Source of the DNA: Parapedobacter defluvii
GTDB lineage: Bacteria; Bacteroidota; Bacteroidia; Sphingobacteriales; Sphingobacteriaceae
Reading direction: 5' to 3'
Assembly (NCBI RefSeq): GCF_014642075.1
Contig: NZ_BMIK01000026.1
Location: forward strand, 1-54,516
DNA length: 54,516 bases
The notes beneath the pieces were generated by a model, which made no database searches, was not told the origin of the DNA, and saw only the letters and a list, made by a program, of their open reading frames with translations. Position 1 is the first letter of the stretch, and the number at the start of each line of letters is the position of its first letter. The translations under genes were made by a program, and so were the position numbers. This document shows, one piece after another, positions 1-54,516 of this stretch.

Positions 1-134
1 TTGCCGAAATCATGTACTTATTGTTGCCGATTTCTCTGTATCCTTATTTTCCATTTTCTCTGCACTTGTATTTACCGATTACACCATCCTACAAACTGAC
101 AAAAAAACGTACGTACCCATACCAAATTTAGTGG

Positions 135-380
135 TTACGGAGATAATTTAAAATATGCCATAAATAAGAAAAAGCTCGAAATAATAATGTTAGAGAAAAG
201 AAAATAAGTGATGTATATGTCTATTGGATCAGTTTCATCGGCCATCTTATGTAACTTTTTCATTTTATCTCGAAAAGGTATAAATGGAACTAAAAATAGC
301 CCCATGAATAGATATAAAGTTATCAAAGCACCAATATTCTTTATGAATAAGCGCCAAAGGGTGATAGCGAAAACACCCAT
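135..380 (-). CDS. Small membrane protein (81 aa)
   Basis: The protein is an 81-residue hydrophobic polypeptide with probable membrane helices at about residues 13-35 and 56-76, joined by a charged loop containing KMKKLHKMADETDP. No family is recognised. It is the last visible gene of a leftward operon and starts 20 bases after the stop of another tiny membrane protein (401-580). The composition is AT-rich like the rest of the cargo operon. Its position behind a HEPN-domain gene would fit a membrane-acting partner, but that is inference. It could also be a spurious hydrophobic ORF, although the tandem arrangement argues against this. Confidence 0.5.
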   Translation of the reverse strand: MGVFAITLWRLFIKNIGALITLYLFMGLFLVPFIPFRDKMKKLHKMADETDPIDIYITYFLFSNIIISSFFLFMAYFKLSP

Positions 381-400
381 CCCATTAATTTTGGTATAAA

Positions 401-580
401 TTAGAGGGGACTGGTATCTAATTGTAAAATCATATAATAAAGACCAAATACAAGCTCCAATGATAGAAACACAATTTGCAAAATTCTTTCTTCACTAATT
501 TTTTTCTTAGCAATAAGGTTTACCATCACGATTGATAAAATGCAAATGAGTAGTAAGTAAAGTAATAGTGTATATATCAT
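401..580 (-). CDS. Tiny membrane protein (59 aa)
   Basis: This short ORF (ATG at 580, stop TAA at 401-403) encodes 59 residues beginning MIYTLLLYLLLICILSIVMV. It has one N-terminal membrane helix (about residues 2-22), a short basic segment with AKKKISEER, and a second hydrophobic stretch (about 34-53). It lies between the HEPN gene (stop at 626) and the 81-aa membrane protein (start at 380), on the same strand and with short gaps, so it is probably co-transcribed with both. No family is recognised. Confidence 0.45.
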   Translation of the reverse strand: MIYTLLLYLLLICILSIVMVNLIAKKKISEERILQIVFLSLELVFGLYYMILQLDTSPL

Positions 581-625
581 GTATTGATTTGATGACTTTT
601 CTCGTTTGTAAACCGGTAAGATTAT

Positions 626-1642
626 TTACTGCAGCCTTATCCAGTTCGATGTGGTCATAGTAAAAATATTAAAATCAAATTTTTTCCAGTCATCTGATAT
701 TTTATGACGGTCACCAAAACCTAAAGTGGTGATTCGTTTATTTAATCTCCCGATAGCAGTAATATCATAGATGTCGTGGATAAGCAATTCTATAATTGTA
801 CGGGATACTATGGATATTAGAAAGGGTAAATAGTCTTCAATTTTTTGTTCATTATATGTATCGCCATGCACTATTTTACTTCTAAGGTTATAAATCTTTG
901 TAATGTTGTCAAATATTAATTGCGAATTGAACGAACTCGTGCCACAAAGGATGGCAACATTTCTTTTCATACGATATGTTAGTTCAGTGCGTCCATCCAC
1001 AATAGTTTCAAGGCAGAAACATAGATTTAAATATTGAAAATGGCGGTGTGAGGCCTCATAGCTGGTGATATAATTTTCAATAATGTATCCAATTGCACCT
1101 TTTTCATTCATCCTAACAAAAACCTTTTCGACGAACTCATTGATTTCCGAAACTGGTGCATCAGGGAGATATAATATCTTTCCGGGATATTCGCCCGTGT
1201 AGGTTCGTTGCCAGCTTGATATAGACATGCCCAAATCATAACCATTAAATTCCAAGACATATTGTATTTGTAAATCAGATGGGAAGATAATAAGTAGCAA
1301 CTTATAAACGGCAAGGATTTCTCGATAATTAAAGTTTTCAAATGGTTCTGTTTTTACTATTGCATAGTACTTTTCATGTTCTTCTATATTTTGTAAAACG
1401 ACTTCCTCAAACATTTCGTGATAGTCCCATTTTTCGTCGTTGCCTTCTAAGGAATCCAAGTAATTGGCAAAAAAACTTGTTTTCACGTCCATTATTTGAA
1501 TTCCTTTAAATGAAAAGTCGAATTCGCTTAAATCTGTATAACTATTAGCTAAAATTGGAATTTTTAAATTTTCAGTCATTATATCGTTATTTGCATTTTT
1601 TACCAAATCCGAGGTTTTAGTAAGAATCAAACGCCCATTCAA
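626..1642 (-). CDS. ApeA-type HEPN domain protein, putative RNase
   Basis: The 338-residue protein resembles the Apea-like HEPN group. The C-terminal half has a helical region (about 195-300) containing YNLRSKIVHG, which gives an R254-x4-H259 motif, the RNase signature of active HEPN proteins. The N-terminal part (about 30-190) has the mixed alpha/beta look of the ApeA N-terminal region and no recognised motif. HEPN RNases act in phage defence and toxin systems by cutting RNA. It starts 12 bases after the stop of the YugP-like/TPR membrane protein (1655-2974) and is followed by two tiny membrane proteins. The HEPN assignment is fairly sure from the motif and its flanking residues. A defence role is inferred from family and genomic setting. 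Confidence 0.65.
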   Translation of the reverse strand: MNGRLILTKTSDLVKNANNDIMTENLKIPILANSYTDLSEFDFSFKGIQIMDVKTSFFANYLDSLEGNDEKWDYHEMFEEVVLQNIEEHEKYYAIVKTEPFENFNYREILAVYKLLLIIFPSDLQIQYVLEFNGYDLGMSISSWQRTYTGEYPGKILYLPDAPVSEINEFVEKVFVRMNEKGAIGYIIENYITSYEASHRHFQYLNLCFCLETIVDGRTELTYRMKRNVAILCGTSSFNSQLIFDNITKIYNLRSKIVHGDTYNEQKIEDYLPFLISIVSRTIIELLIHDIYDITAIGRLNKRITTLGFGDRHKISDDWKKFDFNIFTMTTSNWIRLQ

Positions 1643-1654
1643 AGTAAAGATTTT

Positions 1655-2974
1655 CTATTGCCTCTTTTTAACCAATTTCAGTTTCACATTTCGAATTTGC
1701 TCAAAGGACTTGCGAAGCCTTTCCCTTTCTGGGTCGGACGTGGCATTGTTAAGCATTTCTTGCCTTTGTGCTTCTGATTTAAGATTGTTTTCAGCTATCA
1801 TCATTCGCGTAGAGAACATATTTGCTGCATCCGAATATCCCAGTTTTTTTGCTTCATCGTTATACTCTCGATTTAGTGATGTGCTTTCTTTTGATAATTC
1901 AATTGCCTTTTTCAAATCGGTGATTTCTCCCACATAGTCCAATATGGCACCCTTGGAAATTGACCGAGAAAAGTAAAGGTTGCAGTCTCTAGGAGAGATT
2001 TCGATGGCCTTGTCGAAGTCGTCTATAGCGTCATATTCATATTTTAATGCCTGTAAACATTGAGCCCTGTAAGAAAAAAAGTCCCTCTTTTCTATATCAC
2101 CGAGAATTGCGCCCTCTTCCAATGCCTTATCGAAATAGGCTACCGCTTCATCCCATTGTTGGTTAAAATAGCAATTAAGTCCCATAGCGTAAGCATGTAG
2201 ACCGTGCGATGAACCTGTTGATTTAAGTTCTCTGTCATTCGTGGTTTCGCGATTCGACTTTCCTTCACGTTCGTTGTTGGCAGATTTGTCGTCCCGGCTT
2301 TGAAACAGTAAATAGATATAATAATAAATTACAAGAATGGGATGAAAGATAAGCATCGCCGTTTCATATTTTAACCTGCTTTTTAAAACCTGCTTTAATG
2401 CTTGAATTTCGTTTTCAGTCACATAACCCGACGGTGTTTTTTTCAGTTGGGATATATTGCCTTTTACTTTGACTAATGGCAGTATGTTTAAGAAAAAAAG
2501 CATCAAAACGCTGACAAAATAAAAGACTAAGGAAACCTGTAAAGTGATGACGCTGTTTATGAATAATGCGACAATTATCAGTATGGAGAACACCAACCCT
2601 GAAACCAGTCTTGCTATTGACAAGACTGGCCTCAATGCCGTGTTATCAAGTCCATTATCAAGGCGATATTTCAAAGCACACAGATATACCGTCCTGCCTA
2701 TTGCTAATGCATTTCGATTACGTGCAGTGTCAGCGGATAAATGGAACGTATTTTTAGCTGGATTGTAAGTATCGGTTGCAGAATGGTCTTCTGAGACATC
2801 TACAGTAACTTCCGTGGAATAATAACCCTGGATAAGTTCTTCACCATTGCGTTCTGTTGGGATTGCAGCTAATGCGTTATAAGAACGGAGTAACTTTTTA
2901 TCAAGCAATTTTCTTAGCAATAGACCTATCAATCCGAAAATGACGATTCCCACAAGGTAAAGGTAGGTTGACAT
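1655..2974 (-). CDS. YugP-like membrane pseudo-peptidase with TPR tail
   Basis: The 439-residue membrane protein has an N-terminal helix (4-20). A segment with the layout of YugP/zinc-peptidase-2 follows: TDTYNPAKNTFHLSADTARN (67-86), then the alanine-rich stretch where the family has HEVGH, then membrane helices at about 119-137 and 140-165, and a tail with ENEIQALKQVLKSR (187-200). In the HEXXH position it reads RTVYLCALKY, so the zinc-binding residues are gone. After another hydrophobic stretch (about 205-225), a soluble domain with TPR-like helix pairs covers about 255-365, for example YFNQQWDEAVAYFDKALEEG. It is probably a membrane-anchored scaffold or sensor rather than a protease. The family link was made by eye. 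It is co-oriented with the HEPN gene, 12 bases apart. Confidence 0.6.
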   Translation of the reverse strand: MSTYLYLVGIVIFGLIGLLLRKLLDKKLLRSYNALAAIPTERNGEELIQGYYSTEVTVDVSEDHSATDTYNPAKNTFHLSADTARNRNALAIGRTVYLCALKYRLDNGLDNTALRPVLSIARLVSGLVFSILIIVALFINSVITLQVSLVFYFVSVLMLFFLNILPLVKVKGNISQLKKTPSGYVTENEIQALKQVLKSRLKYETAMLIFHPILVIYYYIYLLFQSRDDKSANNEREGKSNRETTNDRELKSTGSSHGLHAYAMGLNCYFNQQWDEAVAYFDKALEEGAILGDIEKRDFFSYRAQCLQALKYEYDAIDDFDKAIEISPRDCNLYFSRSISKGAILDYVGEITDLKKAIELSKESTSLNREYNDEAKKLGYSDAANMFSTRMMIAENNLKSEAQRQEMLNNATSDPERERLRKSFEQIRNVKLKLVKKRQ

Positions 2975-3041
2975 ATTCTAAATTATTAGATTATCTAATG
3001 CACACATGAGCCAAAATAATTAATCAACAACTGGCTTGGCT

Positions 3042-3470
3042 TTAAATTTTCCTTCTTCTTTTGTCTATTGTCCATCCTCCGTAACCCATTCGAATAGGAA
3101 TTTTAAGTATTTCCGATATTATTATGCCTCCAAAAATATAGGCGCCAATGATACTAAACCAAATTATCTTGCCTGATGTTTTTAAGCCATAGGAATTTTC
3201 ATATATGAAGGAAAACATACCAAAAATCACCAAGAGGACCTCCAAAAAAATTTGCAGTCCTTTAATCTTTTTGTTGTTTGTTACTGGATTACTGTATCTT
3301 CCTTGTTTATAGTCGTTTGCTTGCTTAGCTATGAATATTAGCTCGCATACAACATTCACGATAAATAAAGCAGAGGCCGTAATTAGGATCGCTTCGGATT
3401 TGAAAATGATACCAATAATAATTAAAAAAATTACCGTTAAATTTAATGTGGCTTTTAGCATTGCACTCAT
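3042..3470 (-). CDS. Hypothetical membrane protein (142 aa)
   Basis: The 142-residue protein has four probable membrane helices, at about 10-27, 29-48, 72-91 and 103-122. A basic middle segment (QANDYKQGRYSNPVTNNKK) and a basic C-terminal tail (DKRRRKI) suggest cytoplasmic ends. No family is recognised. It sits 33 bases after the XRE regulator stop and 67 bases before the YugP-like/TPR gene on the same strand, so it is likely part of the same leftward operon. AT-rich codon use matches its neighbours. Confidence 0.55.
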   Translation of the reverse strand: MSAMLKATLNLTVIFLIIIGIIFKSEAILITASALFIVNVVCELIFIAKQANDYKQGRYSNPVTNNKKIKGLQIFLEVLLVIFGMFSFIYENSYGLKTSGKIIWFSIIGAYIFGGIIISEILKIPIRMGYGGWTIDKRRRKI

Positions 3471-3503
3471 AACTTGTCAATACACCAAAACAAAGAAAGT
3501 TGA

Positions 3504-3926
3504 TTATTTTTTAGGCTTCGATAATTGCTCCAAATAAGCCACCTTATCCTTTTCCGCCTCAATCAGTCGTTCGTACAGCTTTTTATTTTCTTCGTAAGCT
3601 TCGACAAGCTTGTCGAGGGGGTTGAATGTGCAGTTATGGTTAATGGCGTTGAGGGTTGAGGTGTCGTGGCTGGTAAATGTATTGGAAATAATATTTAAAG
3701 CATTCTCTTCGTCAAACCGTTGAATAGCCTCCGGGCTTACCTTTAAAATCTTGGCCACCTGCTCCAATATATCCGCTTCGATTTTTTCCTTGGCTTCCAG
3801 TTGGGATATTTTCTTTTGTGTCCAGTCCTCACCTAATTCATAGGCAAGGGTTTCCTGCTTCATGCCGAGCATTTCCCTGAACCGTTTAATGTTGCGTCCC
3901 TCGTGTATTTGTTGTGTTCTTTCCAT
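3504..3926 (-). CDS. XRE-family transcriptional regulator
   Basis: An N-terminal helix-turn-helix covers about residues 8-62, with KRFREMLGMKQETLAYELGE and QKKISQLEAKEKI typical of the Cro/C1 fold. A Glu/Lys-rich helix at the C-terminus (about 110-140, EENKKLYERLIEAEKDK) probably dimerises it. I chose the ATG at 3926, which gives MERTQQIHEGRN; the longer in-frame ATG at 3956 would add ten residues not typical of the family. It heads the leftward cargo operon and faces the rightward gene at 4098. The intergenic region holds a perfect 8-bp palindrome (3984-4011) that is a likely operator, so autoregulation and control of the cargo operon is a reasonable inference. Confidence 0.8.
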   Translation of the reverse strand: MERTQQIHEGRNIKRFREMLGMKQETLAYELGEDWTQKKISQLEAKEKIEADILEQVAKILKVSPEAIQRFDEENALNIISNTFTSHDTSTLNAINHNCTFNPLDKLVEAYEENKKLYERLIEAEKDKVAYLEQLSKPKK

Positions 3927-3983
3927 AATGATAAAATGATGCGACAAAGGTAGCATCGCAAGCCGCTACCGATGACGAAAATA

Positions 3984-4011
3984 CGGAATATTTCACGGAT
4001 AACATATTCCG
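3984..4011. promoter_or_regulatory. Inverted repeat, candidate XRE operator
   Basis: CGGAATAT (3984-3991) and its exact reverse complement ATATTCCG (4004-4011) are separated by 12 bases, giving a 20-bp centre-to-centre spacing, close to two helical turns. It lies in the divergent gap between the XRE gene (start 3926, leftward) and the gene at 4098 (rightward). This is the usual place for an autoregulatory operator. Binding is inferred, not shown. Confidence 0.5.
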
Positions 4012-4097
4012 ATAGAGGGATAATTTATGCCGCCCATAGGTTTGTATATGCTTTTCCGCTTAGGGAACTTTGATAGTATAACCAAACACTGCAAGAC

Positions 4098-4565
4098 ATG
4101 AAAAAGCAAAAAACCAAGGTTAGGACGGTGGACAAGCATGAGAAGTATGCCGAAATCGGCGAAATGTATTCGTCCAAATGGAAAAAGGTCGATCTGTTCA
4201 TCCCAAGCAATTTCAGGATGTTATGCGCCATCCTCGGTGTCGTGCCAAAAGACATTCTCTGCGATTTTATGCGGATGGTGTGCTATGCACCATCAGACAG
4301 GGCAACAGAAGAACAGCGAAAAGCTGCCAAAAAGTTTTTCCTTACCTGCCGATTCGGGCAACCGACATATTCGGAAAAAGAGATAAACACGATGTTCAAG
4401 GAGCTAAAGGCGGTGAGGACCATTTATGGCACAACCGAAAATATGGATTGGGACGACAAGGAACTGTTTTGGAAAAACAATCATATGTATATCGAATATT
4501 GGTTCAAACACTGGTTTGAAAAGAACAGGCGGCAGGACGATATATCCATACTTGAAAAATACTAA
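4098..4565 (+). CDS. Hypothetical mobile-element protein (155 aa)
   Basis: This is a soluble, basic 155-residue protein with no signal peptide and no membrane helix. An N-terminal basic stretch (KKQKTKVRTVDKHEKY) leads into a helical core, and aromatic residues cluster near the C-terminus (NNHMYIEYWFKHWFEKNRRQ). I do not recognise a named family; proteins of this general type accompany mobilization genes in Bacteroidota elements. It starts a run of four tightly spaced rightward genes (4098-6724, gaps of 6-11 bases), so it is probably the first gene of an operon. Transcription may come from the divergent region that holds the palindrome at 3984-4011. Confidence 0.6.
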   Translation: MKKQKTKVRTVDKHEKYAEIGEMYSSKWKKVDLFIPSNFRMLCAILGVVPKDILCDFMRMVCYAPSDRATEEQRKAAKKFFLTCRFGQPTYSEKEINTMFKELKAVRTIYGTTENMDWDDKELFWKNNHMYIEYWFKHWFEKNRRQDDISILEKY

Positions 4566-4576
4566 CGTATAAAACC

Positions 4577-5230
4577 ATGAATAGCATAACCCCTTTTCAC
4601 ACCATCCGCATCCTTACCCGGTGCGAGGTCTCTTTACATCAGGATAGTTCATGTGCCATCCATGTGGATGAACCGGATGACATTGCCGAATGGATTGATT
4701 ACCACGTGGAGAACGGTGAATTAATCATCCAAACCAAGCCCATGCACTATGGCTATCTGTTATTAAGCAACAGCTATCCCAAAATACAGCTTACATGTAC
4801 CCACCTAAACGGCATCCAGCTTTTTGATAGGGCAAATGTTACCACGCCGGAAGAACTTCGGGTAGAAAAACTTGGTGTCATTATCTGGCAGGGTGGAACG
4901 GTGGAGTTGAATGTGGATGCATTGCGTATGGATTGCACCATACTCAAACGTGGTCATGTAAAGGTAGCAGGTGAAACCATTGAAGCATTCCTGAATGTAT
5001 ACCACGATGGCCGGTATGACGGCGCATCGCTCCAAGCGTCAACCGGGATGGTATATCTCACCAATAATGCCCGAGCATCCGTTTGGATAGATGGGGAAAT
5101 GGAAGCAAGGATATTGGGGAGGAGCAGGTTTTCGTATTGCGGTACACCGAGGTTTTCTTGGCTTAGTGTGGACGAGGGCAGCCGGGTCGAGCCTTTACAG
5201 GAAGCAGCGGAAGAAAAACCACCAATGTAA
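4577..5230 (+). CDS. GIN/DUF2807-like beta-helix protein without signal peptide
   Basis: Most of the 217 residues form a repetitive beta pattern of the GIN (DUF2807, adhesin head) type, with short strands and small-residue turns, for example GVIIWQGGTVELNVDALRMD and then LKRGHVKVAGETIEAFLNVY. Normal GIN proteins in Bacteroidota are secreted or lipid-anchored. This one begins MNSITPFHTIRILTRCEVSL with no hydrophobic leader, so it should stay in the cytoplasm. It lies 11 bases after the previous gene and 6 bases before the next. Its function in the element is unknown. The domain call is by pattern and moderately sure. Confidence 0.55.
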   Translation: MNSITPFHTIRILTRCEVSLHQDSSCAIHVDEPDDIAEWIDYHVENGELIIQTKPMHYGYLLLSNSYPKIQLTCTHLNGIQLFDRANVTTPEELRVEKLGVIIWQGGTVELNVDALRMDCTILKRGHVKVAGETIEAFLNVYHDGRYDGASLQASTGMVYLTNNARASVWIDGEMEARILGRSRFSYCGTPRFSWLSVDEGSRVEPLQEAAEEKPPM

Positions 5231-5236
5231 GGATAT

Positions 5237-5899
5237 ATGGCAATGGAAAAATACACCTATAAAGGTTTGGTCACACAGGACGACTTTAACGTGCGCTTCG
5301 GGTTCTGCCAATCGAGGATTGCCATCGGATACACGCAGGAGGAAGCATCTTTCCTGATGGGCAAGCATCCCTACTTCTACGGCGAATATGAAGAAATGCG
5401 AGACGGAACTAAACTAACCGAGGCCGAGAAAACGCTGCTCTGTTCGGTTTTCAAAACGCAGCTAAGGAGTCCAATCAATTTCGAGCGCGATGAATTCGGC
5501 TATGATTACAAACGTATCATAAAAGGTGAGCGTGAAGAAAAACAGGGGGCTTATCATTACACGCTCCACCATCCGTGGTTGATACGCATTGAGAAAGGGG
5601 ATAACGTGATAAAAAAGAATTTCCCGATTACATACAGGGAATTACCATTCCGGCTGGAAACCCAACAGCAACAGGAAGCGTTGGCTTTGTTTGATGAGGC
5701 CGTTAATTGGTTATTGCGGATTTCCTTTTTCGAGTACCCGCAATCTCCATTGCAAATCTATGAACGCATAAGGCTCACCCACCATAATCCCATTTTACGC
5801 CCCCGATACCTAAAAGAAGTACTATACCGACTAATCGCCGAAAAATGTCTTCAAATGAAAACGATAAATGGTAGTATCCATTATACCACATCAATTTAG
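5237..5899 (+). CDS. Hypothetical protein with XRE-like N-terminal HTH
   Basis: The 220-residue soluble protein has a probable N-terminal helix-turn-helix at about residues 22-50 (QSRIAIGYTQEEASFLMGKH), whose GYTQEEASFLMGK segment looks like the recognition-helix region of Cro/C1 proteins. The remainder is alpha/beta and unrecognised, with a C-terminal helical part (YLKEVLYRLIAEKCLQMK). An alternative start two codons later (ATG at 5243) is possible. It is spaced 6 bases from both neighbours and is likely translated with them. A DNA-binding role is inferred only from the HTH-like segment. Confidence 0.55.
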   Translation: MAMEKYTYKGLVTQDDFNVRFGFCQSRIAIGYTQEEASFLMGKHPYFYGEYEEMRDGTKLTEAEKTLLCSVFKTQLRSPINFERDEFGYDYKRIIKGEREEKQGAYHYTLHHPWLIRIEKGDNVIKKNFPITYRELPFRLETQQQQEALALFDEAVNWLLRISFFEYPQSPLQIYERIRLTHHNPILRPRYLKEVLYRLIAEKCLQMKTINGSIHYTTSI

Positions 5900-5905
5900 A
5901 TTCAG

Positions 5906-6724
5906 ATGCTTTGCCCCGACATGAAAACATTCCAGCAGTTGACCGCGATTACCGAACGGCTGGTCAATACCATTCTCGTAGACCAAATCTATTTTTCGCG
6001 GTATGAATTTCAGGGTATATGCCATCAGGAATTTATCATTCTTCTCCCACACACGAACAAACAATTCATTACCGAGGCCAAGCCGTTGGTCGGTACGGTA
6101 ATGAGCATGTATTCGCATTTCAGGCACAAACTTTATTATGCCAATGAAGTACGGCATAGCATACGCAAGGGCGGGATAGCGTTCTTTTTCCGTTGCCAGC
6201 CCGACAACCTGCTCTACATAAATTCCAAGGCAAATTACGTGGCGCTAAGCAGCAAGCTATCGCCCGAAAGGGTACTTAAACGGGCAAATGAAGCCCTTGG
6301 AATGGAAAAGCAGAAAATAAAGGCTTTCAGCGATGGAGCGCAGTTTTATTTGGATAAAGGTAATTACCAGCTTTGCGCGTTTATGTTGCATCAGGTGTTT
6401 GAATTGTGCTACCGTATGGCGGAAATCGTGATTTTTGGCAAGGAAAAGCTGTCACATTCCATCCGGAACCACCATCAAATTGTGTTGGCATACCTACCGC
6501 AGCTTAAATTGGTTTTCGACAGGAATGACGAAAACGACATGACAATTATGGAGTTGCTGGACAGCGCCTATTTGTCGGTACGGTATGAGAACGGGTATTA
6601 TATAACCGAAAGACAATTGCTTTACTTGGTGGACAAGTCACAGACCATACAGGAATTGGTGGAGCAGGCTTGCGGGGATATGCTTGAAGCGTTCGGGGCT
6701 GCATTGAATACAGTAACGGTTTGA
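5906..6724 (+). CDS. HEPN-domain protein with nucleotidyltransferase-like N-terminus
   Basis: The C-terminal half (about 135-265) matches the classic HEPN helical bundle: SDGAQFYLDKGNYQLCAFML, then HQVFELCYRMAEIV, a His-rich stretch (HSIRNHHQIVLAYLP) and LLDSAYLSVRYENGYY. The last segment is typical of HEPN domains paired with minimal nucleotidyltransferases. The N-terminal 110 residues resemble a degenerate nucleotidyltransferase fold (QEFIILLPHTNKQFITEAKP) without a clear GSxxxG-DxD motif. No Rx4-6H RNase motif is evident, so this HEPN protein is probably not a nuclease, unlike the one at 626-1642. The start could be ATG 5906 (MLCPDMKTF) or ATG 5921. It ends the four-gene rightward run. Confidence 0.65.
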   Translation: MLCPDMKTFQQLTAITERLVNTILVDQIYFSRYEFQGICHQEFIILLPHTNKQFITEAKPLVGTVMSMYSHFRHKLYYANEVRHSIRKGGIAFFFRCQPDNLLYINSKANYVALSSKLSPERVLKRANEALGMEKQKIKAFSDGAQFYLDKGNYQLCAFMLHQVFELCYRMAEIVIFGKEKLSHSIRNHHQIVLAYLPQLKLVFDRNDENDMTIMELLDSAYLSVRYENGYYITERQLLYLVDKSQTIQELVEQACGDMLEAFGAALNTVTV

Positions 6725-6799
6725 CATATGCAAATTACAAGTAATACCAAAGCGTACTTAATGTTCCCATCACCCCTATTTTTCTTTCGCCCGCGCCTA

Positions 6800-6828
6800 T
6801 TCCTTATCTTTATTGGAAAAATAAGGAA
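6800..6828. promoter_or_regulatory. Inverted repeat before the 6831 gene
   Basis: TTCCTTAT (6800-6807) and ATAAGGAA (6821-6828) form a perfect 8-bp inverted repeat ending two bases before the ATG at 6831. The left arm runs into TATCTTTA (6805-6812), one base off the Bacteroidota -7 consensus TAnnTTTG. It may be an operator overlapping a promoter or a stem that masks the start codon. Confidence 0.35.
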
Positions 6829-6830
6829 GC

Positions 6831-7577
6831 ATGGTCAAATATTTCAAAAGCAGAAAGCGTTTCGATTTTTCCCCACATCCGTTTGATGTAGGCAACATAT
6901 TTGGTTTAAAGAGGGGTTATGGCAACAACCATTTTTTGCTCAAAATATATGGGTTAGACAAAACCGAATTTGAGAACTATTACACCTACCACCTGAATCA
7001 TTTCCTGTCCACGGGTCAGGGTTCCGAAAAAGATTTCCTTTCCCATGTGTGGTACATCGTGCAGAAACGGATTGAACATTTCGAACGGAAAGACCCGTTC
7101 TCATCCGGGCATCCCCGGCATCAGTCAAACATCGGGAAACTTACCGAATTCCAGCAATACCTCGCCACGCGCGATAAATGGAACATCCGGCCTAACGATG
7201 TGCTGCTGAAAGAAAAAGACGGAAAGATAGCCGAACTCGAAGCTCATATACAGAATTTGGAAGAACAGTTGAAAGCGCATACAAAATATGGGGTTGCACA
7301 GAAAGTGTTTGTTGAGGACGGCTACCTGCCCACGCTCATCGACCTCATCCAGCAACTGCGCGAAGTGGGATTGCCCAATGGGAGGTCGCTGCTCAAAAGC
7401 GACCACCACAGTCCGTATTACAAATTGGTAGCGAAATACTTCAACCACGGCGGCAAGGAAATCCCATTGGATACGGCACGCAATTATTTCGTGGGCAAGG
7501 ACGAAGCTCCGATAAAGGGTTCGCAGGTGCCGGATGGCAGGAAGCTGTTCCGCATCGTTCCCGCAGACCAAGCCTAA
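6831..7577 (+). CDS. Hypothetical mobile-element protein with coiled coil (248 aa)
   Basis: The 248-residue protein has a helical N-terminal region (YFKSRKRFDFSPHPFD onward), a central heptad-like segment at about 125-148 (KEKDGKIAELEAHIQNLEEQ) that should form a coiled coil, and a C-terminal helical domain with YYKLVAKYFNHGGKEIPLDT. I recognise the overall layout from Bacteroidota mobile elements but cannot give it a function. It follows a 106-base gap after the HEPN gene, so it probably has its own promoter. It is the last gene before the hairpin-rich tract at 7603-7954. Confidence 0.6.
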   Translation: MVKYFKSRKRFDFSPHPFDVGNIFGLKRGYGNNHFLLKIYGLDKTEFENYYTYHLNHFLSTGQGSEKDFLSHVWYIVQKRIEHFERKDPFSSGHPRHQSNIGKLTEFQQYLATRDKWNIRPNDVLLKEKDGKIAELEAHIQNLEEQLKAHTKYGVAQKVFVEDGYLPTLIDLIQQLREVGLPNGRSLLKSDHHSPYYKLVAKYFNHGGKEIPLDTARNYFVGKDEAPIKGSQVPDGRKLFRIVPADQA

Positions 7578-7602
7578 CCGTCTACCCGTTCAATCCCCGA
7601 AC

Positions 7603-7954
7603 ATGACCAAGCCGCCCCGGTTGGTCATCCATATTCCTGTTTTATCCCCCAACTTTGTCCCAACGGAGCGGGTGCCGCCCGATGGAAACACCGGATATCA
7701 CCCTGTTTGGCCGCAGAGCCGAACCGTGCTGTTCGCACGTTCCGCCAAGTTGCCATTCCCCGATGGGAATGGAGCAAGCGGAAGTTGGGCACAGCCCTAC
7801 TTGCTTGCCCCCACGCTATCGCCATGGGGGTTTCGGGTATCCTCCGGGGATACCTGGGTACGCTGGGATAGGCCCAGCGCAAGGTTCCGGTATACTTGGC
7901 GGTATACCGTGCGCCGCTTAGACGGCGCGATTGAATATCCCACTATCGGGATAT
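7603..7954. other. Tract of consecutive dissimilar hairpins before the mob genes
   Basis: This non-coding stretch between the 6831 gene and the excisionase-like gene holds a chain of stems with short loops: 7603-7610/7621-7628 (8 bp), 7721-7729/7735-7742 (8 bp with one bulge), a compound stem 7740-7760/7765-7783 (6+4+7 bp), 7787-7790/7794-7797 (4 bp), 7808-7813/7825-7830 (6 bp), 7836-7842/7848-7854 (7 bp), 7861-7867/7873-7879 (7 bp), 7888-7895/7902-7909 (8 bp), 7911-7916/7923-7928 (6 bp) and 7935-7941/7948-7954 (7 bp). The last six abut almost end to end. Stem sequences differ from one another, so this is not a repeat array. Overlapping ORFs show no protein character. It may contain oriT or a structured leader. 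Confidence 0.6.
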
Positions 7955-7982
7955 ATGGATAGGGAAACATAATGATAGGGAT

Positions 7983-8258
7983 ATGGAAATAGACATCGTC
8001 ACAAGGGAAGACCTCCGGCAGTTCAAACGGGAAATGCTGGAGGAGTTTAAACAAATCATCGGAAACAGGGAAAAAGACAATCTTGGCAGGGAATGGCTGA
8101 AAAGTGCCGAGGTACGCAGGCTGCTGGGCATATCGCCCGGTACGTTGCAGAACCTCCGTATCAATGGCACGTTGCCTTACCGCAAGTTGGGCGGCAGCAT
8201 GTACTACCGCAGGGGAGACATCAGGAAAATGATGGAGGGAGGTAACGGCAATGGCTGA
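7983..8258 (+). CDS. Excisionase-like HTH_17 DNA-binding protein
   Basis: The 91-residue protein has a C-terminal winged-helix/MerR-like domain typical of Bacteroidota excisionase-family proteins: WLKSAEVRRLLGISPGTLQN (about 39-58) followed by INGTLPYRKLGGSMYYRRGD, the characteristic wing. The N-terminus is a charged helix (LRQFKREMLEEFKQI). Such proteins bind near att sites or regulate mob/int expression. It overlaps the next gene by 8 bases and leads the three-gene mobilization operon directly after the hairpin tract, so it may act on that DNA. Confidence 0.8.
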   Translation: MEIDIVTREDLRQFKREMLEEFKQIIGNREKDNLGREWLKSAEVRRLLGISPGTLQNLRINGTLPYRKLGGSMYYRRGDIRKMMEGGNGNG

Positions 8259-8580
8259 ACGGATGGAAATGCCCAGGCACGCGTTCAGCGCGTTCTTTGA
8301 GCGGATTGGCGATGATGGGCGTTTGCTGCCCACGCACATCGGGTTAGTGGCGGCATTGTTCTACCACCACGATTGCGGCAACCCGGAAAACCATTTCCAC
8401 GCCAGCCGCAGGAAGCTCATGCGCTTCTCGCGGATACGCTCCATCGCCACCTACCACAAGTGCCTGTCGGAATTGGTGGCCTACGGTTATGTGGAGTACC
8501 GCCCTTCGTGGCATCCGGCCAAGGGCAGCAGGTTCAGGTTCATCATCCGCACGGAGGGAGGGGTAAATGGTCAGGATTGA
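8251..8580 (+). CDS. Winged-helix-like mobile-element protein (109 aa)
   Basis: The small basic protein has a probable winged-helix layout: an alpha-helical start (HIGLVAALFYHHDCG), a helix with SRRKLMRFSRIRSIATYHKC that resembles a recognition region, and a beta wing (YGYVEYRPSWHPAKGSRFRF). Proteins like this sit between the excisionase and BtgA genes in Bacteroidota mobilizable elements; a replication or regulatory role is possible. It overlaps the upstream gene by 8 bases and the downstream gene by 14 bases, implying translational coupling. Confidence 0.65.
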   Translation: MAERMEMPRHAFSAFFERIGDDGRLLPTHIGLVAALFYHHDCGNPENHFHASRRKLMRFSRIRSIATYHKCLSELVAYGYVEYRPSWHPAKGSRFRFIIRTEGGVNGQD

Positions 8581-9121
8581 CGAGAACAGGAAATCCGTCC
8601 GTTTCCCCGAGGCGGTGGACGAACGGCTCACCCTGCTTGCGCGGAAACTTGGCCGCACCAAGCGGGAAGTGGTCATGCAGATGGTGGATTATTTCTACAA
8701 AAGCAAGAAAGACCCCGCCGACCTGAACGACGAGGTGCTGAAAAAGGAACTGTCAAGCGGTATCAGCCGCATCCTCTCGTTCATCCGCAAACAGGAGGGT
8801 GACATGCTGGTGCCTATGTATTCGGCAATGGAGGAACTGATGGCCATCGCCAAAGCACAAAGCCCGCTTTTAAAAAACATCGGCAAAGGGCAGTCGGAGG
8901 CAACCATCATGGGCAGGGAAACCATCGGCTACCTGAAACTGGTGGACGGCACGCTGAAAAAGATGCTCGGCAACATGCGGGAAAGGGAAACATTGAAGTC
9001 CAGGTTCCGGCAGGTACTGGATTACTACATCACCCAGCGTGAAGCCTTGGGCTGGCCTGTATCGGCTGCCAAAAAAGAAGAACTGGCCAAGTATACAAGG
9101 CAATCGTTGGACAACCTGTAA
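8567..9121 (+). CDS. BfmA/BtgA-family mobilization accessory protein
   Basis: The N-terminal 50 residues fit a ribbon-helix-helix DNA-binding domain: a beta strand (KSVRFPEAV) then two helices (DERLTLLARKLGRTKREVVM). The rest is helical, in line with BtgA/BfmA accessory proteins that bind oriT and help the relaxase. It overlaps the preceding gene by 14 bases and precedes the relaxase gene by 9 bases, the order expected for btgA-btgB. Its DNA target is likely in the neighbouring non-coding DNA, either the hairpin tract or the inverted repeat at 10185-10242. Confidence 0.8.
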   Translation: MVRIDENRKSVRFPEAVDERLTLLARKLGRTKREVVMQMVDYFYKSKKDPADLNDEVLKKELSSGISRILSFIRKQEGDMLVPMYSAMEELMAIAKAQSPLLKNIGKGQSEATIMGRETIGYLKLVDGTLKKMLGNMRERETLKSRFRQVLDYYITQREALGWPVSAAKKEELAKYTRQSLDNL

Positions 9122-9130
9122 CACAAGACC

Positions 9131-10117
9131 ATGTATATTAACATTACCAAATCGGAAACGGGCGACAACAAGGGCAGCAGCGGTGCGCTGGTGCATTACC
9201 TCGAAAAAGAAAATCGGATGCAGCCGGAAAAAGGGATGGGAAACGAACCGGAGCGTTGGTTCAACGGAACGGACAACGACATCAAACCCCACAAGGTGCG
9301 GATGGGTATCGACCGCAACGTGGCGAAGCTGGGCAGGGAAGACAGTAAGTTTTTCCTCATCAACATCAGCCCCAGCCAAAAGGAGCTGGCGCACCTCGTG
9401 TCCAGATACGGCGAGGACGGGGCAAGGGAAAAGCTAAAGGAATTTGCCGCGAGGGTAATGGACGAGTATGCCCGTAACTTCAAACGTCCCGGCATCGACA
9501 GCCACAAAGACCTGCTTTGGTTCGGCAAGCTGGAAAACCACCGCTATTACAACCACAACGACAAAGAGGTGAAAAGCGGGCTAAAGAGAAAAGGCGAACG
9601 CAAGGAGGGGCGGCAGATGCACATCCAAATCATCGTGAGCCGCAAGGACATTACCAATAAAATCAAGCTAAGCCCGCAGAATACGTCACGTGGCAAAAAC
9701 AAAGCCCATTCGCAGAAGCTGGGGCAGTTCGACCGCACCGCGTTCAAGCAGTCGGGCGAGACGCTGTTCGATGAACTGTTCGACTTCGAGCGTAACCTGA
9801 AAGACAGCCTGCAATATGCCAATACGATGAAGAACGGTACAGCACGGCAAAAGGCACAGATGCACACGCTCACGGAATTGACGAGGCGGCATCCGCAAGG
9901 TCAGCCGTTGGCAATGGAGCTGGCGCATGATGTTGCCCAAGGCATGTTCGAAAGCGTGGGCGAAATGCTGACCACCACGGGCAGCATGGCTGCCGACCTA
10001 TTGGGATTACTGATGGCTCCGGTGGAGGGAGCGGGTGAGCAGCAAAGCCCCATCGAGGAAGAGGAGAAGCGGCGCAAACGGAAAAAGAAAGCGCAGTCAC
10101 GGGGTATCAGGCGGTGA
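9131..10117 (+). CDS. BtgB/DUF5712-type relaxase (mobilization protein)
   Basis: The 328-residue protein is the presumed relaxase that nicks oriT and pilots the strand into a recipient with a helper conjugation system. The N-terminus (MYINITKSETGDNKGSSGAL) and the H-containing core RQMHIQIIVSRKD (His at about 164) resemble the DUF5712/BtgB family of Bacteroidota; the H-x-Q strand sits where HUH relaxases have their histidine pair. The segment FGKLENHRYYNHND (about 131-144) adds further His residues. The C-terminus is strongly basic (EEEEKRRKRKKKAQSRGIRR). It is the last gene of the mob operon. The length is typical for the family as I know it. Confidence 0.8.
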   Translation: MYINITKSETGDNKGSSGALVHYLEKENRMQPEKGMGNEPERWFNGTDNDIKPHKVRMGIDRNVAKLGREDSKFFLINISPSQKELAHLVSRYGEDGAREKLKEFAARVMDEYARNFKRPGIDSHKDLLWFGKLENHRYYNHNDKEVKSGLKRKGERKEGRQMHIQIIVSRKDITNKIKLSPQNTSRGKNKAHSQKLGQFDRTAFKQSGETLFDELFDFERNLKDSLQYANTMKNGTARQKAQMHTLTELTRRHPQGQPLAMELAHDVAQGMFESVGEMLTTTGSMAADLLGLLMAPVEGAGEQQSPIEEEEKRRKRKKKAQSRGIRR

Positions 10118-10184
10118 GTTTACCGATGGGTGAAAACATCCGGCCTTTGCACCGCCCGGCCAAAATTACCCACGGCGTGGGAAA

Positions 10185-10242
10185 GGTCAAGGGTATATAA
10201 ACGCCCCCTCCCACAGGCCTTTGCTCTCCGGCGCCCTTGACC
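10185..10242. repeat. 9-bp inverted repeat after the relaxase gene
   Basis: GGTCAAGGG (10185-10193) and CCCTTGACC (10234-10242) are exact reverse complements separated by 40 bases. The nonamer GGCCTTTGC also occurs directly twice nearby, at 10142 and in the region between the arms. The location just beyond the relaxase stop makes it a candidate oriT or accessory-protein site; no nic site is identified. Confidence 0.35.
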
Positions 10243-10314
10243 CGATTCCCCCGCCTTGCGTTCGGTGGCCTAAGCGGTTAAAATGCCTTGGTGTGTGCAA
10301 GGGGAGTACGAAAA

Positions 10315-10339
10315 AAGCCATCCGTTTTGGGGATGGCTT
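10315..10339 (-). terminator. Rho-independent terminator of the rpn unit
   Basis: On the minus strand AAGCCATCC and GGATGGCTT form a perfect 9-bp stem (10331-10339 / 10315-10323) with a 7-base loop, followed by a T tract (the plus strand shows AAAAAA at 10311-10316). It lies 25 bases past the stop of the 63-aa Rpn-tail ORF, so that ORF and the nuclease share one terminator. Confidence 0.75.
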
Positions 10340-10363
10340 ACACTATATGGTGTGGATTTTTTA

Positions 10364-10555
10364 TCAAAATTTTTCGATTTCCTTGATGGACAGCTTGGTA
10401 TATTTGGCAATCTGCTCAACGGAAAAGCCGCCCCTTTTCAAGTCACGTGCGATATCAACCGCAGTGTTATATGCAGCCTCTTTTACAGCTTCGCTGACCG
10501 CATAGTCCAACACAGCTTTATTATCCCATTTGCGTTTCAAACTTGTATCAAACAT
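10364..10555 (-). CDS. Stand-alone Rpn C-terminal domain (63 aa)
   Basis: The 63-residue protein begins MFDTSLKRKWDNKAVLDYAV and is nearly identical over its first 27 residues to the tail of the upstream Rpn nuclease from its internal Met229 on. It then diverges into the usual Rpn ending (GGFSVEQIAKYTKLSIKEIE). It starts 13 bases after the nuclease stop and is followed by a terminator. It may be a remnant of a second rpn gene left by recombination, or a functional small protein. In known Rpn systems the C-terminal piece made from an internal start counteracts the nuclease, so an antitoxin role is plausible. No Shine-Dalgarno-like sequence precedes this copy. Confidence 0.55.
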   Translation of the reverse strand: MFDTSLKRKWDNKAVLDYAVSEAVKEAAYNTAVDIARDLKRGGFSVEQIAKYTKLSIKEIEKF

Positions 10556-10568
10556 CGAGATGAAGCTT

Positions 10569-10796
10569 CTAATTGCCCTGCAATTCGACTCTGGCCTTTT
10601 GGACGAACTCCAACGAAACGGATGCTAAATCGGCTATTTTCTCGTCACTGAAATCGGTGCCTTCAATGAGGCCTTTGACAAAAGAAAAGTCCTTTTTCAA
10701 CTCAACCTCTTTGGTAGCTTCCTTTACAGCTTCGTTGACTGCATAGTCCAACACAGCTTTATTATCCCATTTGCGTTTCAGACTTGTGTCATACAT
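10569..10796 (-). CDS. Putative intragenic short Rpn protein (internal start)
   Basis: An in-frame ATG at 10796 (codon 229 of the nuclease) is preceded by a perfect Shine-Dalgarno sequence AAGGAGG (minus strand, 10811-10805) with eight bases of spacing. Strong Shine-Dalgarno sites are unusual in Bacteroidota. It would yield a 75-residue protein starting MYDTSLKRKWDNKAVLDYAV. As I recall from work on E. coli Rpn nucleases, short C-terminal proteins from internal starts bind and inhibit the full-length toxin. The separate 63-aa ORF downstream starts at the equivalent Met, which supports this boundary as a real domain start. Expression is inferred. Confidence 0.45.
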   Translation of the reverse strand: MYDTSLKRKWDNKAVLDYAVNEAVKEATKEVELKKDFSFVKGLIEGTDFSDEKIADLASVSLEFVQKARVELQGN

Positions 10797-11480
10797 GGTC
10801 TTTTCCTCCTTTGTCAGATTGCTGTATTCAGCAATGTTAAACAGTTTTTCAAAAATCGGTTTGCGGAGATATACCGGAATCTTATCCATGCCGCTCATGT
10901 TCTTCAAAACATAGAGCCATTTGTCAAGGTCAGTATCCAGTTCCGCTTCCGTTTTTACAAATTTAATCAATTCAATGAATATATACCCCAGCCCATCATA
11001 AAAAACCTTGCCTGTCTCCCTGTTGCTCAAGCAAATATCATGCAGGAAACCGCTATCAGTACTAACAGTATCCAAGGAGAAATCTTCCAAGAGCGCAATG
11101 AGGTACACTTCTTTCACGTCATAAGCCCACTCCGAACGCCTGCCCTTTGGAGCCTGTTCGCTGACTAAGCGGCTGGTATAGAAGATTGCCCGTTGCTTGA
11201 AGTTGCATTGTTTTCCCCGTTGTACTTCGATGATGAATTGCTCCCCATCGTTTCCGGTACAGGTAAGGTCGAATATGGCACCACCCTCGTTTACCGTTTC
11301 GCCGGGATGCTCGTTTTTGTTGTAAACCAAATCCACGATGTGTTTCCGTCCACGGAATACGCCGTTGAGGAAGTCAATCAGCAAATCCTTGTTGGGTTCA
11401 CTCCCGAAAAGCTTTTTAAATGCGAAATCGGTTAATGGGTCGATATAAGTGCCTATTGTTGGTTTTGTTGCTTTGGCCAT
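10569..11480 (-). CDS. Rpn-type PD-(D/E)XK nuclease family protein
   Basis: The 303-residue protein belongs to the PD-(D/E)XK nuclease family 'transposase' (Rpn/PDDEXK_2) group. N-terminal motifs are YIDPLTDFAFKKLFG (12-26) and KDLLIDFLNGVF (31-42). The catalytic core has D71 (AIFDLTC) and E85-x-Q87 (FIIEVQRGK). The C-terminal region from about 229 is the helical tail that Rpn proteins also make separately. Rpn proteins are DNA endonucleases that act in recombination and phage defence. A perfect -7 box (11485-11492) lies four bases before the ATG, so the mRNA may be leaderless. Downstream of the integrase and upstream of the terminator at 10315, it forms a small transcription unit with the 63-aa ORF. 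Confidence 0.85.
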   Translation of the reverse strand: MAKATKPTIGTYIDPLTDFAFKKLFGSEPNKDLLIDFLNGVFRGRKHIVDLVYNKNEHPGETVNEGGAIFDLTCTGNDGEQFIIEVQRGKQCNFKQRAIFYTSRLVSEQAPKGRRSEWAYDVKEVYLIALLEDFSLDTVSTDSGFLHDICLSNRETGKVFYDGLGYIFIELIKFVKTEAELDTDLDKWLYVLKNMSGMDKIPVYLRKPIFEKLFNIAEYSNLTKEEKTMYDTSLKRKWDNKAVLDYAVNEAVKEATKEVELKKDFSFVKGLIEGTDFSDEKIADLASVSLEFVQKARVELQGN

Positions 11481-11484
11481 GATT

Positions 11485-11492
11485 CAAATATA
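11485..11492 (-). promoter_or_regulatory. -7 box of rpn, predicted leaderless start
   Basis: TATATTTG on the minus strand matches the Bacteroidota -7 consensus TAnnTTTG exactly and ends four bases before the rpn ATG at 11480. Transcription would begin at about the start codon. No clear TTTG -33 box is present; the region 20-30 bases upstream is occupied by one arm of the inverted repeat at 11513-11551. Confidence 0.45.
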
Positions 11493-11512
11493 ATGTTTTG
11501 TATTTATATCTA

Positions 11513-11551
11513 ATATCCGTTTGGGAACTTAATATATCCCCGAACGGATAT
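11513..11551. promoter_or_regulatory. Long inverted repeat between integrase and rpn
   Basis: ATATCCGTT (11513-11521) and AACGGATAT (11543-11551) are exact reverse complements, and the stem extends inward by TGGG/CCCG (one T-G wobble) to 13 bp. It lies 14 bases after the integrase stop and overlaps the -33 region of the rpn promoter. It could be an operator for rpn, an integrase terminator without a T tract, or both. Confidence 0.45.
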
Positions 11552-11565
11552 CGAATATGGGTAAA

Positions 11566-12783
11566 TTAATTTCCTGACAACTTACGCTGTAAAGTTTGCA
11601 TATCGTTGGCGATTCGCGTATCCAGCAGTTTCGCGTAATGCTGGGTGGTCCTGATACTCGTATGGCCAAGCATCTTGGAAACTGTTTCAATGGGTACGTC
11701 GTTGCTTAATGTTACCGTAGTTGCGAAAGTATGCCGAGCCATGTGGAACGTCAGCGTTTTGGTAATGCCGGACAGGTCGGCTATCTCCTTGAGGTAGCTG
11801 TTCATCTTCTGGTTGCTCAATACGGGAAGTGCCAACCCTTTGGAAGCACAGGTAGGATAGTCCGCATAGCGGTCGATGATTTCCTTTGCCTGCGGTAGCA
11901 GGGGGATATTGGTAGCCGTTTCCGTTTTTTCCCGGCTGCTTAGTATCCACAGCTTGCCGTCCACACCCTTTGCGATGACGGACGTTCTCAATTTCTTTAC
12001 ATCGGCATACGACAGGCCGGTGTAGCAACTGAAAATGAATATGTCGCGAACGTGAGCCAACCGTGGCGTGACATATTGCTTAGCCATTATCCGGTCAAGT
12101 TCATCCTGTGTGAGGAATCCTTTTTCCTTTGGCTTGGCGGTATTCTTGTAAAATACGAATGGGTCTGCGGTAATCCAGCGGTGGGCAAGGCACAATTTGA
12201 CAACCTTGCGAAAGTGCTTCATATATTTGGCTGCTGATATGGGGCTACAACTTTTTTTCGTGCGGAGGAAGAATTCGTAACCCTCAATGAATGCATGGTC
12301 GATGCGCTGAATATCAATATCCATATCCCCGTATTGCTTTAGCACGTAATCGGTAAGGTGACCAACGGAAGTCTTGTAACCTTTCAGCGTGCCGGGCTTG
12401 TATCCTTTGCCGAGCAGGGTTTCCATCTTTCGGTTATGGTCAAGGTATATTTCAATCAGGTAATGTCTTTTGGTGTCCTGTCCAAGAAACCGCATTTTCA
12501 GCGATTCGGCGGTGATAACGGCATTTTCCTTGACAAGCGCCGTATGGACGTCCTCTATATTCCGGACAAGGGTTTCAAGGTAGCTGTTTAATGTACGGCT
12601 TTCTTCTTTGGTGCCTGCGGCTCGATTCGCTTTGGGTCTCCATCGGGAGGGGTCGACCGACCTGCTGATTGAAATTTCTTTCGGGATTCCGTCAACGGTA
12701 ATCCGCATGTAAATGGGAACGGGGCCGCTAACATAGTTTTTTGGTTTCTTCAAGTAGAAGAGCAAGGAATAATTTGTACTCAT
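11566..12783 (-). CDS. Tyrosine-type site-specific integrase
   Basis: The 405-residue protein has the Bacteroidota mobile-element integrase layout: an arm-binding N-terminus (about 1-100), a SAM-like core-binding domain (about 105-205, FLRTKKSCSPISAAKYMKHF) and a catalytic domain (about 220-400). Catalytic residues seen are K286, H347-x-x-R350 with H351 (TFHMARHTF), H374 (MLGHTS) and nucleophile Y383 (TTQHYAK). The first catalytic Arg position reads SCYTGLSYADVKKL, as in many Bacteroidota integrases that have lost this Arg from the canonical place. It catalyses integration and excision of the element. The gene starts 250 bases from tRNA-Arg, its probable target. Confidence 0.92.
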   Translation of the reverse strand: MSTNYSLLFYLKKPKNYVSGPVPIYMRITVDGIPKEISISRSVDPSRWRPKANRAAGTKEESRTLNSYLETLVRNIEDVHTALVKENAVITAESLKMRFLGQDTKRHYLIEIYLDHNRKMETLLGKGYKPGTLKGYKTSVGHLTDYVLKQYGDMDIDIQRIDHAFIEGYEFFLRTKKSCSPISAAKYMKHFRKVVKLCLAHRWITADPFVFYKNTAKPKEKGFLTQDELDRIMAKQYVTPRLAHVRDIFIFSCYTGLSYADVKKLRTSVIAKGVDGKLWILSSREKTETATNIPLLPQAKEIIDRYADYPTCASKGLALPVLSNQKMNSYLKEIADLSGITKTLTFHMARHTFATTVTLSNDVPIETVSKMLGHTSIRTTQHYAKLLDTRIANDMQTLQRKLSGN

Positions 12784-12976
12784 GATAATACATCATTTAT
12801 GGTGAACAAATGTAGCCTTGCAACCTACGGTAGTCAAGATGTTCAGGTATTGAACGGGTTGTCGCTCAACAACTTAATGTACTTTCAGTGAGTAGCAGTA
12901 GGTTAGGAATTGACTCACCGAATTACGCACTGTTTTTATGCGAATAATTGAATGAATCGGGATGCTGATAAAAACA

Positions 12977-13009
12977 AAAAGCCCGCAAATGGTCAATTTG
13001 CAGGCTTTT
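12977..13009 (-). terminator. Terminator of tRNA-Arg
   Basis: On the minus strand AAAAGCC-x-GCAAAT pairs with ATTTGC-x-GGCTTTT (one mismatch), followed by a T-rich run. It lies 24 bases beyond the tRNA 3' end in the direction of tRNA transcription, so it most likely ends that transcript. Confidence 0.7.
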
Positions 13010-13033
13010 GTACGTTTTGATGGTAAGATTTGT

Positions 13034-13104
13034 GTTCCCGAAGGGATTCGAACCCCTATCTTCAGAACCGGAATCTGAAATTCTATCCATTGAACTACGG
13101 GAAC
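13034..13104 (-). tRNA. tRNA-Arg (anticodon CCG)
   Basis: On the minus strand the sequence folds as a tRNA. The acceptor stem pairs GTTCCCG with CGGGAAC, the anticodon stem TCAGA with TCTGA encloses TTCCGGT with anticodon CCG (codon CGG), and the T arm carries GGTTCGAATCC. CCA is not encoded; the next base (discriminator, 13033) is A. A consensus -7 promoter box lies at 13112-13119 and a terminator at 12977-13009. Its 3' end faces the mobile element and its integrase, so it is the likely attachment gene. Confidence 0.95.
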
Positions 13105-13111
13105 GGGGATG

Positions 13112-13119
13112 CAAAGATA
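13112..13119 (-). promoter_or_regulatory. -7 box of tRNA-Arg
   Basis: TATCTTTG on the minus strand matches TAnnTTTG exactly, placing the transcription start about three to four bases before the mature tRNA 5' end at 13104. A TTCAAA-TT-TTTGAA palindrome overlaps the upstream side. Confidence 0.5.
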
Positions 13120-13300
13120 TTCAAATTTTTGAAATCAATATGGATAAGGATAACAATTTTTTGGCTTCATCCTCCTGGTCTAAGTATATTCTTCTCAACC
13201 TGACTCCAGAAATTTTTTGTGTACCGATCAATTTTTTCTACTTTGCACTTCTTTTCATAACGATTTTGATATCCACGTCCGCCGCCCATTAAAGCTCAAC

Positions 13301-15106
13301 ATGATGAAAAACAATCATTTTCTCGTTGCCTTCCTATCCGCTGCATTGTTTTTCGCCTGTACCCGGGCACCGGAAGATCGCATCAAACAAGTGGAAACAA
13401 ACCTAACCGGGCCGGTCCTGATCGAGGGCGATTCCACATGGACCATTGAAGCGCGTATGGCGCATTACGGCGTACCGGGTGTGAGCATTGCGGTTATCTA
13501 TGACAACCAGGTCGCCTGGTCGAAAAGTTACGGGGTTACGGACACGCAAAGTCGCGAGCCTATAACCGATCAAACCCTTTTTCAAGCGGCTTCCATCAGC
13601 AAACCCGTGGCAGCATATGGCGCATTGCGACTGGTGCACGAAAATAGACTCGCATTCGGCGAAGATATCAACAGCTACCTGAAGACGTGGCATCTGCCTG
13701 AAAATGAGTGGACGCTTAAGCACCATGTCACACTCAAGGAACTGCTTAGCCATACGGCGGGCACAACGGTACACGGTTTTCCGGGATATGGCCCAGGCGT
13801 TCCTTTGCCCAGTCTCGTGCAGGTGCTGGATGGCGTGACTCCCGCCAATACACCGGCGATCCGTGTGGATAAATTGCCGGGCGAAAGTTTCCGCTATTCC
13901 GGCGGTGGCTTTTGCATTTTACAGCAGCTGATGATCGATGTAACCGGAAAGCCCTTTCCTGTGCTAATGGATGAATTGGTGCTACAGCCGCTTGGCATGC
14001 AAAACAGTTCGTATACGCAGCCGCTTACCGGGGCGGCGCTCAAGCTGGCCGCTACCGGTTACCTGCCCGATGGATCAATGACCGATGGCAAACGACATAC
14101 ATATCCCGAGTTGGCGGCCGCGGGACTGTGGACCACTGCAACCGACCTTGCCCGGTTTGCGATTAATATACAGCAAACCTATGCAGGGCGATCCGATGCG
14201 GTGCTGCCGAAGGAAATGGTTGCAGAAATGCTGACACCCTATGTCACCGATTTCATCGGATTGGGTATCTTTCTCGACAAGCGGAAGGACGATACGTATT
14301 TCAATCACGGCGGATGGAATGAAGGCTTTTCCAGCATGCTCGTCGCGCATAGGGAAAAAGGATACGGTGTCGTGGTTATGACCAATGCCAACCAGCCTCA
14401 ATTCATTGATGAATTGATACGTTCCGTTGCCCTTACGTACGGCTGGGACAATTATGTGCCCGTATACCGGAGAGCCACTGGAAAGGATACCATTACTCTT
14501 GAGGGCCGCTACCGGTCGGGAAATGAGGAGGTGATCACTGTATACCGTGATGGATATGAAATATGGACCAAGGACATTGAAGGTAACCCCGAAGAGTTGG
14601 TCCGTATAGCCGATAGCACGTTTGTGACCCGCAAGCAGGATCAGCATATCCAATTCAGACTGGACAAGTCGTCTGGTAAACGCCAGTTAATCCTACTCAA
14701 TCCCTACACAGGAGCAACTTCCGCCGCTTACCCATCCATGAAAGCCGGAGAGAAAGTGCCCTACGAAAAGCTTGTTGAAGGCGATTTCCGGGGTGCGCTT
14801 GACGCCTATCGAAGCTTGGTCAAGGCACATCCTGAAGATCCCGCCGTTGACGAAGGCCGGTTGAATCAATTGGGGTACCGGCTGCTGGGATCCGGAGAGA
14901 CAAGGCGAGCACAACAGGTCTTTGAGATCAATATGTACCTGTATCCACGTAGTTCAAATGTGTACGACAGCTATGCCGAAGCCTGTATGAAGCTTGGTGA
15001 ATTGGATCTCGCGATTGCCAATTACCAAAAATCACTCGCACTCGATCCCAAAAATGACAACGCTGCTAAGATGATTAATGAAATACAACAACAGAAACAA
15101 AATTGA
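13301..15106 (+). CDS. Serine beta-lactamase-like lipoprotein with C-terminal TPRs
   Basis: A 601-residue lipoprotein starts at ATG 13301, giving the signal MMKNNHFLVAFLSAALFFAC with lipobox Cys at 20. An upstream in-frame ATG at 13217 would hide the signal. The beta-lactamase/penicillin-binding-like domain (about 45-390) has S98-x-x-K101 (QAASISKPVAA), the Tyr motif RYSGGGF (about Y189) and HGGWNEGF late in the domain, replacing the KTG box. Such proteins are usually esterases or D-aminopeptidases rather than true beta-lactamases. The C-terminal 100 residues contain TPRs (LGELDLAIANYQKSLALDP). It is the first chromosomal gene beyond tRNA-Arg and appears to stand alone. The substrate is unknown. 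Confidence 0.85.
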   Translation: MMKNNHFLVAFLSAALFFACTRAPEDRIKQVETNLTGPVLIEGDSTWTIEARMAHYGVPGVSIAVIYDNQVAWSKSYGVTDTQSREPITDQTLFQAASISKPVAAYGALRLVHENRLAFGEDINSYLKTWHLPENEWTLKHHVTLKELLSHTAGTTVHGFPGYGPGVPLPSLVQVLDGVTPANTPAIRVDKLPGESFRYSGGGFCILQQLMIDVTGKPFPVLMDELVLQPLGMQNSSYTQPLTGAALKLAATGYLPDGSMTDGKRHTYPELAAAGLWTTATDLARFAINIQQTYAGRSDAVLPKEMVAEMLTPYVTDFIGLGIFLDKRKDDTYFNHGGWNEGFSSMLVAHREKGYGVVVMTNANQPQFIDELIRSVALTYGWDNYVPVYRRATGKDTITLEGRYRSGNEEVITVYRDGYEIWTKDIEGNPEELVRIADSTFVTRKQDQHIQFRLDKSSGKRQLILLNPYTGATSAAYPSMKAGEKVPYEKLVEGDFRGALDAYRSLVKAHPEDPAVDEGRLNQLGYRLLGSGETRRAQQVFEINMYLYPRSSNVYDSYAEACMKLGELDLAIANYQKSLALDPKNDNAAKMINEIQQQKQN

Positions 15107-15311
15107 TTTTGGACCCCAATGCTACGGTATTGCAGATGTGTAAGACGTTCAGGAAACATAAAACGATATCCCTTCGGAGCGGTCGCAATCATTTTGTCTC
15201 AAATTCACCGCTAATTCGTCGCTTTTGCCCGGCAAAAAAGTCTGTCTGAAACAATAGTTTTGTAAAGATGCTAGGAATAGATAACTGTTAAAAAAACTTT
15301 AATTACTTGCC

Positions 15312-15686
15312 ATGCCTGCTTCAAAACCAAACACTGTAGACGAATACGTTGATATGGCTCCTGACTATGCCCGGGAAAAGCTGAACGAAATCCGTTCCCT
15401 GTTGAAATCCATTGCCCCAAACGCGTCCGAGGAACTGAAATGGGGGCAGCCTGTTTTAATCGAAAAGCGAATTCTATTTTCGTATGCTGCTTTCAAAAGC
15501 CACCTGAGATTTATGCCCACGGGGCCTTCATTGGAGCCATTCAGGAAGGAATTGGCTCCTTATAAAACCGGTAAGGATACCATACAGTTCCCGTACGATC
15601 AACCGCTGCCCGAAGAACTGATCAAACGGATAGCAGAGTTCCGGTACAGGGACGTGATGGAAAACGACGCACGGTGGATGTATTGA
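15312..15686 (+). CDS. DUF1801 (YdhG-like) domain protein
   Basis: A 124-residue cytoplasmic protein of the DUF1801 family, recognisable from VDEYVDMAPDYAREKLNEIR at the start, the central EELKWGQPVL and the YAAFKSHLRFMPTGPSLEPF stretch. Members share a small alpha/beta fold of the frataxin-like/SufE-adjacent type; their biochemical role is not settled. It is a single gene with no operon partners. About 205 bases upstream contain no obvious promoter match. Confidence 0.8.
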   Translation: MPASKPNTVDEYVDMAPDYAREKLNEIRSLLKSIAPNASEELKWGQPVLIEKRILFSYAAFKSHLRFMPTGPSLEPFRKELAPYKTGKDTIQFPYDQPLPEELIKRIAEFRYRDVMENDARWMY

Positions 15687-15834
15687 TGCCTCAGGTTTCT
15701 TTTTTGACCACTTTAAGATTCATTTAACAAATCTTAACATTTTCGTTGTAACAAAACCACATCTTGGTGCGTTATATAAGCAGTTAATAAAAAATTGTCT
15801 TTTCATAATTTAGGTTTATAATTGGTTAGTTTGA

Positions 15835-15863
15835 AAGCCCCGATTCTCCCCGTTTCGGGGCTT
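15835..15863. terminator. GC-rich hairpin between DUF1801 and META genes
   Basis: AAGCCCCGA (15835-15843) and TCGGGGCTT (15855-15863) form a perfect 9-bp stem with an 11-base loop. It lacks a clean T tract on either strand, although the plus side continues CGCTTTACG. It may be a terminator for the upstream gene or a structured leader of the META gene, which starts 97 bases later. Confidence 0.4.
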
Positions 15864-15959
15864 CGCTTTACGTTATTTGCTGAACAAAAAGTATAGCAGC
15901 CAAGCGAAAGAAAGTGAGTATTTTTGAGTAAGTTTACCTATAATATGTTAAATAAAGTT

Positions 15960-16421
15960 ATGAAAAGAAGCCTTTTAATCGTCGCATTGGCAGTTGTAGC
16001 AGCGGCCTGCGATAACACAAACACCAAAAACACCTCACAACAAGCAACAGTTGAAGAGCAGGTAGCAGCTGATGCAACTGATTTGTTTGGTAAAGAATGG
16101 AAATTGATCGAATTAAGCGGTAAAGCCATCCAATTGGATACGACTTTCAATAAAGAACCACACCTGATTTTTAACGAGGAGACAAACAGACTGAACGGAA
16201 ACGGGGGCTGTAATAATTTTATGGGGAGCTTTGAACTGAAAGAAGGCGGAGGCATTGAACTTTCGCAGGCAGGAGCCACAATGATGGCTTGCCCTAATCT
16301 GGAATTGGAAGGACAGTTTTTTGACGCATTGGAGCAAACAAAAAGCTATCGGATAGAAGGCAATAATCTTTTTCTTGATAACGGAAAGAACGAAGATCTT
16401 GCCAAGTTAACAACGGAATAA
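15960..16421 (+). CDS. META-domain lipoprotein (HslJ-like)
   Basis: The protein starts at ATG 15960 (MKRSLLIVALAVVAAACDN), a signal peptide with lipobox AAAC; the longer ORF from 15924 adds twelve residues before it. The mature part is a single META domain: KEWKLIELSGKAI, then PHLIFNEETNRLNGNGGCNN and the LSQAGATMMACPN segment, a classic HslJ pattern. HslJ-type proteins are small envelope lipoproteins linked to stress or antibiotic tolerance. It stands alone and is followed by an intergenic region that carries the first copy of the small RNA gene. Confidence 0.85.
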   Translation: MKRSLLIVALAVVAAACDNTNTKNTSQQATVEEQVAADATDLFGKEWKLIELSGKAIQLDTTFNKEPHLIFNEETNRLNGNGGCNNFMGSFELKEGGGIELSQAGATMMACPNLELEGQFFDALEQTKSYRIEGNNLFLDNGKNEDLAKLTTE

Positions 16422-16475
16422 GATACTTTCGGGGGTGCATCACCAAACAGGGACCTACCTCAAAAATTAAAATCT

Positions 16476-16506
16476 TTTGAGAGATTGGGTTTTTTCAGTA
16501 TCTTCG
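16476..16506 (+). promoter_or_regulatory. Promoter of small RNA copy 1
   Basis: TTTG (16476-16479), a 19-base spacer, and TATCTTCG (16499-16506) match the Bacteroidota -33/-7 promoter (TTTG, TAnnTTTG) with one difference in the -7 box. The block conserved with copy 2 begins four bases downstream, where transcription is expected to start. Confidence 0.65.
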
Positions 16507-16509
16507 TCT

Positions 16510-16574
16510 TAGGTTTAGGTTGATAGCCCCTAACCCCATTGGGGCGGCCCGTTATCTTAGGTAACGGGTTTTTT
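16510..16574 (+). ncRNA. Small RNA gene, copy 1
   Basis: A roughly 65-nt unit. Its first 38 bases (16510-16547, starting TAGGTTTAGGTTGATAGCCC) are identical to 28655-28692 and contain a short hairpin CCCC-ATT-GGGG (or GCCCC/GGGGC). A 9-bp terminator stem CCCGTTATC/GGTAACGGG (16548-16556/16560-16568, loop TTA) and a T6 tract follow. A promoter sits immediately upstream. The unit contains no ORF. It precedes the LLM oxidoreductase gene (start 16666), but its terminator separates it, so it looks like an independent RNA or an attenuated leader. I do not recognise the family. Confidence 0.6.
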
Positions 16575-16665
16575 GTTTGGCGGCCAAAGAATATAACCGG
16601 GCCTGATAACCAAATGCGTGATGGGCTGAAGCAGGATGATAATTATTACCTTTGTAAAACGATTT

Positions 16666-17688
16666 ATGAAGAAAATAGGATTTTTATCGTTTGGACATTG
16701 GTCCAATCATCCCGCTTACAAAACCCGCACAGCAAGCGACACCTTGCTTCAATCCATTGATTTGGCTATTGCCGCCGAGGAAATGGGGTTAGATGGAGCA
16801 TATTTTCGGGTACATCATTTTGCGGCTCAGTTGGCATCGCCATTTCCTTTGCTTTCGGCTATCGGTGCCAAGACAAGCAATATCGAGATTGGAACCGGTG
16901 TAATCGATATGCGTTATGAAAACCCACTGTACATGGTGGAAGATGCCGGAGCTGCTGATTTAATATCGGGAGGGCGGTTGCAATTGGGAATCAGCAGAGG
17001 TTCGCCGGAACAAGTCATCGACGGCTGGCGTTATTTTGGATATGAACTGGGTGAAGGTGAAACCGACGCAGACATGGGACGCCGTAAAGCATTGGAATTT
17101 TTGGATAAATTAAAGGGAATCGGATTCGCACAGCCGAATCCATACCCGATGTTTCCGAATCCACCGGGCCTGTTACGTTTGGAGCCGCATTCAGAAGGAT
17201 TGCGGGAACGTATCTGGTGGGGAGCTGCTTCCAATGCTACGGCCGTTTGGGCCGCGGAAAATGGAATGAACCTGCAAAGCTCTACCCTGAAATACGACGA
17301 AAACGGCAAACCTTTCCATATACAGCAGGCAGAGCAAATCCGGTTGTACAAAGAAGCGTGGAAAAAGGCAGGCCACCAACGCGAACCAAGGGTTTCGGTG
17401 AGTCGATCTATTTTTGCATTGGTAACCGATCAGGATCGCTATTTCTTTGGACAGGAAGCCGGTCGGGTTGATAAAATCGGAATAATTGAAAATGACAAAC
17501 GGACCATTTTCGGAAGAAGTTACGCCGCTGAACCGGATCAACTGATCAGAGAATTGGGGCAAGACGAAGCCATTCAGGAAGCGGATACGCTCCTTTTGAC
17601 GATACCCAATACATTGGGAGTTGACTATAATGTGCACGTGCTGTCTTCTATTTTGAAGCATGTTGCACCCGGGTTAGGTTGGCGCTAA
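16666..17688 (+). CDS. LLM-class flavin-dependent oxidoreductase
   Basis: A 340-residue luciferase-like monooxygenase fold protein. The start at ATG 16666 gives MKKIGFLSFGHW, the first beta strand; an upstream ATG at 16636 adds ten unlikely residues. Family marks are EEMGLDGAYFRVHHFAAQ (residues about 44-61), TSNIEIGTGVIDMRYENPL, and ISGGRLQLGISRGSPEQV, the FMN phosphate-binding strand-turn. It probably uses FMNH2 and O2 on an unknown substrate. It is a single gene between the small RNA unit and a convergent lipoprotein gene. Confidence 0.88.
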   Translation: MKKIGFLSFGHWSNHPAYKTRTASDTLLQSIDLAIAAEEMGLDGAYFRVHHFAAQLASPFPLLSAIGAKTSNIEIGTGVIDMRYENPLYMVEDAGAADLISGGRLQLGISRGSPEQVIDGWRYFGYELGEGETDADMGRRKALEFLDKLKGIGFAQPNPYPMFPNPPGLLRLEPHSEGLRERIWWGAASNATAVWAAENGMNLQSSTLKYDENGKPFHIQQAEQIRLYKEAWKKAGHQREPRVSVSRSIFALVTDQDRYFFGQEAGRVDKIGIIENDKRTIFGRSYAAEPDQLIRELGQDEAIQEADTLLLTIPNTLGVDYNVHVLSSILKHVAPGLGWR

Positions 17689-17698
17689 ATCCGAACAG

Positions 17699-17737
17699 CC
17701 CCAGGTTGCCGTTAAAGCCATTAAAGGCAACCCGGGG
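17699..17737. terminator. Bidirectional hairpin between convergent genes
   Basis: CCCC-A-GGTTGCC (17699-17710) pairs with GGCAACC-C-GGGG (17726-17737), an 11-bp stem with one mismatch and a 15-base loop. It sits in the 61-base gap between the oxidoreductase (ends 17688, plus) and the lipoprotein gene (ends 17750, minus), serving both as a terminator-type structure. No T tract follows. Confidence 0.55.
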
Positions 17738-17749
17738 TGCCGATATGCA

Positions 17750-19021
17750 TCATTGATTCCAGATCGTTTTGATTATTTGTTCTTGCCCCATACCTAAGGG
17801 ACATGAATCACTGGGTGCATTTGCGCGGTAGCGATTTCCCTCGGTGCCCGTGGTAACCCGGCTTCCGGGCATCTGGATAAAGCCATTCGGATCCACCCGC
17901 TCGATCCACCCGTCGGCATATTGCAGGAATTCATTGCGGTAGGCCTCAGGCTGCTTGGCAAACCAGGAGATTTCGTCAAAACCCCAAACAAAATGGTCAT
18001 TTAGGTTTGGTGTACCGGGGTGGTCGCTGATTCCGAAGTTGTCCAATTCAACAATGTAAGGTACCTGATCACAGCTCCAGCCACTTGGGGTAATGCCACC
18101 TTTGGTGCGGCCATAAATGGCATCGAGGTGAAACTTTTTCAATTCCCCTTTTTGAGGATCACCTATAATCTCTTTGATGCGCATCGGAAACGAAACAAAA
18201 TCGAATAGTAACCTGCCGTCGATTACCATACCACCGCTTCCCATATGCCCGTCGCACAACACCGTTCCCCTGCGAGCATGGGCTTGTGCATACTCCCTCA
18301 CGTTCTTCAGTACGGTATCCCAGGCTTCCGGACCACCTCCGTTGCTATTCATGGCCATCAATTCTACCTGACCGAAGTGAAGTGCTTCGATGCCGATGTC
18401 AATGTACGACGCCGCCATGAAGTAGAAGAACAGCTGTGATTCTATCCGTGTAATATCGGGTACACTCGCTCCCTCTCGCCAATGGTTAATGAACTTTCCT
18501 TCTTCGTTTAGCATCTGTGTATAATCAAAATTCCTGACTTCAACGGGTAAGTCGAACGCTTCGAAAACCCAGTCGGGAACGGGGATTTGCGCAACCTTTG
18601 TAGACACAATTTCGAATAAACAGGCCTGAAAGATTACTTCCGGATCGTATGCATGCATTTGCTCCACCCGCTCTTTCGCATTTGCCAGGAATGCCGGGTT
18701 TACAAACGCCTCCGGGATATCCCAGGAGTAGATTGCCCGGCCGATAAATTTTGCACCAACTTCCTTGAGCATGCGGAAGTCATCCGCTTTATAAGGGTAT
18801 ACTCCATCGTTATAAAACCCTTCGGTATTTAGGTATTCCGCTTGTAGGATGGCCCGTGAAAGGTAGCTTTCCAATACATTACGGGGTACGTTCCCATCGG
18901 AAAACGTATAGTTCCGCTCGAAATGCGGTCTGGTCTTGCTTACGGTTCCTTCTCCGGATTTGCTACACGCCCCCAATAATACAGCTGCGAGGATGAATCC
19001 CTTAACTATCATTTTTTTCAT
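17750..19021 (-). CDS. Uncharacterised lipoprotein, last gene of SusCD locus 1
   Basis: A lipoprotein whose best start is ATG 19021 (MKKMIVKGFILAAVLLGACS, Cys at 19); upstream ATGs at 19057 and 19090 bury the signal. The mature domain of about 400 residues is unrecognised but enzyme-like, with conserved-looking polar stretches VLCDGHMGSGGMVIDGRLLF and ITPSGWSCDQVPYIVELDNF. It may be an alpha/beta barrel acting on carbohydrate. It begins 59 bases after the receptor-L lipoprotein stop, on the same strand, and closes the locus of ECF sigma, FecR, SusC, SusD and L-domain lipoprotein. The position implies an outer-membrane-anchored enzyme or binding protein for the locus substrate. Confidence 0.65.
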   Translation of the reverse strand: MKKMIVKGFILAAVLLGACSKSGEGTVSKTRPHFERNYTFSDGNVPRNVLESYLSRAILQAEYLNTEGFYNDGVYPYKADDFRMLKEVGAKFIGRAIYSWDIPEAFVNPAFLANAKERVEQMHAYDPEVIFQACLFEIVSTKVAQIPVPDWVFEAFDLPVEVRNFDYTQMLNEEGKFINHWREGASVPDITRIESQLFFYFMAASYIDIGIEALHFGQVELMAMNSNGGGPEAWDTVLKNVREYAQAHARRGTVLCDGHMGSGGMVIDGRLLFDFVSFPMRIKEIIGDPQKGELKKFHLDAIYGRTKGGITPSGWSCDQVPYIVELDNFGISDHPGTPNLNDHFVWGFDEISWFAKQPEAYRNEFLQYADGWIERVDPNGFIQMPGSRVTTGTEGNRYRANAPSDSCPLGMGQEQIIKTIWNQ

Positions 19022-19080
19022 CCACATGCCTCCAGTTATTTCTCTTAATCTTTTCATGATCTTATCATTTGTATTTTTAA

Positions 19081-20508
19081 TTATTGGCATGCAGCCAACG
19101 TATTTAAATCTATCAGTGGTGCTCCCGGTTTCACCCGCAGCTGAACGGTTGGATTTTCCTTTTTCAGTACCCCTTTGTCAATCAGTGTTTTGACGATACA
19201 GAAGCCGATTTGATTATCGGTGTTCATCAGCGGGATCTCTTGGTTATTCCCTGCACCGTTATCCAAGATGTAGACATCGCCACCGATGTGTTCAAGTCCT
19301 TGGAAACCACTCAAACCATTCACCGTGAAATGGTCTCTGAATATCAAATCACCACCGATATACTTGATTCCTCCGCCGATGCTGTACCAGGTATCTAGGT
19401 TCCAGATGTTTCCCGCGTCAGGACTGCCCACTAAAACAAAATTGCCACCCACATGAGCTAGCCTTAAGAAACTTGCTCCACCCGATTCAAGGCCAATGGC
19501 GGGATCAACGGTCAGGCTGCCGTCAATTTGCTCGATTCCGGAAAATCCGACGTTTCCTTCTGCGGACCACCAAAAGGCCAGCTTGGGGCAGTTCTCGATA
19601 ATTAAGTCTCCTTTGATGTGCCGATAACCTCTGAATCCCTGCGGGTTGAAGAGCTCTGGGTTGTCCCTGAGTACAATGCTGCCATCGCAATGCACCTTGT
19701 CAAAAAAGCCTTCTGTCTCCACAATAACGGTGTTTTCGATGAGCACTGTACCTTTGATCCATTTTATTTTGCTGCTAAGCGAGTTTAATAACGACGAGTT
19801 GATTTCCTTTCCGGTTACCGTAAGGTTCAGCACGGTATCCGACAGCGGGCTGAAATTCTCGATATCGGCTTTTGATCCCAGCGTGTAACTGATCACATCG
19901 TCGCCGGAGATCTGCCCAATTGTCTGAAGTGATGTTGGTGCTTCGGGGTGGTTACTTGCCAACGTGAGCGTGCCTGAAAATATACCGCTTTCCACCAGGT
20001 GTTTAATGACACAAAAGCCTAGCTGATCGGTTAGGCAAACTTCATTTTTCCCCAACCGGTCATTGCCGGTAATGGTTAGACTACCGGTAAAAACCTTCAG
20101 TCCCAATATTCCCGATATATCCTCCAGTGCATCGTTGTCTTCAATGATTAAACTTCCGTTTATAAATCGTAGATTATCCAGGCCATCGAGCGATAACAGC
20201 CGTTGATTACCCTTTATATGCATCATGACGGTGATCGCATTTAAGGTCGGTATGCGTAACTGTTCAATCCCGGTGTTTTCGATGATGAGGTTTTTGACTT
20301 TCTGCACATTCAATGTCGAAAGATCGGTAATGGATTCACCACTGATTGTCAATTGCAAGATGTCACCATCTGCTTTAAAGTTATTTACTTCTTCTTGCGA
20401 AGTCAATGTTATTTTGGATCCCGTGGTCAGTTCATTTTCCAATTTGCTGCATGCAGAAATTGCCACCAGGCACAGCCAAACCCACACATATTTACATTTC
20501 CTTTTCAT
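19081..20508 (-). CDS. Lipoprotein with two receptor-L-domain-like halves
   Basis: The 475-residue lipoprotein has signal MKRKCKYVWVWLCLVAISAC (Cys 20). The body is a repetitive beta-helix of the receptor-L-domain/leucine-rich type: repeated units like GSLIIEDNDALEDISGILG and GDLIFRDHFTVNGLSGFQG. Two halves each end with matching signatures, GFCVIKHLVESGIF (about 164-177) and GFCIVKTLIDKGVL (about 434-447), pointing to an internal duplication. It occupies the SusE/SusF position directly after SusD (14-base gap), so it is probably a surface-exposed binding protein for the locus substrate. The fold call is by pattern. Confidence 0.7.
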   Translation of the reverse strand: MKRKCKYVWVWLCLVAISACSKLENELTTGSKITLTSQEEVNNFKADGDILQLTISGESITDLSTLNVQKVKNLIIENTGIEQLRIPTLNAITVMMHIKGNQRLLSLDGLDNLRFINGSLIIEDNDALEDISGILGLKVFTGSLTITGNDRLGKNEVCLTDQLGFCVIKHLVESGIFSGTLTLASNHPEAPTSLQTIGQISGDDVISYTLGSKADIENFSPLSDTVLNLTVTGKEINSSLLNSLSSKIKWIKGTVLIENTVIVETEGFFDKVHCDGSIVLRDNPELFNPQGFRGYRHIKGDLIIENCPKLAFWWSAEGNVGFSGIEQIDGSLTVDPAIGLESGGASFLRLAHVGGNFVLVGSPDAGNIWNLDTWYSIGGGIKYIGGDLIFRDHFTVNGLSGFQGLEHIGGDVYILDNGAGNNQEIPLMNTDNQIGFCIVKTLIDKGVLKKENPTVQLRVKPGAPLIDLNTLAACQ

Positions 20509-20521
20509 TTCGAAATTTTGG

Positions 20522-22060
20522 TTAATTTTTTGGATTCAAATCGAGTTCGCGCTGCGGAACAGGGAAAAAATAGGCATATTCTTCATTTACGGGTTTATTG
20601 GTTACTTCCTCAAGCACACGGTTGGTTCTCCGCAGCTCAAAGAGGCCATGCCCTTCAAAAGCAAGCTCGAAAGTCAGCTCGTCCCACACGGCTTCTTTAA
20701 ATTGCTGTGCAGACAGCCCCGGGGGCAACTCATCTAAACCGGCTCGTTCTCTTACCTGATTGATCCAGTAATACCCCTCATCGGTTGGCCCCGCCGCCTC
20801 TGCGTAAGTCAATGCCACTTCTGCAAAACGGATGAGGTAGAGATTGGCACTGGTGCGGTGCGAATTGGAATGTGGATCGGTGTATTTCCGGCTAAACGGA
20901 TAGAAGAATGCAAAAAGCGTAGGGTTGGAGCTTGTCAGATTATCTTCAGACCAGTTGGCCAATACCGATCCATCGGCATTGTAAATCGTCGTCACCATTA
21001 AACGTTTTCGCAGATCGTTGTCGTCGAAGCTGTGGTAAAATTCATTGTCCACCCGGTAGTATTGCCATCCTTGCTGCCCCGGTTGGATTACTGGTATCAC
21101 TCCGCCGTCCCCTGTCAGCGTATTAGCGACATAGACATTGGGAAGTCCGATCGTGAATATCTGGGGTAGTTGCGAGTAATTCCCTTCAAAGCCGCTTCCC
21201 TCGCGGGTCATGGAAGTTATAAAAATATGCTCCTTTCCGTCTGCTTGATGTTCAACGTCATAGACGTTGAGTAAATTCGGGTCCAGGCCGTACGTATTCT
21301 GTCCGCGCAATACCTGCCCGGCGGTTTCTGCCGCATTGGCAAACAGGTTATCCACATCCGAAACCCACTCATAGCCGGGGGCACCTGTTTCTTTCGACGA
21401 TGCCAGGGTAAGGTATACTTTTGCCAATAGTGCCTGGGCAGCCACTTTGTCTGCACGCCCTTGCTGTTTGGCAACGTTCATCAGCGTGATTGCCTCATTT
21501 AAATCGGCGATGATGAGATCGTATAATTCCGGTAGGGATCCAAAACGTACTTTTGCCTCCTGCACACCCTGTACTACCTTCACATGATAGGGCACTTCGC
21601 CGTAGATGCGGACCAGCATAAAATAATGGAATGCCCTTAAGAAATGGGCTTCGCCCAAAAATTGGCGGCGGGCTTCGTCTGAAATATTGGTCATACTACC
21701 CACATTTTCGAGCACGCTGTTTGCCCGGGTAATGCCCAGGTAGCAATATTTGAAAAAATAGAGAATTTCCTCCGTATTGGGATTGACGTCCCATTCGAAC
21801 AGGCCTGTTTCCAATCCTTTATTGTAGGATCGGTATTGGTTCGTAGGAATATCCGTAAGATTAAACAAGAACCGGGCTCCATACTCGATGTTACTGATCG
21901 GATCATACGCATAGAGCAGCGCATTCAGCGCGTCGGCTTCACTTGTAAAAAAATTATTATCCGAATACACACCGTAAGGTTGTTCCAGCAGCATGTCGTT
22001 ACAGGAAGATAAGGAAACGAATAAAAGTAAGCCGGCAAAAAGATTTTTTATTGTAGTCAT
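20522..22060 (-). CDS. SusD/RagB family nutrient-binding lipoprotein
   Basis: The 512-residue lipoprotein has signal MTTIKNLFAGLLLFVSLSSC (Cys 20). The N-terminal SusD-like region begins NDMLLEQPYGVYSDNNFFTS; helical TPR-type repeats hold LGEAHFLRAFHYFMLVRIYG, and the C-terminal RagB part holds LIRFAEVALTYAEAA and the ending FFPVPQRELDLNPKN. It caps the SusC barrel encoded 21 bases upstream and delivers substrate at the cell surface. Length and motifs are normal for the family. Confidence 0.95.
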   Translation of the reverse strand: MTTIKNLFAGLLLFVSLSSCNDMLLEQPYGVYSDNNFFTSEADALNALLYAYDPISNIEYGARFLFNLTDIPTNQYRSYNKGLETGLFEWDVNPNTEEILYFFKYCYLGITRANSVLENVGSMTNISDEARRQFLGEAHFLRAFHYFMLVRIYGEVPYHVKVVQGVQEAKVRFGSLPELYDLIIADLNEAITLMNVAKQQGRADKVAAQALLAKVYLTLASSKETGAPGYEWVSDVDNLFANAAETAGQVLRGQNTYGLDPNLLNVYDVEHQADGKEHIFITSMTREGSGFEGNYSQLPQIFTIGLPNVYVANTLTGDGGVIPVIQPGQQGWQYYRVDNEFYHSFDDNDLRKRLMVTTIYNADGSVLANWSEDNLTSSNPTLFAFFYPFSRKYTDPHSNSHRTSANLYLIRFAEVALTYAEAAGPTDEGYYWINQVRERAGLDELPPGLSAQQFKEAVWDELTFELAFEGHGLFELRRTNRVLEEVTNKPVNEEYAYFFPVPQRELDLNPKN

Positions 22061-22081
22061 GTCTTTTTTAACTATGGTTGC

Positions 22082-25000
22082 TTAAAACTTCAATTGCAGA
22101 CCCGCTGTGTAAATTGCCACGCGCGGATACGGAGCGCTTCCCCTGCCATTTTCACCCACTTCAGGATCATATTCACTTACGTTGGAGAACACAATGGGGT
22201 TCGTAGCATTCAGAAAAATACGGGCTTGCTGGAGAAATGGAATACGTTGGAATGTGTAGCCCAGGGTCACGTGCTGTATCCGGAGGAAACTGCCATCTTC
22301 CACAAACCAGGAAGATGCGAAGTACTGCCGGTCTGCCCGAAGTTTCGGACGCACATTGTTCGGATTCTCACCCGTCCACCGATCTTTCTGCAGTGATATC
22401 CGATCCAGCTTACGGGTGGAGAAAACATCATTTCCATACATGGCGTAGAGCATGAGTGAGAAGTCGATTCCTGCATCGTGCCTCAGCTGGAGGTTCAGGC
22501 TGGAAGTAAAGTCCGGATTCGGATCCCCGATAATTCGGCGCATATCGGGGTCAAGTGTTCCGTCCTCCCGCAGCCCCACGTAATTAAATTCGCCGGGTCT
22601 GGTCATTTTCACCGGGTTATCAGGCATTTCCTGGATAATCCCATCTACTTCATAGCCATAAAATGCGTTCACCGGCTGGCCGATAGCCAGCACATTTAAA
22701 TATGCATCGCTAAAGATCCCACTTCCATAAGGTTCGTACCGGAGTCCGTTTTTGTCGACCACATATCCCGACTTTTCTTGTGAACCAATGTTAAGCACCT
22801 TGTTCCGGTTGAGTGAGAACACCAATCCGGCATCGAATTTTAGTTTTCCGCTGGTTAAAATCCGTCCATCCACCGCCAGTTCGAACCCCCGGTTTTCGAT
22901 TTCTCCGTCATTCGTCCACACCCGGTCGAACCCAGTGCTCGGGTTGAGGAATTGCTGGCGCAGCAGATCACTTGTTTTCTTATAGTAATAATCAAGGGTT
23001 ATGCTAAGCCTGTTGTGAAACAACGAAGCGTCCAATCCGAGGTCAAACTGCGACGTTTTTTCCCAGCGTAAGTCTTTCGTTGCCATACCGCCCCATTGTA
23101 CATAGCGGTCGCCGATACCTTCCCTTCCGATTTGCTGGCCTAGGCCATAAATGATGAACTCCTCGCCGTTGAGGTAATAGTAGTCCTGTCCGTATTTTGA
23201 AATGGTTTGATACGGTGCGATGCCCTGATTTCCGGAAATGCCATAGCTCGCACGGATTTTCAGGTCATCAATAGCCTCGACATCCTTTAGGAACGCCTCC
23301 TCAGATAACCGCCAACTGGCTGCTCCCGAAGGGAAAAACCCCCATTTGTTGTTGTCGCCGAATTTGGAGCTTCCATCTGCGCGCGCGGTGAAAGTGAATA
23401 GGTATTTGTCGGCAAAGGCGTAATTAAAGCGCGTGAATCCCGAAGCCAGAACCGTTTCACTGAAACCATTCGTGATGAAGCGTTCTGTTGCGCCAGACAT
23501 ATTTTCCTCCATCAGATTATCGTTTGCGAATCCCCGTCCTATCGTATTCAGGGTCTTATTTGTTCCGTTTTCATACGTTACACCACCCATCGCCGTAAAC
23601 GCGTGCCGCTCTGCAAAGGTGTTGGTATACGTCAGGTACCCATCCAGTGTTACGTTTTTGTATGAAGACGACGAAATGCCGCCTTCGCCGTCATACAGAT
23701 CGCCACCCTGGGTATAAACACGGGGGTTATAAAAGTTATGACCCGCCGTTCCAGCACGCGCGTTCCCCCGTAAAACCAGCTCAAGCGGATTGGCAAGTTT
23801 CACATTGAATTGAAGCGTTGCATACCCGTCGGTATTCGGAGATACGTCTTTTCTTTCGTTGGTCATTGCCAGCGCATTCCCATAGTCCAGGGCATTTGCT
23901 TTGAAATAGGTACCATCGCCGTTAAATACCGGAAACAAAGGGTTACGCTGGTAATTCATGCCATAATTCCGGTTACGGTCTCCGTCAATGAAGCCAGCTT
24001 TCGAAATAATGGTTAGGTACTCCGACAACTCATGCTGGTAAGATAAATCCAATGTAACCTTCTTATAGTCATCCTTCCGTTGCATGCCTTCGCCGTCATA
24101 GTAGCCAAGCCCCAGGTAGTACTGGCTTTTATCTCCGCCGCCCTGCACACCGAGATTTGTCTCTGACGTTATCGCCGTGGGTCGGAACACATAATCCGCC
24201 CATTCCGTATAATAAGGCCATGCACCACTAGCTATATCCGCCCTCGATGGATAATACGTTCCATTTGCATCCTTTTTACCGATATATATCGGGTCAATAC
24301 CCGCATTCTCGTTTGCCTCATCCGCCAACTCGGCCATAAGCAATGGGTCCCGCCAATAATCCAGTTTCTCGCTGAATGCACCGAAGCTCGTCTTTTGGTC
24401 GAGCCAAACGCTGGGCACATGTTTGTCGCCGCGTTTCGTGGTAATCATGATAACGCCATTTGCCCCACGCGAACCGTAAATCGCTGTGGCCGAGGCATCT
24501 TTCAGTACCTCCATTGAAAGGATGGTATTCGGATTGATCAGGTTTAACCCCCCGGCATCACCAAAGGGGATTCCATCAACTACAACGAGCGGAGCGTTCG
24601 AGCCGTTGATGGAACTAATCCCCCGAACCCGCACCGTCGACCCACCCTGCGGGTTATCACTGTTGCTATTGATTACATGTAAACCCGCTACGCGGCCTTG
24701 CAGTAGTGCCTCGAAACTTCCTGAACTGGTATTTGTGATTTTTTCACCTTTTACCGAAGCTACACTGCCCGTAATGTCACTTTTCCTCACCGATCCGTAC
24801 CCCACCACCACCACCTCATTCAAATCGTCTATTGCGGTTTTCAGGGTAATATTCAGGTTGGTAAGCCCGCGTGTCGGCTGTTCCTGCGTTTCAAAACCAA
24901 CGCTGCTGAAGGCCAGTCTCGCATCTTCATCGGGCAATGTGATCCGGTAATCACCCTGCCGACCGGTTTTCGTACGTATATTTTGGCCAACGACACTTAC

Positions 25001-25384
25001 CGTCACCCCCTCCAGTGGCGTTCCTGACTCGTCGGTTACAATACCCGTCACCGTATGGTCTTGCACAGGGGATGGCGGCTGATGTTTTTCGGTTTGTCCG
25101 GCCATGATAGTTATGATGCCATCGTCTATCGACCAATCGAGTCCGTGACCTCTCAAAATTTTCTGCATGGCCTCCGCAAATTCAACTTGCTCTAACCGGG
25201 CATCTATGCGCGTATCCGCAATATGGTCGCCACGAAACAGAAACGAATACCCCTGTTGTTTTTGGATTTCCAACATCACATCGCGTAGCGTGGTGTTTCG
25301 GGCGTTAAGTGTTATCTTCTGTGCTTTACCTTCAGCGAATGCTTGAAATATAAAAACAACGGTCAAGAAAATCGCTAATTTCAT
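22082..25384 (-). CDS. SusC/RagA TonB-dependent transporter with STN signalling domain
   Basis: The 1100-residue outer-membrane transporter starts at ATG 25384 (MKLAIFLTVVFIFQAFAEGK, signal peptide); the longer ORF to 25447 would translate through two palindromes. Domains are STN (about 24-95), carboxypeptidase-regulatory-like (about 108-190, TVTGIVTDESGTPLEGVTVS), TonB-box-like LNEVVVVGYGSVRKSDITGS, plug (about 200-330) and a 22-strand barrel ending in PRVAIYTAGLQLKF. STN-bearing SusC proteins pass a signal to FecR, matching the ECF sigma/FecR pair upstream (25648-27528). It imports an unknown, probably glycan, substrate with the SusD protein downstream. Confidence 0.95.
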   Translation of the reverse strand: MKLAIFLTVVFIFQAFAEGKAQKITLNARNTTLRDVMLEIQKQQGYSFLFRGDHIADTRIDARLEQVEFAEAMQKILRGHGLDWSIDDGIITIMAGQTEKHQPPSPVQDHTVTGIVTDESGTPLEGVTVSVVGQNIRTKTGRQGDYRITLPDEDARLAFSSVGFETQEQPTRGLTNLNITLKTAIDDLNEVVVVGYGSVRKSDITGSVASVKGEKITNTSSGSFEALLQGRVAGLHVINSNSDNPQGGSTVRVRGISSINGSNAPLVVVDGIPFGDAGGLNLINPNTILSMEVLKDASATAIYGSRGANGVIMITTKRGDKHVPSVWLDQKTSFGAFSEKLDYWRDPLLMAELADEANENAGIDPIYIGKKDANGTYYPSRADIASGAWPYYTEWADYVFRPTAITSETNLGVQGGGDKSQYYLGLGYYDGEGMQRKDDYKKVTLDLSYQHELSEYLTIISKAGFIDGDRNRNYGMNYQRNPLFPVFNGDGTYFKANALDYGNALAMTNERKDVSPNTDGYATLQFNVKLANPLELVLRGNARAGTAGHNFYNPRVYTQGGDLYDGEGGISSSSYKNVTLDGYLTYTNTFAERHAFTAMGGVTYENGTNKTLNTIGRGFANDNLMEENMSGATERFITNGFSETVLASGFTRFNYAFADKYLFTFTARADGSSKFGDNNKWGFFPSGAASWRLSEEAFLKDVEAIDDLKIRASYGISGNQGIAPYQTISKYGQDYYYLNGEEFIIYGLGQQIGREGIGDRYVQWGGMATKDLRWEKTSQFDLGLDASLFHNRLSITLDYYYKKTSDLLRQQFLNPSTGFDRVWTNDGEIENRGFELAVDGRILTSGKLKFDAGLVFSLNRNKVLNIGSQEKSGYVVDKNGLRYEPYGSGIFSDAYLNVLAIGQPVNAFYGYEVDGIIQEMPDNPVKMTRPGEFNYVGLREDGTLDPDMRRIIGDPNPDFTSSLNLQLRHDAGIDFSLMLYAMYGNDVFSTRKLDRISLQKDRWTGENPNNVRPKLRADRQYFASSWFVEDGSFLRIQHVTLGYTFQRIPFLQQARIFLNATNPIVFSNVSEYDPEVGENGRGSAPYPRVAIYTAGLQLKF

Positions 25385-25413
25385 AATGAGTACTAATCGG
25401 TATCTAAAAGGCC

Positions 25414-25440
25414 GGGGATATCCCCTTACACATCGTGTAA
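25414..25440. promoter_or_regulatory. Two adjacent perfect palindromes in susC leader
   Basis: GGGGATATCCCC (25414-25425) is a 12-bp perfect palindrome, immediately followed by TTACAC-ATC-GTGTAA (25426-25440), a perfect 6-bp inverted repeat. Both lie 30-56 bases upstream of the STN-SusC start on the transcribed strand, so they would form two small hairpins in the 5' leader or bind a dimeric protein. Confidence 0.45.
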
Positions 25441-25484
25441 AAGTCATATATTTGTATAGTTTGGATGGTTAAAAAATTGGTTTT

Positions 25485-25564
25485 CGGCCCTAGCTAACAC
25501 CATGGCCGGGTATCAGTCCAAGCAAAACGAAGCGGGTGATGTCGTCAGCATCATCCGTTTTTTT
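25485..25564 (+). other. Hairpins plus T-tract on the opposite strand of the fecR-susC gap
   Basis: Read on the plus strand, CGGCC/GGCCG (25485-25489/25504-25508) is followed by GGGTGATG/CATCATCC (25534-25541/25549-25556, one G-T pair) and seven Ts (25558-25564), a terminator-like end. TATATTTG at 25447-25454 matches a plus-strand -7 box. Together they could mark a short RNA divergent from susC, but no -33 box is seen. The rest of the 263-base gap shows nothing else recognisable. Confidence 0.25.
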
Positions 25565-25647
25565 GTTGGAATTCGATCTAACTGTATCTCTTTGATTCTA
25601 TGTTTTCATGATTTACCTTTATGTTTAACAATGGTTTTGAGATCCGC

Positions 25648-26871
25648 CTAGTGCTCTCCCAAAACGATAAGCTGATTAACTCCATTCACGTGGACTACCC
25701 TGAATCTGAGTCCGCTTTTTTCAAGTGATTTCAGGACGGAGCCCAGCGATTTATTCCGGTCAATTACCCCAAAAATGTTAACCTGCGGGGTTTTCCCTTG
25801 ATAAACTACTTCAAGATCATACCAGCGCGCCAGCTGTGCAATTGCAACTTGAGGCGGTGATCTTTCAAAATAGAAAAGGCCATCTTTCCATGCCGTATAT
25901 TGATTCGGATCTACCGCCTGAACATCGAGGACGCCCGCTCGGTTTATCGCTTGTTCGCCTGGCTCCAATAGGGTAGTGGTTGCATGTTTCGATACACCTG
26001 TTGCTGCACCCTTATCTACCGAAACACGTACGCGGCCCTCTACTAAGGTGGTCTGGACTTCGGGCTCATCGGCATAGGCTGATATGTTGAATTCCGTTCC
26101 CAGTACCTGTACTACTTGCCCGTTACTTACCACCTTGAAAGGAATTTCTTGGGTCTCCCGCGATTTTCCGGGTCTTTTGTTCACTGAAAAATACGCTTCG
26201 CCTTCTAAGTGAACCACCCGCTCCGCGTCATTAAACTGTGAGGGGTAGGTTAGTGTGCTGGCCGTGTTAAGCCAAACCCTCGATCCGTCAGGCAACGTGA
26301 CCGTATATGTGCCTCCCTTGGGTGTTGAAAGCATTAATTTTTCAACAGGCTCCCCGCCGTCACCCAGTTTAAGGATGGGGGAGTGACCGTCGCTGTAGGT
26401 AATCTCTCCCGCTCCGACCTTGATTCCGCCTTGGGTGTGATCCAAGGCGATGGTTCTGCCATCGGCAAGCGAGAGGGTAGCACCATTTGCACCCGGATAT
26501 ATCTCGGCAGCGGCTATTTCTTGATGAGAAGGCCGTTTATTGTTCCAAATCAATAATCCGATTGCTGCAACGATAACGATCGCTGCGGCATAAGGTAACC
26601 ACTTGAGCAGTCTCTCCGTTATGCGCTTTGCTGGTTCCGTCTGTTGCTGCGACTGTGTAACGATCTGTTGGAATATCCGCTCTTTTGCTTCGCTATCCGA
26701 ATGATTTCCCGTAACCTCAGGTAAGTGGTAGTAGCTGTCACGGAGGATAGTTTTAATCATACGATCGGCATCGGGATCTGCCAATACGCTTTCCAGTTCG
26801 TCCAGCTCCTGTGCTGTTGCCGTATCGTTAAGATACCGCTCAATCAAGTAGGTGATCCTGCTTTTGTTCAT
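25648..26871 (-). CDS. FecR-type anti-sigma factor
   Basis: A 407-residue protein whose start at ATG 26871 (MNKSRITYLIERYLNDTATA) fits the family; the longer ORF adds 13 residues. The cytoplasmic N-terminal domain (1-88) binds the sigma factor, one membrane helix lies at about 91-110 (WLPYAAAIVIVAAIGLLIWN), the periplasmic FecR domain (about 180-285) includes VWLNTASTLTYPSQFN and VHLEGEAYFSV, and a C-terminal DUF4974-type domain (about 330-400) ends the protein. It relays a signal from the STN domain of the SusC encoded next to the sigma factor encoded just upstream (66-base gap). Standard for Bacteroidota SusCD loci. Confidence 0.92.
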   Translation of the reverse strand: MNKSRITYLIERYLNDTATAQELDELESVLADPDADRMIKTILRDSYYHLPEVTGNHSDSEAKERIFQQIVTQSQQQTEPAKRITERLLKWLPYAAAIVIVAAIGLLIWNNKRPSHQEIAAAEIYPGANGATLSLADGRTIALDHTQGGIKVGAGEITYSDGHSPILKLGDGGEPVEKLMLSTPKGGTYTVTLPDGSRVWLNTASTLTYPSQFNDAERVVHLEGEAYFSVNKRPGKSRETQEIPFKVVSNGQVVQVLGTEFNISAYADEPEVQTTLVEGRVRVSVDKGAATGVSKHATTTLLEPGEQAINRAGVLDVQAVDPNQYTAWKDGLFYFERSPPQVAIAQLARWYDLEVVYQGKTPQVNIFGVIDRNKSLGSVLKSLEKSGLRFRVVHVNGVNQLIVLGEH

Positions 26872-26937
26872 TCTGCCGCCATCCTTTATTAAGTAGACGG
26901 ACCGCAGCAAACTTTGGGGGTATCAGGTGGATTTTTT

Positions 26938-27528
26938 TTAAAAGAGCTTGAAAATAATCAGCATTGCCACGATGTCCGTGCGATTGGCGAGGTGCTTTCG
27001 GAGCGTGCTAAGGGCGAGTTTCATATAGGATTGCACAGTTGCCGGAGAAAGGTTTAGCTCTTTGGCCGCCTCGTCATACTTCAGACCCTGCTGGCGGCAT
27101 AGCTTATAGACCCGTTTTTGTTGGGGTGCCAGTAACTCAATAGCCTCGTCAAGCATCCTGCGTGTATCGTTTAGTAGAATTTCTTCTTCGGTCTCGTTAT
27201 GTGATTCCGACCAGTCCATGCTGATTTCCCGGTTTACCCTGACGGTGAGCTTTCGTCGGCGGAGCACATCAAGCGCATGGTTGCGCGCAACGGTTATCAG
27301 GTAGCGTTCAAGATTTTCGATTTCTGTTAGCTTTTCTTCAAGTGTCCATATTTTTAAGAAAGCATGTTGAACCATTTCCTCGGCTAACAGGTCTGATTTG
27401 AGGAGGCGAAGGCCGTACCCAAGGATACGATCGTAGTAGTGGTCATAAATGGCTCGGAAGGCTCGTTGATCACCCTCAGCTACCTTGGATAGTAGCGTAC
27501 GTTCATCCAATAAGACTTTGGCAGCCAT
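26938..27528 (-). CDS. ECF RNA polymerase sigma-70 factor (Bacteroidota type)
   Basis: The 196-residue sigma factor has region 2 at about 24-92 (DLLAEEMVQHAFLKIWTLEE and the -10 contact helix YLITVARNHALDVLRR) and region 4 at about 128-178 (QGLKYDEAAKELNLSPATVQ, the HTH). A hydrophobic C-terminal tail (IVAMLIIFKLF) is slightly unusual. It is held inactive by the FecR protein encoded downstream and, when released, should transcribe the susC/susD genes. TACATTTG at 27568-27561 on the minus strand is a possible -7 box 33 bases ahead of the ATG. Confidence 0.93.
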   Translation of the reverse strand: MAAKVLLDERTLLSKVAEGDQRAFRAIYDHYYDRILGYGLRLLKSDLLAEEMVQHAFLKIWTLEEKLTEIENLERYLITVARNHALDVLRRRKLTVRVNREISMDWSESHNETEEEILLNDTRRMLDEAIELLAPQQKRVYKLCRQQGLKYDEAAKELNLSPATVQSYMKLALSTLRKHLANRTDIVAMLIIFKLF

Positions 27529-27689
27529 TTCCTCCTAATGCATTTTATAATTGATAAACGCAAATGTACATGAAGTTTTTCTGAACTCTCACATAGATGC
27601 ATAAAAATGCATACCAAAAGCAACCCGTTATTCTGGTGAAAAACTAATTCATTTTCACCGGTAATTAATTATATTCGTCACTAAGTTTT

Positions 27690-28583
27690 ATGGATACCTA
27701 CCACAAGTACCTGCCAACTAGCCATGCTGACGAAAAGTGGGGATTGACCCTATTGGACGTTGGATATGGGACTATACCCGAAGCCTATACCTATCCAAAT
27801 GAACAACAACATCCGGCTGCATATCGCTTTAAATGGGAACAAGGCAGAATCCTGCAGGAATATCAGTTAATATATATCTCAGCGGGCAGTGGCATCTTTG
27901 AGTCGACCAACGGTGGTAAAATAACCATTCGTGAAGGGGCTGTTATCCTGTTGTTTCCGGGCGAATGGCACCGCTATAAGCCGCAAGACCGAACAGGTTG
28001 GAGTGAATACTGGGTAGGCTTTAACGGGAAAATTGCGGATAACCTGATTAGGCATTCTTTTTTTTCAAAAAAGAAGCCTGTGTTTTTTACCGGGGTCCGA
28101 CCGGATATCATCCGGTTATATCAAGACATCGTAGACTACACCCGGCACGAGCGCTCCGGATATCAGCCGCTGGTAAGCGGTTGTGTCCTGTATCTACTGG
28201 GGTTGGTTTACTCATTATCCAAACAACAGGCGCTTTCCAGAACTGACGATGACCATCAGCAGCTTGTGCAAAAAGCAACAGCGCTATTGCGTGAAAATGT
28301 GGAAACGAAGGTAACCATCGAGGAAATCGCCGACCAGCTGAAAATAAGTTATTCCCTATTCCGTAAAGTCTTCAAAAAATATTCGGGTATCGCTCCGGGC
28401 AAATATCTATTGCAACTGAAAATCGACCGGGCAAAACACCTCCTTTTATATACCGATAAGCTGATCAAGGAAATCGCATATGACCTCAATTTCGAGTCGG
28501 AGTATTATTTCTCGAAATTTTTCAAGGAGAAAACAGGTGTCTCACCGTTGACTTACAAGAAGTCCTATTCCCCGAAACATTAA
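27690..28583 (+). CDS. AraC-family transcriptional regulator
   Basis: The 297-residue regulator has an N-terminal cupin ligand-binding domain (about 20-165; ISAGSGIFESTNGGKITIRE, LLFPGEWHRYKP) and a C-terminal double HTH (about 200-293; VTIEEIADQLKISYSLFRKV, then IKEIAYDLNFESEYYFSKFF and GVSPLTYKKSY). Members of this group sense sugars. It is transcribed away from the ECF sigma gene; TATATTCG (27670-27677) is a likely -7 box 12 bases before the ATG. Its target may be the adjacent SusCD locus, but nothing in the sequence proves this. Confidence 0.93.
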   Translation: MDTYHKYLPTSHADEKWGLTLLDVGYGTIPEAYTYPNEQQHPAAYRFKWEQGRILQEYQLIYISAGSGIFESTNGGKITIREGAVILLFPGEWHRYKPQDRTGWSEYWVGFNGKIADNLIRHSFFSKKKPVFFTGVRPDIIRLYQDIVDYTRHERSGYQPLVSGCVLYLLGLVYSLSKQQALSRTDDDHQQLVQKATALLRENVETKVTIEEIADQLKISYSLFRKVFKKYSGIAPGKYLLQLKIDRAKHLLLYTDKLIKEIAYDLNFESEYYFSKFFKEKTGVSPLTYKKSYSPKH

Positions 28584-28618
28584 ATAAACGAGGTGCAGCA
28601 GGACAAAGGTTTTTTAAT

Positions 28619-28651
28619 TTTGGTAAATAATGACAAATATATTTATATTCG
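28619..28651 (+). promoter_or_regulatory. Promoter of small RNA copy 2
   Basis: TTTG (28619-28622), a 21-base spacer and TATATTCG (28644-28651) resemble the -33/-7 promoter. As in copy 1, the conserved RNA block begins four bases after the -7 box, although the sequence between the boxes is quite different in the two copies. Confidence 0.6.
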
Positions 28652-28654
28652 CAG

Positions 28655-28729
28655 TAGGTTTAGGTTGATAGCCCCTAACCCCATTGGGGCGGATTCCCGT
28701 TATCTACAAGGTAACGGGTTTCTTTTTTT
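28655..28729 (+). ncRNA. Small RNA gene, copy 2
   Basis: The first 38 bases (28655-28692) are identical to copy 1 at 16510-16547. Three extra bases (ATT) follow, then the terminator stem CCCGTTATC/GGTAACGGG (28696-28704/28710-28718) with a different loop (TACAA instead of TTA) and the T-rich tail TTTCTTTTTTT. The stem is kept while the loop and flanks vary, as expected for a functional terminator. It lies between the AraC gene and a convergent lipoprotein gene, so it cannot be a leader of a plus-strand gene here. This favours a free-standing RNA. Confidence 0.65.
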
Positions 28730-28772
28730 ATACAACCTTTGCACCGTCATTATGGACCTCTCCGTTTTTTGT

Positions 28773-29462
28773 TTACTTCGTAAATCGTAACGAGCCTTCT
28801 TGGTAAGCAATGGTATCACGCGGACGGAGGGTTTCCAAAAAATCTTCGTTAAACGGGCTGAACACACCAGAGTTGATGTAGGAAGAAGCACCGGCATCTC
28901 CCTGGCCTACCCAACGGCTTAACTTATAAACCGTAGCGGGCAATTCAAAAGATTGATAGTCGCCGGAAGCGATCTGCACTACCTCGCCGACGTGGGTGAA
29001 ACCGGTAGCGGTGGGTACCGTATGCGTGATGTTTGTTTTCGCAATCAGTTGGTGATCCAGCAGAGGTTGCCACATGGACGGCTGTATTTTATCAAGCGTA
29101 AACGGATAGCGGAAAGCCAGTTTGTTGGACGTTGGTACCGCTACCTTGATTACTCCGGTTAACGCTTTGAATTCGGCGGTAGAATCGGTATGGAAAGTGA
29201 CTATATCCGTGGGGGCTACTTCGAATTTCGCATTGAATCCCTCGGCATCGGCAATGAAACGGGCAATTACGGATTCATCGGTTACTTCACCTCCTTGCGT
29301 GAATAGCCGCACGTTGCCTTTCGATGCTACAGCGGTTGCTTTTACCGAGAAAGGGAATTGCATATCCGGATCAGGTGTTTCATGCTTTACGCAGGATACA
29401 ACCAACGTGAATAGCGCTATAAACAGCAGGGAGAAACGGCTTTTGGCTGGATTTAGTTTCAT
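28773..29462 (-). CDS. Hypothetical lipoprotein (229 aa)
   Basis: The lipoprotein starts at ATG 29462 with signal MKLNPAKSRFSLLFIALFTL and lipobox VVSC. The mature part is beta-rich (FPFSVKATAVASKGNVRLFT, then YPFTLDKIQPSMWQPLLDHQ) and is not assigned to a family with confidence. A perfect 12-bp palindrome lies 11 bases upstream of the start (29473-29500). It converges with the small RNA copy 2 and is not obviously in an operon, being separated by 110 bases from the GNAT gene. Confidence 0.65.
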   Translation of the reverse strand: MKLNPAKSRFSLLFIALFTLVVSCVKHETPDPDMQFPFSVKATAVASKGNVRLFTQGGEVTDESVIARFIADAEGFNAKFEVAPTDIVTFHTDSTAEFKALTGVIKVAVPTSNKLAFRYPFTLDKIQPSMWQPLLDHQLIAKTNITHTVPTATGFTHVGEVVQIASGDYQSFELPATVYKLSRWVGQGDAGASSYINSGVFSPFNEDFLETLRPRDTIAYQEGSLRFTK

Positions 29463-29472
29463 AATTTTCAGT

Positions 29473-29500
29473 GATTACATTTGTTGGGACAAATGTAATC
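29473..29500. promoter_or_regulatory. Perfect 12-bp palindrome before lipoprotein gene
   Basis: GATTACATTTGT (29473-29484) and ACAAATGTAATC (29489-29500) are exact reverse complements with loop TGGG. Each arm contains TACATTTG, a match to the -7 consensus, on opposite strands. It sits 11 bases before the ATG at 29462, so it could be an operator overlapping the promoter or a hairpin near the start codon. No T tract follows. Confidence 0.5.
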
Positions 29501-29572
29501 AGAGCTGTGAGATTTTTTGCATTTTTTTGATCCAACTTTGCCGCTTAGGGGGGAGCCGTAACATAAAATTTA

Positions 29573-30166
29573 TCATCCCCCGTTATTGTGACGTGCACGA
29601 TATTCACTTGATAGTATACTCATCATTAGCGCAGATACCGGTTTTCCGTTCATCCAATAACTTTCTCTCATGACGCCTTCTGTCATAAAACCGCAGTTTT
29701 CGTAGCATTTTATTGCGGATACATTTTCTGCTAAGACGACCAATTCCAAACGATTTAATGACAAATCATCAAAGGCTATTTTTTGAAGGGCTTCCAACGC
29801 CTGCTGGCCATATTTCTTTCCCCGGTGTGTTTCACGTCCAATTAAAAAACGGCATACGCGGACCGACTTATGCTCGTAGTCTATCCGGTCTAATTCAATG
29901 TGTCCAATTGCCTGGCCAGATGTTCTTTCGGAAATTGAGAAAATTTGCCGATTGGTGGTTTGTGTATATTTCAGAAGCTGTTCGACCGTTATTGGGAAGG
30001 TAAATATCGGGCCTGCAAACTGAGTGAGCAACTGCTTATCCTTGACCCAATCGATAAGCTGTTGAAAGTTTGATTCGTTAAAGGGCAAAAGCTGGATGGG
30101 CGCCGCGACTCCGCCATCGTCTATATCAGCCGAAAGCCCATTACCGGGTGGCAGTAAATGCATCAT
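29573..30166 (-). CDS. GNAT-family N-acetyltransferase
   Basis: The 197-residue GNAT protein of the ribosomal-protein/spermidine-acetyltransferase-like type has IELDRIDYEHKSVRVCRFLI (motif D/A strands), RGKKYGQQALEALQKIAF (acetyl-CoA loop and helix), and LELVVLAENVSAIKCYENCG FMTEG, the RimJ-like NxxAIxxYEKxGF signature. It transfers acetyl from acetyl-CoA to an unknown amine. The start at 30166 lies 6 bases after the catalase stop, so it is probably co-transcribed with katE. Confidence 0.88.
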   Translation of the reverse strand: MMHLLPPGNGLSADIDDGGVAAPIQLLPFNESNFQQLIDWVKDKQLLTQFAGPIFTFPITVEQLLKYTQTTNRQIFSISERTSGQAIGHIELDRIDYEHKSVRVCRFLIGRETHRGKKYGQQALEALQKIAFDDLSLNRLELVVLAENVSAIKCYENCGFMTEGVMRESYWMNGKPVSALMMSILSSEYRARHNNGG

Positions 30167-30172
30167 TCTCGA

Positions 30173-32286
30173 TCAGGAAGGTGCCTTTCTCGGTTTTTCT
30201 CTTTCCCATACGCGGTGCCTTTTCATCACGTCCACAAAATCTCCGGTAAGGTTGTCGGAACTTTCGAAAATCACCCCCTGGTCTTTCTCGATAAATGAGC
30301 GTTTGGCCAATTCTTCCGCACCCCTGGCAAAGGCTAGTGCTTTGCAGTGCCGATATCCTTCGTTGATGAATTGGAGGTAGTCAGCATTTTTCGCAAGTGA
30401 CTCCACGGAGTCGCCGTCTGGTGTATAAAAAGCATCGTAGCAAACCGATGCCTCAGTCAGGTAGGAATGTTGGATGTTCATTTCTCCCCCCTCTTTAAAG
30501 GTGATCTTACCGACATGCGATGCAATTGGCACCACCTGTGCGCCCTCCTTTTCCAATGTACGTTTCATCCGGTCTACCGAGGCTTGGCTTACCCCATCGT
30601 CCATCAGGAATGCTACCTTTCTTGAGTTGATGGTACCGCCTCCGGGCTTAACCTTCATGCTTAGTGCTTCTGATTTTTTAATTTCCGGTTTTGGGGGCTT
30701 AATGGGGTACCGGGGATGATTGTAGCGGGCGAATTTTACCGTCATCGGATCCAGTTCTGCCGCGGGTACCAGTCCGAGGTTATCGCCCACCTTTTTGGCG
30801 AGTGTTTTATCGATTTGATTCAGGATGGCAAGTTCCCTTTTGCGTATATCCACATCGCTTACCTTTGACAGTTCGAAACTGAGTGCACTTACGATGTGAT
30901 CCTGTTCTTCGGGGCTTTGCGAGTTGAAAAACAGGCGGGCCTGGGTAAAATGATCTGCGAATGAATCAGAACGTTCGCGCACCTTTTTTGCATCGATCGG
31001 TTGCCTGTGGGATTGGAATCCTGTCTCCCCGTTGAGCATGGCATGGTACGGACAGCCGGCGGCCTTGCTGTTGGGGAAATAGCTTACGGCTCCTTTTAAA
31101 ACATCCATTCGGCCAAAGCCATCCTTTTGGTTGTTATGCTTACCGTTGACTGGCCGGTTTATCGGCAGTTCGTGAAAATTGGGGCCACCCAATCGGTAAT
31201 TTGGGTATCCAGGTAGGAGAACACCCTGCCCTGCAACAGTGGGTCGTCTGAAAGGTCGATACCGGGTACCACCCTTCCGGGATCAAATGCAGCCTGCTCG
31301 GTTTCGGCGAAAAAATTTTCCGGATTCCGGTTGAGCGTCATCGTGCCGATGAGCTGTACCGGTACGAGTTCCTCGGGAACGATCTTGGTGGGATCGAGCA
31401 GGTCGAAACTGTACTTCATTTCGTCTTCCTCCGGAATCAACTGTACACCCAGGTCCCATTGCGGGAAATCACCGTTTTCAATGGCTTCCCACAGGTCTCT
31501 GCGGTGAAAGTCGGAATCAAATCCTGAAATCTTCTGGGCCTCATTCCATGCAACCGAATGTACGCCTAGACGGGGCTTCCAGTGAAACTTGACGAATGTC
31601 GCCTTGCCTTTGGCATTTACGAATTTAAAGGTATGGACGCCGAATCCTTCCATCATGCGTAGGCTCCGGGGGATTGCGCGGTCTGACATCACCCACATGG
31701 TCATGTGTGCCGCTTCGGGCATGAGCGAGATGAAATCCCAAAACGTATCATGGGCTGAAGCAGCCTGTGGCATTTCGTTGTTCGGTTCCGGCTTCACGGC
31801 ATGTACCACGTCCGGGAAATTCATGGCATCCTGGATGAAAAACACGGGAATATTATTGCCCACCAGGTCATAATTGCCCTCCTCGGTATAAAATTTCACC
31901 GAGAAGCCCCGGACATCCCGGGCAAGGTCAGTAGATCCCTTGAATCCCGCTACGGTGGAGAACCGCACGAACACAGGGGTAACTGTTCCCTTTTTCAGGA
32001 AAGCAGCCGATGTGTATTGCGAGAGATCAGCGGTCGCTTCAAAGATACCGTGTGCTCCGGAACCACGGGCATGCACCACACGTTCGGGGATGCGTTCCCG
32101 GTCAAAGTGCATCAGTTTGTCGAAATAGATGTGGTCCTGCTGCAACGAAGGCCCCCGGTTCCCGGCCTTCAATGTGTTGTTGTTGTCATAAACCGGAACA
32201 CCGTCGTTTGTGGTCATGATGCGCTGACTGTTATCCACCACATGCTGATCCAGTTGCCGTGTTTTGGGATTGGCTTTTCTTTTCAT
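30173..32286 (-). pseudogene. katE: Large-subunit catalase katE, frameshifted
   Basis: Two overlapping minus-strand frames make one clade-2 (HPII-type) catalase of about 700 residues. The 5' frame (32286 down to about 31196) has the active-site His ([10 protein letters not shown]), the distal Asn ([17 protein letters not shown]) and the proximal heme Tyr ([11 protein letters not shown]), then runs into wrong residues ([11 protein letters not shown]) and a stop at 31159. The normal continuation ([16 protein letters not shown]) is in the next frame, down to 30173, with the C-terminal flavodoxin-like domain (SRKVAFLMDDGVSQASVDRM). One base is missing near 31195-31196 (a G pair where three are expected on the plus strand). 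It may be a real inactivating mutation or a sequencing error; everything else looks intact. It degrades H2O2 when functional. Confidence 0.88.
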
Positions 32287-32599
32287 AACGATCTGTTTAG
32301 TTAGTTTACGATGCTTTCAGCGTTTCGTCTGATTGCGGGAATACCCCGTATTCCATATTCCCAAAACAATCAGGTGGGGTAATTGTTTGCAGTGACCTTG
32401 GGTGATCGGTTTGGTCTTCTGGCTGGCTGCGTACCTGCTGCCTGACCGCTGCGTGACTGCTGCGCATGACGTAGCCCGCTGCCTGCACTGTGCCGGCGGT
32501 CTGCTGGCTGTTTTTCGCACCCTGACTGCAAGATGATTGCACGCTGACCGCCAGCTGACTCCTCTATGATGCGGAGGCTTTAGGTTCGTTGTGCAAAAC
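32287..32599. other. 313-base gap between katE and GH97
   Basis: No convincing gene is present. Two overlapping minus-strand ORFs (78 and 105 aa) have no protein-like features and their frames are forced by the CTG-rich stretch at 32421-32488. Toward the left end, near the catalase start, no consensus promoter was found by eye. Confidence 0.5.
32421..32488. repeat. Degenerate 11-13-bp CTG-rich repeats
   Basis: Imperfect repeats of a GCTGCsTGAC-like unit occur at 32435-32446 (CTGCTGCCTGAC), 32447-32457 (CGCTGCGTGAC), 32458-32470 (TGCTGCGCATGAC) and 32477-32488 (CGCTGCCTGCAC), with a weaker copy just before. The surrounding 100 bases keep a CTG bias. Function is unknown. Confidence 0.4.
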
Positions 32600-34588
32600 T
32601 TATAACCGGCTGAAAATAATGGCTGTACCGCCACCGGCGGCCAATTGGAGGTCTAAGGTTGTCGTCGACGTGACGTCCAGTTCCTCAATAGCCACCGGAT
32701 AGGGGTCGGTGTCATACGATGCGCTTGCGCCGTCCTTGAATACCTTTGCCCGGTACGTAAATCCTTTATCCAGAAAATCCAATGACAGGGATAGGTTGCG
32801 GCTCTTGCCGTTGGTAATGCTACCCAGGTACCAGTCGTCCGACTCCCGGTCTTTCCGGGCCACGGTCAGGTATTCCCCTATCTTGGCATGTGGGATTACG
32901 GTTTTAGCCCAATTGGTAGGGCAGGAGGTAATAAATTCGAACGGTGCCGGATAGGGCTCGTAATGTTCAATCATGTCTGAGGCCATCTGCAACGGGCTGT
33001 ACAGCACCACGGCCAATGCCAGCTGTTTGGCCAACGTGGTTTTGACGCGCGTATCCGGTAAAACGGGATTTTCAAAACTAAATGTTCCGGGGGTAAAGTC
33101 CATCGGGCCGGCCAGTCCCCGGGTAAACGGGATGAGGGTGGTATGATCGGGCGGGTTTCCGCCCGCTGCGTCCCAAGCGTCCCATTCCTGTCCCCGCACA
33201 CCCTCCTGGGTCATTAAGTTGGGATAAGTGCGTTGTAAGCCGGTGGGCATCACCGGCTCATGGTTGTCGATCATGATGTGGTAATTAGCCGCAGTTTCAA
33301 TAACCTTGCGGTAATGCCTGACGCCGTACTGGCTGCTGTGCCGTTCTTTTCCATCCAACAGGGGGCTTACGTAGCCCGTCTTCACCACGTTGACCCCCAA
33401 ACGTTGGTACATGGCAAAGGCGCTGTCCAATTGGCGCTCGTAGTTCAATGTAGCACCGCCGGTTTCATGGTGTCCGATGAGTTTCACGCCCCTTTCGGCT
33501 GCATAGGCTGTAATGCCGTCGATGTCAAAATCCGGATAGGCTTGGGTAAAGCTGAACTTGTCACCCTCTTTGGTCCAGTCGTTTTCCCAGCCGGTATTCC
33601 ACCCTTCTACCAATACACCCGAAAATCCATGTTTTGCCGCGAAATCGATATAACGCTTGGTATTTTCTGTCGTTGCCCCGTGTTTCGGACCGATATGCCA
33701 CGTATAGGCATTCATGTGCATGCCCCACCAGATGCCGATGTAGCGACCCGGTTTGATCCACGAAGTATCCTCGATTTTGGAGGGTTCATTGAGGTTAAGC
33801 ATCAGCCGCGAAAGCAGCAGGTCTCCGGGCGTGTCGGCAATAATCAGGGTCCGCCACGGGGTGGTACCGGGTGCTTGCATAAACACTTTTTCGCCGGTTG
33901 ACCACGGCGTGAGGTAAACGTGTAAATTCGGGGTGCCCTTTTCAGCAACCAGGTTCATGGCCGCATAATCTGTCAGGTTGGCTTCATGCACGGCAAGGTA
34001 AAGTCCATCATCGGTTTCGATGGTCAGCGGTGTGCAGACGGTATCCAGTTCGTTGATCGGATGCGGCTCGTACAACGCTTCGTAATAATTGGCTCCATAG
34101 GGAATTGACCAGGCCTTATGCTTGCCCGTGAAATTGAATTCGGTGTATTCATCCATGATGACAAATTCATTCAGGCCGGGCTGTTTGGGAAACTCGTAGC
34201 GGAAGCCGAAACCATCGTCAAACACACGGAATACAACGTCGAATCTGCGTTTAAGGCCCGACTTTTCGGCTACCTGGAGGGTCATCTGATTATAGGTGTT
34301 GTCAACCACGATTTCTTCCCCCCAGGTTTGGTCCCACGATCCGCTGAATGATGTGTGCGATACCTCCGTAATGGCGACGTCTTCGCCCAACGGCCCATCT
34401 TTCAGTAGGAATCCAAGGAACGATTTATCCAGAAGGGTCTTCCCGTTTTTGCTAACCGTATAGAAAATCCTTCCGTTTTCTTCACCGGCTTGGATAGCGA
34501 TGGATTGGTCCGGCGATGTTACACGGCCCTTGTGCGTGCAGGAAAACAATGGAAGTGCAAGTATCAATACATATACAATGGGTTTCAT
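32600..34588 (-). CDS. GH97 alpha-glucosidase, SusB-type (inverting)
   Basis: The 662-residue lipoprotein has signal MKPIVYVLILALPLFSC. It consists of an N-terminal beta-super-sandwich (about 22-280), a catalytic (beta/alpha)8 barrel (about 285-560) and a C-terminal beta domain. Key residues are E375 (IGHHETGGA), E444 (NHEPVMPTG), E462 and E468 (QEGVRGQEWDAW). Their spacing (69, 18, 6) equals that which I recall for SusB Glu439/508/526/532. The retaining-type nucleophile Asp is replaced by Gly405 (VVKTGYVSP), so an inverting mechanism is expected. It should hydrolyse maltooligosaccharides. Last gene of the SusR-like locus, 8 bases after the GH71/99-like gene. Confidence 0.92.
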   Translation of the reverse strand: MKPIVYVLILALPLFSCTHKGRVTSPDQSIAIQAGEENGRIFYTVSKNGKTLLDKSFLGFLLKDGPLGEDVAITEVSHTSFSGSWDQTWGEEIVVDNTYNQMTLQVAEKSGLKRRFDVVFRVFDDGFGFRYEFPKQPGLNEFVIMDEYTEFNFTGKHKAWSIPYGANYYEALYEPHPINELDTVCTPLTIETDDGLYLAVHEANLTDYAAMNLVAEKGTPNLHVYLTPWSTGEKVFMQAPGTTPWRTLIIADTPGDLLLSRLMLNLNEPSKIEDTSWIKPGRYIGIWWGMHMNAYTWHIGPKHGATTENTKRYIDFAAKHGFSGVLVEGWNTGWENDWTKEGDKFSFTQAYPDFDIDGITAYAAERGVKLIGHHETGGATLNYERQLDSAFAMYQRLGVNVVKTGYVSPLLDGKERHSSQYGVRHYRKVIETAANYHIMIDNHEPVMPTGLQRTYPNLMTQEGVRGQEWDAWDAAGGNPPDHTTLIPFTRGLAGPMDFTPGTFSFENPVLPDTRVKTTLAKQLALAVVLYSPLQMASDMIEHYEPYPAPFEFITSCPTNWAKTVIPHAKIGEYLTVARKDRESDDWYLGSITNGKSRNLSLSLDFLDKGFTYRAKVFKDGASASYDTDPYPVAIEELDVTSTTTLDLQLAAGGGTAIIFSRL

Positions 34589-34596
34589 CTTCGTCT

Positions 34597-35835
34597 TTAA
34601 TTGGCTAGTTCGTTGATCAATGCGGCTGCTTTGTCCTGCTGTAGGGAAATCAGGTAGTAGAATGCCTGTAGCAGTTGCTTTTGCTTGTCAGGATCCTTGG
34701 CAAACTGCTTTTTCAGGCCGTAGTACGTGTAAATGTTTTCCAGTGCGGATTTGCGGTATGTCACACCGGTAAAGCCCTGTATCCGCTCCAGGAATGTATA
34801 TTGAAATTCGACGGTAGGTTCAATCATGGTACCTTCGCCGAAGTCATTCCAGGTGATCAATTGGAGGTAGGGTACGCCTTCCTCGTTCGCCAGTTGCAAG
34901 AGCCGGTCAAGCAGGGCTCCATTTTCATGGTCAATATCGGCCAGCACCGGGTTGCCCCAACCGCCTTCCTTGTAATAGTCGTTGAATCCCGGATAAGCAC
35001 CGCCGATCAACCGGTCTACATCGGCTTTGCGGGCATACTTGGTTTCCATGGGAGTGGCGTCCACCCAGATGTATTCACCGGAAGCATTGTGGTAGGTGGT
35101 ATTGTTGGCGAGATGGGAATGGTTGTATAGGGTGAAAAACGCCGGCTTGGATACCAAGCCGCCGAGCACAGTGCTCCAGTTGGCAGGGGAGTTGATGACC
35201 TGCGGACCGAAAGTAAGCAGCAGGGGGCTGCCATCCAGTTGGATGTAATGTTCGTCGCTGAATAAATTGGATTCTAGGTATTTCATGTCCGTCTTCGCCT
35301 GGCTAATCCGCTGTGCATCGCTTTCGAATCCGTCGCGTAGCGTCTGGTCCTCGTATACAATGGCATATTTCAGTCCCACTTTTTTCAGTCCCTCCACAAT
35401 GGCTTCGGTGTTCCGTTTGATGGGGGCGTAGTCGTACAGGTTGCGTGTACCGTACCAATCGATGAGGATACCGTCAATCCCGGCATATTTCATGAGCAAA
35501 AAGTGGTATTCCAGCACATCCGTATTACTGGAAGCATAGGGGCCGATCAGCGGGTAATAATGGGAAGCGATCTGCCGCTTGCCATTCGCATCCACGATGT
35601 CCGGATTTTTATTGGCCATGGTCCAGTGCTGGCCCCACTGTCCATTGCCGCTGGTTGTTTTGTCCTCAAACCAGGGCATGTAGTGCACCCACACTTCCAT
35701 GGGGTTGGATTTGCCGGGTGCTGCCGGATCAAACACTTCCAGTTTCGTCTCGTTTTCTTTTGAATCGGGCGTGTCTTTCTTGCACCCGGCAAGTACGACC
35801 GCCCATAGCAACCATATCACCATAGTTCTGTTCAT
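34597..35835 (-). CDS. Glycoside hydrolase family 71/99-like lipoprotein
   Basis: The 412-residue lipoprotein has signal MNRTMVIWLLWAVVLAGC (Cys 18). The barrel starts VWVHYMPWFEDKTTSGNGQW, continues with DVLEYHFLLMKYAGIDGILI followed by DWYGTR, and ends with the GH99-like signature LITWNDFGEGTMIEPTVEF, whose acidic residues are the probable catalytic pair. Related enzymes act on alpha-mannosidic or alpha-glucosidic linkages; substrate here is unknown, although the neighbouring GH97 suggests alpha-glucan or a glucosylated glycan. It begins 7 bases after the SusD stop, in the same operon. Confidence 0.82.
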   Translation of the reverse strand: MNRTMVIWLLWAVVLAGCKKDTPDSKENETKLEVFDPAAPGKSNPMEVWVHYMPWFEDKTTSGNGQWGQHWTMANKNPDIVDANGKRQIASHYYPLIGPYASSNTDVLEYHFLLMKYAGIDGILIDWYGTRNLYDYAPIKRNTEAIVEGLKKVGLKYAIVYEDQTLRDGFESDAQRISQAKTDMKYLESNLFSDEHYIQLDGSPLLLTFGPQVINSPANWSTVLGGLVSKPAFFTLYNHSHLANNTTYHNASGEYIWVDATPMETKYARKADVDRLIGGAYPGFNDYYKEGGWGNPVLADIDHENGALLDRLLQLANEEGVPYLQLITWNDFGEGTMIEPTVEFQYTFLERIQGFTGVTYRKSALENIYTYYGLKKQFAKDPDKQKQLLQAFYYLISLQQDKAAALINELAN

Positions 35836-35842
35836 CTCCCGA

Positions 35843-37351
35843 TCAATAGCCTGTATTCTGGGTTAACTTGTTGTTTTTGTTCAATTCTTGCTGCGGGATG
35901 GGGAAGAGCCCCGTGTGCTTATCCGCAGGATCTGCTCCTTTTTCCCACCAGGCGTTGAAGAAGGTACCGAAGCGGATGTTGTCCGTGCGGCGGTGGTCTT
36001 CAAAGACAAACTCGCGCCGCAGTTCCTGGTCGATGAACGCCAGATCGATGGTTTCCGGTGTGCTGAGGCCGGCACGGCTGCGGATTTGCTCTACGAATGC
36101 ACGTGCAGCAGCGGGATTACCCAGGCGCACATTGCATTCGGCCTGCATCATCAGCACCTCGGCGTAGCGCATGAGCACCATATCATAGTTCCGTTCCCAT
36201 AGATCTCCTTCCTTGTCTTCGTATTTACTGAGGCGCGCACCTTCGTTCTGAAGCGCCTCGTTGATATTCGAGATCTCCTCTGTATAGTCGAGCGGATTGC
36301 CGGAGGCGGGCATGATGATGGTCGATCCGGTACGCAGATCGATTTGCGGACCGATGAGCAGGGAGTTTCGTCTGACATCGTTCTCGTCAAAAGCCGAGTA
36401 GAGACCCGGCTGTGCCGAAATACCGTTGCCGCACCACTGGTAATTGCCGGTTGCCGAGAATGCCCACATCTGCTCGTAGTGATAAGTCATGGAGGCAAGG
36501 TAATTGCCCACCGTGCCCACGGTTGCATCGTAGGGAATGGCGAAAATAATTTCGCGTGATGTTTGGTTGTCTGTTTTGAAGCTGGTAAAGTAGTCGGGCT
36601 CCAACTGACCCGAAATCTTGCCGCACACCGTCAGGCAATCTTCCCAGCGTGCCTGGCCGATATACACTTCCGAATTGAGGTACAGGCGGGCCAGCAGTAG
36701 GTTGGCGGCGGCTTTGGTGAAGCGTCCGTAGGCGTTTTCCGGCAGGTAGTCTACGTTTTCCAGCAATTCCTTTTCAACAAATTTATAGACTTCGGCCCGT
36801 GGTGAGGTGCCGGGCGCCTCGTTGGTCACATAGGTGGTGTCCAGGGGCACGTTGCCGTATAGGTCCAGCAGCTTATAATAATAGTAAGCACGCAGGGCTT
36901 TCAGCTCGGCAAACAGTGGCCGGCTGTCTGCTGCGTCCAACCCCGACTGCTCTACCTGGTAGAGGATGGCGTTGGTGGCTGCGATGCCGTTATAGCAATA
37001 TTTCCAAGGTGCCCAGATCTTGGGGTTGTCCGCCGTCCACGTATGTTTGTGGAGATCGATGTAAACCCCGTCGTCGTACCAGTCGCCACCCACCCGCGTG
37101 GGAATGACGCACTCATCAGACGATACCGACGTAACGAAGAAAACAAACTCGCCGGTAGGATAGAAGTTTACGCCATCTGAGGCGCCGCCGCGCAGCGAAG
37201 AATAGGCACGGCCCACGATGGTCTCAATTTCAGCAGGGGTCTTGCCATAGTCCGACGACTGCACCCGGTCGTAAAGTTCCTCAGACAGATCCGTGCAGGC
37301 ATTCAGCAGGCAGATGCCTGCAGCAAAATATAGGGATAATTTCAGTTTCAT
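35843..37351 (-). CDS. SusD/RagB family nutrient-binding lipoprotein (locus 2)
   Basis: The 502-residue lipoprotein starts at ATG 37351 (MKLKLSLYFAAGICLLNAC, lipobox LNAC); the codon before it is GTG. The N-terminus reads TDLSEELYDRVQSSDYGKTP, typical of SusD, with TPR-like repeats (LLLARLYLNSEVYIGQARWE) and the RagB C-terminus (LMRYAEVLMMQAECNVRLGN, DNIRFGTFFNAWWEKG, LFPIPQQELNKN). It pairs with the SusC encoded 19 bases upstream and binds the locus substrate at the surface. Confidence 0.95.
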   Translation of the reverse strand: MKLKLSLYFAAGICLLNACTDLSEELYDRVQSSDYGKTPAEIETIVGRAYSSLRGGASDGVNFYPTGEFVFFVTSVSSDECVIPTRVGGDWYDDGVYIDLHKHTWTADNPKIWAPWKYCYNGIAATNAILYQVEQSGLDAADSRPLFAELKALRAYYYYKLLDLYGNVPLDTTYVTNEAPGTSPRAEVYKFVEKELLENVDYLPENAYGRFTKAAANLLLARLYLNSEVYIGQARWEDCLTVCGKISGQLEPDYFTSFKTDNQTSREIIFAIPYDATVGTVGNYLASMTYHYEQMWAFSATGNYQWCGNGISAQPGLYSAFDENDVRRNSLLIGPQIDLRTGSTIIMPASGNPLDYTEEISNINEALQNEGARLSKYEDKEGDLWERNYDMVLMRYAEVLMMQAECNVRLGNPAAARAFVEQIRSRAGLSTPETIDLAFIDQELRREFVFEDHRRTDNIRFGTFFNAWWEKGADPADKHTGLFPIPQQELNKNNKLTQNTGY

Positions 37352-37370
37352 CACGTTGCTGTTTTAAAGG

Positions 37371-40286
37371 TTAAAAGGAGAGATTGATGCCAAATGAAAA
37401 CGTCTTCGCACGGGGATAGTAGTAGTTGTCGCCCGGCCCGATCGACTTGTCTATCCCCGGACTGTTCAGGCCGCTGAAGTTGACCTCCGGATCCAGTCCG
37501 CTGTATCCGGTAAACGTCAGCAGGTTTTCACCCGTAGCATAAACCCTTATCCGGCTGAACCAGGCATTGTGCACGGGCAGGGTGTAGCCGAGCGTAACGC
37601 TCTGTAGCCGCAGGAAACTGCCATCTTCGATCCAGTAATCCGAATAGATCGGTCCTTCGGTTACATTTTTATCCAGCCACGAATCGAGGATGTTGTATCC
37701 GGGGAGCCTGCCGGGATAGCTGATGTTCATGGCTTGGGCGTTGAGGATTTTTTGGCCGAACATGCCATTGGCGGCGATGTTCAGGTCAAACCCCCGGTAG
37801 GCGAAATCCGTGGCAAAACCCAGCGACAGGGAGGGTTGTGCATTCCCGAGGTATTGCTGGATGACATTGCCCGCGTCGTCGGTTTCGAGGATGAATTTGC
37901 CATCATCATCCAGTCCGAGGAATTTCGGCCCCCAAAATGTGCCGACAGCGTACCCTTCTTTCAGCAGTTGGGTAAATACCCCCGACATGCCGGTAAGGTC
38001 ATGTAGATTCCCCGAGGGTACCGCATCCGTTTGGTAAATATCGTTGGAAAGCCGGTCTACCTTTTGTTTGTTGTGAGCCATTACCAGGTTCGCATTCCAT
38101 GTAAAACGGTCGTTATTGATGAGGTTAGCGCCTAGCGTCAACTCGATGCCCCGGTTGGAGAGATCGCCCACGTTGGCCAGCATTTTATCATACAGGTACG
38201 GTGGCTGCGGCACGTTGTAGGTGTACAGCAAGTCGGATGTTTTCTTGATGTATGCATCGATTGTGGCATTGAACCTGCCCAGAAAGGCGATATCGATACC
38301 GATATTCGTCTGCGCAGTCGACTCCCATTTCAGGTCGGGGTTGGGGTTTTGCGTAATTCCGTATGACTGCTTCCACGAATCGGTGGCCTGGTCGTAATAG
38401 GCACCACCGCCGGTACCCATGAGCGAGAGCGACCGGTATTCGCCGATGCCATCCTGGTTGCCGGTAACCCCGTAGCCGATGCGCAGTTTGAGGTTGTTCA
38501 GCCAATCGCGGGTTCCTTCCATAAAGGACTCTTCGGATATCCGCCATGCGGCCGATGCGGAGGGGAAGAAACCCCATTTGTGGTTGGCGCCGAAGCGCGA
38601 TGAACCATCCCTGCGTAGGGTGGCGGTAACCATGTAGCGGTCGTCATAAACGTAGTTGACACGTCCGAAAAACGAAATGAGCTTTGCCTGTCCTTTGTAG
38701 GAGTACACGTCGCCCAGCCGGAAATCGATACCCGCCGCCAGGTTGTTGTAGTCAAATAGGTCGGTATCGAAGCCACGGCGTTCAGCACCGAACCCCTCAT
38801 AGGTGTTGTTTAGGTAAGAATAGCCCCCCATGAGGTTCAGCCTGTGGGCATTCTGGAATGTTTTGTCATATGTGAGGTAAGTCTCCAACTGGAGGTTGGT
38901 GTAGTCGCCCAGATTGCGGCGACCGTATCCCCTGTCGCTACGGCCATCGTATGCATAGGAGGGCTGGTAAAAGCGGCCCTGCTGTGAATTGTACTCGTAC
39001 GATCCGTTTACGACCCCCTTCAGCCCTTCAACGATTTCCAGTTCCGCTTTTCCGAATCCGAGTATCCGCGTGCGGGTCTGGTCGTCTTTCCGGTTGTTCA
39101 GCACCTCTACGGGGTTGTTGTTCTGTGTACCACCGATCTGCGTATACTGTCCGTCCTGCATCACCGGCAGGGTGGGGTTGAGGTTATAAGCCAGCTGGTA
39201 GATCGACATATTGGTCGGCTGATAGGTGTCTTTGTTGGCGTGTACGCTTGCTTCCATTTTCAGGCGCTTGTTGAGGCCGTACTGGTAGCCCGTTACGCTT
39301 CCTGCCAGACGGTTCAGTGAACTCTTTTTGATGATACCCTGTGCATCGAGGTAGCTGAATGAGCCGCTGAATCCGCTGTCTTTGCCGCCGTTTGAAAAGG
39401 CAAGGGTATGGGAATTGGAGACGGCTGTCCGTTGCAGTTCGTTCTGCCAATCTGTATCGCCACCGTAGTCCACCGCACCGGCAACGTTGTTTTTACGCAC
39501 GTAGTCCCGCCATTGGTTGGCCGATAGTAAGTCCAGCTGATTGGCGGCGTTGCCCACGGCTACATAGCCGTTGTAACTCATCGAGCGTTGCCCGGTTTCG
39601 CGGTTAGTCGTTACGATGATAACACCGTTGGCTCCGCGCGAACCATAGATGGCGGCGGCGGAAGCGTCTTTTAAGACATCGATGGAGACAATCTCGCTGG
39701 GCTGCACGGTATTCATATCCACACCGGGAATTCCGTCGACCACAATCAGGGGGCTGTTGCTTGCCGAGAGTGACGTGCCGCCGCGCAGGCGCAATGCCGA
39801 ACCCTGTGTGGGGTCTCCGCTTGGCTGGGTGACGGTGAGTCCGGCAACCTTACCCTGGAGCAATTGCTCAGCCGAGGTGATGACACCTTTCCGCAGATCT
39901 TTTGCCGATACGGATGCGATGGCCCCGGTAAGGTCAGACTTGCGCATGGTTCCATAACCGACACCGACCACTACTACTTCGTCCAGCACGGCCGCAGTGG
40001 GCAGTAGTTCGATGAACATCTCCGGTCCTGCGGTTTCGGTAACCGTTTGGTAGCCGACGTAAGAGAACGTGAGGGTTTCGCCACGGGTTACAGACAGCGT
40101 AAACTTGCCGTCGCCGTCAGTTACGGTGCCCGCGCCGGAGGCAGAAACTACGCTGACGCCCGTCAGGGCAGCCTGATCCGGATTGACGACCGTACCGGAT
40201 ACCGTCAGTTTTTCCTGTGCATACAGTGTGTTGATGAGGCAAGCCAAGCATGCCATCAGCCATAATGAAAATTTATTCAGGTTCAT
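37371..40286 (-). CDS. SusC/RagA family TonB-linked outer membrane transporter (locus 2)
   Basis: The 971-residue transporter has signal MNLNKFSLWLMACLACLINT, a carboxypeptidase-regulatory-like domain (about 25-105, VSGTVVNPDQAALTGVSVVS), TonB-box-like LDEVVVVGVGYGTMRKSDLT, plug (about 120-240, SNSPLIVVDGIPGVDMNTVQ, YGSRGANGVIIVTT) and barrel ending PRAKTFSFGINLSF. Unlike the SusC of locus 1 it lacks an STN domain, consistent with control by a SusR-like activator instead of ECF/FecR. It imports oligosaccharide with the downstream SusD. Confidence 0.95.
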   Translation of the reverse strand: MNLNKFSLWLMACLACLINTLYAQEKLTVSGTVVNPDQAALTGVSVVSASGAGTVTDGDGKFTLSVTRGETLTFSYVGYQTVTETAGPEMFIELLPTAAVLDEVVVVGVGYGTMRKSDLTGAIASVSAKDLRKGVITSAEQLLQGKVAGLTVTQPSGDPTQGSALRLRGGTSLSASNSPLIVVDGIPGVDMNTVQPSEIVSIDVLKDASAAAIYGSRGANGVIIVTTNRETGQRSMSYNGYVAVGNAANQLDLLSANQWRDYVRKNNVAGAVDYGGDTDWQNELQRTAVSNSHTLAFSNGGKDSGFSGSFSYLDAQGIIKKSSLNRLAGSVTGYQYGLNKRLKMEASVHANKDTYQPTNMSIYQLAYNLNPTLPVMQDGQYTQIGGTQNNNPVEVLNNRKDDQTRTRILGFGKAELEIVEGLKGVVNGSYEYNSQQGRFYQPSYAYDGRSDRGYGRRNLGDYTNLQLETYLTYDKTFQNAHRLNLMGGYSYLNNTYEGFGAERRGFDTDLFDYNNLAAGIDFRLGDVYSYKGQAKLISFFGRVNYVYDDRYMVTATLRRDGSSRFGANHKWGFFPSASAAWRISEESFMEGTRDWLNNLKLRIGYGVTGNQDGIGEYRSLSLMGTGGGAYYDQATDSWKQSYGITQNPNPDLKWESTAQTNIGIDIAFLGRFNATIDAYIKKTSDLLYTYNVPQPPYLYDKMLANVGDLSNRGIELTLGANLINNDRFTWNANLVMAHNKQKVDRLSNDIYQTDAVPSGNLHDLTGMSGVFTQLLKEGYAVGTFWGPKFLGLDDDGKFILETDDAGNVIQQYLGNAQPSLSLGFATDFAYRGFDLNIAANGMFGQKILNAQAMNISYPGRLPGYNILDSWLDKNVTEGPIYSDYWIEDGSFLRLQSVTLGYTLPVHNAWFSRIRVYATGENLLTFTGYSGLDPEVNFSGLNSPGIDKSIGPGDNYYYPRAKTFSFGINLSF

Positions 40287-40289
40287 TCG

Positions 40290-41390
40290 TTAGTTCTTTT
40301 CAGGGTTATCAACTGGGACCAAAGGCATGTCTTCGTCGTAGATCATCAAGCCATTCTGGTCCTTGATCTGAATGTGGAGCGATGAAATATCCATACCGCT
40401 AAACTCTTTGGCGATATGGATGTAGGCACGTTGGCGTGTCATGGCTCCTTCCAGCTCACCGGAGATCGTCTTAGAACCGCCCGTTATTGTATAGGTGAGC
40501 CGCTGCCCGCGCAGGTTATTGTCGCGTGTGATGGTCAGGAGATCGTGGATGCTGATTTTCAGCGGGAAGAACGACAACACCGGAGGCAAGGGCTCCGGCA
40601 CGCCCGGAGCGATGATTTTATAATCCGGGGATGCACCCGCCCAATCGGGTGTAGCATCGTTTCCGTTGTATTTGACGGCCAAAAAAACCACGTTTTCCAT
40701 TTCAAACTCTTCGGTCACGTTAAAGTAGTCTTGCGGCACGATGTCTTTTTTATAGATGCCATTTCCGAGATGCCTGAAAGCGGTTTTTTCCCGGATTTCG
40801 GGTATCCATGCCTGAAATTCCTGCAGGGCTGACCAATCATTCAATCCACCGTGCATGTGCACGGTCGAAGGTGCGGGAAGAAAACCTTCCACCAAGTTCG
40901 CATTGAAAAGGATGGACAGGGTGCCGCCTAGCTGGAAATCAGACGGGGCAAAATCCATCTGCTTGCCGCTTTCCACGAAATTTTTGATGTAGTCGGTTTT
41001 GGGCAAAGAAAGCGTACCCGTCAGCTTCGTAGCATCCAGGTCCCGGATGAGGAAATAAAACGCTTCCGTGTTGGCAAAGAGTTCCTCAACCGTCATCCCG
41101 AAAAACTCGGTCGGCGTGAAGCGGATGCTCCAGATCCGGTCGCCACTGTAGGTGATGGGTATGGGGGTACCCGTGGGGTTGGTGGGAGCCCAGATCCATA
41201 GATACAATTGCTCGCCGTCTTTCACCTGCGTTGCACTGGCAAAATCAAAATACCACGTCACAGGCTCATCTAGGGTATAGACGGCAGGAACCGTCCACAT
41301 GCGGTCTGGATTGGTGATCGTCTCCTGTGCTTTTAAGATGGGGCATAACAAGAGCATACACCCTAATAAACAGTATATCAGTCTATTCAT
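40290..41390 (-). CDS. SusE/F-like secreted binding protein
   Basis: The 366-residue exported protein has a signal peptide (MNRLIYCLLGCMLLLCPILK, cleavage near AQ). No lipobox is placed correctly, so it may be periplasmic or held by partners. The first beta-sandwich module (about 30-110: LYLWIWAPTNPTGTPIPITY, AFYFLIRD) is followed by a second (about 175-250: HMHGGLNDWSALQEFQAWIP, VVFLAVKYNGND) reminiscent of starch-binding modules in SusE/SusF, then a C-terminal beta domain. It sits before susC rather than after susD, which is unusual. Three bases separate its stop from the SusC start region. Confidence 0.6.
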   Translation of the reverse strand: MNRLIYCLLGCMLLLCPILKAQETITNPDRMWTVPAVYTLDEPVTWYFDFASATQVKDGEQLYLWIWAPTNPTGTPIPITYSGDRIWSIRFTPTEFFGMTVEELFANTEAFYFLIRDLDATKLTGTLSLPKTDYIKNFVESGKQMDFAPSDFQLGGTLSILFNANLVEGFLPAPSTVHMHGGLNDWSALQEFQAWIPEIREKTAFRHLGNGIYKKDIVPQDYFNVTEEFEMENVVFLAVKYNGNDATPDWAGASPDYKIIAPGVPEPLPPVLSFFPLKISIHDLLTITRDNNLRGQRLTYTITGGSKTISGELEGAMTRQRAYIHIAKEFSGMDISSLHIQIKDQNGLMIYDEDMPLVPVDNPEKN

Positions 41391-41395
41391 GTTGG

Positions 41396-41923
41396 TTATT
41401 GGTTAGCTTTTGACAATTTGTATTGGTAGGACACAAACGAGACACCTGCGGTTTTTCGGGTAAGGGTCAGGTCCATTACCGGATTTGCACCCGGCATCGC
41501 GGAGATGTTCAACTGCCCGATCAAGGAAGTTTTTCCGGCATCTGAATACAGGTTGATTACCGGAGCCGGACCGGCTGCACGGGGAAAATCGGTATCCAGG
41601 TCCCAGAATCCGCTGCTTGGGAACAGCTCCGGTGCATTTCCATCCACACGGTATGCCGTGGGGCGGTTGTCTGCATCCACGTCCAACGTGATCTGAAAGG
41701 TCGAAAAATCAAACTGGTCATACAGGCTGATCTCGTCGGGTTGGATACCCGCGGTCTTGGCCGTTTCGTCGATCTGCAATACATCGCTCAACGTCCAGCT
41801 ACCCTTGACCTTTTCATAGAGCGTGATCGGCTCCACAAAACTTCCATCGTCTATCTTGTGGCAAGACATAAAGGACAGGGTGCCGATGAAGCATAACAAA
41901 GCAATACGTAGTTTATTGTTCAT
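41396..41923 (-). CDS. DUF5004-like lipoprotein, first structural gene of locus 2
   Basis: The 175-residue lipoprotein has signal MNNKLRIALLCFIGTLSFMSC (Cys 21). The body starts LYEKVKGSWTLSDVLQID, a lipocalin-like/DUF5004 pattern, and is beta-rich. Its role is unknown; proteins of this kind occur with SusCD loci and may bind ligand. It is the first gene after the putative promoter with tandem repeats at 41961-41990 and precedes the SusE-like gene by 5 bases. Confidence 0.6.
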   Translation of the reverse strand: MNNKLRIALLCFIGTLSFMSCHKIDDGSFVEPITLYEKVKGSWTLSDVLQIDETAKTAGIQPDEISLYDQFDFSTFQITLDVDADNRPTAYRVDGNAPELFPSSGFWDLDTDFPRAAGPAPVINLYSDAGKTSLIGQLNISAMPGANPVMDLTLTRKTAGVSFVSYQYKLSKANQ

Positions 41924-41960
41924 GTCGGGTTAATAAATTGGTTTACAAGAATTACTTGGA

Positions 41961-41990
41961 CGAAAGTAAGTTGATTATCGTTTGATTATC
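41961..41990 (-). promoter_or_regulatory. Promoter and tandem repeat of SusR-like locus
   Basis: On the minus strand GATAATCAAAC-GATAATCAAC (41990-41970) is a tandem repeat immediately followed by TACTTTCG (41968-41961), one base off the -7 consensus. No TTTG -33 box exists; the tandem repeat takes its place at about -14 to -34. The predicted start is about 30 bases before the first gene. This is what an activator-dependent promoter of a SusR-type regulator should look like. Confidence 0.55.
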
Positions 41991-42114
41991 CGGAGTAGAA
42001 AATAAATATAAACAAAAGGTAAGGTATTTTTTGATTTTTTTGCTGATTTTCAACGAATTGTGTGTGTTCCGGTTTCGAAAAAATATAAAAGGATTAAGGC
42101 GGTTATTACCGGAA

Positions 42115-43737
42115 TCAAAAGGAATTTACACCTATTTTCATGATTTTGTTTTCGAATTCATCACGCGGAACGATTGATTTATTCCGGTAGCGGGATCGGT
42201 AATTGTAGATGGTGGCCAGCGAGTAGTTGAGAAATTCCGCAATTTTCGCACTGTCGGTGATACCTAAGCGGATGAGTGCGAAAATGCGTAATTCGGTACT
42301 CAGCTTTTCATTGGGTTTTAAGGTTACCTGCTCGCCTTCGGGCAACAGTGCGTTAAACCGATGGACGAAGTCGGGAAAGAGTTTGAGGAATGACTCGTCG
42401 AATTTGTGGTAAAACTCCGTGCGCTCATCTTCGATGAACTGGGTAGACTTGATGGTGTTAAAGAGCTCGTCGGCATTGCTTGTCTTTGCCTTGTTGTATA
42501 GCTTTTTCTGGTATTTATCGATCTTTTCAATGTACAGCGAGCACAGTTCAAGAAAATGGCCGATGTATTCTTCTTTGATGTGGTTGGTCTCGGCCAGTGC
42601 CAGGTTGTTCTGCCTCAGTTGTTCGTTAATGGTGCTGATTTCTTTTTTTGCCCGGGACACCTTACGGACTTCACGGATAATCAAAAAGATACCGATCAGC
42701 AACCCGAAAGAAAGAACACTGATCACGGCTAAGAGGTATTCGAGTTTGCGTTGCTGGGCTGCCTGATTGGTTTGGTAAGCCCTGTTAATGATCTGCAGCA
42801 CTTTGGATGTCTGGAAATTCCGTATGCGCGCATTGTAGAAGTTGGCATCTTCCATGCTTTTTTTGATGTAGCTGTTTGCGCGGTTGATATCGCCCGATTC
42901 GTACAGCAGGGTTGCCAGCTCCCGCAAGGAAACATTCTCCATGATGTTGCCGCGGATGTCCGATAGCGCGGAAAGGGCCAGGTGTGCCTTGACCTTCGTT
43001 GAATCGCCCTTTACCCGGTAGAAAAAGGACAACACCGAATTGAGAATGGAGTAGGGGCGCGTACCCAGCTTGGCCTTGGGCAGGTAAATGTACAGCACCT
43101 TTTCCGCTTTATCCAACTGGCCGGTATTGATGTACTTAATCCCGTAATAGGAAGCGTATTCATAGGTGCTTTGCGGAAGCACACGCAAAAACTGCTCGTA
43201 ATAGAAGTCCCGTTGCTGGGTCATGGAAGGATCGCCATACCCATCGTTGTAAAATTCCAGCCAGAATACATAGGTCTCGTAATACGCCTTGTAGTATTCG
43301 ATTTCCTGGGCCGCGGTCAGCGTTTCCTTGGGGATACTGCCAAGCAGTTCCAGTGATTTGTCAAACATGGCGGCTTTGAACAATACCGATGCCAGCTGAA
43401 TCTTGCTGTCGATGATCCGGCTAATATCCCCGGAAGCTTCCGCAATGTCAAGTTGCCTCAGCGCATACTGCCGGGCCGAATCGCACCGGTAATATTCGTA
43501 GGCGTGCGTGAGGTTCCGGCATACGTCGTATTGTTCGCCAACGGACAAACCGGGAGTGGCAAGCTGTTCTTTCAGTGTACGAATATGCTGCTCTTTTTCT
43601 TTTTTAAATTGTTCCGCCTGACCGATCACCTTATCCAGTTCCACCAATAGGGCGTTTGTTTTTGCATCATCTCCGGCGTGCACAAAGAAGGGAAGGCCAA
43701 GGAAAAAAAGAAACGTAAAAATCCGGACTGTCATCAT
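42115..43737 (-). CDS. SusR-like DUF6377 regulator of locus 2
   Basis: The 540-residue membrane-bound regulator has an N-terminal signal (MMTVRIFTFLFFLGLPFFVHA), a periplasmic TPR-type sensor (about 30-325; LFKAAMFDKSLELLGSIPKE), one membrane helix (about 331-352, YLLAVISVLSFGLLIGIFLI), a cytoplasmic coiled coil (KEISTINEQLRQNNLALAET) and a C-terminal DUF6377 HTH (about 485-525, ELRIFALIRLGITDSAKIAE then FLNYSLATIYNYRSRYRNKS). Size and layout match SusR of Bacteroides thetaiotaomicron, which senses maltose/maltooligosaccharide and activates sus genes. TATCTTTG at 43807-43800 is its probable -7 box. It is followed by the SusCD operon 191 bases downstream. Confidence 0.88.
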   Translation of the reverse strand: MMTVRIFTFLFFLGLPFFVHAGDDAKTNALLVELDKVIGQAEQFKKEKEQHIRTLKEQLATPGLSVGEQYDVCRNLTHAYEYYRCDSARQYALRQLDIAEASGDISRIIDSKIQLASVLFKAAMFDKSLELLGSIPKETLTAAQEIEYYKAYYETYVFWLEFYNDGYGDPSMTQQRDFYYEQFLRVLPQSTYEYASYYGIKYINTGQLDKAEKVLYIYLPKAKLGTRPYSILNSVLSFFYRVKGDSTKVKAHLALSALSDIRGNIMENVSLRELATLLYESGDINRANSYIKKSMEDANFYNARIRNFQTSKVLQIINRAYQTNQAAQQRKLEYLLAVISVLSFGLLIGIFLIIREVRKVSRAKKEISTINEQLRQNNLALAETNHIKEEYIGHFLELCSLYIEKIDKYQKKLYNKAKTSNADELFNTIKSTQFIEDERTEFYHKFDESFLKLFPDFVHRFNALLPEGEQVTLKPNEKLSTELRIFALIRLGITDSAKIAEFLNYSLATIYNYRSRYRNKSIVPRDEFENKIMKIGVNSF

Positions 43738-43799
43738 ATTGGCTAAGCGGTCTCCTGTCCCTTGCCATCCGCACAGGGCACCTATGGAAGAGACGGATC

Positions 43800-43807
43800 C
43801 AAAGATA
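43800..43807 (-). promoter_or_regulatory. -7 box of the SusR-like gene
   Basis: TATCTTTG on the minus strand matches TAnnTTTG exactly, about 63 bases before the ATG; TTTTC sits 19 bases upstream as a weak -33 element. Confidence 0.4.
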
Positions 43808-43851
43808 GGAAAAAGAGGGGGTGTAAGAAAATAATGACCGGGTTGAACGGA

Positions 43852-44952
43852 TTAAACGTTGAACCGGAAGTGCATGATGTCTCCATCCTGCACGAGATAG
43901 GTTTTCCCTTCCACACCCAGCTTACCGGCTTCTTTCACGGCAGCTTCGGAGCCGTAGTTGACAAAGTCGTTGTATTTGATGACTTCGGCGCGAATGAATC
44001 CTTTTTCAAAATCTGTGTGAATGACACCTGCGGCCTGCGGAGCGGTAAAGCCGTTTTCGATGGTCCAGGCACGTACCTCCTGAACACCCGCCGTGAAATA
44101 GGTGGCCAGGTTCAACAGCCGATAGGCCGCACGGATGAGTTTATTGACACCCGATTCGGTAAGGCCGAGGTCTTCCAGGAAAAGCTGCCGCTCTTCGTAG
44201 CTGTCCAGCTGGGCAATTTCCGACTCGATCTGTGCGGAAATGATCAGTACTTCGGCGTCCTCGTCTTTGACGGCTTCTTTGACCTGTTCCACGTATGCAT
44301 TGCCTGTATTCACCGAGCCCTCGTCTACGTTGCAGACATATAAAATAGGTTTCACGGTGAGCAGCGACAGATCGGCGATGAATTCAAAGTCTTCCTTGGA
44401 TAGGGGAGCCGTACGGGCCGACTTGCCCGATTCGAGGTGGCTTTTTACCACAGACAGGATGTCATAGCTCCGCTTGGCTTCCTTGTCGCCTCCCGTTTTG
44501 GCCTGTTTTTCCACCCGCTGGATGCGTTTGGTTACGGTATCCAGGTCTTTCAGTTGCAATTCGGTATCGATAATCTCCTTGTCGCGCACCGGGTCTACCG
44601 ACCCATCTACGTGCACCACATTGCCGTCGTCAAAGCAGCGCAGTACGTGAATGATTGCATCCGTATTGCGGATGTTGCCGAGGAATTGGTTGCCCAGGCC
44701 CTCGCCTTTACTTGCACCTTTTACGAGGCCGGCAATATCGACGATTTCAATGGTATTGGGTACAATGCGCTGCGGCTTTACCAACTCGGCCAATTTATTC
44801 AGCCGTTCGTCCGGTACCGTGATCACACCCACATTGGGCTCAATGGTACAGAATGGAAAATTAGCTGCCTGTGCTTTCGCATTGGAAAGGCAGTTGAATA
44901 ACGTGGATTTGCCTACGTTGGGTAGGCCGACGATGCCGCACTGTAAAGCCAT
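43852..44952 (-). CDS. ychF: Redox-regulated ATPase YchF (Obg-like)
   Basis: A 366-residue universally conserved P-loop protein with the usual length. G1 is GLPNVGKSTLFN (8-19), the switch region is VDIAGLVKGASKGEGLGNQF, G4 is replaced by the YchF type (LYVCNVDEG), and a coiled-coil insert lies in the middle with the TGS domain at the end (EVIKYNDFVNYGSEAAVKEA to DIMHFRFNV). It binds ATP rather than GTP and associates with ribosomes. TATCTTTG (44985-44978) is a likely -7 box 25 bases before the ATG. Confidence 0.97.
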   Translation of the reverse strand: MALQCGIVGLPNVGKSTLFNCLSNAKAQAANFPFCTIEPNVGVITVPDERLNKLAELVKPQRIVPNTIEIVDIAGLVKGASKGEGLGNQFLGNIRNTDAIIHVLRCFDDGNVVHVDGSVDPVRDKEIIDTELQLKDLDTVTKRIQRVEKQAKTGGDKEAKRSYDILSVVKSHLESGKSARTAPLSKEDFEFIADLSLLTVKPILYVCNVDEGSVNTGNAYVEQVKEAVKDEDAEVLIISAQIESEIAQLDSYEERQLFLEDLGLTESGVNKLIRAAYRLLNLATYFTAGVQEVRAWTIENGFTAPQAAGVIHTDFEKGFIRAEVIKYNDFVNYGSEAAVKEAGKLGVEGKTYLVQDGDIMHFRFNV

Positions 44953-44977
44953 GAATTGTCCTCTATTTAAACGGGTG

Positions 44978-44985
44978 CAAAGATA
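44978..44985 (-). promoter_or_regulatory. -7 box of ychF
   Basis: TATCTTTG on the minus strand matches TAnnTTTG exactly; no -33 box is evident. The start would be about 20 bases before the ATG. Confidence 0.4.
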
Positions 44986-45008
44986 ACAATTAGTCTGACA
45001 TCCGGATA

Positions 45009-47663
45009 CTACTTTTGCTCCGCTAAGTAAGCCACCAACGATGCGAATTCCTGATAGCTCAATGCATTGGCCAATCCTTCCGGCATCATGGAGTGCTCCA
45101 GTTCCTGCCGGCTTGCGATTTCTGATTTCGCAAGGGTCGTGGCGGCACCGGCAATGTTGCGGATTGTAAGCTTGTCGGCCGATTCTTCCGTGACAAAGCC
45201 TACGTATGCATTCCCGCTTTTTGTCTGGATCTGCACCGTTGAGAAGCCCTGCGATATAGAAGCATTGGGTTTCAGGATGGATTCGGCGATCTGCTGGCGG
45301 TTCATGATGGATCCGATCTGCCCCATGAAAGGGCCTTTCTGTACTTCGCTGCGGTCAACGGCATGGCAGGTTTTGCATCCCTGCTGTACAAAAAGTGCGG
45401 CTCCTTCTTTCGCATCGCCCTTGAGTTTATCCAGCGCCAACATGATGTCCTCGATCGAGGATTCGCCCACTTGTCCTTTCTTATTTTTGAGTTTCTCCAG
45501 ATCCACCTGCGGTGCGTCTTCTTTTGGGGGCTGTATTTCGAGGATGCCGAATTGGTTAATCGCTAGCCGATACCTCGTGTTGAGTACCTTGAAGAAATCC
45601 TTGTTGGAGCTTCCTGCCTTTTTCCACTGTTCCAACAAGAATGCCCGGATGGCGGGTGTGCCTTCCCACTCCACACCCTTGTAATAGGGGCCGTGTGTGT
45701 CTGGCCGCGTGCTCCACCACCACGATGCATCATATGGCGCTTCCTCATGGTAAATGCGTGCCAGTGTGTTGATGAGTTTTGCCTTGAATGCCTCGTCGTC
45801 CGTGTTTTCGTGTGCTACAATCAATGCCTGCACTACACGGTCGTCATGCATATAGCGCATGGCCCACAACGCGAGCTCGCGGTTTCCGGTGTTCAATGCC
45901 TCGATGCACTCATCTATTGCATTAAGGGCAACCAGGGCTTTCACAGCCAGGTGCGGCAAGATAATTTCGGAATTGGGGGTAGCGTGGGGTCCTTCGGTTC
46001 CCAGGTCGGGCGACTTGAAAGAGGAGGGGACCTGCGTTTCCAGTAAGGTATTGATTGCTCCCTTGTTCCCCAGGCGTCCCACGCCGATGATAGCTGCCGC
46101 TTTGACACGTGGTGAGGCCGAGCGCAGTCCTAAAAGAAACGGCTCTAAGGGGACGTCGCTCGCCCACGCCTTACGGTCGGCCAATGCCCGGAGCGCGTAT
46201 TCCTGTAAGTCGGTATCGGTTGTGGCTTCCACCAGTTGCGCAATTCCTTCCTTTCCAGTCAATTGGGTATAGGTGTACAGCGCAGCAACGCGTGATTCCA
46301 TCGCCAGCGACCTGTCTTCTACAAGTTTCCAGATGCGTGGGGCGGCATCGGCATTATCGGCCCTGCTCAGCAGTTCGTATTGGGCTGCCAACCGGGCTTT
46401 GGCACGCGGCGATTTCAGTAGCGCGACCAGCTTCCGGTTTGAAAACTGCTGAATATCGTCAAGAGGTTCATACCTGAATCCGGTGGGTACTGCCCGCACC
46501 ACATAGCCAATATCGGGGCTACCCGAATAGCCCGCACCGTCCCAGGCCGATAAATACATCGTTCCGGAAGCATCGATGTCCACATCTGTAATCTGGGGTA
46601 ACTGGATGAATTTTTCTTCCTGCTGCGTAAACGTTGCCTGATCGGGCTGTACGGGATGCCGGTAGAGATAACTGCGGCCCCAGTCGGCCATCAGTGGCGT
46701 ATTGTTGTATTCGTCCGGCCAGCGGTCGTCATTAAGGTAAAGGGATCCGGTACCTGAACCGCCGCCTAGATCAACCAGTGCGGGAATAATTTCTTCTGTG
46801 AAATGCTGGAATAATATCGGGTAGCCGTATTCGCCCGACTGGAGCTGGTGTGAAAAGCGGATGTTCCAGCCCCCGCCGTCGTTGGTATTGTCACGTGTAA
46901 AAATATTCATGAACGGATCGATGGCTACGTCGTAGATGTTCCGCAAGCCATGCGTGTATACCTCCATCTCGGTCCCGTTTGGCCGTACGCGTACGATGCC
47001 ACCGCCCAGCATGGTTAACCGCTTGCCACTCCGGTCGGTTGCGTTATGGAAACCAAAGTCGCCCGCGGCAATGTAAATCCAGCCGTCGATACCCATCTGG
47101 ATACCGTTCGTGGCATGGTCGGTGCCTCGTTCAACAAGGTACGTCGGGTTACTGATATCCGTAATCAACGGCTTGGGCTCGCCGTCCGCAATGCCGTCTT
47201 TATTGAGGTCTTCGTAGACAATAAGATCCATATTGGCCGCTTTTTGGGTTTCCTGAGAAAAGCGGGTATGCAACACAAATACCTGATCGCCTACTGCCAA
47301 TATCCCCCTGGGGTTATCCACATGGGCAAATTCTGTATGGGAATCCATAATGCCATCGCCATTGCAGTCGATCAGTTTGACAATTGCGCCCTGGCCCATT
47401 TCCTTTCCGAGGGATCCAATCTTATCGACGCCCACAAAAACATCGCCGGAAGCAGATACGGCTAGGCAGGCCGGACTAGGTACCAGGTCCGGGCCAGCAA
47501 AAACATTGATATCCAGTTTTTCGGGCCATTCCAATGCGGACGCCAACGAATCAGTCATGCTGAGGTAGCGGTCTTCTGTGACAGGTGTGCAATTTTTGTT
47601 CGTTGAGTCGCACGCTGACGCTAAAAATGCGGCAACAAGAATCAACGCGTGAAAGTCTTTCAT
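45009..47663 (-). CDS. Propeller/HEAT/cytochrome c lipoprotein (membrane-bound dehydrogenase type)
   Basis: The 884-residue lipoprotein has signal MKDFHALILVAAFLASAC (Cys 18). The N-terminal beta-propeller (about 40-385) of the PVC-type/DUF7133 sugar-dehydrogenase-like group includes PSPACLAVSASGDVFVG, DGWIYIAAGDFGFHN and GLRNIYDVAIDPFMN. A HEAT-like helical middle (about 400-690) has AALYTYTQLTGKEGIAQLVE, and the C-terminal cytochrome c domain carries one heme site CKTCH with axial Met likely in the MMPEG stretch. It probably oxidises a sugar or alcohol outside the inner membrane and passes electrons to its own heme. It stands alone between ychF and the fructosamine-kinase-like gene. Confidence 0.85.
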   Translation of the reverse strand: MKDFHALILVAAFLASACDSTNKNCTPVTEDRYLSMTDSLASALEWPEKLDINVFAGPDLVPSPACLAVSASGDVFVGVDKIGSLGKEMGQGAIVKLIDCNGDGIMDSHTEFAHVDNPRGILAVGDQVFVLHTRFSQETQKAANMDLIVYEDLNKDGIADGEPKPLITDISNPTYLVERGTDHATNGIQMGIDGWIYIAAGDFGFHNATDRSGKRLTMLGGGIVRVRPNGTEMEVYTHGLRNIYDVAIDPFMNIFTRDNTNDGGGWNIRFSHQLQSGEYGYPILFQHFTEEIIPALVDLGGGSGTGSLYLNDDRWPDEYNNTPLMADWGRSYLYRHPVQPDQATFTQQEEKFIQLPQITDVDIDASGTMYLSAWDGAGYSGSPDIGYVVRAVPTGFRYEPLDDIQQFSNRKLVALLKSPRAKARLAAQYELLSRADNADAAPRIWKLVEDRSLAMESRVAALYTYTQLTGKEGIAQLVEATTDTDLQEYALRALADRKAWASDVPLEPFLLGLRSASPRVKAAAIIGVGRLGNKGAINTLLETQVPSSFKSPDLGTEGPHATPNSEIILPHLAVKALVALNAIDECIEALNTGNRELALWAMRYMHDDRVVQALIVAHENTDDEAFKAKLINTLARIYHEEAPYDASWWWSTRPDTHGPYYKGVEWEGTPAIRAFLLEQWKKAGSSNKDFFKVLNTRYRLAINQFGILEIQPPKEDAPQVDLEKLKNKKGQVGESSIEDIMLALDKLKGDAKEGAALFVQQGCKTCHAVDRSEVQKGPFMGQIGSIMNRQQIAESILKPNASISQGFSTVQIQTKSGNAYVGFVTEESADKLTIRNIAGAATTLAKSEIASRQELEHSMMPEGLANALSYQEFASLVAYLAEQK

Positions 47664-47708
47664 GAAGTCTATATATCTGTTTGCGGTGGTAAATATAAGG
47701 ATGTCTGA

Positions 47709-48605
47709 CTATTGGGAACGTATAAATCGCTGTAAATTATTTCGGATTGCCGGAATGTACGCGTCTCCGAACAGGTTCAGGTGCACCAACAACGGGTACA
47801 AATTCCAAAGGTCGACACGTTTCTCCCATCCGTGTTGCAAGGGATAGACTTCGTTGTAAGCTGTGTAGAACCGTTCGGAAAATCCGCCGAATAGGCGCGT
47901 CATAGCTATATCTACTTCGCGGTGACCGTAATAGACGGCAGGGTCTATCAATAGGGGGGTGCCGGTCTGATCTACCAGGTAATTACCGCTCCATAGATCG
48001 CCATGGAGGAGTGAGGGCGATTCGGCAGGGTAGAGGTTGGCCAGGCGAGAAAACAGAAAATCGAATTGTTTCCACAGATCCGTTCTGTCCAAAACCTGCT
48101 CCGCCAGCTCCAATTGCCGCTGCAAGCGCTGCCCGATAAAAAAGTCATCCCAGTTCGCCGTGGGGGTATTATGTTGGGGTAATGGCCCGATAAAATTATC
48201 CTGATCCAGTCCGTAGGTGTCTGCTTGCCGACGGTGTACGGAAGCCAGGAGCCTGCCCAGTGCTTCCTGTTGATCGGGACCGTGCTTATCCCCCGCATTG
48301 ATCCATCGCATGAGCAAAAAGCTCTCACCCTGCGCCTGGCCGGTAAAGAACGTTTGCGGCACATGGGCAGGTCCCGATGCGTCGCGTAATCGGTCCAGCC
48401 CGTTGGATTCTGCCAGGAACATCCGGGTTGCCATCGGATGGCTGTTTACCTTTACAAAATAGTTGCCTTTTGACGTTTGGATCTTGTAAGCCCGGTTGAC
48501 ATCGCCGCCCGCTATGGGTATCACCGATTGGATAGACGGGCGTTGCTGCTCCAGATTTTTAAGGGAAGCTTCCAGCGCGTGGTATAGGGATTCAGACAAT
48601 ATCAT
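47709..48605 (-). CDS. Fructosamine kinase family protein
   Basis: The 298-residue kinase has the FN3K/aminoglycoside-phosphotransferase fold: IAGGDVNRAYKIQTSKGNYF (P-loop-like N-lobe with the ATP Lys in FVKVN), SLLHGDLWSGNYLVDQTGTP (catalytic loop HGDLWSGN) and LLIDPAVYYGHREVDIAMT (metal-binding IDPA). These enzymes phosphorylate fructosamines or ribulosamines so that glycation adducts break down. Single gene; ends 45 bases before the start of the cytochrome lipoprotein gene. Confidence 0.93.
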   Translation of the reverse strand: MILSESLYHALEASLKNLEQQRPSIQSVIPIAGGDVNRAYKIQTSKGNYFVKVNSHPMATRMFLAESNGLDRLRDASGPAHVPQTFFTGQAQGESFLLMRWINAGDKHGPDQQEALGRLLASVHRRQADTYGLDQDNFIGPLPQHNTPTANWDDFFIGQRLQRQLELAEQVLDRTDLWKQFDFLFSRLANLYPAESPSLLHGDLWSGNYLVDQTGTPLLIDPAVYYGHREVDIAMTRLFGGFSERFYTAYNEVYPLQHGWEKRVDLWNLYPLLVHLNLFGDAYIPAIRNNLQRFIRSQ

Positions 48606-48639
48606 GGGGGGAAATTACGCATTGCCCGCTGTAAAGAAA

Positions 48640-48669
48640 AACGGGAGGCTCAATTTTGAACCTCCCGTT
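48640..48669 (-). terminator. Terminator of the C1 peptidase gene
   Basis: On the minus strand AACGGGAGG and CCTCCCGTT (48669-48661/48648-48640) form a perfect 9-bp stem with a 12-base loop containing a further TTGA/TCAA pairing, followed by TTTTCTTT. It lies 20 bases past the peptidase stop. Confidence 0.75.
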
Positions 48670-48689
48670 ACGGGCATGAAGATTCCTAA

Positions 48690-50360
48690 TCAATCTTTTG
48701 CACCGGAACGTTCCGACTGGAATTGCTGGATTTTCTGTTTCAGGATGCCTTTTTTCTTTAACGTGGTGATCATGTCTGATATCTCCTCGGTGGTATAGGC
48801 ATTCTTTTGTTTTCCGCTTTGTTTCGGATCGACCATCCGGGTGCCCGCACCGGGGAGCGGTTTCGTGCTCGATTGCAGCTGTGACTTGCCAAAGATTCCT
48901 GCCTGAATGATGCCATCCTGTATATATAATGGCCATCCGGAAGCGTCTGTGAGGAAAAAATAATTATTCGCTTCGTCTGTTTCCTGAATGACGTCAAAGG
49001 CATCGGCGATACATACCAGGTAATAGAACCCATTGATTCTGGGCATGGTATACCCCCACGTAATGTGATCGGCATTGTAAACTGCTTGGGCCACGCCGGT
49101 TTGTGGCGGGAGATTAATGTGGTTCCACCAGTTTCCTGATTCGCCGTACCCACCGGATGCGAGTTCGCCGTTGTCGCCCAGCCTACCATACTGATCCGTA
49201 TACTCATCGTATAGGATGATGCCGAAATCTTCTGCATTGAAAGCATTGTAATACAGGTAACAGATGTTCCACCGCTCGCTGGCGTTGATGGTTCGGCCGC
49301 CGATGTTATAAACGTTGTACTGCATTTCGCGGTTACGCTGATTGCTGGATTGAGAATGGGGGTTATCGGCTACGTTCCATGGAGCCAGGTCGTATCCACC
49401 GGTTGGCTCGACGGGTGGATCTACCGGATCGAAATCTTCACTCTGTCCGTTGGTAGCCACAAACCCCATCATACCGAACTCGGGATTGATCATAAACTGA
49501 TAATCGATCCAGATGAACCCGGTGTCACCCCAGTTGGTTCCCCATGAATTGACTACACGGAATGCACCGTTTGGCCCCTTACTGTCGTCGTATCCCACCA
49601 CCATCATCGCGTGGTACGCATGCATGCCTACGTTGTCAAAGGTGGAGTGGCTGGTGATCACCTGGTCGCTGCGCCACGTCATGAAGTTGTCGCTGAGTCG
49701 TGCGCCGAATACCACGGGTCTGTTTTGGGAAATGTAGGTTTTGATTTCCTGAACATCCATATTGACTTTCCGGAAGTTGCTGAGCCTATTGTTTGCCGCC
49801 TCCTGCGTGGCGCTGGCATCCGGCAATTGGCTGCAATCGCCCATGCCCGTATACGGTGCCGTGCCGAGTGAGGCTACACCACGGTCGATCATCTGCTGAA
49901 AAGCAGGTTCGAAATTCGTACCGTTACAATTCGAACCACGCAGGTTTGCCGGAATGGAGAGGAACAGATCTTTTGGACTTGCCTGCCTGCCAGGGTTGTT
50001 CAGGTCGGCCGTTGTCCAGTTGTTATCCAACGCATTTAAGGTAGTCTTGAGGTTGTAACCAGCGGCCCAGGTTACGCAGGTACCATACTGGCCTTGATCG
50101 CCAATGGGCGGAAGCCTGTTGACTAAGGAATAGCTTGATGGCAGATTGCCGTTGCCGAAACCGAGAAAGATGTTAGAGGGGATCGATTCAGGATCGTCCG
50201 TTCCTGTCCAGCCGAGGGTAAATCCGGTTCCATCGGGATCCGGATCACCATCATCGGGAGCGTCGGGCCCATTTTTTGAGCAGGAACATGAAAGTAACAG
50301 GGCCAGGCCATACCCCGTTATAGCTTTTAAGTGTGCGGGCCATTTGTGTGTTGTTTTCAT
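48690..50360 (-). CDS. Papain-like (C1 family) cysteine protease lipoprotein
   Basis: The 556-residue exported protein has signal MKTTHKWPAHLKAITGYGLA with lipobox-like LLSCSC. An Asp/Pro-rich linker (GPDAPDDGDPDPDG) leads to the C1 domain (about 80-300). Catalytic residues are oxyanion Gln Q89 and Cys C95 (GDQGQYGTCVTWA), His in GMHAYHAMMVVGYD, and Asn in VVNSWGTNWGD. There is no long inhibitory propeptide. The C-terminal beta domain (about 330-500) resembles a CARDB/surface-binding module (ETDEANNYFF), and the C-terminus is basic. Probably a surface protease. Separated by 7 bases from the upstream pentapeptide-like gene, so likely co-transcribed. Confidence 0.9.
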   Translation of the reverse strand: MKTTHKWPAHLKAITGYGLALLLSCSCSKNGPDAPDDGDPDPDGTGFTLGWTGTDDPESIPSNIFLGFGNGNLPSSYSLVNRLPPIGDQGQYGTCVTWAAGYNLKTTLNALDNNWTTADLNNPGRQASPKDLFLSIPANLRGSNCNGTNFEPAFQQMIDRGVASLGTAPYTGMGDCSQLPDASATQEAANNRLSNFRKVNMDVQEIKTYISQNRPVVFGARLSDNFMTWRSDQVITSHSTFDNVGMHAYHAMMVVGYDDSKGPNGAFRVVNSWGTNWGDTGFIWIDYQFMINPEFGMMGFVATNGQSEDFDPVDPPVEPTGGYDLAPWNVADNPHSQSSNQRNREMQYNVYNIGGRTINASERWNICYLYYNAFNAEDFGIILYDEYTDQYGRLGDNGELASGGYGESGNWWNHINLPPQTGVAQAVYNADHITWGYTMPRINGFYYLVCIADAFDVIQETDEANNYFFLTDASGWPLYIQDGIIQAGIFGKSQLQSSTKPLPGAGTRMVDPKQSGKQKNAYTTEEISDMITTLKKKGILKQKIQQFQSERSGAKD

Positions 50361-50367
50361 GGTACTA

Positions 50368-51240
50368 TCAGTTTAACGTATCGTTATCGGGTTTGCCCCC
50401 GTCGAACCGCGCGCCTGTGAGGGTGAAGGGTTCGTTTTTTTGGATGCCGGTGAAGATAGGTTTGAATGCAAACCAAGTATTGCTCAGGTCTACGTGTTTT
50501 TCGAAGTGTGTATTGGTCCACTCCGCACGATGGCGGAAAGCCGCTCCGCTGAAATTGGCACGTTCGTGGTATTTCCCATATTCAAAGAAGGCCGATCGCC
50601 GGAAATTTGCTAAGCCGAAGTCGGCATATCCATGAACTTCCAGACCTGCAAATACCGCGTTTTGCCAAAAGTCAGCCTGCTGTACCGATAACTGCCCCAA
50701 TACGGTGGCGTCTTTTGCCCAGAAGCTTCCCTGTATGACCGCCTCCTGGAGAAATAGGCCGCCGCTAAAGATGGTCTTCTCCATGCGGAAATCGCCCCCG
50801 ACCCGGATAGCCTGCAATTGCACCTCTTTATCGAATAAGCTCGCGTTGAAGTAAAGGTGATGGTCAAATGTGCTGCCCCGCAGATCGATGCCTTCCTCAA
50901 AACGGCAATTGTTGAAGGACACGGCCGATAGAAAGCGTATCACGCGGGCGGTGTCGCCCCGGTGTTCAAAACCGATCAGCCTTCCTTTGAACTCGCAGCG
51001 CTCGAAATACAGTGGCGCGCCGACAGTGGCTACAAAATTGTTGGGAGTCAGTTGACCCATTTCCATATCAAGGAGGTTGATGTCGCCTTCAATGGTTACA
51101 TCGCGGTATGTCAATGCGTGTCCTTTGCCGATTTCTTTGAGTAGCTCGGTGGCGGTCAGGGTGTCTTGCGCAGTATGACCGATTCCCTGGCTGCAGCCTA
51201 ACTGCAGCACAACCAGACAGGCGATAAGGAGATGAGGCAT
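50368..51240 (-). CDS. Pentapeptide-repeat-like lipoprotein
   Basis: The 290-residue lipoprotein starts at ATG 51240 (MPHLLIACLVVLQLGCSQ, lipobox LGC); the ORF to 51318 adds 26 residues before the signal. The body is a quadrilateral beta-helix of pentapeptide type with repeats such as FNNCRFEEGIDLRGSTFDHH and LSVQQADFWQNAVFAGLEV, in which every fifth residue is often F or L. Function unknown. It lies between the hypothetical lipoprotein (51252) and the C1 protease, all leftward with gaps of 7-11 bases, so the three form an operon. Confidence 0.8.
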   Translation of the reverse strand: MPHLLIACLVVLQLGCSQGIGHTAQDTLTATELLKEIGKGHALTYRDVTIEGDINLLDMEMGQLTPNNFVATVGAPLYFERCEFKGRLIGFEHRGDTARVIRFLSAVSFNNCRFEEGIDLRGSTFDHHLYFNASLFDKEVQLQAIRVGGDFRMEKTIFSGGLFLQEAVIQGSFWAKDATVLGQLSVQQADFWQNAVFAGLEVHGYADFGLANFRRSAFFEYGKYHERANFSGAAFRHRAEWTNTHFEKHVDLSNTWFAFKPIFTGIQKNEPFTLTGARFDGGKPDNDTLN

Positions 51241-51251
51241 AGCGATGAATG

Positions 51252-51944
51252 TTAGTTTTCGGTAAATGTCCTTCCGCCCAGACGGAACACGCCGTCGCGA
51301 TTGGCTCCGTACCAGCAAAAGAAAAAGCGCTTGGTCTGTCCATTATTTGCCGTGAGGGTGATACCATACCCTCCGTCGAAGCTATATCTTCCTGATGTAG
51401 TGCTGGTATGATAAGCAGCGAGATCGCTGCTGTTTACGCCGCCGGTATTTTCTGTGGTGTACCATCCATCGGAGGTAAAAGACATCTTGGAATAACTGAT
51501 GATGCCCACATCACCTCCGAAGGCGAGGTCACCTCCTCCGGAGATGGAGCTGAATGAGCCCTCCTGCATTTCACCCTTTGCGGCGGGGTAGGCGTTGTTT
51601 CCCGGCCAATCTTTCTCCGCGGTATCACCGTTGGAATAGGTGATATTCACCTTGTCACCGGCGCGTTGCCATGTACCCCAGCGTGCCGCTTGGTCTTTTG
51701 TAAGCGTATTAAGATCCAACTCGTCGATTGGTATTTTAGGCTCTTTCACGACGGTTCCGTTTTTATAAAACACATAGGGATTGTATACCGGATAGATATA
51801 TCCGCCGTAACCGGATTCATAATCGACTAATAACGAAACACGTTCGATATCGCCGCCGAGGCCCATATCATCTAGGGCTTCTTTTTTGCATGCGTTGCAA
51901 AGTACGAAGAGTGCAGCGGCGATCACCTGTATTGAGTTCCTCAT
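51252..51944 (-). CDS. Hypothetical lipoprotein (230 aa), first of protease operon
   Basis: The lipoprotein has signal MRNSIQVIAAALFVLCNAC (Cys 19). The mature protein is Gly/Tyr-rich and beta-rich (VDYESGYGGYIYPVYNPYVF, WGTWQRAGDKVNITYSNGDT), somewhat like a small beta-barrel or META-like sandwich. No family is assigned. It leads a three-gene leftward operon with the pentapeptide-like protein and the C1 protease. Confidence 0.7.
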   Translation of the reverse strand: MRNSIQVIAAALFVLCNACKKEALDDMGLGGDIERVSLLVDYESGYGGYIYPVYNPYVFYKNGTVVKEPKIPIDELDLNTLTKDQAARWGTWQRAGDKVNITYSNGDTAEKDWPGNNAYPAAKGEMQEGSFSSISGGGDLAFGGDVGIISYSKMSFTSDGWYTTENTGGVNSSDLAAYHTSTTSGRYSFDGGYGITLTANNGQTKRFFFCWYGANRDGVFRLGGRTFTEN

Positions 51945-52140
51945 TTTTTCATTATAGATTACAGTTCAAAGGTAGCCCGGTCGGTTATGTGGGTCAATCG
52001 AAGGATTCTTGTATATTTTCCTAAGGGTTTTCCCTTAGATGACTCGTCGTAAGGGCATAGAGATCGTTGGTGTTGGAAGTGAGGATGAAGGAATAGAAAT
52101 GGAGATGAAATTAATCAGGTGGGACAATCTGAAATAGCTG

Positions 52141-52148
52141 TAAATTTG
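52141..52148 (+). promoter_or_regulatory. -7 box of methyltransferase, predicted leaderless start
   Basis: TAAATTTG matches TAnnTTTG exactly and ends four bases before the ATG at 52153, so transcription should begin at about the start codon. No TTTG -33 box is evident. Confidence 0.4.
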
Positions 52149-52152
52149 CCGG

Positions 52153-52959
52153 ATGATTGAACCCGCCATTACCGCATTTTACACCCGCCATTCGGAAGAC
52201 TCCCGGCTACAGATTGGGTTGGGGCCGCTGGAGTTTGAACGGAATAAGCTGCTGATCGGGCGGTATCTGCAAACCAATGTACTTACTGTTGCCGATGTTG
52301 GTGGCGGAACGGGGCATTATGCGGCTTGGCTCTGTGGCCTGGGGCACCGGGTTACACTGATCGATCCTGTGCCCCAGCACATCGAGCAGGCCAAACGGAA
52401 AGCCAAACGGAATGGCAACGGATTCGCCTGCTTGCTCGGTGAAGCCCGGCGTCTGCCGCTTGAAAATGCTTCTGTCGACATTGTCATTCTTCATGGACCG
52501 CTATACCACTTGCAAGAGCGTAGTGATCGCTTACTGGCATTGAAAGAAGCCCGTCGGGTGCTGAAACCCGGTGGGGTGATGTTGGGATTTGCCATTACCC
52601 ATGCTGCATCTGCTGTTGCTGCGCTGCATAGCAGCATGATACACCAACCACAGATTTTTTCCATGTGTCGCTCAGAACTGCTCACCGGGCAGCATGAACC
52701 TCCGGATGGCATGCCCGGCATACTGCCACATGCATACTTCCATCGGCCCCGTATGCTGGTTGATGAGGTTGATGAGGCTGGATTTACGGTAACCGGATTG
52801 TATGCGCTTGAGGGCTTAGCTTGGATGGATGGCCAATTTTTCCAAAGCTGGGCCGATCCGACAAAGCGAACACGCCTGTTGGAGCTTGTGGGTCTGACCG
52901 AAAGTGACCGGGAACTTTTATGTTTCAGCCCGCATATGATGGTTTCGGGGTATAGCTGA
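52153..52959 (+). CDS. Class I SAM-dependent methyltransferase
   Basis: The 268-residue methyltransferase has motif I VADVGGGTGHYAAWLCGLGH (about 47-66), the acidic residue ending strand 2 (VTLIDPVPQHIEQAK), motif II-like NASVDIVILHGPLYHL and the post-II segment ARRVLKPGGVMLGFAI. The C-terminal part has extra helices with His/Tyr residues. The substrate is unknown, probably a small molecule. It stands alone between the lipoprotein operon and the cas3 gene. Confidence 0.9.
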   Translation: MIEPAITAFYTRHSEDSRLQIGLGPLEFERNKLLIGRYLQTNVLTVADVGGGTGHYAAWLCGLGHRVTLIDPVPQHIEQAKRKAKRNGNGFACLLGEARRLPLENASVDIVILHGPLYHLQERSDRLLALKEARRVLKPGGVMLGFAITHAASAVAALHSSMIHQPQIFSMCRSELLTGQHEPPDGMPGILPHAYFHRPRMLVDEVDEAGFTVTGLYALEGLAWMDGQFFQSWADPTKRTRLLELVGLTESDRELLCFSPHMMVSGYS

Positions 52960-53199
52960 TTTTTGTGCCAAGCTTGGGGCATCCTCTTTTACCTAACCGA
53001 ATTGTTTTATTTTGATCCTACTCATTTTTCGATTTATTCTGCCGTGGTTAGGTTATAACCTATAAACCTATGACAAATTATTAACAGCGCTTGGAGTGTC
53101 AGATAAAAAAACCTATCTTTAGCCGTAACCAATAGCAGCCTGGAGCCGAAGCGTTGAACGAGTTAAAGTGGTTAGTACGTTTGCGGTCTCCTGCCATTC

Positions 53200-54516
53200 G
53201 TGATTGTTGACGGTTGGGGGGATGAAGAAGATGCCGACTTTCTTAAGATGCTGTTTGTACATACGATCGTGTTCCACGATTTTGGAAAAATCAATGAAAA
53301 CTTCCAAACGGCAAGGTTGCAAAACAACGCTTTTACGGCATTCAGAAACACATCTTTAAAACCACCACATGGGCATTCCTTTTTGGGTGTTTTTATTTTT
53401 CTGAGCTACCATATCCGTTGGCTTCTCAAAAATGACTGGAAGCAGGAACGGAAAATAACGATGATTTGCCATTGTTTCTTCCTTGCATATACCATTATGC
53501 AACACCACAGTCCGGCATTGTATGACATACAGCAAAAAGAAGGATTCATGTCGCAATTCCGGCATTCGGTAAATGAGTTAAGGCGTTTTATTGCTAGCTA
53601 TTCCATTGTCATTGACGAACCGGTGCTTACAAAGGTATTTGCCAATGTGGAAGACATGTGGCACAAAGCAGTAAAAAACAAATTACCCTACACGCCATTC
53701 CCGCTTTTCGCGCTTATCAAACTTAATTTTTCACTGCTTACGGCTGCCGACTATTTGGCTACGCATGAATATATGAATGGCAACGAAAGCAACGAGGCAA
53801 AAACAACAGATTTCGGTTTGCTTAATGACCGTAATCGGGTTAATGAAATAATTGGCCATTTACAGAAGCATAGATATAATGCCGATACGTTCAACAGTTT
53901 GCACAACTATCAATTTGTACATCCGACAACCAGATCCAGTAAAAACCTGAACCTGTTGCGTAAGGAAATGTCCATCGAATTGGTTCGCGAAATCCGAGGC
54001 CACTTAAGCGAACATCTGTTTTATTTGGAAGCTCCAACCGGTGGAGGTAAAACCAATCTTTCAGCAATTGCCATTGCTGAATTGCTAAGGGCGCATGAGG
54101 ATATTAATAAGGTCTTTTATGTGTTTCCATTCACTACGCTGATCACTCAAACTTTTGGTGCCTTAAAAGAAAGCATGGGGCTTCATGACGATGAAATCAT
54201 CGAATTGCATTCAAAGGCGGCTTTTGCCAGTAAAACGGAAGCGCTCGAAGACGGTCTATTTGGTGGCAGCAAGAAGGATTTTATTGACAATCTGTTTGCA
54301 TTGTATCCTATAACACTGGTATCGCATGTTAAATTCTTCGAGATACTCAAAACCAATCGGAAAGAAGTTAATTATTTGTTGCATCGCTTGGCAAACGCGG
54401 TTGTGGTTATCGATGAAATACAGTCGTACAATCCAGGGAAATCGCTTTTAAAAATACGCGGCGAGCAGGATGCTTCGGAAATCGTCATCCAGGGCAGCGC
54501 GTTGCCTCTTTTTAGG
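53200..54516 (+). CDS. cas3: CRISPR-associated helicase/nuclease Cas3 (partial, 5' end uncertain)
   Basis: An open frame runs off the right edge and encodes a type I Cas3. The N-terminal HD nuclease shows FVHTIVFHDFGKIN (HD at 53275-53280), MQHHSPALYD and LTAADYLATHE. The helicase has Walker A APTGGGKT (54034-54057), YVFPFTTLITQTFG and the DEAH-box variant DEIQ (54412-54423). The frame is open from 53176, but the start is unclear: GTG 53200 or ATG 53248 leave only about 10-25 residues before the HD motif, shorter than usual. Another frame just upstream (53136-53210) reads QPGAEALNELKWLVRLR and may be the displaced start. After about 54435 the residues no longer look like Cas3. It is a possible pseudogene. 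No other cas gene or array is visible. Confidence 0.85.
   Translation, partial: MIVDGWGDEEDADFLKMLFVHTIVFHDFGKINENFQTARLQNNAFTAFRNTSLKPPHGHSFLGVFIFLSYHIRWLLKNDWKQERKITMICHCFFLAYTIMQHHSPALYDIQQKEGFMSQFRHSVNELRRFIASYSIVIDEPVLTKVFANVEDMWHKAVKNKLPYTPFPLFALIKLNFSLLTAADYLATHEYMNGNESNEAKTTDFGLLNDRNRVNEIIGHLQKHRYNADTFNSLHNYQFVHPTTRSSKNLNLLRKEMSIELVREIRGHLSEHLFYLEAPTGGGKTNLSAIAIAELLRAHEDINKVFYVFPFTTLITQTFGALKESMGLHDDEIIELHSKAAFASKTEALEDGLFGGSKKDFIDNLFALYPITLVSHVKFFEILKTNRKEVNYLLHRLANAVVVIDEIQSYNPGKSLLKIRGEQDASEIVIQGSALPLFR
54436..54516. other. Non-Cas3 tail at right edge, possible insertion end
   Basis: After DEIQSYNP the plus frame reads GKSLLKIRGEQDASEIVIQG, where Cas3 proteins normally have an aromatic-rich helix (W/Y). 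The last 80 bases are also visibly more GC-rich than the cas3 part. The minus strand holds a frame ending with a stop near 54450 (FRSILLAAYF), which could be the tail of another gene such as a transposase. The window edge prevents identification. Confidence 0.4.

Follow-up and report, generated by a model that had tools for sequence, protein, structure and literature searches.

A multicopy family of putative small RNAs with one conserved 5′ head and several promoter classes in Parapedobacter

A family of conserved, transcription-unit-like elements almost certainly exists in Parapedobacter, and an intact copy of about 72 nt is composed of a promoter, an open head UAGGUUUAGGUUGAUA, a GCCCC/GGGGC hairpin and a private terminator. 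Judging from its sequence, the family probably represents a predicted, intrinsically terminated, trans-acting small RNA (sRNA) with a putative 5′ seed, placed under several sigma factors. It is apparently an undescribed sRNA family with an unusual diversity of promoters. The features that would be new are the three promoter classes, the presence of one head on unrelated bodies, and the sigma-54 copies, nearly all of which keep their locus between species.

Copies in the window and distribution of the family

Two copies lie in the window, that is, the whole stretch of 54,516 nucleotides of Parapedobacter defluvii DNA that was analysed. Its features, including a copy of a second element named family B, are as follows.

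15723..15870, + strand: family B copy with head UAGGUUUAUAAUUGGUUAG and its own terminator-like hairpin, about 700 nt upstream of copy 1
16476..16506, + strand: copy 1 promoter of the housekeeping (sigma-ABfr) type (sequence and promoter-like scan; class common to 33 of 64 copies)
16510..16525, + strand: copy 1 head UAGGUUUAGGUUGAUA, proposed seed (unpaired in the fold; letters 2-16 invariant in 60 of 64 distinct copies)
16526..16545, + strand: copy 1 hairpin GCCCC-UAACCCCAUU-GGGGC (fold; helix 1 paired in 100% of cells)
16546..16575, + strand: copy 1 intrinsic terminator (stem 16546-16570) and T tract (terminator scan; the terminator helix covaries among copies)
28619..28651, + strand: copy 2 promoter (sequence and promoter-like scan)
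28655..28670, + strand: copy 2 head, same letters as copy 1 (sequence and fold)
28671..28690, + strand: copy 2 hairpin (fold)
28696..28728, + strand: copy 2 intrinsic terminator (stem 28696-28718) and T tract (terminator scan)

The 38-nt block TAGGTTTAGGTTGATAGCCCCTAACCCCATTGGGGCGG at 16510-16547 and 28655-28692 is identical in both copies, as claimed in the preliminary description, and three bases separate it from the -7 box in each, which agrees with the stated start at the fourth base after the box. The flanks and terminator loops had been said to differ and indeed do so, the loop of the copy 2 terminator being unlike that of copy 1. The promoter of copy 1 consists of TTTG (16476-16479), a 19-nt spacer and the -7 box TATCTTCG (16499-16506), and that of copy 2 of TTTG (28619-28622), a 21-nt spacer and the -7 box TATATTCG (28644-28651); the copy 1 transcript is predicted to start at 16510 or one base further. 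By a simple scan, each intergenic stretch holds one promoter-like and one terminator-like site, while shuffled sequences average 0.3-0.4 per kind. Both copies are predicted to fold into an open head followed by the GCCCC/GGGGC hairpin and the terminator hairpin, with energies of -24.3 (copy 1) and -27.4 kcal/mol (copy 2); since the shuffle z-scores are -1.86 and -2.69, respectively, folding energy by itself is modest evidence only. Copy 1 has a same-locus partner in P. indicus, and copy 2 has none among the loci compared. A tRNA gene at 13033-13104 (- strand) is the sole Rfam match within the window.

The label "two-copy" is true of the window only, because a search of the P. defluvii genome (5.80 Mb) with bases 1-21 of the block, allowing at most 3 mismatches, gives eight matches and none for the reversed control. 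All eight are preceded by a promoter-like element and followed by a hairpin and a T tract; their terminators belong to one of three stem types, their adjoining ORFs differ, and the hairpin of one copy (L004) has an additional C and, at the corresponding position, an additional G. A covariance model built from these eight copies (R1) gives 84 matches at E ≤ 0.01, which are not all full copies, since decayed ones and different bodies behind the same head are among them. They fall in 10 of 60 genomes: all nine of Parapedobacter, one of 28 others of the family and none of 23 from other families. P. defluvii has 10 of these matches, its eight congeners have 2, 4, 8, 8, 8, 14, 17 and 12, and one weak match lies in genome G022. 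When a large genome collection was scanned for an exact 19-mer, 52 stretches were retrieved, all named Parapedobacter and from 8 species. The Parapedobacter set used below comprises 84 head-bearing units that are distinct between -40 and +60 (those too close to the end of a locus being left out), 64 of which have the GCCCC hairpin.

Among these 64 copies the head is exact in 54 and differs in the first base only in six (five C, one A); the remaining variants are one with a GCGG start, two with GAAG ends and one with a C start and GTTGTTA. This invariance is partly built in, as some copies were fetched by exact match, and the range of variation is seen in the matches found by the model only (L091, L094, L095, L330 and L336) and in decayed copies. 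The variable first base would fit a transcript start at the next A. Every head position is unpaired in 88-100% of the 64 folds. The alignment, which was fitted to the model, has 61 distinct rows, across which hairpin 1 hardly varies and the terminator helix has changes on both sides in eight of nine pairs; cells of this helix are paired in 95.7%, compared with 85.6% in shuffles, and five measures exceed all 500 shuffles. Conserved columns are confined to the region from about -50 through the T tract, with almost no information outside. The original proposal of a short and independent RNA that has a promoter and a terminator to itself is supported as a prediction by the 64 copies, by promoter elements at fixed spacing and by covarying terminator stems.

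The 16-nt head alone reaches further. With up to one mismatch it is found in 192 of 301 genomes and 13 of 25 genera of the Sphingobacteriaceae, and the nine Parapedobacter genomes have 87 such matches versus 2 for the reversed control; outside this genus single matches may be due to chance, and genus g14 is close to the control level. Many of the outside loci that were read have no sRNA-like setting, and others clearly have one. The anticipated presence of many copies across the Sphingobacteriaceae therefore holds for the head, which extends through the family on other bodies, but not for the GCCCC-hairpin body, which was found only in Parapedobacter. Beyond the family, the exact head occurs in three of 285 class genomes of other families, and none of the five sites has a promoter and a terminator by eye. 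No exact 21-mer was found in 2.9 million viral contigs, none of their 39 matches to the 16-mer head is in an sRNA-like context by eye, and the plasmids searched hold no copy. Against Rfam 15 (4227 families) there was no match at the gathering score, the best weak one being RybB with 15.3 bits versus a cut-off of 40, and the judgement that this is not a recognised family stands. No paper on the sRNA family was found in the open-licence literature that was searched.

Promoter classes and bodies joined to the head

Three classes of promoter, named by their resemblance to described elements, precede the 64 distinct copies: a housekeeping class (TANN[TA]TNG ending at -3 to -5) in 33, a sigma-54 class (GG-N10-GC with its C at -11 to -13; -24/-12) in 14 and an ECF-like class (CGTT at -11 or -12) in 12. 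At least one element at the fixed spacing is carried by 58 of the 64; one copy (L091) has both a housekeeping and a sigma-54 element, and the six copies without any class are mostly near-misses by eye. The numbers expected are 1.3, 0.5 and 1.4 from shuffled sequences and 0.9, 1.5 and 1.2 from shifted places in the same upstream DNA, respectively, although the observed counts are not independent, as the copies descend from one another by duplication. The sigma-ABfr signal has been given as TAnnTTTG and TTTG (PMC7366714, available part), and the accessible text on transcript mapping in Flavobacterium psychrophilum assigns a CGT box to ECF sigma factors and the -24/-12 element to sigma-54 (PMC9723704). 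The sigma-54 gene (rpoN, PF04552) is present in 58 of the 60 genomes.

The same head is kept in other Parapedobacter units in which the hairpin behind it is wholly different. These are the S2 units (n = 5, all with a CGTT promoter), the S3 units (n = 5, four with CGTT), the 3′UTR of efp (n = 4) and the 3′UTR of a DUF4397 gene (n = 3). The 21 CGTT promoters, namely the 12 above, the five of S2 and the four of S3, have A.AAYAA in common about 13 bases before CGTT. The identity of efp comes from EF-P domains detected by Pfam at one locus only (L140), and a GDYxERVK C-terminus with a stop within 80 nt upstream of the head is found at 16 loci in five genera. DUF4397 was identified by Pfam at L190, and its head site is present in seven of the nine Parapedobacter genomes. 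None of the three promoter kinds occurs before the heads of the efp and DUF4397 3′UTRs, and their head RNAs would be released by processing.

The head as a putative seed, and its alternatives

In the proposed mechanism, each copy would be transcribed as a free RNA, the head would pair as a seed with mRNAs near the translation start and lower their translation, the hairpin and terminator would protect the RNA, and several sigma regulons together with efp expression would feed one target set. The best guess of seed pairing comes by analogy with FopS, in which an open invariant 5′ end is likewise joined to an exchangeable body and for which pairing of the seed near the start codon was demonstrated by experiment in Bacteroides (PMC11697453, in the text available). 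As the seed is constant and the promoters are varied, several sigma regulons and efp expression may converge on the same targets. A broader scheme, held tentatively and with somewhat less than even confidence, is that one seed of 15-16 nt, held constant throughout the Sphingobacteriaceae, on at least five bodies (the GCCCC hairpin, an A5/T5 hairpin, a AAGAAAGG body and the efp and DUF4397 3′UTRs) and behind three promoter types would form a hub on which unrelated signals and EF-P expression converge, with a parallel network of UAGGUUUAUAAUUGGUUAG RNAs that is carried by phages too.

Searches for targets gave negative or weak results, with one lone candidate. Matches to CAACCTAAAC in the 25 nt preceding an ATG are not enriched in the nine Parapedobacter genomes: there are 62, sRNA copies included, versus 94 for the reversed control. 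Among 21 such complement sites that were inspected, four lie shortly upstream of an ORF start (L203, ParE-like; L211; L269; L271) and none is repeated; at L271 an ORF start lies before the complement site. One repeated site, CAACCTAAACTTTATG or TTATG in seven of the nine genomes, was rejected as a target, as it is the DUF4397 3′UTR read on the opposite strand and thus another family member. In the P. defluvii genome the 13-mer complement with up to one mismatch has 26 matches versus 11 for the control. Twelve of them are family members, and one of the other 14 precedes an ORF. This candidate (L386:1501-1513) is complementary to the head over 13 nt without a mismatch. It stands 48 nt upstream of the first ATG in the frame of a DUF5686/carboxypeptidase-regulatory-like protein and perhaps about 140 nt upstream of the likely start of that protein. 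Start regions of SusC genes, whose mRNAs count among FopS targets, gave a signal in 30 genes (P = 0.017) that did not recur in 50 genes (P = 0.26) or in the 20 new ones (P = 0.58).

The alternative that survives best, though an unlikely one, is that the head is a protein-binding site or a decoy for a regulator, with the copies setting the dose as in Csr/Rsm-type RNAs, and not an antisense seed. The invariance of the head, its tolerance to exchange of the whole body and the lack of a complementary target class in the above searches would all suit such a site, and the head of family B opens with the same octamer, UAGGUUUA, as expected of a site shared by one protein. However, the head is linear and 15-16 nt long and has no short motif repeated within a hairpin loop, and FopS, which has the same layout, uses its open 5′ part as an mRNA seed (PMC11697453, available text). 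Nor does the RRM protein RbpB, tried as a partner and rejected, help this explanation, since PF00076 is found in only one of the nine Parapedobacter genomes, in a 633-aa frame. As a side observation, RRM proteins occur in one of 11 head-rich genomes of the family (at least three head matches; the same 633-aa frame) and in nine of 14 head-poor ones, small RRM proteins in none of the 11, and thus RRM presence and head-richness tend to exclude each other; nine of the 11 belong to one genus, and the contrast is given as an observation, not as a test.

Slightly less probable still is a view of the housekeeping copies as, for the most part, a selfish repeat, or one dispersed passively, that carries a promoter and a terminator by chance, with only the sigma-54 and 3′UTR copies being functional. 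By flank comparison, flanks are in common with a copy in another species for 12 of 13 sigma-54 copies, 5 of 12 CGTT copies and 9 of 39 remaining copies; the copies that accordingly lack a same-locus partner number 30 of 39 in the housekeeping or unclassified group and 7 of 12 in the ECF-like one, versus 1 of 13 in the sigma-54 class. Under a stricter, gene-based locus test 61 of the 84 units are singletons, and one housekeeping group of six holds two copies each from two species, so that repeats in common, rather than loci in common, may explain this grouping. The occurrence of family B downstream of 10 of the 64 copies, as if the two had moved together, points the same way, as do four decayed copies (L101, L105, L107 and L337), in which the head is broken and the hairpin and terminator are still recognisable. 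Since most housekeeping copies are at unshared loci and decayed copies exist, these copies do turn over, and the initial statement that this is not a mobile repeat has to be put less strongly. Against a passive repeat, dispersed copies retain both promoter and terminator, the terminators covary, conservation stops at the transcription unit, and the viral contigs (by exact 21-mer) and plasmids contain none. It is very improbable that the unit acts in cis on the gene downstream, as a leader or attenuator, or that it encodes a small peptide: flanking predicted ORFs are both co-directional in 17 of 64 copies and a frame with a TTG start can be read by eye in some copies, from the head on into the terminator, but the neighbours differ, the downstream ORF faces the RNA with the upstream one co-directional in 16 of 64, copy 2 sits between convergent genes, hairpin-length changes of 2 to 4 bases and a freely changing terminator break a frame, and the terminator ends the unit.

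Related systems and family B

Among known systems, the trans-acting sRNA preferred here is most readily likened to FopS, the likeness being one of layout. FopS (with GibS) has 14 copies in B. thetaiotaomicron and 12-15 in the relatives named, is about 65-70 nt long, and begins with an open, conserved 5′ region, after which comes a terminator hairpin; its 3′ part is varied, and one member is derived from a 3′UTR (PMC11697453, available part). The Parapedobacter family is likewise multicopy, with an open 5′ region, a terminator and a length of about 72 nt, but has an additional GC hairpin between head and terminator. The FopS promoters described in that part of the paper are all of the sigma-ABfr type, whereas this type accounts for 33 of the 64 Parapedobacter copies, beside 14 sigma-54 and 12 ECF-like ones; FopS is also tied there to the RRM protein RbpB, a type missing in eight of the nine Parapedobacter genomes. 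The same text states that the FopS structure was deposited in Rfam; the search of Rfam 15, a release that may not include it, gave no FopS match.

Sibling sRNAs under different control, such as LhrC, Qrr and OmrA/B, are known from other phyla. The Parapedobacter RNAs resemble them in being paralogous with a common pairing region, and differ in that one identical 16-nt head is placed on at least five bodies and behind three promoter types, with 3′UTRs included. Rfp18 of Flavobacterium is an sRNA of the same phylum and is similarly conserved in its genus, but in the available text it is strongly structured, has its pairing region in the third stem-loop and is not described as multicopy (PMC9723704). 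REP-type repeats share with the family a short, dispersed, intergenic unit with a palindrome, but here the conserved unit spans promoter to terminator and its head is invariant and unpaired (PMC12306157, as far as available).

The usual explanation for paralogous sRNAs is dosage or a divergence of their seeds. In the Parapedobacter family the putative seed is constant and the promoter class changes. Differential sigma control is mentioned for FopS as a possibility only and was not seen there (PMC11697453, accessible text). If true, this would be a clean natural example of several sigma factors being integrated through a single RNA output. It would likewise open a route to finding regulatory RNAs in this family, a group of soil bacteria for which the literature searched describes none of this kind.

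Family B is a second multicopy, sRNA-like and dispersed element, unrelated in appearance, in which the head UAGGUUUAUAAUUGGUUAG is followed by a terminator. It has no Rfam match. Each of the nine Parapedobacter genomes holds 6-17 matches (control, 0), and 27 of the 60 genomes have it overall. Its upstream sequence resembles the 3′ terminus of a tRNA or tmRNA (L350-L357), yet ARAGORN detected neither gene in the nine loci examined. Where family B lies downstream of the sRNA and in the same orientation (L039, L052, L053, L056, L066, L067, L069, L070, L029 and L336), the distance is 172-181 nt in nine cases and 280 nt in one; no sigma-54 copy out of 13 is followed by it. The order is reversed in genus g16, where family B lies about 180 nt upstream of the sRNA. 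The exact 19-mer of family B is also present in 34 viral stretches, and nearly all of the 20 that were viewed have a terminator-like hairpin.
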